The notes under the pieces are model-generated. The model was not told the DNA's origin, ran no database searches, and was given only the letters and a program-made list of their open reading frames with translations. From positions 1-33,671 of the forward strand of contig CAMBSN010000027.1 of assembly GCA_945870505.1 (NCBI GenBank): a DNA stretch of 33,671 nucleotides. Reading direction: 5' to 3'. Both the position numbers and the translations under genes were made by a program. Below, piece after piece: positions 1-33,671 of this stretch (positions are counted from its first letter, which is position 1; each line of letters opens with the position of its first letter). The stretch comes from Candidatus Kuenenia stuttgartensis (GTDB taxonomy: Bacteria > Planctomycetota > Planctomycetia > Pirellulales > UBA1268).

Positions 1-54
1 AATTGCCGGCCTTCTGGTGCGCAAATCCCGTGCCGAACAGGATTGGCAGGATGC

Positions 55-96
55 CCGTAGCGAACGTCCGGCGACGGGGCATGGGCAGCCCCGAGC
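55..96. repeat. 42-bp dispersed repeat, copy 1
   Basis: This stretch matches the reverse complement of 6933-6974 at 40 of 42 positions; the two differences are transitions. It contains the core CGGGGCATGGGCAGCCCC, seen again at 7051-7068. It lies outside any gene, just beyond the 3' end of the threonine aldolase. The two copies are inverted relative to each other and bracket 97-6932. The function is unknown; it resembles a REP-like intergenic repeat. Confidence 0.8.
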
Positions 97-108
97 GGGG
101 CTGTCGAA

Positions 109-131
109 CACAGGTTGGAAACCTGTGCTAC
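109..131. repeat. Palindromic intergenic repeat CACAGGTT-N3-AACCTGTG-CTAC, copy 1
   Basis: Perfect 8-bp arms (109-116 and 120-127) surround a 3-nt centre (GGA), followed by CTAC. A second copy lies at 153-175 in the same orientation with a different centre (ACC). Both sit in the gap beyond the threonine aldolase stop. From memory, repeats of this form are frequent between planctomycete genes. They could act as hairpins at transcript ends. Confidence 0.8.
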
Positions 132-134
132 GGG

Positions 135-154
135 GGCAGGCAGGCAGGCAGGCA
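135..154. repeat. GGCA tetranucleotide tandem repeat (5 units)
   Basis: Five consecutive GGCA units link the two palindromes; the last unit overlaps the start of the second palindrome. It lies outside any gene, so slippage would change only the spacing between the palindromes. Confidence 0.85.
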
Positions 155-175
155 CAGGTTACCAACCTGTGCTAC
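153..175. repeat. Palindromic intergenic repeat, copy 2
   Basis: Same arms and CTAC tail as copy 1 at 109-131, with the central three bases ACC in place of GGA. It ends 27 bp before the stop codon of the minus-strand threonine aldolase, so as RNA it could fold into a hairpin at the 3' end of that transcript. Confidence 0.8.
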
Positions 176-202
176 TGGGAGAGGACGTGGTTCTAGGGAT
201 GG

Positions 203-1249
203 TCAGCGGCAGGCGGCTCGCGCGTCCGCTAGGAATGCATCTACGTCGGCGTCGGTCGTCGCCCAGGAGCACATGAACCGACAGCCCCCCGCGCCGATGA
301 AATTGTAGAACTGCCAGCCCTTCGCCCGCAGTCCCTCGGCGATATCGGCAGGGAGTGCTGCAAACACCGCGTTGGCCTGCCGCTCTCCGAGCACCTCGAT
401 ACCAGGGATCCCCCGAAGCCCGCTCTCGAGGCGGGCCGCGGCGGCATTGGCGTGCCGCGCGTTGCCGAGCCATGCCCCGTGCTCGAGTAGGCCCACCCAC
501 GGGGCCGTGAGGTAGCGCATCTTCGAGGCGAGTTGGCCTGCCTGCTTGCAGCGGTAGGCGAACTCCTCGGCCAGCGACGCGTCGAAGAACACGACCGCCT
601 CGCCCACGCCCATACCGTTTTTTGTGCCGCCAAGGCACAGGGCGTCGACGCCGACGTCACGCGTGATCTCCCGGGGAGACGCGCCGAGCGCGGCCACGGC
701 GTTGGCGAACCTCGCCCCATCCATGTGGAGTCGCAGGTCGTGCCGGCGGCAGGTCTCGCCGATCGCGGCCAGTTCGTCGATCGAGTAGACGGTGGAGAGT
801 TCGGTGGCCTGCGTGATGCTCACGACGCGGGGCTTGGGGTAGTGGATGTCTCGCCGCCGCTCGACGGCGTGGGTGATGCCGTCCGGCGTGAGCTTTCCGG
901 CCGCCCCGGGGAGCAGCAGGAGTTTCGTGCCGTTGGAGAAAAACTCGGGCGCTCCGCACTCATCAGTTTCGACGTGCGCCACCTCGTGGCAGAGGATCGC
1001 GTGGTACGACTGGCACATGGCCGCAAGCGCCAACGAGTTTGCCGCGGTGCCGTTGAACACGAAGAACACGTCCGCCGGGCCCTCGACCATTTGGCGAATC
1101 AGCTCGCAGGCCCGCGTCGTCCACGGGTCGTTGCCGTAACTCGCCTCGTATCCGTGGTTGGCCCGTTCCACGGCCGCCCATGCCTCCGGGCACATCGAAG
1201 AAGTGTTGTCGCTGGCGAACTGGCAGCCGGGGCGTACGGGTGTGTTCAT
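203..1249 (-). CDS. Low-specificity L-threonine aldolase family protein
   Basis: A 348-residue PLP-dependent enzyme of the beta-eliminating lyase/threonine aldolase family, expected in the cytoplasm, cleaving threonine or a related beta-hydroxy amino acid to glycine and an aldehyde. Visible family marks are the N-terminal FASDNTSSMCPE segment, the HMDGAR motif with Asp177 (expected to contact the PLP ring nitrogen) and LGGTKNG with Lys210 as the probable Schiff-base lysine. The length is normal for the family and the ends look intact. It starts 18 bp after the AraC gene on the same strand, so the two are probably co-transcribed. No strong ribosome site is visible. The aldehyde substrate cannot be read from sequence. 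Confidence 0.93.
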   Translation of the reverse strand: MNTPVRPGCQFASDNTSSMCPEAWAAVERANHGYEASYGNDPWTTRACELIRQMVEGPADVFFVFNGTAANSLALAAMCQSYHAILCHEVAHVETDECGAPEFFSNGTKLLLLPGAAGKLTPDGITHAVERRRDIHYPKPRVVSITQATELSTVYSIDELAAIGETCRRHDLRLHMDGARFANAVAALGASPREITRDVGVDALCLGGTKNGMGVGEAVVFFDASLAEEFAYRCKQAGQLASKMRYLTAPWVGLLEHGAWLGNARHANAAAARLESGLRGIPGIEVLGERQANAVFAALPADIAEGLRAKGWQFYNFIGAGGCRFMCSWATTDADVDAFLADARAACR

Positions 1250-1267
1250 GGGGTGCTCGGGCGGGCG

Positions 1268-2209
1268 TCAGGGCGGAGAGAATCCAGTGGGGCCGTCGCC
1301 GCTGGAGATGGCTCGCCAGTGGTGCCGGTAGTCGCGGGGCGATGCGCCAGTCTTGGCACGGAAGAGCCGCGAGAAGTGGTACGGATTCCGGAATCCAAGG
1401 GCGATCGAGATCTGCTTCACGGTGAGGTTCGAGTCTCGAAGCATTTCGCCGGCCCGACGGATCTTCAGTTCCAGATGGTACTTGTAAGGGCTCTGCCCCG
1501 TCTGCTCCTTAAAGAGGCGGAAGAAATGGGTCCGGCTGACGTCAAACTCGTTGATCAGTTCCTCGACGACGGGCAGTCTGCCCGGATTCTCCTCCAGCCT
1601 GAGTCGCGCCCGGCTCACCACCTCCTGGAGTCGCGGCATCGCCCGTACGGCCGAGGCGGCGCCGGCCAGTCGAGCGATGATCTCCAGCGTCTTCGCCCCG
1701 GCGATCTGCACGAATCCAGCCGGCTCCGCCTGCAAGGCGTCGAGCACGTCGCGGAATGATCGCACGGTGGACGGGTCGAGGCCGGCGCGGAGGACGGCAC
1801 GGTCGGGGCGGATCACGCCACTGCCGAGCAGGCGGTCCGGCGAGTCGCCCTGGAAGTGCACCCAGTGGATGCCCCACCCCGTCTGCTTTCGGGGCCGGTA
1901 GCGATGCCAGATCCCCGGAAAGAGGATCACGGCGTCGCCGGCCCGCAGATCGACGAGGCCCGTGGCGTGCGAATCGAACTCGCCCTCACCGTGCGTGACG
2001 TACACGACCCCGTACTCGCTGAGCACACGGCCGGCATCCCACTCGTAGAAGTGGCCCGGGGGATGGCGGCGCGGGGGAAGGAGATCGAAGCCCGGGGCGG
2101 CCGGTTGGTAGCCCGCGCCCGTGACGCTCACGCCCCAGCAGTGGTCGCCCGGATTGACCGGAAGGTACCGGTAGTACTCCCGCCCGCCGCTAGTGGAACT
2201 TTTGGCCAT
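1268..2209 (-). CDS. AraC-family transcriptional regulator with cupin sensor domain
   Basis: A 313-residue regulator. The N-terminal half (about 15-170) reads as an AraC-type cupin ligand-binding domain, with GEGEFDSHATG, DAVILFPGIWHRYRP and the conserved-type GWGIHWVHF segment. The C-terminal 100 residues hold the double helix-turn-helix: FDVSRTHFFRLFKEQTGQSP, then TVKQISIALGFRNPYHFSRLFRAKTGASPRDYR. It is divergent from the sugar operon beginning at 2472 and sits upstream of the threonine aldolase. By analogy with AraC/RhaS-type factors it probably activates the divergent operon in response to a sugar. A perfect inverted repeat at 2355-2375 is a candidate target. An AGGAT-like ribosome site precedes the ATG. 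Confidence 0.93.
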   Translation of the reverse strand: MAKSSTSGGREYYRYLPVNPGDHCWGVSVTGAGYQPAAPGFDLLPPRRHPPGHFYEWDAGRVLSEYGVVYVTHGEGEFDSHATGLVDLRAGDAVILFPGIWHRYRPRKQTGWGIHWVHFQGDSPDRLLGSGVIRPDRAVLRAGLDPSTVRSFRDVLDALQAEPAGFVQIAGAKTLEIIARLAGAASAVRAMPRLQEVVSRARLRLEENPGRLPVVEELINEFDVSRTHFFRLFKEQTGQSPYKYHLELKIRRAGEMLRDSNLTVKQISIALGFRNPYHFSRLFRAKTGASPRDYRHHWRAISSGDGPTGFSPP

Positions 2210-2354
2210 GATTGAAAGATCCTATTCCCGGATATTTCGCTGGGATAGACGGCCAACTACGACATATGACGCGGATTCTCCCGGGACCTGACCCGCATTC
2301 GGAAGGACCGGCTGCTGTCGCGACTGGTACGAATAGATAGTATTCCGCACTTTT

Positions 2355-2375
2355 GGGCATTCTGCCGGAATGCCC
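2355..2375. promoter_or_regulatory. Candidate operator in the AraC/sugar-operon divergent region
   Basis: Perfect 8-bp inverted arms GGGCATTC (2355-2362) and GAATGCCC (2368-2375) are separated by five bases. It lies about 97 bp upstream of the probable oxidoreductase start at 2472 and 146 bp from the AraC start. AraC-family sites are more often direct repeats, so a different regulator or a chance hairpin is possible. No convincing -35/-10 pair was seen nearby. Confidence 0.4.
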
Positions 2376-2471
2376 GCATCGCGCATCATGTCGGGGGGCT
2401 GGGCAGCCCACGTGGTTCTGGGCCAGATTCGCCTCAGTTGGCCGTTTCCCGAGACGGAGAGACTTACCGAC

Positions 2472-3794
2472 ATGCCGAACGAGCCGTCAGGAGCAAGCGC
2501 CTTGGGAACCGGGTCCACCGGCGAGGCCGTGTCCCGGAGGGCGTTCGTCGCCGCGGCGGCGGGAGGGGCTGCCGTCACGATGGTCCACTCTTCCCTGGCG
2601 GCCGCCGAAGAGACCCAGGAAATTCGGCTGGGCGTGATCGGCTGCGGCGGGCGGGGCAGCGGTGCGATCAACGACTCGCTCTCCATCAATGAAGGTGTGC
2701 GGCTCGTCGCCACCGCCGATCTCTATGCACCCAAGTGCGCCTCGCTCTGGAAGGCGATGAGGGAGGCGCATCCGAACAAGGTGGCGGCCAGCGACACGAT
2801 CGCCGCCGGCCTCGACAGCTACCGGCGCATCCTCGACGACCCGAACGTCGATCTCGTGCTGATCACCACCTCGCCCGGCTTCAGGCCCGGCTATCTGCAG
2901 GAAGCGGTGGAAGCGGGCAAGCACGTGTTCACGGAGAAGCCGGCGTGCGTGGATCCGGCCGGCTACCGAATCTGCCTCGAGGCCCACGACGCCGCGGTGG
3001 CGAGGGAAACTGCGATCGTGGCCGGCACGCAGTATCGCCGACAGACGAACTACGTGGCGGCCGTCGAACAGATCCGCCAGGGGGTGATTGGCGACGTGAT
3101 CGGCGCCTCCTCCCGCTACTGTACCGGCGGCATTTGGTATCGGCCACGAACGGAAGGCATGAGCGACGCGGAGTTTCAGGCGAACAACTGGTACCACTTC
3201 ATCTGGCTCAGCGGCGACCACATCGTGGAGCAGGCCGTTCACAACATCGACACGATGAACTGGGTGATGGACGCCAACCCCGTCTCGGCCTTCGGCTCGG
3301 GCGGCCGGTTCACGCGTCCCGAAGACAGCGAACTGTGGGACAGCTTCAGCATCAACTACGAGTATCCCGGCGAGCGGATTGTGACCTTCATGAGCCGCCA
3401 GATTCCCGGAGCCGCCGTCGACGTGGGCAACGTGATCTACGGCACGAAGGGGGAGTGCCACATCGGCGCCACCAACGCCGGCTCGCGGATTTTCGACCGC
3501 GCCGGTGCCACGGTGTGGGAGATGGAGGGCAGCATCGCCGACGCCTATAAGCAGGAACACAAGGACCTCGTTGACTCGATCCGCGCCGGTAAGCCGATCG
3601 TGGAACTGCGGCAGATGGCCGACAGTTCGTTGGTGGCGGTGATGGGCCGGATGGCGGCCTACACGGGCCAGAAGGTCACCTGGAAGTTCGCCACCGAGGA
3701 GTCGAAGCTCGACCTGTTTCCCAAGGATCTGACCTGGGAATCGTCGCTGCCCAAGCCGCAGTTCGCCGTGCCGGGGAAGACCAAACTCGTCTGA
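2472..3794 (+). CDS. Tat-exported Gfo/Idh/MocA family oxidoreductase
   Basis: About 440 residues from the ATG at 2472, chosen over the upstream ATG at 2370 because the Tat signal (SRRAFVAAAAGGAA, then a small-residue stretch ending LAAAEE) then lies close to the N-terminus and GGAGA sits 11 bases upstream. The NAD(P)-binding start is GVIGCGGRGSG, and the EKP motif appears as VFTEKPACVDP. The family oxidises or reduces sugars with bound NAD(P). Tat export implies a folded, cofactor-loaded extracytoplasmic enzyme. Related proteins beside DUF1080 proteins make or use 3-keto-sugars. It is first in an operon with the NagB/PIG-L fusion 39 bp downstream. The precise sugar is unknown. Confidence 0.9.
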   Translation: MPNEPSGASALGTGSTGEAVSRRAFVAAAAGGAAVTMVHSSLAAAEETQEIRLGVIGCGGRGSGAINDSLSINEGVRLVATADLYAPKCASLWKAMREAHPNKVAASDTIAAGLDSYRRILDDPNVDLVLITTSPGFRPGYLQEAVEAGKHVFTEKPACVDPAGYRICLEAHDAAVARETAIVAGTQYRRQTNYVAAVEQIRQGVIGDVIGASSRYCTGGIWYRPRTEGMSDAEFQANNWYHFIWLSGDHIVEQAVHNIDTMNWVMDANPVSAFGSGGRFTRPEDSELWDSFSINYEYPGERIVTFMSRQIPGAAVDVGNVIYGTKGECHIGATNAGSRIFDRAGATVWEMEGSIADAYKQEHKDLVDSIRAGKPIVELRQMADSSLVAVMGRMAAYTGQKVTWKFATEESKLDLFPKDLTWESSLPKPQFAVPGKTKLV

Positions 3795-3833
3795 AGTACC
3801 GGAAGTCGTTTCTCGTTCGCAGGAGCACCCTTC

Positions 3834-5816
3834 ATGTCCGCCGCCGCCAATCGCACCGCACTCGCCACGGCGCCGATCTACCGCGGGCCGCTGCCGCGCG
3901 TGACCACGGTCGAGCGGCTGCCGGTCACCGTCTACGACCAGCCGGCCGACGCCAGCCGCGCGGTGGCCAGGGAAATCGCCGACCTCGTACGCGAGCGGGC
4001 CGCTACGGGTAAGAAGACGGTGCTCGGCCTCGCCACGGGCAGCACCCCCGTCGGCGTTTACGACGAACTGATCCGCCTGCATCGCGAGGAGGGGGTCTCC
4101 TTCAAGACCGTCGTGACCTTTAACCTCGACGAATACTGGCCGATCGAGCCCGACGCCCTGCAGAGCTACCACCGGTTCATGCGGGAGCACCTCTTCGACC
4201 ACATCGACATCCCGGCCGATGCGATGAACATCCCGGACGGCACCCTCTCCCGCGACCAGATCTCCGCCGCCTGCATGGCTTACGAGGAGAAGATCCGCGA
4301 GGCAGGCGGCATCGACCTGCAAGTGCTCGGCATCGGTCGGACGGGCCACATCGGCTTCAACGAACCGGGCAGCACGGTCGAGAGCCGCACCCGTTTGATC
4401 ACGCTCGACAGCGTCACCCGCGGCGATGCCGCCAGCGACTTCTTCGGCGAGTGGAACGTGCCCCGGCAGGCGATCACGATGGGCGTGGGGACGATCCTCG
4501 GCGCCCGCCGCGTCGTCCTGCTCGGATTCGGTGAGCACAAAGCGCCGATCGTCCGCAAGGCGGTGGAGGAGCCGCCGTGCAGCCACGTCTCCGCGAGCGC
4601 CCTGCAAGGGCACCCCGACGCCAGGTTCGTCCTCGACCGGTCCGCCGCGGCCCGGCTTTCGAGGTTTGAGGCGCCGTGGGTGGTGGGGCCGCTGGAGTCG
4701 ATGGGGCTCGAATGGACGCCGCAGCTCACGAAAAAGGCGGTGATCTGGCTCTCGCTGCAACTCGGCAAGCCGATCCTCAAGCTCACCGACGAGGACTACA
4801 ACGAGCACGGCCTCCAGGACCTGCTCTCCTGCCGCGGCCGGGCCTACGACACCAACATCGAGGTCTTCAAGGCGATGCAGGGCACGATCACCGGATGGCC
4901 GGGGGGCAAGGCGGGGGGCCGCGGGCCTCACGGCGGCTCCGACGCTTTTCCGAAGCGGGTGGTCGTCTTCAGCCCGCACCCCGACGACGACGTGATCAGC
5001 ATGGGCGGCACGTTCATCCGGCTCTGCGAGCAGGGGCACGACGTGCACGTCGCCTATCAGACGAGCGGTAACATCGCCGTCTGGGACGAGTCAGCCGACC
5101 GGCACGTCGATTTCGTCGAGGAGTTTTGCAAGGCCTTCGGCGTCGGTGCGCCGATTTCGAAGGGAGGCGCGAGTGGCATCGCCGACCAGATCCGGCAGTT
5201 CCTCAAGACGAAGTCGGCGGGGGCCGTGGACATTCCGGAACTGCAGGCGGTGAAGGGGCTAATCCGGCGGACCGAGGCCCGAGCCGGCGCGAAGTATTCC
5301 GGTGTGAAGCCCGACAACATCCACTTCCTCGACCTGCCCTTCTATGAGACCGGTCGCGTCCGCAAGAAGCCGATCGGCCCCGAGGACATCGCGATCACGG
5401 TCAAACTTCTCGAGCAGGTGCAGCCGCACCAGGTCTATGCAGCAGGCGACCTCTCCGATCCCCATGGCACGCATCGCGTCTGCCTGGCTGTGATCCTCGC
5501 GGCGCTGGCGGAGGTGAAGGGGCGGCCGTGGGCCAAGGACTGCCAACTCTGGCTCTATCGCGGTGCCTGGCAGGAGTGGGGGCCGCACGAGATCGAGATG
5601 GCCGTGCCGCTCTCGCCCGACGAGGTCGAGCGGAAGCGGATGGCGATCTTCAAGCATGAGAGCCAGAAGGATCGGGCGCTGTTTCCCGGAGCGACCGACG
5701 AGCGGGAGTTCTGGCAGCGGGCGGAGGATCGCAACCGTGATACCGCCAGGCTTTACGACAAACTCGGGCTTCCGGAGTACGAGGCCATCGAGGGCTTCGT
5801 GCGGCACACGTTCTGA
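3834..5816 (+). CDS. Fusion of glucosamine-6-phosphate deaminase-like and PIG-L deacetylase domains
   Basis: A 660-residue two-domain cytoplasmic protein. Residues about 30-345 are NagB-like: GLATGSTPVGVYDEL (phosphate loop), TFNLDEY with Asp99 (E. coli Asp72 equivalent), and GIGRTGHIGFNEPGS with His172 and Glu177. The position of catalytic Asp141 of E. coli NagB is Thr170. Residues about 375-655 are PIG-L/LmbE-like, with the zinc-binding motif as SPHPDDDVIS and a later DPHGTHRVC. Such fusions, about 660 residues long, occur in Bacteroidetes and planctomycetes (from memory). Together the domains suggest deacetylation then deamination of an N-acetylamino sugar. AGGAG lies 8 bases before the ATG. 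A Gly-rich linker (about 355-372) joins the domains. Confidence 0.92.
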   Translation: MSAAANRTALATAPIYRGPLPRVTTVERLPVTVYDQPADASRAVAREIADLVRERAATGKKTVLGLATGSTPVGVYDELIRLHREEGVSFKTVVTFNLDEYWPIEPDALQSYHRFMREHLFDHIDIPADAMNIPDGTLSRDQISAACMAYEEKIREAGGIDLQVLGIGRTGHIGFNEPGSTVESRTRLITLDSVTRGDAASDFFGEWNVPRQAITMGVGTILGARRVVLLGFGEHKAPIVRKAVEEPPCSHVSASALQGHPDARFVLDRSAAARLSRFEAPWVVGPLESMGLEWTPQLTKKAVIWLSLQLGKPILKLTDEDYNEHGLQDLLSCRGRAYDTNIEVFKAMQGTITGWPGGKAGGRGPHGGSDAFPKRVVVFSPHPDDDVISMGGTFIRLCEQGHDVHVAYQTSGNIAVWDESADRHVDFVEEFCKAFGVGAPISKGGASGIADQIRQFLKTKSAGAVDIPELQAVKGLIRRTEARAGAKYSGVKPDNIHFLDLPFYETGRVRKKPIGPEDIAITVKLLEQVQPHQVYAAGDLSDPHGTHRVCLAVILAALAEVKGRPWAKDCQLWLYRGAWQEWGPHEIEMAVPLSPDEVERKRMAIFKHESQKDRALFPGATDEREFWQRAEDRNRDTARLYDKLGLPEYEAIEGFVRHTF

Positions 5817-5834
5817 CACTCAAGCGCAGGCACC

Positions 5835-6866
5835 ATGACCAAGAAGTACAACGTCGGGATCATCGGCTACGGCTGGGCGGCCACCGCCCATATCGCGGCG
5901 ATTAACGCCACCACGCAGGGGCGCGTCGCCGGCGTTTGGTCGTCGCGACCGCTCGATTCGAGCGAGCTGTCGGCCAAACACGGCGGCACGATCAAGGCCT
6001 ATCGCGAACTCGACGCCATGCTCGCCGACCCCGACATTCACGTAGTGGACGTCACGAGCTATCCCAGCCAGCATCGCGACCAGGCGGTGGCGGCGGCAAA
6101 AGCGAAGAAGCACGTGATCCTCGAGAAGCCGATGGCCAACACACCGGATGAGGTTCGCGACATCGTGGCGGCTGCCGAGGCCAACGGTGTGAAGGGCTGC
6201 GTCTGCTTTGAGTGCCGCTACTCCAACCAGTTTCAGGTCACGAAGGCCCTGCTCGACGAGGGTCTGCTTGGGAAGCTGCACTACGGCGAGGTCGACTACT
6301 ACCACGGCATCGGCCCGTGGTACGGGCAGTATCGCTGGAACACCGGCAAGAAGGACGGCGGGAGCGCCCTGCTCACGGCCGGCTGCCACGCGCTCGACGC
6401 GCTGCTCATGCTCATGGGCAACGATGTGGCGAGCGTGACGAGCCTGAGCACGAAGTCGGCGAGCGACATCTTCCAGCCATACGAATACGACACGTCGAGC
6501 GTGACGATCCTCCACTTCAAGAACGGCGCGATTGGCAAGACGGCAGCCATCGTTGACTGCCTACAGCCCTACTACTTCCACACGCACCTGGTGGGCAGCG
6601 AGGGGAGCCTGCTCGACAACAAGTTTCACTCCATGAAGCTCAAGGCTGACAAGGGGCATTGGAGTGAATTGTCGATGAAGATGCTCGACTCGGGCGACGT
6701 CAGCGACCACCCCTACCAGGCGCAGTTCCAGGCCTTTTTCGATGCCCTCGACCGGGGCGAAGACATGCCGCTGACGAGCTTCAAGGAGGCGAAGAAGACC
6801 TTCGACGTGATCTTCGCGGCCGACACGAGCGCGGCTCACGGCGGCACGCCGGTGCGGCTGGGGTGA
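5835..6866 (+). CDS. Gfo/Idh/MocA family oxidoreductase (cytoplasmic)
   Basis: A 343-residue NAD(P)-dependent dehydrogenase without a signal peptide. The N-terminal Rossmann motif is NVGIIGYGWAATAH, the EKP motif is VILEKPMANTPDEVRD, and the C-terminal alpha/beta substrate domain follows from about residue 125, with VDYYHGIGPWYGQYRW and GGSALLTAGCHALDALL (the His of this stretch is often catalytic in the family). It begins 18 bp after the NagB/PIG-L gene, so it belongs to the same transcript. It differs from the first oxidoreductase in lacking the Tat signal, which suggests one outside and one inside step. Substrate unknown. Confidence 0.92.
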   Translation: MTKKYNVGIIGYGWAATAHIAAINATTQGRVAGVWSSRPLDSSELSAKHGGTIKAYRELDAMLADPDIHVVDVTSYPSQHRDQAVAAAKAKKHVILEKPMANTPDEVRDIVAAAEANGVKGCVCFECRYSNQFQVTKALLDEGLLGKLHYGEVDYYHGIGPWYGQYRWNTGKKDGGSALLTAGCHALDALLMLMGNDVASVTSLSTKSASDIFQPYEYDTSSVTILHFKNGAIGKTAAIVDCLQPYYFHTHLVGSEGSLLDNKFHSMKLKADKGHWSELSMKMLDSGDVSDHPYQAQFQAFFDALDRGEDMPLTSFKEAKKTFDVIFAADTSAAHGGTPVRLG

Positions 6867-6932
6867 TGAACAGGTCGCCTGGTTTCGGAATGAACGGGGG
6901 ATTTCAGTGAGCGTGGATCAAGCTCTCGCGCG

Positions 6933-6974
6933 GCTCGGGGCTGCCCACGCCCCGTCGCCGGACGTTCGCTGCGG
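6933..6974. repeat. 42-bp dispersed repeat, copy 2
   Basis: Reverse-complement match to 55-96 (40 of 42 bases). It is the left part of a larger inverted structure: 6937-6954 pairs with 7051-7068 (17 of 18 bases). It sits in the 295-bp gap between two genes of the sugar operon. Confidence 0.8.
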
Positions 6975-7068
6975 CCCTCCGGGCCTACGCTCTCTCGATG
7001 CTGACTGCGCTCCGCCATCCATGGCTGCGCTGGTCAGCAACGCCGGCTCGCGGGGCATGGGCAGCCCC
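6937..7068. repeat. 132-bp inverted-repeat element between oxidoreductase and DUF1080 genes
   Basis: The outer arms GGGGCTGCCCACGCCCCG (6937-6954) and CGGGGCATGGGCAGCCCC (7051-7068) are complementary with one mismatch. Imperfect inner arms start at GCTGACTGCGC (about 6999) and end at GGTCAGC (about 7038). As RNA it could fold into a long cruciform-like stem inside the operon transcript and might attenuate or punctuate it. It looks like a non-coding miniature or REP-like repeat; no open frame with family resemblance was found. Confidence 0.6.
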
Positions 7069-7161
7069 TCGCTGAGTTCCAACCCGTGTCTTGCAGTTCG
7101 AGCATGTCACCGCCGGCTGCGTTGCGGCCAGGATAGGTTCTCTACCATCGCAAGGAACTTT

Positions 7162-9114
7162 ATGACTCAGTGTCGTTTGTCGGCGCTTGTAGCCTGTCTT
7201 GTCACCATGGCTGCGTCCGTGGCCGTCGCCCAGCCGGCCGTCGTTCCCGCCGGGTGGACGGCGCTTTTTAATGGCCGCGACCTCGCCGGCTGGCGGGGAA
7301 GGCCTCACTTCGATCCTGCGAAGGAGGCCGAAGGCACGCCCGAGGAGCGGACGAAGCGGCAGGCTGAGTGGGACGCCGACATGCGGCAGCACTGGACGGT
7401 GGAAAACGGCGTGATCGTCAGCGACGGCCACGGCGTGTTTCTCACCACCGACCGCGACTTCGGCGACTTTGAACTGGACCTCGAGTGGATGCTGCCGGCA
7501 GCGTGCGCCGACAGCGGGATTTATCTCCGCGGCAATCCGCAGGTGCAGATCTGGGACCCAGCCTGCGAAAGGGATTTCAAGCACGGCTGCGAGAAGGGGT
7601 CGGGCGGCCTCTGGAACAACCCTGCCGACGCGCCAGGCAGGTGGCCGCTCGTGAAGGCTGACAAGCCGATCGGCGAGTGGAACACCACGCGGATCACGAT
7701 GAAGGGCGATCGAGTGACAGTGGTGCTCAACGGCCAGGTCGTGGTGAACGACGCGCCGCTTGCCAACTACTTTCAGAAGGGGCAGCCTCTGCCTGCACGG
7801 GGCCCGATCCAGATTCAGACCCATGGGGCGCCGATGCACGTTCGTAACGTGTTCGTCCGCGACCTCGGCACGTTTGACCTCTCGAAAACTGACTGGCGGG
7901 ATCTCGGCGAGGTGGATTTTACGAACGTTAACTGTGCGGCCGACACCTGGACGTGGACGCCCGATCGCGTGAAGTGCACCGGGCAGCCGGTGGGCGTGAT
8001 TCGCACCAAGGAGCCGATCGCCGACTTCGAGATGTCGCTCGAATGGCGGCACCTCTCCGACGGCGGTAACTCAGGGGTGTTTCTCTGGGCGCCGAAGGCG
8101 GCGCTCGATTCGATCAAGCCCGGCCAGCTGCCCCCCGGTGGCATCGAGGTGCAGGTGCTCGACCACGCCTTCACGGCGCAGTACGAGGCATCGAGCGGTA
8201 AGAAGGCCGACTGGTTCACGACCGATGGCGACGTCTTTCCGGTGGGCTCGTCCACGATGAAGCCTTTCCCGCCCACCGCCCCGCGTGGATCGCGGAGTTT
8301 CCCGAAGGAGCGGCACTCGCTGGGCACGCCCGAGTGGAATCACTACTTCATCCGGGCCGTGAAGGGGGAGGTGCGGCTCTGGGTGAACGGCCACGAGGTC
8401 TCAGGGGGCTCCGACTGCAGCCCATCGAGCGGGTATCTTTGCCTCGAGTCGGAAGGGGCCCCGGTGGAGTTTCGCCGCATGAAAATCAGGGAGATCGCCG
8501 CCACGGGTTCGCCCGCGTCAGAGGAGGGCTTCGTGCAGCTGTTCGATGGCACCACGCTCGACGGCTGGCAGGGGGCGGTCGATGGCTACGAGGCCGTGAA
8601 TGGAGAGATCCGCTCGAAGCCGGGCGTGGGCGGCAATCTGCTCACGGCGGGCGAGTACGGCGACTTTGAACTACGGTTCGAGTTCCAGCTCACGCCCAGC
8701 GCCAACAACGGCCTCGCGATCCGCGTACCGCCGCAGGGGGATGCGGCGTTTCAGGGGATCGAACTCCAGATCCTCGATGACGGCCACGAGAAGTACAAAG
8801 ACATCAAGCCCTGGCAGGCGCACGGCTCGATCTACGGCGTCGTGGCTGCCGAGCGCGGCACGTGCCTGAAGCCTGCCGGAGAGTGGAACACCGAGGAGGT
8901 GACGGTGCAGGGCTCACGGATCAAGGTCGTGGTGAACGGCAAGACGATCGTCAACGCCGATACCGCTCCCTTCCGCGATGGTCAGCCCACGCCCGACGGC
9001 CAGGCCCACCCGGGCCTCGCCCGTACGAAGGGGCACCTTGGATTTGCCGGTCATCATGACGAGGTCCACTTCCGCAACATCCGGCTCCGCGATCTTTCGA
9101 ACGTACCGAACTGA
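7162..9114 (+). CDS. Secreted protein with three DUF1080 (3-keto-disaccharide hydrolase) domains
   Basis: 650 residues from ATG 7162. The in-frame ATG-less upstream extension to 6907 runs through repeat DNA, while AAGGA lies 5 bases before 7162 and a Sec signal peptide follows directly (MTQCRLSALVACLV...ASVAVAQ, cut after AVA). Three concanavalin-like DUF1080 units follow: about 30-235 (GWTALFNGRDLAGWRG), 240-430 (LSDGGNSGVFLWAP, GGIEVQVLDH) and 455-648 (FVQLFDGTTLDGWQG, NNGLAIRVPPQG, GIELQILDD). DUF1080 proteins have been linked to cleavage of 3-keto-glycosides. Units 1 and 3 keep the FNG/FDG-x(3)-L-x-GW start; unit 2 has lost it and may be structural or bind substrate. It is probably still in the operon despite the 295-bp gap. 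Confidence 0.9.
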   Translation: MTQCRLSALVACLVTMAASVAVAQPAVVPAGWTALFNGRDLAGWRGRPHFDPAKEAEGTPEERTKRQAEWDADMRQHWTVENGVIVSDGHGVFLTTDRDFGDFELDLEWMLPAACADSGIYLRGNPQVQIWDPACERDFKHGCEKGSGGLWNNPADAPGRWPLVKADKPIGEWNTTRITMKGDRVTVVLNGQVVVNDAPLANYFQKGQPLPARGPIQIQTHGAPMHVRNVFVRDLGTFDLSKTDWRDLGEVDFTNVNCAADTWTWTPDRVKCTGQPVGVIRTKEPIADFEMSLEWRHLSDGGNSGVFLWAPKAALDSIKPGQLPPGGIEVQVLDHAFTAQYEASSGKKADWFTTDGDVFPVGSSTMKPFPPTAPRGSRSFPKERHSLGTPEWNHYFIRAVKGEVRLWVNGHEVSGGSDCSPSSGYLCLESEGAPVEFRRMKIREIAATGSPASEEGFVQLFDGTTLDGWQGAVDGYEAVNGEIRSKPGVGGNLLTAGEYGDFELRFEFQLTPSANNGLAIRVPPQGDAAFQGIELQILDDGHEKYKDIKPWQAHGSIYGVVAAERGTCLKPAGEWNTEEVTVQGSRIKVVVNGKTIVNADTAPFRDGQPTPDGQAHPGLARTKGHLGFAGHHDEVHFRNIRLRDLSNVPN

Positions 9115-9144
9115 ACGAATCCCTTTTTTCCCCAGAGGCCATCC

Positions 9145-10446
9145 ATGAACCGTTCCCATTCTACTTCCCCGCCAGCCCCCACGTTCCGCCTCTGGCTGAT
9201 GATGGTGCTGGAGTTTGCGATCTGGGGAGCGTGGCTACCCCTGATCTGGGGCTACATGGGAGCGAAGATTGAAGACGGCGGCCTCGGCTTCAGCGGCTCG
9301 CAGATCGCCTGGGTGGGCAGCGCCTTTGCGATCGCGTCGATCGTCGGCATCTTTTTCTCCAGCCAGTTCGCCGACCGGACGTTTGCGGCCGAGCGGTTCA
9401 TGGCGGCCAGCCACCTGATCGGCGGCCTGGCGATGCTCGGGCTCTACTGGGCGAAGGATTTTCCGACCTTCTTCGGGCTGATGCTCGTGCACGCGTTGTT
9501 TTACGTGCCGACGATCTCCGTCTCAAACTCGCTCGCCTTCGCCCACATGAAGGACGCGCAGAAGGAGTTTGGGATCGTCCGCATGGGTGGCACGATCGGC
9601 TGGATCCTCGTGGCCTGGCCGCTGTACTTCATCCTCGAGGGCAAGTCGGGCGCAGAGGCGATGTCTGCGAGTCGTACGATTTTCCTGATCGCCGGCGGCC
9701 TCTCGCTGGTGCTCGCCGTCTACAGCCTCGTCCTGCCGCACACCCCACCGAAGCCGGCCAAGGCGGGGGAGGGGGGCTTCGCCTGGCTGAAGGCGGCGAA
9801 GTTTCTCGCCAAGCCCTATCTCGCCGTGCTGTTTCTCGTGACCTTCATCGACGCCGTGATCCACAACGGCTACTTCGTGATGGCGGGCGACTTCCTGGGG
9901 AGCAAGGCGGTGGGCCTCGCGCCAAAGTGGATCATGCCGGTGATGAGTATCGGCCAGGTGGCGGAGATCGCCACGATGGCGGTCCTCGGCACGGTGCTTG
10001 CGAAACTGGGCTGGAAGACCACGATGATCCTCGGGATCTTGGGCCACGCGGCTCGGTTCGCCGTGTTTGCGCTGATGCCGCAGAACCAGGCGGTGATCAT
10101 CGCGGTGCAGGTGCTGCACGGCATCTGCTACGCCTTCTTCTTCGCCACGCTTTATATCTTCATCGACGCCGCCTTCCCGAAGGATGTGCGGAGCAGTGCC
10201 CAGAGTCTCTTCAACCTGCTCGTCCTCGGCCTCGGCGACCTGGCCGCCAAGTGGCTCTTCATCCCGCTTCAGGAGAGCCTGAAGGGAGCCGACGGCATCG
10301 ATTACCGCCGGCTGTTCCTGGTGCCGACGTTCATGGCGCTGGCGGCTGCGGTGGCGCTCGCGATCGCCTTCTGGCCGCCACAATCGCTGGCCACGGCAGC
10401 CGAGACCGAAGACGACCTCGAAACCGAGCCCCAGGCGATCACCTGA
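9145..10446 (+). CDS. MFS transporter, nucleoside:H+ symporter-like
   Basis: A 433-residue integral membrane protein with about twelve hydrophobic segments, the first at LWLMMVLEFAIWGAWLPLIWGYM. It resembles the NHS/NupG-type branch of the major facilitator superfamily (WGAW near the start, HALFYVPTISVSNSLAFAHM, FGIVRMGGTIGWI, HGICYAFFFATLYIFID). It begins 30 bp after the DUF1080 gene with AGAGG upstream. In planctomycetes and Bacteroidetes this type is commonly beside sugar-catabolic Gfo/Idh/MocA genes, so here it more likely imports the sugar released outside than nucleosides. Its stop codon lies in a hairpin shared with the convergent sigma gene. Confidence 0.88.
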   Translation: MNRSHSTSPPAPTFRLWLMMVLEFAIWGAWLPLIWGYMGAKIEDGGLGFSGSQIAWVGSAFAIASIVGIFFSSQFADRTFAAERFMAASHLIGGLAMLGLYWAKDFPTFFGLMLVHALFYVPTISVSNSLAFAHMKDAQKEFGIVRMGGTIGWILVAWPLYFILEGKSGAEAMSASRTIFLIAGGLSLVLAVYSLVLPHTPPKPAKAGEGGFAWLKAAKFLAKPYLAVLFLVTFIDAVIHNGYFVMAGDFLGSKAVGLAPKWIMPVMSIGQVAEIATMAVLGTVLAKLGWKTTMILGILGHAARFAVFALMPQNQAVIIAVQVLHGICYAFFFATLYIFIDAAFPKDVRSSAQSLFNLLVLGLGDLAAKWLFIPLQESLKGADGIDYRRLFLVPTFMALAAAVALAIAFWPPQSLATAAETEDDLETEPQAIT

Positions 10447-10455
10447 TCGCCTGGG
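10430..10455. terminator. Bidirectional terminator-like hairpin between convergent genes
   Basis: A perfect 12-bp inverted repeat, CCCAGGCGATCA (10430-10441) and TGATCGCCTGGG (10444-10455), separated by two bases. It spans the stop of the MFS gene and ends 15 bp from the sigma-factor stop. There is no clear T-run, so termination may need a factor; the stem could also protect both 3' ends. Confidence 0.5.
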
Positions 10456-10470
10456 CGGCTGGGCCTGCGG

Positions 10471-11082
10471 TCAGCAGGTTCGGAGGGCCGAGGCTTGGAG
10501 CCGATGAAGGGCCGTGTTGAGCCGGCTCTTGACGGTGCCCACCGGAATGCCGAGGCGGCAGGCCACCTCGCGGTGCTTGAGCCCATGACGATAGACGAGG
10601 TCGAGCGTGCTGCGGAGCGGTTCTGGTAGTGCTGAGACCGCCTTCAGGACCCAGGCGACGGACTCAGCATCCTGCATCATCTCGGTCGAGTTTTGGCCCT
10701 TGGCAGCGATCGTCTCGGCCAGCGAACCCGACTCCGGGCGGGCATCCGCCGGGCGGTCGAGGCTCACCATCCGGTGGCGGTGGTTCCGCCGGCGGGCATC
10801 GATCGCCTGGTTGGTGGCGATCGCGTAGAGCCACGGGCGGAAACGGTGGCCGTCGGCGAACTGGCTGCTCTTCTGATGGACGCGGAGAAACGTGGCCTGA
10901 AACACGTCCTCCGCCAACTGGGCGTCGCCGCCGAGGTAGCGGCGGAGGTAGCCGTAGAGTTCGTGCTCGTAGCGGTGGACGAGCGTCTCGAAAGCATCGG
11001 CATCGTCGCGGACTCGGATCCTGCGGATCAGATCCTCGTCGGTTTTGGTTTCGGTCTCGGTCTCGGATTCGGAACGTGCCAT
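10471..11082 (-). CDS. ECF RNA polymerase sigma factor
   Basis: 203 residues from the ATG at 11082, preferred over the ATG at 11103 because AGGAGG (11091-11096 on the other strand) lies 8 bases upstream. After an acidic Ser/Glu/Thr repeat (about 3-16), region 2 covers about 25-95 (DAFETLVHRYEHELYGYLRRYLG, LAEDVFQATFLRVHQ, FRPWLYAIATNQAIDARRR) and region 4 about 140-200 (LPEPLRSTLDLVYRHGLKHREVACRLGI, then VGTVKSRLNTALHRLQ). It directs RNA polymerase to an alternative promoter set. No anti-sigma gene is adjacent, so its control is not visible. It faces the sugar operon convergently and lies on the same strand downstream of the sulfur genes. Confidence 0.93.
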   Translation of the reverse strand: MARSESETETETKTDEDLIRRIRVRDDADAFETLVHRYEHELYGYLRRYLGGDAQLAEDVFQATFLRVHQKSSQFADGHRFRPWLYAIATNQAIDARRRNHRHRMVSLDRPADARPESGSLAETIAAKGQNSTEMMQDAESVAWVLKAVSALPEPLRSTLDLVYRHGLKHREVACRLGIPVGTVKSRLNTALHRLQASALRTC

Positions 11083-11284
11083 GGCCCGGCCCTCCTGCTG
11101 CACGGGTGGAACCTTCGGGGAATCGCGGCGGCGCCGGATAGTCCGAAGGCATCTTTTCTCTCATGCACGATCCGTGCCAAACCGACAACCGCCCCACGCA
11201 ATCCGAAAAACCTGGTAAATCGCCTCAGAAACCCAGATTGAGGGCCGCCGGCAACGACCGCCGGAATGGCAGGGGTGTATCAAC

Positions 11285-11320
11285 TTGCAACGCTGGCGTT
11301 GCATTTTGCAACGTTTGCAA
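11285..11320. promoter_or_regulatory. TTGCAA-rich hairpin cluster upstream of the sigma gene
   Basis: Three TTGCAA palindromes (11285-11290, 11306-11311, 11315-11320) lie within 36 bp, and a perfect 8-bp hairpin TGCAACGC/GCGTTGCA (11286-11293 and 11296-11303). It starts 10 bp beyond the stop of the MBL/rhodanese gene and about 200 bp before the sigma start. It could be a transcript end or a binding site for a regulator of the sigma gene. Confidence 0.4.
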
Positions 11321-11329
11321 GGCCGCCCG

Positions 11330-12739
11330 CTACGTCGCCATCGGCCGTTTTGCGGCCAGCCACGCCTTGAATCCGCCCACCAGATCACGGGCGTCGGAGC
11401 GGCCACGTTGCTGCAGCAGGCTGGCGGCGATCGCGGATCGATAGCCTCCCTCGCAGTGGACCACGACGGGACGGCTAACCGGGATCTCGGCGATCCGGTC
11501 TTGGAGGTGGGGCAGCGGGATGTTGAGGCTGCCAGGCACGTGGCCGCTAGCATGCTCGGTCGCGGTCCGCACGTCCACGATCACCGGCTTCGCGCCGAGG
11601 TCGGATCGGCCGCCGGCGAGCCATTCGGCGAGGGCCGGGGCCGTGATCCGTTCCGTCCGCTCGACGAGGTCATTCCGGGAGGCCAGCGCGTGCATACCGC
11701 CGGCGAGGTAGCCGGCCACGTTGTCGAGGCCGATCCGGCCCAGCCGCATCACCGCCTCCTCCTCGCCGCCCTCCTCGGCGATCACCACGATCGGCCGGTC
11801 GGTGGAGAGCATCGATCCGGCCCAGGTGGCGTACTTGCCGTCGAGGGCAATGTTGAGGCTGCCCCTGAGGTGGCCTCCCTCGAAGTCGATACCCCCGCGG
11901 ACGTCGAGGGACTGGGCGCCGGCCTTCTGCATCGCCAATACCGCGTCGAGCGAGAGAGCCTTCAGATTCGTTTTCATCGCCTCATCGAGCGACGCCCGTT
12001 CCTTGCGGTTGAGGATCGCGTCGTGCGCGAAGTAGTCCGGCGCCTCCGGCTGATCGGCCGTGACGATCGCCTTGAACTCCGAGCGGCTCATTGGCTGGAG
12101 GGCGTAGTTGAACTTCTTCTGCTCCCCGATCGTCGAGACCGTCTCCTTCGACAGGCTCTTGCCGCACATGCTCCCCGCCCCATGCGCGGGATAGACGAGG
12201 GTGGCGTCGGGCAACTTCATGAGCTTGGTGGTGATGCTCTCGTAGAGCATGTCGGCCAGTTCGTCGGCCGTGACGCCGATGCTGGCCAGAAGGTCGGGGC
12301 GGCCGACGTCGCCGATGAGGAGCGTGTCGCCCGTGAGCACCGCCAGCGGGGCTGTCGCCGACTTCGCGAGGTCGTAGACCAGAATCGAGATGCCCTCGGG
12401 CGTGTGGCCGGGCGTCTCCATGATCTCGAGTTTCACGTCGCCGAACTCGACCACATCGCCGTCCTTCATCGAGCTGCAGGGAAACTCCGCCTGCGCCCGG
12501 CGGCCGAGGTGGATCGTGGCCCCGGCGCGGTCGCGGAGTTCGATGTGGCCGGCGATGAAGTCGGCATGGAAGTGCGTGAGAACCACGTACCTGATCGTGA
12601 ATCCGCCGGCTTGGGCGTCGGTGATGTACTGGCCGATGTCCCGCTGGGGATCGACCACAGCCGCCGTCTTCGTCTTCTCGTCCGTGATCATGTACGAGGC
12701 GTGCGAGAGGCAGGCCAGGTAATACTGCTGGATTTTCAA
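11330..12739 (-). CDS. Persulfide-dioxygenase-like MBL-fold hydrolase fused to two rhodanese domains
   Basis: 469 residues from a TTG start at 12739, chosen because the family start KIQQYYLACLSHASYMI follows directly and GGAG lies 8 bases upstream; the longer frame to 13051 overlaps the next gene. Residues 1-240 are an ETHE1-like metallo-beta-lactamase domain: THFHADFIAGH (His56, His58, Asp60), GHTPEG (His112) and GDTLLIGDVGRPDL (Asp138), expected to hold the catalytic iron, and YPAHGAGSMCGKSLS. The first rhodanese domain (about 265-360) lacks the active-site Cys; the second (about 375-465) keeps it in VVHCEGGYRS (about Cys429). Likely role: oxidising glutathione-type persulfide to sulfite and moving sulfane sulfur in the cytoplasm. 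Its start lies 47 bp after the membrane rhodanese gene. Confidence 0.92.
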   Translation of the reverse strand: MKIQQYYLACLSHASYMITDEKTKTAAVVDPQRDIGQYITDAQAGGFTIRYVVLTHFHADFIAGHIELRDRAGATIHLGRRAQAEFPCSSMKDGDVVEFGDVKLEIMETPGHTPEGISILVYDLAKSATAPLAVLTGDTLLIGDVGRPDLLASIGVTADELADMLYESITTKLMKLPDATLVYPAHGAGSMCGKSLSKETVSTIGEQKKFNYALQPMSRSEFKAIVTADQPEAPDYFAHDAILNRKERASLDEAMKTNLKALSLDAVLAMQKAGAQSLDVRGGIDFEGGHLRGSLNIALDGKYATWAGSMLSTDRPIVVIAEEGGEEEAVMRLGRIGLDNVAGYLAGGMHALASRNDLVERTERITAPALAEWLAGGRSDLGAKPVIVDVRTATEHASGHVPGSLNIPLPHLQDRIAEIPVSRPVVVHCEGGYRSAIAASLLQQRGRSDARDLVGGFKAWLAAKRPMAT

Positions 12740-12786
12740 GGCACGGTCTCCGGGCGGTGGAGGCAGGAGGATCCGCTGGGCGTTGG

Positions 12787-13737
12787 TCAGGGGCCGACGA
12801 CGGTGGGGAAGCCGGCCTTTGTCAGATCGGGATAGCCGGGCTTGAGCGGGCGGACGTCGTAGCCGCTGTTCTGCAGGATCTTCGCGGCGGCGAGGCAGCG
12901 GCCTCCGGCGAGGCAGTGCACGTAGACGATTTTGTCTTTGGGAAGAATGCGGGCCAGTTGGTCCGGTGGCACACCTCGTTCGAGCGTGCTCAGGGGTAGC
13001 GACACCGCACCGGTCACGTGGCCATCCTTCCACTCGTCGGGTTCGCGGCAATCGACGAGCACGGCCTTCTGCTGGGCGACGCCTTGCTGGACGAGGTCGA
13101 GGGAGTCTTTCGTGTGCTGTGCCAACGCCTGGCCCGAGAGGCTGGTAGCGAGCAGGCCTGCGAGGAGCATCCGGCTACAGAAGGTGGCGGACGACGCAGC
13201 GGCCTGGTTCCACGGCATCCGGGCGAGCAGCATCGCCATGCCGCAGGTGTCGGTGACGCCGGCGAACACGAGGCCGCAGCCGATGAAACCGGCGAGTCCG
13301 GCACCGATCACCTTCCAGTTCACCGGCGCGTCGGGCCCAAAGGCGGCAAGGGCGGCCCCGATGGCGACGAGCGTACCGGCGGCGATCCGCACCTGCCGCT
13401 CGAGCGACATCACCTTCCGGCCGCGGACCACGGGCAGGCCCGCAGCCTCGCAGGCGGCCGTGCCCCCCTCCACGCTCACCACTTTGTCGATGCCGGCGGC
13501 GAGCATCTTCTCGCAGGCTTTGTGGCTACGGCCGCCCGATTTGCAGACGAAGTAGACCGGGCCGTCGCCGCCCAGTCCGGCGATGTCCTTTGGAGTGAGC
13601 CGGTCGAGGGGCACGTTGCGGGCAAAATCGACGTGCACTTCGCCGTACTCGGCCGGCGTGCGGACGTCGATCAGCGTCAGCTTCTCGCCGCGGCGGCGAC
13701 GATCAGCGAGCGTGGCGGGGGTGACCGTGGCAACCAT
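12787..13737 (-). CDS. Membrane double-rhodanese protein (rhodanese - DUF2892 - rhodanese)
   Basis: 316 residues from the ATG at 13737, where GGAGG lies 7 bases upstream; the ATG at 13791 would lack this site. Residues 10-108 are a rhodanese domain with active-site Cys65 (VCKSGGRS). Residues 113-180 match the two-helix DUF2892 segment of YgaP-like proteins (DTCGMAMLLARMPWN at its end). A third hydrophobic stretch at 189-206 looks exactly like a signal peptide (MLLAGLLATSLSGQALAQ), and a second rhodanese domain follows with Cys275 (VHCLAGGRC). Three membrane passes would put the second rhodanese outside and the first inside the cytoplasmic membrane. It is the first gene of the sulfur pair and probably relays sulfane sulfur. 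Confidence 0.88.
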   Translation of the reverse strand: MVATVTPATLADRRRRGEKLTLIDVRTPAEYGEVHVDFARNVPLDRLTPKDIAGLGGDGPVYFVCKSGGRSHKACEKMLAAGIDKVVSVEGGTAACEAAGLPVVRGRKVMSLERQVRIAAGTLVAIGAALAAFGPDAPVNWKVIGAGLAGFIGCGLVFAGVTDTCGMAMLLARMPWNQAAASSATFCSRMLLAGLLATSLSGQALAQHTKDSLDLVQQGVAQQKAVLVDCREPDEWKDGHVTGAVSLPLSTLERGVPPDQLARILPKDKIVYVHCLAGGRCLAAAKILQNSGYDVRPLKPGYPDLTKAGFPTVVGP

Positions 13738-13795
13738 GGAAAATCCTCCGGAAGGGCGGGGAAGGCGGCGTCGGCCCCTGGACCGCACCATTGAT

Positions 13796-13823
13796 AATAT
13801 ATCGTAATGTCACGACATGTCAA
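13796..13823 (-). promoter_or_regulatory. Promoter of the sulfur gene pair with operator candidate
   Basis: On the minus strand TTGACA (13823-13818) and TATATT (13801-13796) are 16 bases apart, a near-consensus housekeeping promoter about 55-60 bp upstream of the rhodanese start. Within and over the -35/spacer lie a direct repeat TGACAT (13822-13817 and 13812-13807, one helical turn apart) and a perfect inverted repeat ATGTC-N2-GACAT (13807-13818). This is where a repressor would block the polymerase. The regulator is not in the window. Confidence 0.6.
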
Positions 13824-13881
13824 TCACTTTTTCCTGGGCCGACAAGCGTCCTCCGAAACGTCACGGGCCGGTGACCGTAGA

Positions 13882-13901
13882 GTGGGGGCCCGGGCCCCCA
13901 C
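13882..13901. repeat. 20-bp perfect palindrome GTGGGGGCCCGGGCCCCCAC
   Basis: Fully self-complementary, all G and C except its ends, in the 223-bp gap between the divergent sulfur pair and recC. A second hairpin follows at 13915-13932. It could form a very stable hairpin in the recC leader or shield it from divergent transcription. Confidence 0.85.
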
Positions 13902-13914
13902 AGGGAATGTCGGT

Positions 13915-13932
13915 GAGGCGGCTTCGCGCCTC
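13915..13932. repeat. Hairpin in the recC leader
   Basis: GAGGCG (13915-13920) and CGCCTC (13927-13932) pair around a six-base loop, 28 bp before the recC start codon and just upstream of its AAGGAAG ribosome site. It may tune recBCD translation or be part of the same repeat unit as the palindrome at 13882. Confidence 0.45.
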
Positions 13933-13960
13933 GGGCTGCCGGTCAGCAAGGAAGCGCACG

Positions 13961-16900
13961 ATGCCCCTGAAGGTCTCCTTCATCGAGCGGTTGGAGCAGG
14001 TGCTCGACCACGCGGTCGCGTTTCTCAACCGCGACGACGATCTCTTTGCGCGACCTCGCATCGTGGTGCCGACGCCCGGGGCGAAGGCATGGCTGCAGGA
14101 CCGGCTGGCGCGAAGGCTTGGCGGCGTGGATGGGGAGGACGGCATCGTTGCCAACGTCCACATCTCATACCCCGCCACGATCACCGCGCTTCTGCAGCCG
14201 GCACATGCTCTCGAACCCGATCCGTGGTCGTTCGACCCGCTCACGTTCACGGTGCTCGATGTGATCACGGAGCCTCGCGCCGAAGAGTTCGGGATCCCAT
14301 TCGACGTCGTGCGTGAGCCGCTGCTTGCCGCGCGCCGGATCGCGGGCCTGTTCGACACCTACCACGACCGTCGGCCGGCAATGATCCGGCTCTGGGAGGA
14401 AGGCCGCCCGGCGCTGAGCCCGGTGGCGGTCGGACGCGATTACGGTGGCGAGTGGGCGGCGGATACCCTGCCCGAGAGCGACGCCTGGCAGTTTCGCGTG
14501 TGGCAGGCGGTCCGCCAGAAGATCGCGCAGCCGAGCCCGCCGCAGCGCATGGGCGTCCAACACCTATCGAGCCACGACCCGATCCTCGTCGCCGGGCTGC
14601 AGTCGCTGTCGCTCCAGCAGATCGCCGCGATCAAGACGCTGGCGGGGGTCTGCGACGTCCGTGTCTTGCTCGTGCATCCGTCGCCGCCACTCCAGGCCCG
14701 CTGGGCCGCGGGCCTGCCGCCCGTGTCGGAGGGTGTGCCACCGAAACGCGAGGCCGCCGAGTTGCCCGACGACCTCGACCCGCTCGTGGCCACCTGGCTG
14801 CACGGCGCCCGCGAGACGCAGATGCTCCTCGGCTCGCAGGGCATCATCCCCGAGCCCGGCGTTGCGACCGGACCCGGCGCATCCGCCGAACCGGCCACGC
14901 TCCTGGCCCGGATGCAACAGACGATCGCCACCGCCCGCAAGCCCGTGAAGCAGCAACACGATCCGGCTCACGACCACTCGTTCTCGATCCACCGCTGCTA
15001 CAGCCTGTCGCGACAGGCGGAGGCGATCCACGATGCGATTCTGCACGCGTTCGTCGAGCTCGACGATCTGCAGCCGCACGAGATCGTGATCGTCAGTCCG
15101 TGCCTGGAGCGGCTGGCGCCGCACCTCGAAGCGGTCTTCGATCGGGAGATCGAGGGGCAGGGGGGCCGCCGCGTGACACTGCCGCTGGTCGTCGCCGACC
15201 GCGGTCTCAACCAGGTGAGCGAAGCGGCCGAACTGCTCGTGGAACTGCTGGGCCTCGTCGGCTCGAGGTGCTCGGTCGAGAAGTTCCGGGCGGTGGCGGC
15301 CCACCCGCTCGTGACGCGGCACTTTCGCGCGGACGACGACACGGTCCGCTGCTGGGACCTGTTGATCGAGCGGACGAGGATCCACTGGGGCTTCGATGCC
15401 GCGCATCGACTCCGCGAAAACTTTCCGGCGGAGGCCGCGGAGCCCCACACCTGGCGGGCGGGGCTTGAGCGGATGGTGCTGGGCGCCACACTGCCCGACG
15501 CAGACCCGAGGCCGGAACTCGGCGGCACGGTGCCGCTGGCCGACGTGCCACTCGCCGATCTCTCCGCCATCGTGGCGCTGGCGCGCATCTTCGAGGTGGT
15601 GCTCGAACTCGATGCCGCAACCGCCGCGCCGCGACCGGCCGGGGAATGGTGCGGGGCGGTCGAGCAGGCGCTGTTCGACCTCTGCGGCGAGGAGGCGAGC
15701 GAACTCGCCGATTCTCTGCGGATGGTGCGGGAGCTTCGCGACTCGGCCTCCCAGACTCCGGTGCCGTTCGGCGACGTGCGGGAGATCCTGTCGGAGTCGC
15801 TGCAGTCGGCGGCGGGCCGCCAGCCGCTCCGCACCGGCGCGATCACGGCCACCTCGATGGTGCCGCTGCGAGACGTGCCGTTTCGGGTGGTGTGTGTCGC
15901 AGCCTATGACGACGGCACGGTGGCCGCGGCCGAGTCGCGTGGCGATGATCTCGTCGCCCGCCAGCCGCTTGCGGGCGACGGCGACCCCCGCATCGACATC
16001 CGCCGGGCACTTCTCGACTGCCTGCTCGCCGCCCGCGACCGTGTCGTGATCACCTGCAACGGCAGCAACATCAAGAACAACCAGCCGCTGCCGCTGGTCA
16101 CGCCGCTCGCCGAGCTGATCGACTTCGCGGTGCGTCATGGCGTTGCGGAGGCTGGTGCCCAGGCCGGCGGTGTCGAGGTGACGCACCCGCGGCACGCCGT
16201 GGGCCACAGGAACTTCCACGTGGGTGAGGTCCAGCCGGGAGTGATCTGGAGCCACGATGCCGCCGCGCGGGCCGCGTCGCTCGCGATGGGTGGCGACGAG
16301 CCTGAGATCCCGAGCGAGGCCGGTTCACTACCTGAGATGCCCGTGATCGAACTCGCCATGGTCGAGGAGATGGTGCGGGATCCACTCGGTCTCTACCTGA
16401 AGAAGACGCTCGGCATCAGCACCTGGCGGGACGACGAGGAGTTTCCGGCGGCGACGTTTCCGCTCGCGATGGCGGACCGCGACCAGCGGGATCTCACCAC
16501 GGGCCTTCTCGACGTGCTCGTCGCCGGCGGGAGCGACGAGGCGCCGCGGGTCCGCGAATGGCTCGCCGGAGTGCGGGCATCGGGCCGCGTGCCCTTTGGT
16601 CGCTTTGGCGACGCCGCGCTGCGCGAGATCCAGGAACTCGCCCACGGCATCCGGCGCGGTGCAGCGGATCAGGATCCGCCGATCCCGCTCAGCGGGTTCG
16701 AGGCGTTTCCGGTGCGGATTCATTTGGCCGACGGGCTCCTGGCCGGCCACGTGGCAAACCTGCATCGGGAGTCGAATCAAATCGTGCACGTTCGAGTCAC
16801 CGAGGGCGACCGGACATCCTGGGGCATGCCGCTGCACATCGCGGCCCTGCACCTGCTGGTCCTCCAGGCGGCCGGCACGCCGGCGGAGCGTGCGGTTGTG

Positions 16901-17281
16901 GTCGCACGACACCAAGACTGGAAGGTGGGCGGTGCTGGTCCAACGCTGGCCGTGCGGACCGTGCGGCTTGCCGACGCCTTGCGCAACCGCGTCGCCGCGA
17001 CGGAGCGACTCGCCGCGATCTGCGGGCTTGTGCCCCGCGCCCTGGCCTCGCCCTGCGGCCGATTTGGGGGCGCGGCGGCGGCCACCGTCAAGGACCGCGA
17101 GAAGGGCCGCGCCGCGTTCGTGAGGCAGGTGGGGTGGGGATTCGACCGGTCCAAGGAGTCTGTTGTCTACGGTCCCGCGCCGCGGTTCGACGACGTCTTC
17201 GCTTCAGGTTCGCCCGAGATGGCGTTTCATGCTCTCTTCGAGCGGCTGTTCGCGATCACGGGAAGGTACGTGCTGTCATGA
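13961..17281 (+). CDS. recC: Exodeoxyribonuclease V subunit gamma (RecC)
   Basis: 1106 residues from ATG 13961, preferred over 13817 because AAGGAAG precedes it by 6 bases and the extension would run through the palindromic leader. RecC is the Chi-recognising, catalytically inactive helicase-like subunit of RecBCD, acting on double-strand DNA ends in the cytoplasm. Visible support: the N-terminal VVPTPGAKAWLQDRLARRLG, HGARETQMLLGSQG, SIHRCYSLSRQAEAIHDAIL, EIVIVSPCLERLAPHLEAVF, GAITATSMVPLRDVPFRVVC, and a C-terminal nuclease-like fold ending at FDDVFASGSPEMAFHALFERLF. The length is close to E. coli RecC (about 1120). The next gene overlaps its stop by ATGA. Confidence 0.93.
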   Translation: MPLKVSFIERLEQVLDHAVAFLNRDDDLFARPRIVVPTPGAKAWLQDRLARRLGGVDGEDGIVANVHISYPATITALLQPAHALEPDPWSFDPLTFTVLDVITEPRAEEFGIPFDVVREPLLAARRIAGLFDTYHDRRPAMIRLWEEGRPALSPVAVGRDYGGEWAADTLPESDAWQFRVWQAVRQKIAQPSPPQRMGVQHLSSHDPILVAGLQSLSLQQIAAIKTLAGVCDVRVLLVHPSPPLQARWAAGLPPVSEGVPPKREAAELPDDLDPLVATWLHGARETQMLLGSQGIIPEPGVATGPGASAEPATLLARMQQTIATARKPVKQQHDPAHDHSFSIHRCYSLSRQAEAIHDAILHAFVELDDLQPHEIVIVSPCLERLAPHLEAVFDREIEGQGGRRVTLPLVVADRGLNQVSEAAELLVELLGLVGSRCSVEKFRAVAAHPLVTRHFRADDDTVRCWDLLIERTRIHWGFDAAHRLRENFPAEAAEPHTWRAGLERMVLGATLPDADPRPELGGTVPLADVPLADLSAIVALARIFEVVLELDAATAAPRPAGEWCGAVEQALFDLCGEEASELADSLRMVRELRDSASQTPVPFGDVREILSESLQSAAGRQPLRTGAITATSMVPLRDVPFRVVCVAAYDDGTVAAAESRGDDLVARQPLAGDGDPRIDIRRALLDCLLAARDRVVITCNGSNIKNNQPLPLVTPLAELIDFAVRHGVAEAGAQAGGVEVTHPRHAVGHRNFHVGEVQPGVIWSHDAAARAASLAMGGDEPEIPSEAGSLPEMPVIELAMVEEMVRDPLGLYLKKTLGISTWRDDEEFPAATFPLAMADRDQRDLTTGLLDVLVAGGSDEAPRVREWLAGVRASGRVPFGRFGDAALREIQELAHGIRRGAADQDPPIPLSGFEAFPVRIHLADGLLAGHVANLHRESNQIVHVRVTEGDRTSWGMPLHIAALHLLVLQAAGTPAERAVVVARHQDWKVGGAGPTLAVRTVRLADALRNRVAATERLAAICGLVPRALASPCGRFGGAAAATVKDREKGRAAFVRQVGWGFDRSKESVVYGPAPRFDDVFASGSPEMAFHALFERLFAITGRYVLS

Positions 17282-20200
17282 CCGCTGTGCCCCACCAGCC
17301 CTTCAACTACACCGAGTGGCCGCTCCCCGTGGGCACGGTCGTCGACGCCAGCGCGGGCACCGGCAAGACCTACGCGGTGGCGTCGCACGTGACGCTCGCC
17401 CTGGCGATGAATGAGAATCTGTCCATCGGCCAGATCCTGATCACGACCTTCACCCGCAATGCGGCGGCGGAGCTTCGCGACCGCGTCAGACGGCGGCTCG
17501 TGGCCACGGCGGCCATGCTCCGCGGCGCGGCCGCCGAACGCCTCGACGAACTCGACCAATTCCTGCTCGATGGGCGGGCTGGCGACCCGAAGGCGGTCGC
17601 GGCTCGCCTGGAGAGGGCGGCGGCGGAGTTCGACACGGCGACGATCGCCACGATCCACGGCGTCTGCACCAAGGTGCTCGCCTGCGCCGGGTTTGCCACC
17701 GACGCCAATGGGCGGGAGGACGTTCGCACGCGGGTCATCGCCGAGGTCGTCAACGACGAACTCGTGAAGGAGTCGGTCGCGGGTCGGCAGTGGGACGAGG
17801 CCAGGATCACGACGCTGGTCGATGCCGCGGCGGGCGACCCGTTCATGAAGCCATGGATCGAGCCGGAGATCGACGATGCGGCGCGGGAAGACGACCGTCT
17901 CGTCGCCCACCTGATCGAGCGGTGCGTCGCCCGGGTGCACGACGCGATGCGGTCGCAGCCCGGCTTTGACGACCTCCTGCGGCTGGCTTGGGACGTCGTG
18001 TCCGGTGCGGGCGGGGCCGCGGTCGTGGCGCAGTTGCGAGAACGGTTCGCACTGGCCATTGTCGACGAGGCCCAGGACAACGCTCCGCTGCAGTGGAAGT
18101 TCTTTGCCGCGCTGTTTCCCGGCACGGACGGTCGGCGGCTGATCACCGTCGGCGACCCGAAGCAGGCGATCTATGGGTTCCGCGGGGCCGATGTCGGGGC
18201 CTATGTCGATTTCACAAGCACGGCGGAGCGGCGAACGCTACCGGTCAACCGGCGATCCGACTGGCCGTTGATCGACTCCCTCAACACGATGATGGACGGT
18301 GCCACGTTCTACGGCGAGACGGTCGCCTATGAGCAGGTCGGTGCCGATGACAGGAACCGCGAGTCGCGGATCGTCGGGTCCGCGCCCCTGGAGTTACTGG
18401 ATCTCGGGGAGGTCAACGAACAGACCGCAGTCGCGATCCCGACGGTGCGGAAGATCGTGGAACTGCTCGATCCGTCGACCTCGTCGCTGAAGACCGACGA
18501 CGGTGTGCGGCCCGTGACACCCGGCGACATCTGCGTGATCGTTCGGGCGAACTGGGTGGGCGCCAAGATCGCCGCGGAACTGGCGAAGCTCCGGATTCGT
18601 GCCGTGACGGCAGGTACGGCGAGCGTCATGCGGGGGCGCATGGCTGGCGACATCCGGGCTCTGCTCGAGGCGATGGAGAGGCCGTCCAGCCCCGGCCGGA
18701 TCCGCCGGGCGGCGGTCACGCGATTCTTCGGCGATCATTCCCTCCGCGATGCTGGCACGCTGGCGGAGGAGGCGATTCGGCCGGTTCAGGAAATGGTCGC
18801 GAAGCTGACGGCCATCGTGCAGCATCGAGGGATTGCCGCTGTGGCCGCCGAGATCGCCGCGAACACCGCGATCATGACCTGCATCACGGCGGGGCCGGAG
18901 GGCGAGCGGCAGCTCGCCGACTTCTCCCACATCGTGGAGCTGCTGCACGAGCACGGGCCGGGCCGTGGCTGCCGGCCCGACGAACTGCTCACCACGTTCG
19001 TGGGGCTCCTGGCGCTGCGCGACGATCAAGAACTCGTCAGCCGTCGCGTGGAGAGCGACGACAACGCCGTGAAGATCATGACGGTGCATGCCGCCAAGGG
19101 ACTCGAGTTTCCCTGCGTGATCGTCGCCGATCTCTGGAAGGGCACGAGCAACCACAACAGTCCGGGCATCTTCCATGCAGATGGTTCGCGGGTGCTCGAC
19201 GTGGCCTACGCACGGGCGATCACGTCTGGAACCGCCGCTCGGGAGGTCGCCAGGCTGTATCGCGAGGAGGTGAAGCGGCTGCTGTATGTCGCCCTGACCC
19301 GCGCCAAGCACCACCTGACCGTGATCACGGCGACGACCAGCGACGAGTCGGTGCTGCCCGATGTCCTCCGCAACGAGGGAGTGGTGCCACCCCGGTTGGT
19401 CGCCAGCCTTCCGCGGCTGCCGGCGGCCCGCGTGAGCGTTGGCCGTCGCGGCACCGACGGTGCCGACATCGCCCCACTCCCTGCCGAAGGCGTTCGACAG
19501 ACCTACCGCCGCACGTCTTTTAGCGGGATCACCGCTCAGCAGGCCAAGCGGAAACTCAACGACTTCGGGCCTCCCGGCTCGGGGTATGACGAGCCTGGCA
19601 GTGCCGCGACGGACGCGAGTGCGGGCGAGCGCGATCCGGCGAACGGGCCGGCGGTGGCCGGGGCATTCACCCTGCCCGACCTACCGGCCGGCACCACCTT
19701 CGGCAGCGTCGTCCACGAGATCTTCGAGCGGATCGACACCAGCCGGCCACTGGTGGAGGAGGTGCGGGTCGTCGTCGCCGCGACCGCCACGTCGAAGATG
19801 TTCGACGGGCGGCACGACGTGCTTGCGGAGACGATCGTGCGGGCCATGCAGACGCCCTTCGGTGGCCCGCTCGGAACCACGTGCTTCGCCGACATCCCGC
19901 CCGCCGACCGTCTGGCCGAGATGGACTTCGAAATGGCGCTGGCTGGAATCGACTCCGGCGTGATGGCAAGCGACGTGGGCCGCGTGCTCGACCGCCTTCT
20001 GCCGGCAGACGACCCGCTGCGGGGCTATGTGGGCGAACTCTGCGATGCGTCGTTCGACATCCCGCTCGCCGGGCTGATCAATGGGTCGATCGACGCCGTG
20101 GTGCGGCTGCCGGGGAGCACGCGGGAGTCGCCGCGGCTGGTGATTGCCGACTACAAGACCAACAAACTTCACTCGGCCGACATGGCCCGGCCCGAGGAGG

Positions 20201-20481
20201 CGTACGCGGCCCACCAACTCGTGGCCGCGATGGCGGAGCACCATTATCCGCTGCAGGCCGTCGTCTACGGCACGGCCGTCTACCGGATGCTCCGCTGGAG
20301 GCTTCGCCAGGCCGACCCTGCCGACTGCCTCGCCGGCATCGTCTACGCGTTCGTGCGCGGCACCCGCGGAGCCGACGCGCCGGCCGACGCCGCCGGCCGG
20401 CGGCATGGGATGTTTGTCTGGCAGCCGCCGCGCGACCTCTGGCCGAGGCTCAGCCGCCTGTTTGCAGGAGACCGTCCATGA
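17278..20481 (+). CDS. recB: Exodeoxyribonuclease V subunit beta (RecB)
   Basis: 1067 residues from the ATG overlapping the recC stop (ATGA, 17278-17281); GGAAGG lies 11 bases upstream. It is a superfamily 1A 3'-5' helicase with a C-terminal nuclease: Walker A ASAGTGKTYAVA (about 23-34), LITTFTRNAAAELRDR, motif II IVDEAQDNAPLQ, motif III VGDPKQAIYGFRGADV, motif V MTVHAAKGLEFPCV, motif VI LLYVALTRAKHHLTVI. The nuclease domain keeps GSVVHEIFERID and IADYKTNKLHS, the metal-binding and DYK residues, so it should be active. It is slightly shorter than E. coli RecB (1180). The 5' part of the long open frame beginning at 16558 is the out-of-frame recC sequence. Confidence 0.94.
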   Translation: MTAVPHQPFNYTEWPLPVGTVVDASAGTGKTYAVASHVTLALAMNENLSIGQILITTFTRNAAAELRDRVRRRLVATAAMLRGAAAERLDELDQFLLDGRAGDPKAVAARLERAAAEFDTATIATIHGVCTKVLACAGFATDANGREDVRTRVIAEVVNDELVKESVAGRQWDEARITTLVDAAAGDPFMKPWIEPEIDDAAREDDRLVAHLIERCVARVHDAMRSQPGFDDLLRLAWDVVSGAGGAAVVAQLRERFALAIVDEAQDNAPLQWKFFAALFPGTDGRRLITVGDPKQAIYGFRGADVGAYVDFTSTAERRTLPVNRRSDWPLIDSLNTMMDGATFYGETVAYEQVGADDRNRESRIVGSAPLELLDLGEVNEQTAVAIPTVRKIVELLDPSTSSLKTDDGVRPVTPGDICVIVRANWVGAKIAAELAKLRIRAVTAGTASVMRGRMAGDIRALLEAMERPSSPGRIRRAAVTRFFGDHSLRDAGTLAEEAIRPVQEMVAKLTAIVQHRGIAAVAAEIAANTAIMTCITAGPEGERQLADFSHIVELLHEHGPGRGCRPDELLTTFVGLLALRDDQELVSRRVESDDNAVKIMTVHAAKGLEFPCVIVADLWKGTSNHNSPGIFHADGSRVLDVAYARAITSGTAAREVARLYREEVKRLLYVALTRAKHHLTVITATTSDESVLPDVLRNEGVVPPRLVASLPRLPAARVSVGRRGTDGADIAPLPAEGVRQTYRRTSFSGITAQQAKRKLNDFGPPGSGYDEPGSAATDASAGERDPANGPAVAGAFTLPDLPAGTTFGSVVHEIFERIDTSRPLVEEVRVVVAATATSKMFDGRHDVLAETIVRAMQTPFGGPLGTTCFADIPPADRLAEMDFEMALAGIDSGVMASDVGRVLDRLLPADDPLRGYVGELCDASFDIPLAGLINGSIDAVVRLPGSTRESPRLVIADYKTNKLHSADMARPEEAYAAHQLVAAMAEHHYPLQAVVYGTAVYRMLRWRLRQADPADCLAGIVYAFVRGTRGADAPADAAGRRHGMFVWQPPRDLWPRLSRLFAGDRP

Positions 20482-22196
20482 CCGTCCTCCGTGAGACCGC
20501 CGCCGTCGTACCATCGCCGGGCCTTGCGGAGGAGTTGCCCGCCTACTGCGAGGCGGGCGTGATCGCGCCCGAGGACCTCGCCGCCGCGCGGATGCTCGTT
20601 GGCATCGCTCGCCGGGTGGAGCCGGTCGAGCCTTCCACCCTCGCCTGGGTGGCGATGTGCCTGGCCCTCCGCGCGCCGCGTGACGGCCATACCTGCGTGC
20701 CGCTGGCCGCGATCGCTGAATGGGCCGGCACGATCGATCTCGATCAGGCCGACCACCTGCCGTGGCCGCTGGATCCGCAGGCGTGGATTGAGGCGCTGGC
20801 CAGCGTGGCGCCGCTCGTGGGTCGGCCCGGTGACCGCACGCCGTTCATCCTCGACGGCGCGGGCAGCGACGTGCGGCTCTATCTCGCTCGATCGCTGGCC
20901 GAGGAGCAGGCGATCGCCGCATCGCTCCTCCGCGATGGGGCGCGGCACGTGAGCGTGCTGCTCGGCGGCCCGGGCTCGGGCAAGACCTACACGCTCGCCA
21001 AGGACTTGATCGACACGTTCGCCGCGGCCGAGACGCCGCCGCGAATCGCGTTGGCCGCCCCCACAGGCAAGGCGGCGGCACGGATGACGAAAGCGCTTGA
21101 GGACCGCTGCGTGAAGGCGAATGCGTCGCCGGAGGTGCTCGCGGCGGTGCGGGCGGCGCCGGCCACCACGGTCCACCGGCTCCTCAAGTTCGCGCCGAAT
21201 CGCACGCCGCGGTTTGCCTACGGCCCCGGCAACCCGCTCGACTACGACCTCGTGGTGGTCGATGAGGTGTCGATGATCTCCAGTTCGCTCCTGCAGCAGC
21301 TCCTCTCGGCGCTGTCGCCCACCACGGCGATCCGCTTGGTGGGTGATCCCGACCAGCTGGCGAGCGTTGAATCGGGATCCGTGCTGGCAGACATCGCGAC
21401 GGCCTGTCGCCGCGCCGGATCTCCGCTCCATCCCCGGCTGACGGAACTCACCGGTCAGCACCGCTATGGACCCGGATCCGCGATCGCCAAGCTCGCCGTA
21501 GCAATCCGCGACGGCGATGTGCGAGGCGCACTTGCCGCCCTCGACGCCGGCACTGCCGACGTGGCCTGGATCAAACCTGGCGACGCCGCGGGGATCGAAG
21601 CAACGACGAGCCTCGTCGCGGCGCATGCCACGCGGCTGCGCGAACTCGCCGAGGCCATGGCGGGAACGGCCGAGCAGCGGGCCCAGGCGGCGGTGGCGGC
21701 GCAGGCGAGGCTGCAGGTGCTCTGCGCCCGACGTTCCGGCCCGGCGGGCGTGGAGGGCTGGAACCAACGAATCGAGCGGCGGCTGGGACCGGCCGCTATG
21801 GGCGGCTGGTATGCGGGGCGTCCGATCATGATCACGAAGAACAACCCCGACATCGCGCTCTACAACGGTGACGTCGGCCTGGTGGTGCCGGCCGACGAGG
21901 ACCGCAAGGACGCGGTCTTTCCGCTGGGCGATGAGATCGTTCGCGTGCCGGTGACGCGGCTCGAGGATGTGGCCACCGTGCATGCGCTGACGATCCATAA
22001 GAGCCAGGGATCGGAATACGACCACGCGATCGTCGTGCTTCCGGAGGCGAGGAGCCGCCTGCTCACCCGCGAACTGCTCTACACGGGTGTGACGCGGGCC
22101 GCGAAGCGAGTGACCGTGATCGGCTCCCGTGAGGTGATCGAGGCCGCGATCAAGCGTCCGATCCGTCGCGCGACCGGCCTCGCCAATCGGCTGTAG
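20478..22196 (+). CDS. recD: Exodeoxyribonuclease V subunit alpha (RecD)
   Basis: 572 residues from the ATG overlapping the recB stop (ATGA, 20478-20481), with AGGAG 7 bases upstream. It is the 5'-3' helicase subunit of RecBCD. The Walker A motif is GGPGSGKTYTLA (about 163-174), followed by LAAPTGKAAARMTKAL, motif II VVVDEVSMISSSLLQQLL, motif III LVGDPDQLASVESGSVLADI, the RecD-typical LTGQHRYG, and near the end ALTIHKSQGSEYDHAIVVLP and LLYTGVTRAAKRVTVIGS. The length is close to E. coli RecD (608). All three subunits are complete and translationally coupled, so a working RecBCD is expected. Confidence 0.94.
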   Translation: MTVLRETAAVVPSPGLAEELPAYCEAGVIAPEDLAAARMLVGIARRVEPVEPSTLAWVAMCLALRAPRDGHTCVPLAAIAEWAGTIDLDQADHLPWPLDPQAWIEALASVAPLVGRPGDRTPFILDGAGSDVRLYLARSLAEEQAIAASLLRDGARHVSVLLGGPGSGKTYTLAKDLIDTFAAAETPPRIALAAPTGKAAARMTKALEDRCVKANASPEVLAAVRAAPATTVHRLLKFAPNRTPRFAYGPGNPLDYDLVVVDEVSMISSSLLQQLLSALSPTTAIRLVGDPDQLASVESGSVLADIATACRRAGSPLHPRLTELTGQHRYGPGSAIAKLAVAIRDGDVRGALAALDAGTADVAWIKPGDAAGIEATTSLVAAHATRLRELAEAMAGTAEQRAQAAVAAQARLQVLCARRSGPAGVEGWNQRIERRLGPAAMGGWYAGRPIMITKNNPDIALYNGDVGLVVPADEDRKDAVFPLGDEIVRVPVTRLEDVATVHALTIHKSQGSEYDHAIVVLPEARSRLLTRELLYTGVTRAAKRVTVIGSREVIEAAIKRPIRRATGLANRL

Positions 22197-22304
22197 CGGG
22201 CTGCCCGCATCGATGGTTGCCGAAGTGGCGTTTGCCGACTTATCCTTTTGGTTCTGCTTTGTTCCCGGCGTCGAAGTGCGGTCGGTGGGTTGGTACCAGT
22301 TTGA

Positions 22305-24905
22305 ATGAAGACGCCCGATCATATGCCGTTGCTCACAAGAGTTGCAGGCTCCCTTGGCTGCCTCATGCTTGCCGTCCTGGCGGGGCTCGCATTTCCATTG
22401 CCGGGGGCGATCGCAAGTGAGCCCGCGGGCTCTCTCATTACAGTGGACTATGCCGCGCTGGTTGGCGGGGCCGACCTGGACTTCAAGGTGCCGCTGGGGC
22501 CCGGCGCCGAGCGCGGCCTCCCGATCGGAAACGGCCGCGTGGGCACTCTGCTCTGGACCCGCCCGGAGCAGTCGAAGCTGCACATGCAGCTCAACCATAC
22601 CGACGTCTTCGCCTTTCGGAATTCCTCGGCTGCCACCCTCGATGCCCACGCGTTCTACTGCAATGGCTGCGGGTTCGTGGATATCGACGTAGGCGACGAC
22701 GTCTTCGGGGAGCACTCCACGAGCAACCACCTGGCCGTCTACGATGCAGTCGCGGAGGTCTCCGGCAGGGGCGTCCGCATCCGCGCCTTCGCGTGGCATC
22801 AGAAGGACGTGATTGCCGTCGAGATTACGGACGATCGCGACGAGCCCCGGCCCATCTCGGTTGACCTGCGGATGCTGCGTCCGCCCGAGGTGAAGTCTGG
22901 TCCGCATTCCGCGATCTCCTCCGTGGCCGCGATCGGCCAGGACATCGAGTTGACGCAGGAGTTCCGCGAGAAAGCCGATCAGCCCCTCGCGCTGGATCTG
23001 AACTCCTTCACCACCCTGCGCGCCCGGGTGATCGGCCGCGCGACCGCTGCCAGCAAGGTGGATGATCGAACCATGCGGCTGACCGCGCCAGCCGGCAAGG
23101 GAACGCTGACCGTCCTGTTCTCGCTGGGCCAGAGCAAAGAGAACACCTTGGAACAGGTGAAGAGGGCAGCTGAAGCGGATCTTGAGGAGGCCGCCACGGC
23201 CGGGTTCGTGAAGCTGCTCGACGACAACAGGACCTACTGGCACGATTTCTGGTCGAAGAGCTTCGTCAGCATGTCGGGCTCGCCCGAGCTGGAAGAGATG
23301 ACCCGGCTCTATATCTGGAACCTCTCCATCGCCGGAAGCTGCCAACGCGGGAACTTCCCCGCCAAGTTCAATGGTCTGATTTTTGTGTCGGCAGGCGACG
23401 TGCGCGATTGGGGACAGAACTTCTGGTGGTTCAACCAGAGCTGCCAGCATGGCTGGGAGTATGCGGCGAACCACGGAGAACTGCTGGAGCCTGTGTTCCG
23501 CTGGAATATGCGGAACTTCGATGCGTACACCAACTCCGCTCGGCGCAGTTGGAACAGCCGCGGCTGGTATATCCCTGAGACCTCCTGCTGGGATGGACCG
23601 GAGCTCCTGCCCGAGGGCGTGCACAAGCCGCAGGGGCAGCGGCAACCCATGATGTCCCTGGTGGGCGGCGGGTGGACCACCCGCAATACCTCGAACATGT
23701 CAAAGTTCACCGGCCTCTATTACAAGAAGTACCTGTATTCGGGCGATGAACGGTGGCTCAAGGAGTGGGTCTATCCGGCCGCCAGGGCGACCGCCGAGTT
23801 TTACTGCGGGCTGAAAGCCGGTTGCCAGGATGCCGGCGGCGACGATAACGGGCCGGAAGGAATCGCCGTTCTGAAGAAGGACGCGGACGGGAAGTACCAC
23901 CTTTACGGCACGGAGCTGCACGAGCATATCTGGTGGGGCAAGGACATCATCGAAGACCTGGCTGGCATCCGCGGCGTGTTCCCGCTCGCCATTGCGCTCT
24001 CAGAGAAGTACGGCGTAGATGCCGACCAGCGGGCGGAATGGCAGGAGGTTCTGGACAACCTAGCCCCGTACCCGCGGTCGGACATGGCCGGAGCGATCGC
24101 CGGCCTGGGCCCTGGCACGTGGGCCCAGGGGCTCGCGCCGCATGGAAAACTGCGCGGTAACGAAGGCGATGAGAGCCCTCGCATGGGCTCCGTTCGCGGC
24201 GATTTCGACGTGCTGACGCTTGAGTCGGCCGACACCGACGAATGGGCGGTGGCGATGGCCACGCTCGACCAGCATCCGGGCACCGTCAAGGGCCACGGCT
24301 GCGGCGTCGGCTCCTATCCGATTCTGCCGGGCCGCATGGGGCGGCCTGACTTGGTCGAGCGTGCGCTGCCCAGGCAGATGGCCCTTGCGCCTGAGACGGC
24401 TCGCATGCCGCGTGCTGAGAGCTTCACATCCCAGGGCATGGGGATCTTTGCACAGGCGGTACAGTCTGCCCTGCTGCTCTCGATCGCGCCCTCGCCGACC
24501 GGAGAACCGGTCATCCGTGTGATGGAAGGCTGGCCGCGGAAGTGGGACGTCTCGTTCAAGCTCCAGGCTGAGGGCGGTTTTCTTGTGAGTTCAGCCATGA
24601 AGGGCGAAACGATCCGCTTCGTCGAGATCCTGAGCCAGCGGGGCGGAGAATGCCGCATCCGTAATCCTTGGCCGACGGAGGATGCCACCCTCTTCTGCAT
24701 GGGGCGGAAGACGAACGTGCTGAAGGGGGGCCTGCTGACGTTTCCGACGGAAGCCGGAAAGACCTATCTGCTGGTAGCACCGCGGTGCTGGACGACGGGC
24801 GCCGCCAGCACGGATGCCGAGCCGGCGGAGCTCGGGAGGATCGAGGAGCTCCGAACGGTCGTGCCCCATAAAGCGGCTGAGTCAGCCCGGGCTCTGCCAC
24901 CGTGA
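22305..24905 (+). CDS. Secreted glycoside hydrolase, GH95/DUF5703-like
   Basis: 866 residues with an N-terminal Sec signal (hydrophobic LGCLMLAVLAGLAFPLPGAIAS, cut near residue 38). The start at 22305 or the ATG at 22323 are both possible; neither has a strong ribosome site. After GLPIGNGRVGTLLW, a beta-rich N-terminal domain (to about 300) precedes an alpha/alpha-barrel-like region (MTRLYIWNLSIAGSCQRGNFPAKFNG, WFNQSCQHGWEYAANHGEL, YLYSGDERWLKEWVYP) and a C-terminal beta domain. The order matches the GH95 clan and DUF5703 proteins, which act on fucosyl or related polysaccharides. I cannot name the bond cleaved. The same reading frame continues past its TGA into an esterase pseudogene. Confidence 0.75.
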   Translation: MKTPDHMPLLTRVAGSLGCLMLAVLAGLAFPLPGAIASEPAGSLITVDYAALVGGADLDFKVPLGPGAERGLPIGNGRVGTLLWTRPEQSKLHMQLNHTDVFAFRNSSAATLDAHAFYCNGCGFVDIDVGDDVFGEHSTSNHLAVYDAVAEVSGRGVRIRAFAWHQKDVIAVEITDDRDEPRPISVDLRMLRPPEVKSGPHSAISSVAAIGQDIELTQEFREKADQPLALDLNSFTTLRARVIGRATAASKVDDRTMRLTAPAGKGTLTVLFSLGQSKENTLEQVKRAAEADLEEAATAGFVKLLDDNRTYWHDFWSKSFVSMSGSPELEEMTRLYIWNLSIAGSCQRGNFPAKFNGLIFVSAGDVRDWGQNFWWFNQSCQHGWEYAANHGELLEPVFRWNMRNFDAYTNSARRSWNSRGWYIPETSCWDGPELLPEGVHKPQGQRQPMMSLVGGGWTTRNTSNMSKFTGLYYKKYLYSGDERWLKEWVYPAARATAEFYCGLKAGCQDAGGDDNGPEGIAVLKKDADGKYHLYGTELHEHIWWGKDIIEDLAGIRGVFPLAIALSEKYGVDADQRAEWQEVLDNLAPYPRSDMAGAIAGLGPGTWAQGLAPHGKLRGNEGDESPRMGSVRGDFDVLTLESADTDEWAVAMATLDQHPGTVKGHGCGVGSYPILPGRMGRPDLVERALPRQMALAPETARMPRAESFTSQGMGIFAQAVQSALLLSIAPSPTGEPVIRVMEGWPRKWDVSFKLQAEGGFLVSSAMKGETIRFVEILSQRGGECRIRNPWPTEDATLFCMGRKTNVLKGGLLTFPTEAGKTYLLVAPRCWTTGAASTDAEPAELGRIEELRTVVPHKAAESARALPP

Positions 24906-25391
24906 GATCGCTTCCACCTCTATCTGCTCATCGGGCAGTCGAACATGGCGGGCCGGGGCATGCTTGACCCTCCAACGGCAGTCTCAAGCAATCGGGTGTT
25001 GAAATACACCTCCGAGGAGGGCTGGGCTCCCGGTACCGAACCGCTCCATGCCTCCAAGTCAGGCAAGAGTGGTGCGGGACTGGCCGCAAGCTTCGCCCGG
25101 GCCATGGCAGACGCAGAGCCCGACGTGACGATCGGTCTGATTCCCTGTGCGGTTGGGGGCACGCCGCTGGCCCGCTGGAGGAAGGGGGGCGATCTCTACG
25201 AGCAGGCCGTCAATCGCACACGCAAGGCGCTGCGCGACGGCACCCTCAAGGGCATCCTCTGGCATCAGGGGGAAGACGATTCCAAGCGGGAAGAGAGCGC
25301 CCGCACCTATGGCGATCGGTTGACGCAGATGGGGCGGGAATTTGGTACCCGCTACGCGGCAGCCATGCAGCGACTGCAAGAATCGAAATGA
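24906..25391 (+). pseudogene. Remnant of a sialate O-acetylesterase-domain (SASA/DUF303) protein
   Basis: Directly after the TGA of the glycoside hydrolase, in the same frame, comes DRFHLYLLIGQSNMAGRG, the start of a SASA esterase core with the catalytic serine in GQSNM. The family segments VTIGLIPCAVGGTPL and LKGILWHQGEDDS follow, but no own start codon or signal peptide is present before the core. After ARTYGDRLTQM the sequence jumps to GREFGTRYAAAMQRLQESK, which looks like the family's extreme C-terminus. About 80-100 residues, including the usual catalytic Asp-x-x-His, are therefore missing. An ATG at 24945 would start inside the active-site motif. I read it as a decayed gene, perhaps once separate and fused by deletion. 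Confidence 0.75.
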
Positions 25392-25510
25392 TGTCCCCAT
25401 TCAGAAACCAGCATCGTTGAGTGACCTGCCCCCCTTCAACGAGGCGGCGTTCGGAGCGAGAATCCGGATGTGGTCGCAACTCAGGGAGGATGCGACAAAG
25501 CGCCGGCTGC

Positions 25511-26653
25511 TCACGTATGCCTGGGGGTGGCGGCGGCATCCCGCTTGCGGGTGGCGCGCTCGAACGCGATGACCTTGTGCAGGTAGTCCACCGTAACGGC
25601 GGGAAACATGCGGTCGTAGTCGGGGATGATGGCGCGGGTGTTCGCCAAGTCGAACGTGGCGCTCTGGTTCAGGTACGGCAGGTAGACGTGGAAGGCCCGG
25701 GCAATCATCTCCTCCGTGCGCGTCAGCGGCGGAGGCAACTGGCTGACGTAGCTCAGGTTGATCTTCCCGTTGATGCCAAAGGCGGCCATGACCATGTCGA
25801 ACACGTCCGCATTGGCCTGCGGCACGGGGTGGCACAGGTGGAAAGTCTTCCCCGCCGCGGCCGGTGATTCCATGATCAGGGCCAGCGCCGCGGCGATCGG
25901 ATCGACCGGCGCCGCGTTGGGCCGCGCGGCGGGGTTCACGGGAACGCGGATCTCGTGGTTCACCACCTCGCCGTCGCCGATGCCGTAGTACTCCTGGATT
26001 CGATTCGCCACCTCGACCAGCACGTTCAGGTGCGTGAACGCCGAGGAGCTGCCGGTCACGGTGTCGTTGACGATGATGGAAGGTCGCGTGATGGTCAGCG
26101 GCAACCCGTACTCGCGGCACAGGGCTTGCACGGCGACTTCGGCTTCGAGCTTGGTCTTCTCGTAGTTATTGTGGAAGCCCTGTCCGACGTCCGCTTCGGA
26201 CTCGCGCACCAGTCCCGTCCGGTCGCCTGAAACGTAGGCAGTGCTCACGTGCACTATCTGCGCTGTCACCGGCCGCAACGCCCGCACCACGTTGAGCGTG
26301 CCATCGACGTTCGTCGCCCGCTGTGCCACCGGATCCGGCGGCACGAACCGCGTGTCCCCGGCCAGGTGAACCAGCACCGAAGGGGTGGCGGGCCGGAAGG
26401 GCAGGGCGCCTGGGAACCCCAAATCCGGCCGCGCCAGGTCCGCCTCGTGGCAGTGCAGGTTGGCGAGGTCGGCCGGCGACGCGGCCCAGCCGGCTTCAGC
26501 CAAGGACTTCAGAACGCGGTCGTGCCAGGCGTCGCCCTTGCTGGAGCGGCCGAGGGCGTGAACGGTCCATCCCCGCTGGAGCAGAATCCGCACCAAGTGC
26601 GAGCCGATGAAGCCGTTCGCTCCCGTGACGATGGCGGATTGGGCTGCACCCAT
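25511..26653 (-). CDS. Extended SDR / thioester-reductase-like NAD(P)-dependent protein
   Basis: A 380-residue cytoplasmic protein of the extended short-chain dehydrogenase superfamily. The nucleotide motif TGANGFIGSHL lies at residues 10-20, LVHLAGDTRF holds the usual second strand, and the catalytic Tyr and Lys appear in NNYEKTKLEAE, after STAYVSGDR. The SxxYVSG...YxxxK arrangement and the VDPIAAALALIMES segment recall the male-sterility/thioester-reductase (NAD_binding_4) branch, which reduces acyl thioesters, as well as sugar epimerases. AGGAG lies 11 bases before the ATG. It has no functional neighbour in the window; both sides are eroded DNA. Substrate unknown. Confidence 0.85.
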   Translation of the reverse strand: MGAAQSAIVTGANGFIGSHLVRILLQRGWTVHALGRSSKGDAWHDRVLKSLAEAGWAASPADLANLHCHEADLARPDLGFPGALPFRPATPSVLVHLAGDTRFVPPDPVAQRATNVDGTLNVVRALRPVTAQIVHVSTAYVSGDRTGLVRESEADVGQGFHNNYEKTKLEAEVAVQALCREYGLPLTITRPSIIVNDTVTGSSSAFTHLNVLVEVANRIQEYYGIGDGEVVNHEIRVPVNPAARPNAAPVDPIAAALALIMESPAAAGKTFHLCHPVPQANADVFDMVMAAFGINGKINLSYVSQLPPPLTRTEEMIARAFHVYLPYLNQSATFDLANTRAIIPDYDRMFPAVTVDYLHKVIAFERATRKRDAAATPRHT

Positions 26654-27126
26654 GGTCGACGTTGCTCCTTACGCGAGGGGCAGGATGGCTTGCGCCTCTG
26701 CTTGGTTTGAACTCCTGACGTGGAAGTCGGACTCTAGCAACCCGGAAACTGGTGGTCAAACGCTCGCCACGCCGCGACTCTCTTCCACAACTGCCAGTTG
26801 CGAGGAGTTGCCGACATCAAACCACAGCCTTCGGTGCCGTGAACGGCCCGGCGCTGCGCCCCATCGACCGCCCATCGCGGGTCACTCGCTTGCGGACGTG
26901 CGGTTGACCGTCCTGCCCTTTTGGCCTTCAGGCTTCGGCTTGCGAACGCCCACCTCGAACGGCTCTCCACACGTCGGTGAAAAGGAACGGGGCAGAGGCG
27001 GCTTCGGCTTTTCGCCGATTTGTTGTGGAGGGGCGATTTCAAACCTAGATCTACCGCTGAAATCGTGGGTGTTACCCATGCCGAATGGCCGGATGGAGCG
27101 ATCGCCTTCTTGTGGGTGAGTGCTCG
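26654..27126. other. Gene-poor stretch with decayed coding-like DNA
   Basis: No frame here has recognisable protein support. On the minus strand, 26882-26983 translates to a short peptide ending in CGEPFEVGVRKPKPEGQKG, which I recall from multicopy spurious frames near repeats in planctomycete genomes; this is memory, not a search. Small frames on both strands have unusual composition. No hairpin with a T-run and no tRNA-like fold was seen. It is best described as eroded intergenic DNA. Confidence 0.4.
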
Positions 27127-27348
27127 ATGACAACGCTGCTGCGATCGCTGTTTGGAATCCATCCCCGAGTACCCCGTGCAGCGACCGCTCGTGGCATGCG
27201 TCGCCGCGTTGCGTGCACTTCCCGCCGACATGCCAGCCGCTCGGCGGAAGCCGTTTGGCCGGGCCAATCCCTCGAGTCTCGGGCCATGCTGGCAGCAGAC
27301 GACGTCCTCGTGAGCCTTATCGGCAAGGGCATAGCGACGGCACGGTGA
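27127..27348 (+). pseudogene. N-terminal fragment of a planctomycete giant surface protein
   Basis: About 73 residues from ATG 27127: an Arg-rich lead, then SLESRAMLAADDVLVSL, which matches the LE-x-R-x-LLA-D/ADD export-type motif that opens many large planctomycete surface proteins. The frame then ends at 27346-27348. Beyond it no long frame continues, though 27407-27470 in another frame gives a beta-like string (SVDASVRVTLIDRDV) behind a stop at 27395, as expected for a decayed gene with frameshifts. No repeat or dockerin domain remains. It could also be a true tiny protein, but the truncated look makes decay more likely. Confidence 0.45.
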
Positions 27349-27423
27349 GGACCAGGGTTGCGGGCACGGTCAAGGTCACGCCGACACGCTCGCCTAGGAG
27401 CACGGCGGGTTTTCGGTAGACGC

Positions 27424-27442
27424 GAGCGTGCGGGTCACGCTC
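27424..27442. terminator. Hairpin downstream of the copper-propeller/ABC operon
   Basis: Perfect 7-bp arms GAGCGTG (27424-27430) and CACGCTC (27436-27442) surround a 5-base loop, 37 bp beyond the stop of the ABC ATPase on the minus strand. There is no T-run after it in that direction, so it is only a weak terminator candidate. Confidence 0.3.
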
Positions 27443-27478
27443 ATCGACCGCGACGTGCCGAGCTCAGTGGCGGTCGGG

Positions 27479-28903
27479 TCAGTGGGCAGGCATGGCGATC
27501 CATCGCGGCACGGTCGCCTTCGGAGCCCAGCCGTTGGCAGTCCGGATTTCGTCCTCGGTGAGCTTCGGATCGCGCAGGTACACGTAGTAGGCGTCCGCCC
27601 GCTCGAACAAATCCCCTGTGCCGTCGTTCCGGTCGCTGACCACCATCGTCGCCGAGATCCTGACGTGGAGATATCCGCGGAGGAGTTCGTCGTACCGCCC
27701 CTCGGGGACGCTGAACGTGACGGGAATGAACACGCGCTCCGCCCCGACCTCACGAATCTCCTTCATCGTCTCTGGGCTCGAGGTCGTCGGCAGGCTCTCC
27801 CAACGTCCGTCCCGCTGCACCGCCATCCCGGTCGCCGGACCGAGCACATACAGGTTTCTGTCGGAACGCACGTTGTCGAGAAAGAGCGCCGCGGTGAAGC
27901 TGCCATCGACGTTGGCCACCACGTCGTCGATGTCGGCCCGGAGGTCCTGCAGGGCCATCTCCTCGGCCACCCGCCGCTGCTGCCGGATCGTATTCACGGC
28001 CTGCCGCTGGCGACTCGCCACGAACCAGTCGATGCCTCCCAGGACTGCCGCGGCCACGCTGAGTCCGACGGCGAATGGCACGAGCATCCGCCACCAGTCC
28101 ATTGTCACCGGCGTCGCCACCTGCGGCACGAGATCGGCGGGTGCCGGTTCGAATGCAGCGGCCGCACTGTCTGCACGTGTGGCGAGACCGATCGCCTGGC
28201 GATCGAATGCTGGCAGTTCGGGCGCGTCGACGAGGGCTCCTTGTTCCATCCATAGGCGACGGTCGGCGATCATGGCAACCGCCGGATCGTGCGTCACCAC
28301 GACGATGGCCGTCGAGCCCGCCGCCTTGATCTCGGCGAGGATCCGGACAATTTCCTGCTCCGCGTAGGCATCGAGGTCGTTGGTCGGTTCGTCGGCAAGG
28401 ATCACGCGGGGCTTGGTCGCCAGCGTGCGGGCGAGCGCCACCCGTCGCTGCTGGCCGCCCGAGAGTTCGGCGGGATACGCATCCCACCGTTCCGCGAGGC
28501 CAACCCGCGCCAGCATCTCCTGCGCCTCGGCGAAGGCTGATTCGTGGTCCCGGCCCGCGATGAGCTGCGGCAGCATCACGTTGTCGATCGTCCGCAGCCC
28601 GGGCAACAAGACACTCTCTTGGAGAAGAAAGCCGATCTGCTCCGCGCGGGCCGCCTGAATCTCGACGGCTCCCAGACTCGTCCACGGGCGTCCTGAAAAA
28701 AGAACGGTGCCGCTCGTCGGCGCGCAGAGCCCGCCCAGCAATGCCAGCAGCGTCGACTTGCCCGATCCCGACCGCCCACAGATCGCGACGCACTCGCCGG
28801 GAGCGACCTGCATCGACACTCCGGCGACGGCGGAAATCGTGCCGCGATGGGTCGCGTAGGCGAGGGCCACGTCCCGCGTCTCGAGCACCGGCTGGCCGCT
28901 CAT
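27479..28903 (-). CDS. ABC transporter ATPase with membrane-anchored C-terminal extension
   Basis: 474 residues from the ATG at 28903, which overlaps the permease stop (ATGA). Residues 1-225 are a MacB/LolD-type ATPase: Walker A GRSGSGKST (43-51), Q-loop LLQESVLLPG, signature LSGGQQ (147-152), Walker B VILADEPTNDLD (167-178) and H-loop VVVTHD. Unlike ordinary ATPases of this type, a linker (226-268) leads to a transmembrane helix (about 272-292, MLVPFAVGLSVAAAVLGGI) and a roughly 180-residue domain I do not recognise (LYVLGPATGMAVQRDGRWESLP, VFIPVTFSVPEGRYDELL, YYVYLRDPKLTEDEIRTANGW). With the N-terminus inside, that domain should be outside. It is the last gene of a four-gene coupled operon. 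Confidence 0.88.
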   Translation of the reverse strand: MSGQPVLETRDVALAYATHRGTISAVAGVSMQVAPGECVAICGRSGSGKSTLLALLGGLCAPTSGTVLFSGRPWTSLGAVEIQAARAEQIGFLLQESVLLPGLRTIDNVMLPQLIAGRDHESAFAEAQEMLARVGLAERWDAYPAELSGGQQRRVALARTLATKPRVILADEPTNDLDAYAEQEIVRILAEIKAAGSTAIVVVTHDPAVAMIADRRLWMEQGALVDAPELPAFDRQAIGLATRADSAAAAFEPAPADLVPQVATPVTMDWWRMLVPFAVGLSVAAAVLGGIDWFVASRQRQAVNTIRQQRRVAEEMALQDLRADIDDVVANVDGSFTAALFLDNVRSDRNLYVLGPATGMAVQRDGRWESLPTTSSPETMKEIREVGAERVFIPVTFSVPEGRYDELLRGYLHVRISATMVVSDRNDGTGDLFERADAYYVYLRDPKLTEDEIRTANGWAPKATVPRWIAMPAH

Positions 28904-30132
28904 GAGCCCTCGTCGCGGACGAGCGCCCACGCCTCCCGGCCGGCGGCGAGTGCCGCTGCCGCCATGGCCGCCACGACGGCGGCCGCGGTCACCAGGAGCA
29001 GGCTGACGACCCCGTACCACAGGCATTCCGTCATGTCAGGCGCGACGAACGGAATCTCGCGGCGCACGAGCACGAATCCCACCGTGCGCATGAACGCCGC
29101 CAGCACCGTGGCCGCGACCACCACTCCCACGAGCCCACCGGCGAGAGCCGCCACGGCCGCCTCGACCGCCACCACCATCACGATGTCGCGGCGTCGCAGG
29201 CCGAGCGACAGCATCAGGCCAAGCTCACGCCGCCGCTCGGCGAGCATGCCGGTGTAGGCCACGCCCTCGAGGACGGCCGGCGCCAACAGGCACACGACGA
29301 GGAGCGCGAGCGAACTCTGCGCGAGCGCAGCGACCGACTGCCGGACGTCGATCTGGCTGCCGTTGCCCGTCGAGACGCCCACATCCGACATCGTCGCCAT
29401 CGCGAATCGCAGTTCGTCGGGACCACGTCCTGCAGCCAGCCGTATGAGCACCCCGCTCGGTGCGGTGATGGCCCCGCGCGTAAGTGACGCACCGGCGGCA
29501 TCCACGCAACCGGCGTCAGCCAGCCTGTCCGCCGTGTCGCCCGTCATGAACAGAGATCGCTCGAACGGCCCCGAGCCGGTGAGTCCGAGCCGGGCGTGTA
29601 CCACGAGCTCGACCCCCTGCATCGTGAACCGTTCGCCGAGCCGCTCCGGCCTCCGTCCGCCGACGATCACGTCACCGCCCATGAACGGCCTGTCGAGCGA
29701 CTCCACGATCCACGGCCGCACAGTGAAGTCGGTCGCCGCGTCAAAAATAACCACGTCGACGGGGAGATGCCCACTCGCGTCGGCGAGTTGCAGCGTCCGC
29801 TGGCCAGCAGCTCGCTCCACCACCGGCAGGCCGGCGATCCGGTCGATGGTGTCTGTCTCGAGCGTCGCCCGCGACGGCTCGACAGTCAGAAGGACCGGCG
29901 TGAGGTTGGCGACGACTCCCGCCGGCAGGACGAGGGCATCGGCGCCGAGCCGCAACAGGCTCTGATCGAGTGAGCGGCGGATGGACGTCTGGAACACGAG
30001 CGACGCGAACGTCGCCGCCCCCGCGACTGCGATCCCGGCGGCGAGGAGCCCGAGCCGCCAGGGCCGACGGACGGTGTCGGCGACCGCCATCCGTGCCAGC
30101 GTGAACCGGTAACCACGGGTGATCGTCGCCAT
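28900..30132 (-). CDS. ABC transporter permease, FtsX/MacB-like
   Basis: About 410 residues from the ATG at 30132, whose A is the last base of the propeller stop (TGATG); a GTG three bases earlier is an alternative. The fold is FtsX-like: one N-terminal membrane helix (LGLLAAGIAVAGAATFASLVF, about 28-48), a large extracytoplasmic domain (about 50-270) and three C-terminal helices (LALLVVCLLAPAVLEGVAYT; VVAVEAAVAALAGGLVGVVVA; YGVVSLLLVTAAAVVAAMAAA), with the ERRRELGLMLSLGLRRRDI coupling loop typical of MacB/LolCE-type permeases. It pairs with the adjacent ATPase. Such transporters usually move lipoproteins or peptides, or drive periplasmic partners, rather than carry small solutes through a pore. 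Confidence 0.9.
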   Translation of the reverse strand: MATITRGYRFTLARMAVADTVRRPWRLGLLAAGIAVAGAATFASLVFQTSIRRSLDQSLLRLGADALVLPAGVVANLTPVLLTVEPSRATLETDTIDRIAGLPVVERAAGQRTLQLADASGHLPVDVVIFDAATDFTVRPWIVESLDRPFMGGDVIVGGRRPERLGERFTMQGVELVVHARLGLTGSGPFERSLFMTGDTADRLADAGCVDAAGASLTRGAITAPSGVLIRLAAGRGPDELRFAMATMSDVGVSTGNGSQIDVRQSVAALAQSSLALLVVCLLAPAVLEGVAYTGMLAERRRELGLMLSLGLRRRDIVMVVAVEAAVAALAGGLVGVVVAATVLAAFMRTVGFVLVRREIPFVAPDMTECLWYGVVSLLLVTAAAVVAAMAAAALAAGREAWALVRDEGS

Positions 30133-31745
30133 CACACGGTGCAGCTGCGGCTGAACTTCAGCTGCTCGACCGTAGAGGGGACGATCACGCAGTCGTGATG
30201 GCCGCCGAAGTTCGGCATGTAGCCCACCTGCTCGAGCGTGTCCTGCCGAAACACGAAGGCCCCGGCCTCCATCCGCTGGAACCCGGAAAAGATCACGATC
30301 GCATACTTTCCGTCGTAGGTCGTGCAGGATGTCTGGGCATCGACGCCGATGTTGCGGAACTTCTTGATGATCTTCCAGGTCTTCGTGTCGACGACCACCA
30401 GATCAGACTTCATCGGCTTCGGCCGCAGGATGGTGACGAAGCATTTCGTGCCGTCGATGGAATAGTTGATGTGGAACGGAGATGGATATTCCCCCTTCCA
30501 TTCGGCATCCTTGATGAACGTGAACCGCTTCCACTGCCGCGGATCGGCGGCCGACGTGTCGAAGACCGCGATGTTGTTTGCCCGCAGATTGTTCATCATG
30601 CAGAGGTGGTTGCCGACGGGATTGAAGCCCGTTTCGTGGATCGGGTTGCCGACGGCGGGCAGATCCACCACCCAGGTATCGGGGCTGCTCGACACCTTCT
30701 CGAGCTTCCAGTTGTCTTGCATTCCCTCGTTGGCCTGCAGGAAGCAGAGGGGCTCGAAAGTCGTGCGGTCGACGACGAACCCGCCGCCGCACATCCGCAG
30801 CCCCATCAGCGAATAGCGGCCGCGCGGGTCGTGGAGGCAGAAGTCGAGGCCGGTGAGCCCGCGCGGATCGTTGCCCGGCACCTGGCCCCGCTCGACGCGG
30901 AGCTCGGCCATCGGTGCCATCTCGAAGTTGATCTTATTGCCGGTCGTGCCCTGCAGGTCGTAGCGGCCCAGGTCGAGACTCGGAGTCAGGCGGGTGAGGA
31001 TGATCCGCCCGCCCTTGGTCCACGTCTCGGCGAGGCCGGCGGCATTCGGCACCCAGTCGGCGCGGAAGGCGTTCAACACCTTCGTCTTCTCCTCCCCCCG
31101 GGCCCGGGTGAAGAATGCGACCACGTCCTTCTGGCCGTCGGCGCACGCGAAGCCGGTGCCATCCGGGAAGGCCACGGTGTGCACACCGAGGCCGATGCCA
31201 GTCGTCTCGGCGACGTCCTCGAGCAGCTCCATCTGGCCCGTCTTGCCGTCGTAGCCCACGCGATAGATGTGGTTGCCCTGACCCGCGGTGCCCAGCATCC
31301 CATTCTCGCGAATCCGCGTGTTGAGGCCGTACATCAGGACGTTGTCGCCCCCCTGCGTCGAGTTGATGAACTCGAACCCCTTGTACGGATCACCGGAGTC
31401 GGCGGGAAACGCAGCGACGTGGTGGGAGATCGGGCAGCTGTCGCCGTAGTTCCAATACGAGATCCAGGCGAGCGTCTTCTGCGTGGCGAGATCGACGACG
31501 TGCGTGCCGCCCCCAAGCTTCTGGGGCGTGAGCAGGATGTAGCGACTCAGCGATTCCTGGAGGCGTTCGGCCCGCGCGTCCTCCGCGAGGATGCCATCGG
31601 CCGGCAGGCTTGTCGCACCCGCCTCGGCCGTCCGTTCAGTCGTGAACGCCCGGTAGAGGCCCAGGGTGGTCGCACCAGCCAAACCAGCCGTGCCGTATTG
31701 AAAAAGCCGCCGCCGTCCCAACTTGGCAGTGAATGCACGGTTCAT
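30132..31745 (-). CDS. Tat-exported NosZ/thiocyanate-dehydrogenase-like copper propeller
   Basis: 537 residues with a Tat signal (RRRLFQYGTAGLAGATTLGL, 11-30). The rest reads as a seven-bladed propeller resembling the N-terminal domain of nitrous-oxide reductase. Histidines occur in the order of the seven CuZ ligands: the His108-His109 pair after GDSCPIS, His189 (GLGVHT), His305 (FCLHDPRGRY), His370 (NPIHETGFNPVGN), His425 (PSPFHINYSIDGTK) and His516-His517 in GGHHDCVIV, like the EPHDC end of NosZ. The protein stops there, so the CuA cupredoxin domain is absent, as in thiocyanate dehydrogenase. Expected: a periplasmic multicopper redox enzyme of unknown substrate. Its ATG overlaps the redoxin stop (ATGA). 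Confidence 0.75.
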   Translation of the reverse strand: MNRAFTAKLGRRRLFQYGTAGLAGATTLGLYRAFTTERTAEAGATSLPADGILAEDARAERLQESLSRYILLTPQKLGGGTHVVDLATQKTLAWISYWNYGDSCPISHHVAAFPADSGDPYKGFEFINSTQGGDNVLMYGLNTRIRENGMLGTAGQGNHIYRVGYDGKTGQMELLEDVAETTGIGLGVHTVAFPDGTGFACADGQKDVVAFFTRARGEEKTKVLNAFRADWVPNAAGLAETWTKGGRIILTRLTPSLDLGRYDLQGTTGNKINFEMAPMAELRVERGQVPGNDPRGLTGLDFCLHDPRGRYSLMGLRMCGGGFVVDRTTFEPLCFLQANEGMQDNWKLEKVSSSPDTWVVDLPAVGNPIHETGFNPVGNHLCMMNNLRANNIAVFDTSAADPRQWKRFTFIKDAEWKGEYPSPFHINYSIDGTKCFVTILRPKPMKSDLVVVDTKTWKIIKKFRNIGVDAQTSCTTYDGKYAIVIFSGFQRMEAGAFVFRQDTLEQVGYMPNFGGHHDCVIVPSTVEQLKFSRSCTV

Positions 31746-32443
31746 GGACTCGTTTCCGGAGAAGGATGCGACGCCGGGCTCACCGGGTCACCATACACTA
31801 ATGGACAACCTGCCGTCGCAGCGCCTGGAACGTCGTTAAGCAGTTCGTCGGGCAGCGTCGGCTCGACGCCGATGCGCTCTGCCAGGTCGCGAAAGCCCTG
31901 GCGCGAGACGCCCGACCACACCGTCTCGACCACGCCATCGGGCTCCACGAGCGCGAAGCAGCCCGCCTTGCGCACGCCCCATTCCTGCGCGAGCCGGCTG
32001 TCCAGCTGGGCGATGTATGGGATCGCCAGGCCGGTTGCCGCGACAAAGGCGTCGGCCTCCGCCACCGTGCCCTCGATGACCGCGGTGCAGGCGGCATGCG
32101 GCTGCAGGTGCGGCGCGAGGGCCGAAACCATTTCGGCGAATCCTTTGCTGCAGTCGCAGTCGGCCTTGAGAAAGATCACCATTCCGCAACGGCCGTCCGG
32201 CAGGAGTTCGTTGGCGAGCGCACGCGGTAGCCGCCGCACGACGTCGGCATTGAGGGCCGCCGTATCGCCCGCCGGCGCGGCGTGGATGCTTTGCCGCTTG
32301 GGCGCGGAATGCTCCATTATGGCTGGCCCCGGGCTGCCGGAGGATGCGGTTCGCACCGCGAGAACGACGGCCACGACCACGAGCGACGCAGCGCCTCCAG
32401 CTGCCACGACCAGGGGTGATTTCATGGCCCGTCGATCCGCCAT
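31742..32443 (-). CDS. Membrane-anchored thioredoxin-like protein with Cys-x-Cys motif
   Basis: About 233 residues from ATG 32443; a GTG at 32482 and an ATG at 32425 are alternatives, and none has a clear ribosome site. An N-terminal membrane anchor (LVVAAGGAASLVVVAVVLAV, about 11-30) precedes an extracytoplasmic thioredoxin/TlpA-like domain (about 85-205): MVIFLKADCDCSKGF with Cys96 and Cys98, then LAQEWGVRKAGCFALVEPDGVVETVWSG, the usual strand and loop of redoxins. The motif is CxC rather than CxxC. Its stop overlaps the next start (ATGA), so it is made together with the copper propeller. Likely role: reducing cysteines or handing copper to the enzyme, as SCO-type proteins do (inference). 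Confidence 0.8.
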   Translation of the reverse strand: MADRRAMKSPLVVAAGGAASLVVVAVVLAVRTASSGSPGPAIMEHSAPKRQSIHAAPAGDTAALNADVVRRLPRALANELLPDGRCGMVIFLKADCDCSKGFAEMVSALAPHLQPHAACTAVIEGTVAEADAFVAATGLAIPYIAQLDSRLAQEWGVRKAGCFALVEPDGVVETVWSGVSRQGFRDLAERIGVEPTLPDELLNDVPGAATAGCPLVYGDPVSPASHPSPETSP

Positions 32444-32568
32444 CACGAACGACCCAGGTGAACCGCAGGCACTCGATACCACCTGCTGGATAAAAGTAGA
32501 CTAAGCGTCAGCAGTCCAGTCTGCAATCAAGTCCTTTGGGAGCGAATCCTTCGGGGTCGATATCGACG

Positions 32569-33671
32569 ATGACACTTCGACGCATCATGGTCCTCGCGCT
32601 CTGCTTGGCGGCCGTGACCGTCGTCCCCACACCGACGCGGGCGGCCGAACCGGTGGAGGGCGATCGCCCTCCGCTCGTCGCGGTGGATTCGCTCGTTGTC
32701 GACGTGCTCTCCGACGACGTCAGCGATCCCTACGTTTCCAAGACGTCGTTCGCGACGTCGGAACTGGCCAACGTCGTCGCCGCCGGCGCCACGGTCGTCT
32801 CGGGCGAGACGCTGTGCATCGCCAACCTCGGCTACGGCCTGCGGCTCCGCACCCGGGTGGCCGACACCGAGCACGTGATGCTGTTCGATGTGGGCACGGA
32901 AGGGCACGCGTTTCTGCACAACTGCAGGGTGCTGGGGGTCGACCTGGCCGAGGTGGAGGCGATCGCAATCACCCACGGCCACTGGGACCACATGGGCGCT
33001 TTGCCGCAGGCGCTGCCGGTGATCGTCGGCAAACGCGGCCGGGGACGGGTTGCAGTGCACGTGAATCCCGACATGTTCGTCGAGCGTGGCCTCAGGTTGC
33101 CCGACGGCCAGATCGTTCCAGCCGAGAAAGTGATCTCCGCGGAGCGGATGGAGGCGGCGGGGGCGACGGTCGTCAGTTCGCGAGAGGCCCGCTCGGTGCT
33201 CGACGGGCATTTCCATTACAGCGGCGAGATTCCCCGTGTGACAGCGTTCGAGAAGGGGCGCACGGATCATCTCGTCAGGCCGGTGGGGAGAGACTGGCAG
33301 CCCGATCCACTGCTCATGGACGAGCGGATGGTGGTCGTACACGTCAAAGATCTTGGGCTGGTTGTGTTCAGCGCCTGTTCGCACGCGGGAATCGTCAACG
33401 TCTGCACCGAGGTGCGGCGGCTCTTTCCGGGCGTTCCGATTCATGCCGTCCTGGGCGGGCTTCATCTCGGCGGCGTGATGGAGCGAATCATCCCCGAGAC
33501 GGTCGCCGGTCTGCGGCCGTTCGACGTCGCGTTTCTGATTCCCGGCCACTGCACCGGCTGGCGGGCGGTCCATGCGCTGGCCACCGCCTACGGCGATCGC
33601 GTCAGCCAGTCTGCGGTTGGCACGTCGTACCGATTCTCTGCCCTCGCCGCCCCGACGCCGAACGACCGTCC
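32569..33671 (+). CDS. Exported MBL-fold metallohydrolase (COG1237-like), cut by the window edge
   Basis: The frame is open from ATG 32569 to the end of the window (367 codons, no stop). A Sec signal peptide starts it (MTLRRIMVLALCLAAVTVV, ending near TRAAEP). The metallo-beta-lactamase motif is ITHGHWDHMGAL (HxHxDH), and later segments VVFSACSHAGIVNV, VLGGLHLGG and IPGHCTGW match the branch annotated as 7,8-dihydropterin-6-yl-methyl-4-(beta-D-ribofuranosyl)aminobenzene-5'-phosphate synthase, but export makes that reaction unlikely here. It probably hydrolyses a periplasmic substrate with two metals. It is divergent from the copper-propeller operon with 125 bp between. The long minus-strand frame over it is a shadow. 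The start could also be the ATG at 32587. Confidence 0.85.
   Translation, partial: MTLRRIMVLALCLAAVTVVPTPTRAAEPVEGDRPPLVAVDSLVVDVLSDDVSDPYVSKTSFATSELANVVAAGATVVSGETLCIANLGYGLRLRTRVADTEHVMLFDVGTEGHAFLHNCRVLGVDLAEVEAIAITHGHWDHMGALPQALPVIVGKRGRGRVAVHVNPDMFVERGLRLPDGQIVPAEKVISAERMEAAGATVVSSREARSVLDGHFHYSGEIPRVTAFEKGRTDHLVRPVGRDWQPDPLLMDERMVVVHVKDLGLVVFSACSHAGIVNVCTEVRRLFPGVPIHAVLGGLHLGGVMERIIPETVAGLRPFDVAFLIPGHCTGWRAVHALATAYGDRVSQSAVGTSYRFSALAAPTPNDR

Follow-up and report, generated by a model that had tools for sequence, protein, structure and literature searches.

The closest described relatives of the locus reported here are the thiocyanate dehydrogenase (TcDH) gene clusters. In Thioalkalivibrio, tcdh is followed by ABC permease and ATPase genes (PMC5328954, PMC5744179, both available as excerpts), which were co-induced with TcDH on thiocyanate (PMC5744179). 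The excerpts of this tcdh literature give no established function for these ABC genes, and according to PMC5744179 it has still to be established how copper is acquired and inserted into TcDH. In Thiohalobacter and Guyparkeria, a thioredoxin-like gene lies upstream of tcdh (excerpt of PMC6504805). The association of TcDH loci with ABC and thioredoxin-like genes, mentioned in the original prediction, is borne out by these three sources. YbbAP-TesA is a Type VII ABC system whose periplasmic partner is an enzyme (excerpt of PMC12646458), and NosDFY/NosL is the precedent for copper-centre maturation of NosZ (PMC7660919). TcDH beside FtsX-type ABC genes is already published for Thioalkalivibrio, in the excerpts cited. 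Three things described below appear to be new: the clade of Gln-type propellers, the domain that forms the ATPase tail, and the range of hosts.

The window, a stretch of 33,671 nucleotides of contig CAMBSN010000027.1 assigned to Candidatus Kuenenia stuttgartensis, carries four overlapping minus-strand genes encoding a redoxin, a propeller, a permease and an ATPase (Table 1). The ORFs and all three stop/start junctions were found as claimed. At the permease/ATPase junction a candidate start was located at -4 (19 rows) or -1 (13 rows) in 32 of the 38 rows with all three genes, L002 and L010 being treated as one contig. The propeller/permease overlap was kept only in the nearest relatives; in other loci most candidate starts lay further downstream, by anything from a few bases to tens of bases. 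The Thioalkalivibrio cluster (Berben 2017; known here from papers only, in part) shares the order of tcdh followed by permease/ATPase and a permease that has one helix at its N-terminus and three at its C-terminus, but has two ABC pairs and nearby copCD, tatA, fccAB and a two-component system, whereas the operon described here has one ABC pair, a tail fused to the ATPase and a redoxin upstream. The Thiohalobacter/Guyparkeria cluster (Tsallagov 2019, excerpt) shares the thioredoxin-like gene immediately upstream of tcdh, although its redoxin is described without the Cys motif and Cus-like genes are present instead of ABC genes.

Table 1. Features of the four-gene operon in the window.
Feature	Position	Strand	Length	Description
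Redoxin gene	31742..32443	-	233 aa	AhpC/TSA-like, membrane-anchored
Redoxin Cys-Asp-Cys (CxC)	32150..32158	-		Position computed from ORF
Propeller gene	30132..31745	-	537 aa	TcDH-family (by sequence and modelled fold), seven-bladed, Gln type
Codon of propeller Gln471	30333..30335	-		Counterpart of active-site His482 of tpTcDH / His447 of pmTcDH
Permease gene	28900..30132	-	410 aa from ATG	FtsX/MacB-type
ATPase gene	27479..28903	-	474 aa	LolD/MacB/YbbA-like, with C-terminal anchored domain
ATPase tail	27482..28120	-		TM/stalk helix and beta domain
Met-Pro-x-His-COOH of ATPase tail	27482..27493	-		C-terminal end
Redoxin/propeller overlap, ATGA	31742..31745	-		ORF coordinates
Propeller/permease overlap, TGATG	30130..30134	-		ORF coordinates
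Permease/ATPase overlap, ATGA	28900..28903	-		ORF coordinates

On sequence and modelled fold, the propeller is a member of the TcDH family. It matched pmTcDH in the PDB sequence search (E 1.6e-131) and in the fold comparison (TM 0.96), its predicted fold was that of tpTcDH (5F75, 6SJI) and pmTcDH (8Q9X, 8YU5), with Foldseek TM scores to the target of 0.93-0.96, and identity to characterised TcDHs was 40-45% across the whole propeller. A Tat signal, as had been claimed, was recognised by eye near the N-terminus in the Tat-like GRRRLF, which differs from the exact Thioalkalivibrio motif given in the excerpt of PMC5328954. The protein stops after the propeller, so the CuA domain is correctly described as missing. 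A CuA domain is normally not part of TcDH. In Pfam and NCBIfam only weak, partial propeller matches to cytochrome d1 and hydrazine synthase beta were obtained; they were taken as reflecting the common repeat fold, and neither name was adopted.

Of the 13 TcDH active-site residues listed in the excerpt of PMC6504805, 12 are retained in the alignment; the full set is not present, His482 being replaced by Gln471. A grouping of the histidines at the channel, as the original prediction requires, is supported by the modelled fold and by the way the ligands align with those of TcDH. The same substitution was engineered in the crystal structures of tpTcDH H482Q and pmTcDH H447Q, and the residue changed in these two mutants is fixed in nature in the Gln clade: among the 48 related loci covering the site, 47 carry Gln and one Glu. 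His is found there in tpTcDH, pmTcDH and five gammaproteobacterial relatives (His type), whose loci all have a thioredoxin-like gene directly upstream of tcdh. In the tree, the Gln type forms a clade separate from the characterised TcDHs. Since Gln is fixed at this site in nature, the substrate and the centre may differ. No natural Gln-type or planctomycete TcDH was found in the literature searched, including the available parts of PMC8906906 and PMC6382920.

The Gln type is distributed over several phyla, and in most of the genomes that carry it neither SoxY nor cyanase was detected. With kinship uncorrected, SoxY was detected in 3 of 37 propeller genomes outside the His type versus 5/5 His-type genomes, and cyanase in 4 of 38 (a set that includes G076 and G077, untyped at the 482-equivalent site) versus 3/5. 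The cyanase contrast is weak, because Thioalkalivibrio itself is said to be without cyanase (PMC6504805, excerpt). Neither gene was detected in genome G000 (87% complete).

These data bear on whether the propeller is an ordinary thiocyanate dehydrogenase that converts thiocyanate to cyanate and sulfur and tolerates the Gln, with the ABC genes serving copper supply or thiocyanate/sulfur handling. The identity over the whole propeller, the 12 retained residues and the synteny with Thioalkalivibrio, for which such ABC roles were guessed (excerpts), speak for this possibility; the near-universal change of a published active-site residue and the absence or infrequency of detected cyanase and SoxY outside His-type genomes speak against it, and we regard it as possible but doubtful.

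The permease matched a single Pfam family, FtsX (PF02687, 5.4e-10), and is thus MacB/FtsX-like rather than NosY-like, as predicted. Hydropathy placed hydrophobic helices at about residues 29-47, 274-292, 317-335 and 375-393, with a weaker one at 64-84; a large domain follows the first helix, which corresponds to the Type VII arrangement of four transmembrane helices with a large periplasmic domain after the first. Across 39 aligned rows, no permease position reached 95% His, Met or Cys. The nucleotide-binding domain of the ATPase had its best Foldseek matches, among those listed, in MacB, LolD, YbbA and HrtA. The ATPase is LolD/MacB-like (Type VII). It is anchored, as expected, by an extra hydrophobic helix at about residues 273-295. 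A LolD/MacB-like ATPase, an FtsX permease and a co-encoded periplasmic partner are shared with YbbAP-TesA, LolCDE, MacB and FtsEX; here, however, the ATPase carries its own anchored tail and the partner is a copper-type propeller.

The tail has four residues invariant in 29/29 alignment rows, His413, Met471, Pro472 and His474, and Met-Pro-x-His (MPxH) ends all 34 tails uncut by a contig end (36 tail ORFs examined). The PDB profile search gave one chance-like match (E 1.6), no Pfam family was matched by more than one of 20 members and none by the tail of the window, and the whole ATPase matched only ABC proteins among the 50 Foldseek matches listed. In one bacterial order the tail was present in all 18 TcDH-positive genomes and, as a partial copy, in one of 35 TcDH-negative genomes (G772), the two being concordant in 52 of 53 genomes. 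In Methylocella tundrae the tail is a separate gene within the same operon. Given the usual topology, the tail is predicted to be periplasmic, where it may load copper into the propeller; the invariant MPxH could instead be a docking tail and not a copper site. With its invariant His and C-terminal MPxH, the fused tail presents a well-defined target for experiment.

The redoxin carries a single hydrophobic helix (residues 12-30). The predicted CxC motif is present as Cys96-x-Cys98, both cysteines being invariant in 14/14 alignment rows together with His54, Trp176 and the C-terminal Gly212-Cys213. The window protein matched the AhpC/TSA Pfam family below the cut-off (E 0.024), and all 14 aligned rows gave E ≤ 0.1 (best 3.3e-9).

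Homologues occur in the same gene arrangement in other genomes. The FtsX permease adjoins the propeller in 42 of the 48 loci with downstream DNA, a result contrary to the proposition that such propellers never neighbour these transporter and redoxin genes. The six others are Tautonia, L055, where the gene is cut short, and four Methylococcaceae loci, among which L038 has just 2.2 kb of downstream DNA; in these the machine is either dispensable or located elsewhere. The five His-type gammaproteobacterial loci have neither permease nor tail, which indicates that the TcDH fold can mature without them. The redoxin profile had no match in Obscuribacterales loci. With crude gene calls, neighbour families of at least four loci beyond the operon genes were each confined to one lineage, an antisense ORF excepted, and a wider conserved neighbourhood was therefore rejected; the two genes flanking the operon in the window had no counterpart in any other locus searched.

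We tentatively favour the reading that the locus encodes an altered, Tat-exported, periplasmic copper oxidoreductase of TcDH fold together with a dedicated ABC maturation machine, the activity, substrate and copper transfer being the conjectural parts. The propeller would be an active enzyme whose multicopper centre is altered; its substrate would be thiocyanate or some similar small compound, of sulfur or of the pseudohalide type, and its electrons would go to a c-type cytochrome. The permease and the tailed ATPase would form a Type VII (mechanotransmission) complex that acts on the periplasmic propeller with no transmembrane transport; the tail would bind copper through His413, Met471 and His474 and load or repair the centre, by analogy with NosDFY and the CuZ of NosZ. 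The redoxin would maintain copper or thiols reduced, or accept released sulfur. The maturation reading draws on the PDB sequence and fold matches, the active-site comparison, the Gln-clade tree, the adjacent permease, the lack of any other neighbour family (four or more loci) that crosses phyla except an antisense ORF, the tail/TcDH concordance, the invariant His413 and MPxH, the separate tail gene of Methylocella tundrae and the MacB, LolD, YbbA and HrtA matches, with YbbAP-TesA, NosDFY/NosL and the co-induced Thioalkalivibrio ABC genes as precedents (partly from excerpts). Counted against it are the permease without conserved His, Met or Cys, the permease-less loci, G772 and the Obscuribacterales without the redoxin. 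A copper-oxidoreductase assembly system, as in the original prediction, is what we infer. By analogy, NosDFY/NosL supplies an ABC machine and a copper-binding helper to a periplasmic copper propeller, but the permease here is FtsX-type, the tail matches no NosD family, and no NosD or NosY homologue was found in the operon by Pfam. A bolder version, which we consider rather unlikely, is a sister family to TcDH, widespread among non-sulfur-oxidisers, with a His-to-Gln centre, another substrate and a cofactor installed by the Type VII ABC system through the new MPxH tail domain. If true, NosDFY would have a convergent counterpart in metal-cluster assembly, built on an FtsX/MacB scaffold.

Two other roles for the ABC genes are improbable. 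As in YbbAP-TesA (PMC12646458, excerpt), where the ABC class is the same and the enzyme gene also lies within the operon, the complex could bear the propeller on top and supply it with a substrate drawn out of the membrane; this leaves the copper-ligand-like residues of the tail unexplained, and the one substrate known for TcDH is an anion that is small and soluble. Alternatively, copper could be taken into the cytoplasm for loading ahead of Tat export, as proposed for Thioalkalivibrio (excerpts of PMC5328954 and PMC5744179), a role against which speak the predicted periplasmic tail and the behaviour of Type VII systems, which typically move no substrate across the membrane (PMC12646458, excerpt). 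A stand-alone NosZ-like N2O reductase, suggested by the seven-bladed copper propeller and the ABC neighbour, is ruled out at family level, since no NosZ was among the 14 PDB sequences found with E values of up to 10 or among the best 50 of 1662 Foldseek matches, and the histidines read as CuZ ligands align with the TcDH active site in a protein without CuA domain.

The designation of a planctomycete system holds in that the system is present there, but is too narrow: record titles of relatives also include Verrucomicrobia, Melainabacteria/Obscuribacterales, Myxococcales and Alphaproteobacteria. With its natural Gln clade, the enzyme family is much wider than the thiocyanate-oxidising sulfur bacteria. 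A search at order level, centred on one of the His-type genomes and covering three genomes, yielded no new one, and no relatives were found in the phages searched. Two plasmid records, from Methylocella, carry relatives.

The four genes lie on the minus strand, and the stop/start codon overlaps that join them were located exactly at the positions given in the original prediction. The window is one contig of an assembly that has a size of 3.35 Mb and is 87% complete. A divergent gene of the metallo-beta-lactamase fold (window:32536-33669) lies upstream of the operon at a distance of about 90 bp and had no counterpart in the other loci searched.

Genes of the operon in the window, in order from upstream.
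Gene	Position	Strand
CxC redoxin, membrane-anchored	32443-31742	-
Propeller, 537 aa, Tat-like signal	31745-30132	-
FtsX-type permease	30132-28900	-
LolD/MacB-like ATPase with extra C-terminal anchored domain (tail)	28903-27479	-

In phmmer searches against PDB sequences the propeller matched two characterised thiocyanate dehydrogenases (TcDH), pmTcDH (E 1.6e-131) and tpTcDH (5F75, E 2e-118). An identity as NosZ was rejected, this enzyme being absent from the 14 PDB sequences matched up to E=10. The AlphaFold model, built from 34 sequences (mean pLDDT 84.7), matched pmTcDH 8Z75 with a TM of 0.96 (target) and 1.4 A in Foldseek, and the best 20 of 1662 matches were TcDH throughout, at 40-45% identity. 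Tsallagov et al. 2019 (PMC6504805) list 13 active-site residues for TcDH; twelve are kept in the window propeller, and His482 of tpTcDH (His447 of pmTcDH) is replaced by Gln471. PDB titles describe 6SJI as tpTcDH H482Q and 8YU5/8YU6 as pmTcDH H447Q; the change engineered there is the natural state of the window propeller. The name thiocyanate dehydrogenase is withheld from this protein because one defining residue that was tested is changed.

A single scan of the genome collection yielded 53 propeller loci, a set that favours close relatives because query peptides were used for the search. Gln occupies the His482 site in 47 of the 48 loci covering it, and Glu in the remaining one (L025); a Methylocella plasmid copy carries Gln. 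The other 12 active-site positions are invariant (47 to 52 covering rows per position) with the sole exception of an Arg in the Lys103 column of L054, where the row is broken, contains unknown bases and is unaligned. Fifteen further stretches were fetched to type genomes, of which 14 carried Gln and one (G077) yielded no call. His was found in 5/5 further TcDHs, from a search of 369 gammaproteobacterial genomes, centre genome included, that scored at most four candidates per genome. In a midpoint-rooted tree of 42 rows, the Gln/Glu rows formed a clade beside tpTcDH and pmTcDH, with support of 100/96 without the Tautonia row (L051) and 87/56 with it.

Five of the 53 loci (L023, L053, L056-L058) end at or inside the propeller, and adjacency was counted over the other 48. 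The permease adjoins the propeller in 42 of these, some copies being cut by a contig end, and in L050 the order of both genes is reversed. The six loci without permease are four Methylococcaceae, Tautonia and L055. In L055 the propeller ends about one third along (~200 residues) and is directly followed by the end of the tail domain (MPSH and stop; L055:5631-6446), apparently what an internal deletion left of the same operon, unless the assembly is in error here. The Glu-type propeller of L025 (Methylococcaceae; L025:7875-9467) had no permease or tail found within about 8 kb on each side. Profile searches detected neither permease nor tail in the five His-type gammaproteobacterial loci. By crude neighbour clustering, no further family was present in at least four loci crossing phyla, except an antisense ORF. 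A weakly matching J-domain protein occurs in two alphaproteobacterial Gln-type operons, preceding the propeller at L083:7725-8456 and the permease at L050:2001-2645.

The tail (ATPase residues ~262-474) is modelled as a TM/stalk helix and a beta domain (mean pLDDT 87.1). No Pfam family common to its members was found, and the best match to PDB profiles had only E 1.6. All 29 rows share His413, Met471, Pro472 and His474, and Met-Pro-x-His (MPxH) forms the C-terminal end in 34/36 tail ORFs, the remaining two reaching contig ends. Methylocella tundrae encodes the tail separately, by a 293-aa gene that follows a plain ATPase; the tail is therefore a module. In the order of G063 (53 genomes), it was present in 18/18 propeller-positive genomes and absent in 34/35 propeller-negative ones, the exception (G772) having a partial tail (Fisher p 3e-13, kinship uncorrected). 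Among 294 genomes sampled from the window's phylum it was detected in the window's own genome only, in a search scoring at most ten candidates per genome, by which copies may be missed.

The best matches of the nucleotide-binding domain were MacB, LolD, YbbA and HrtA. Type VII (mechanotransmission) ABC systems are described as acting on the periplasmic side and as able to carry an enzyme partner, as in YbbAP-TesA (PMC12646458). NosDFY and NosL are described as maturing the CuZ centre in NosZ, which is likewise a copper propeller (PMC7660919). Copper loading of the propeller by the ABC machine is the most economical reading: a Type VII machine would insert the metal, its outer domain bearing the invariant His and the C-terminal MPxH. 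In Thioalkalivibrio, tcdh is paired with FtsX-like ABC genes, reported there as thiocyanate-induced and without established function (PMC5328954, PMC5744179). The permease tree of the Thioalkalivibrio study contains GenBank proteins KRO62015, KRP32447 and KRP34113. Given this precedent, the window operon is a variation on a described arrangement. The three GenBank proteins may be verrucomicrobial.

Cyanase was found in 0/4 genomes given for the window's genus. Outside the five His-type genomes, cyanase was present in 4/38 propeller genomes (His-type, 3/5) and SoxY in 3/37, G077 left out (His-type, 5/5), or each in 3/36 without the site-untyped G076 and G077, in a set that includes one Glu genome (G061), many members of one order and several incomplete assemblies. 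This pattern speaks against the lithotrophic sulfur oxidation of known TcDH hosts and is no argument against the chemistry of TcDH. For cyanase the contrast is weak, since this gene is said to be absent from Thioalkalivibrio as well (PMC6504805).

The redoxin was detected by profile search in 17/53 loci. It lies upstream of the propeller in loci from planctomycetes and Myxococcales, and four Verrucomicrobia loci have it downstream of the ATPase. No Melainabacteria/Obscuribacterales locus among the 53 gave a match. Residues invariant in 14 aligned rows include His54, the CxC motif and a C-terminal Gly-Cys. In each of the five His-type gammaproteobacterial loci, a redoxin without CxC lies just upstream, like that published for Thiohalobacter and Guyparkeria (PMC6504805).

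Three loci titled Kuenenia/Akkermansia (L006, L008, L018) have propellers grouping with genes of planctomycetes or of subdivision 6 Verrucomicrobia and are possibly mislabelled MAGs. In Singulisphaera acidiphila (L049) the TcDH-like gene is split (5530-6351 and 7989-9047) by a gap of ~1.6 kb, as if interrupted, with permease and ATPase downstream. That of Methylotetracoccus oryzae, the same gene as in L035, contains a single in-frame TGA (L079:8487-8489). A short second TcDH-like piece lies downstream of an intact gene at L074:10251-10601; a short upstream TcDH fragment has been reported in Guyparkeria (PMC6504805).
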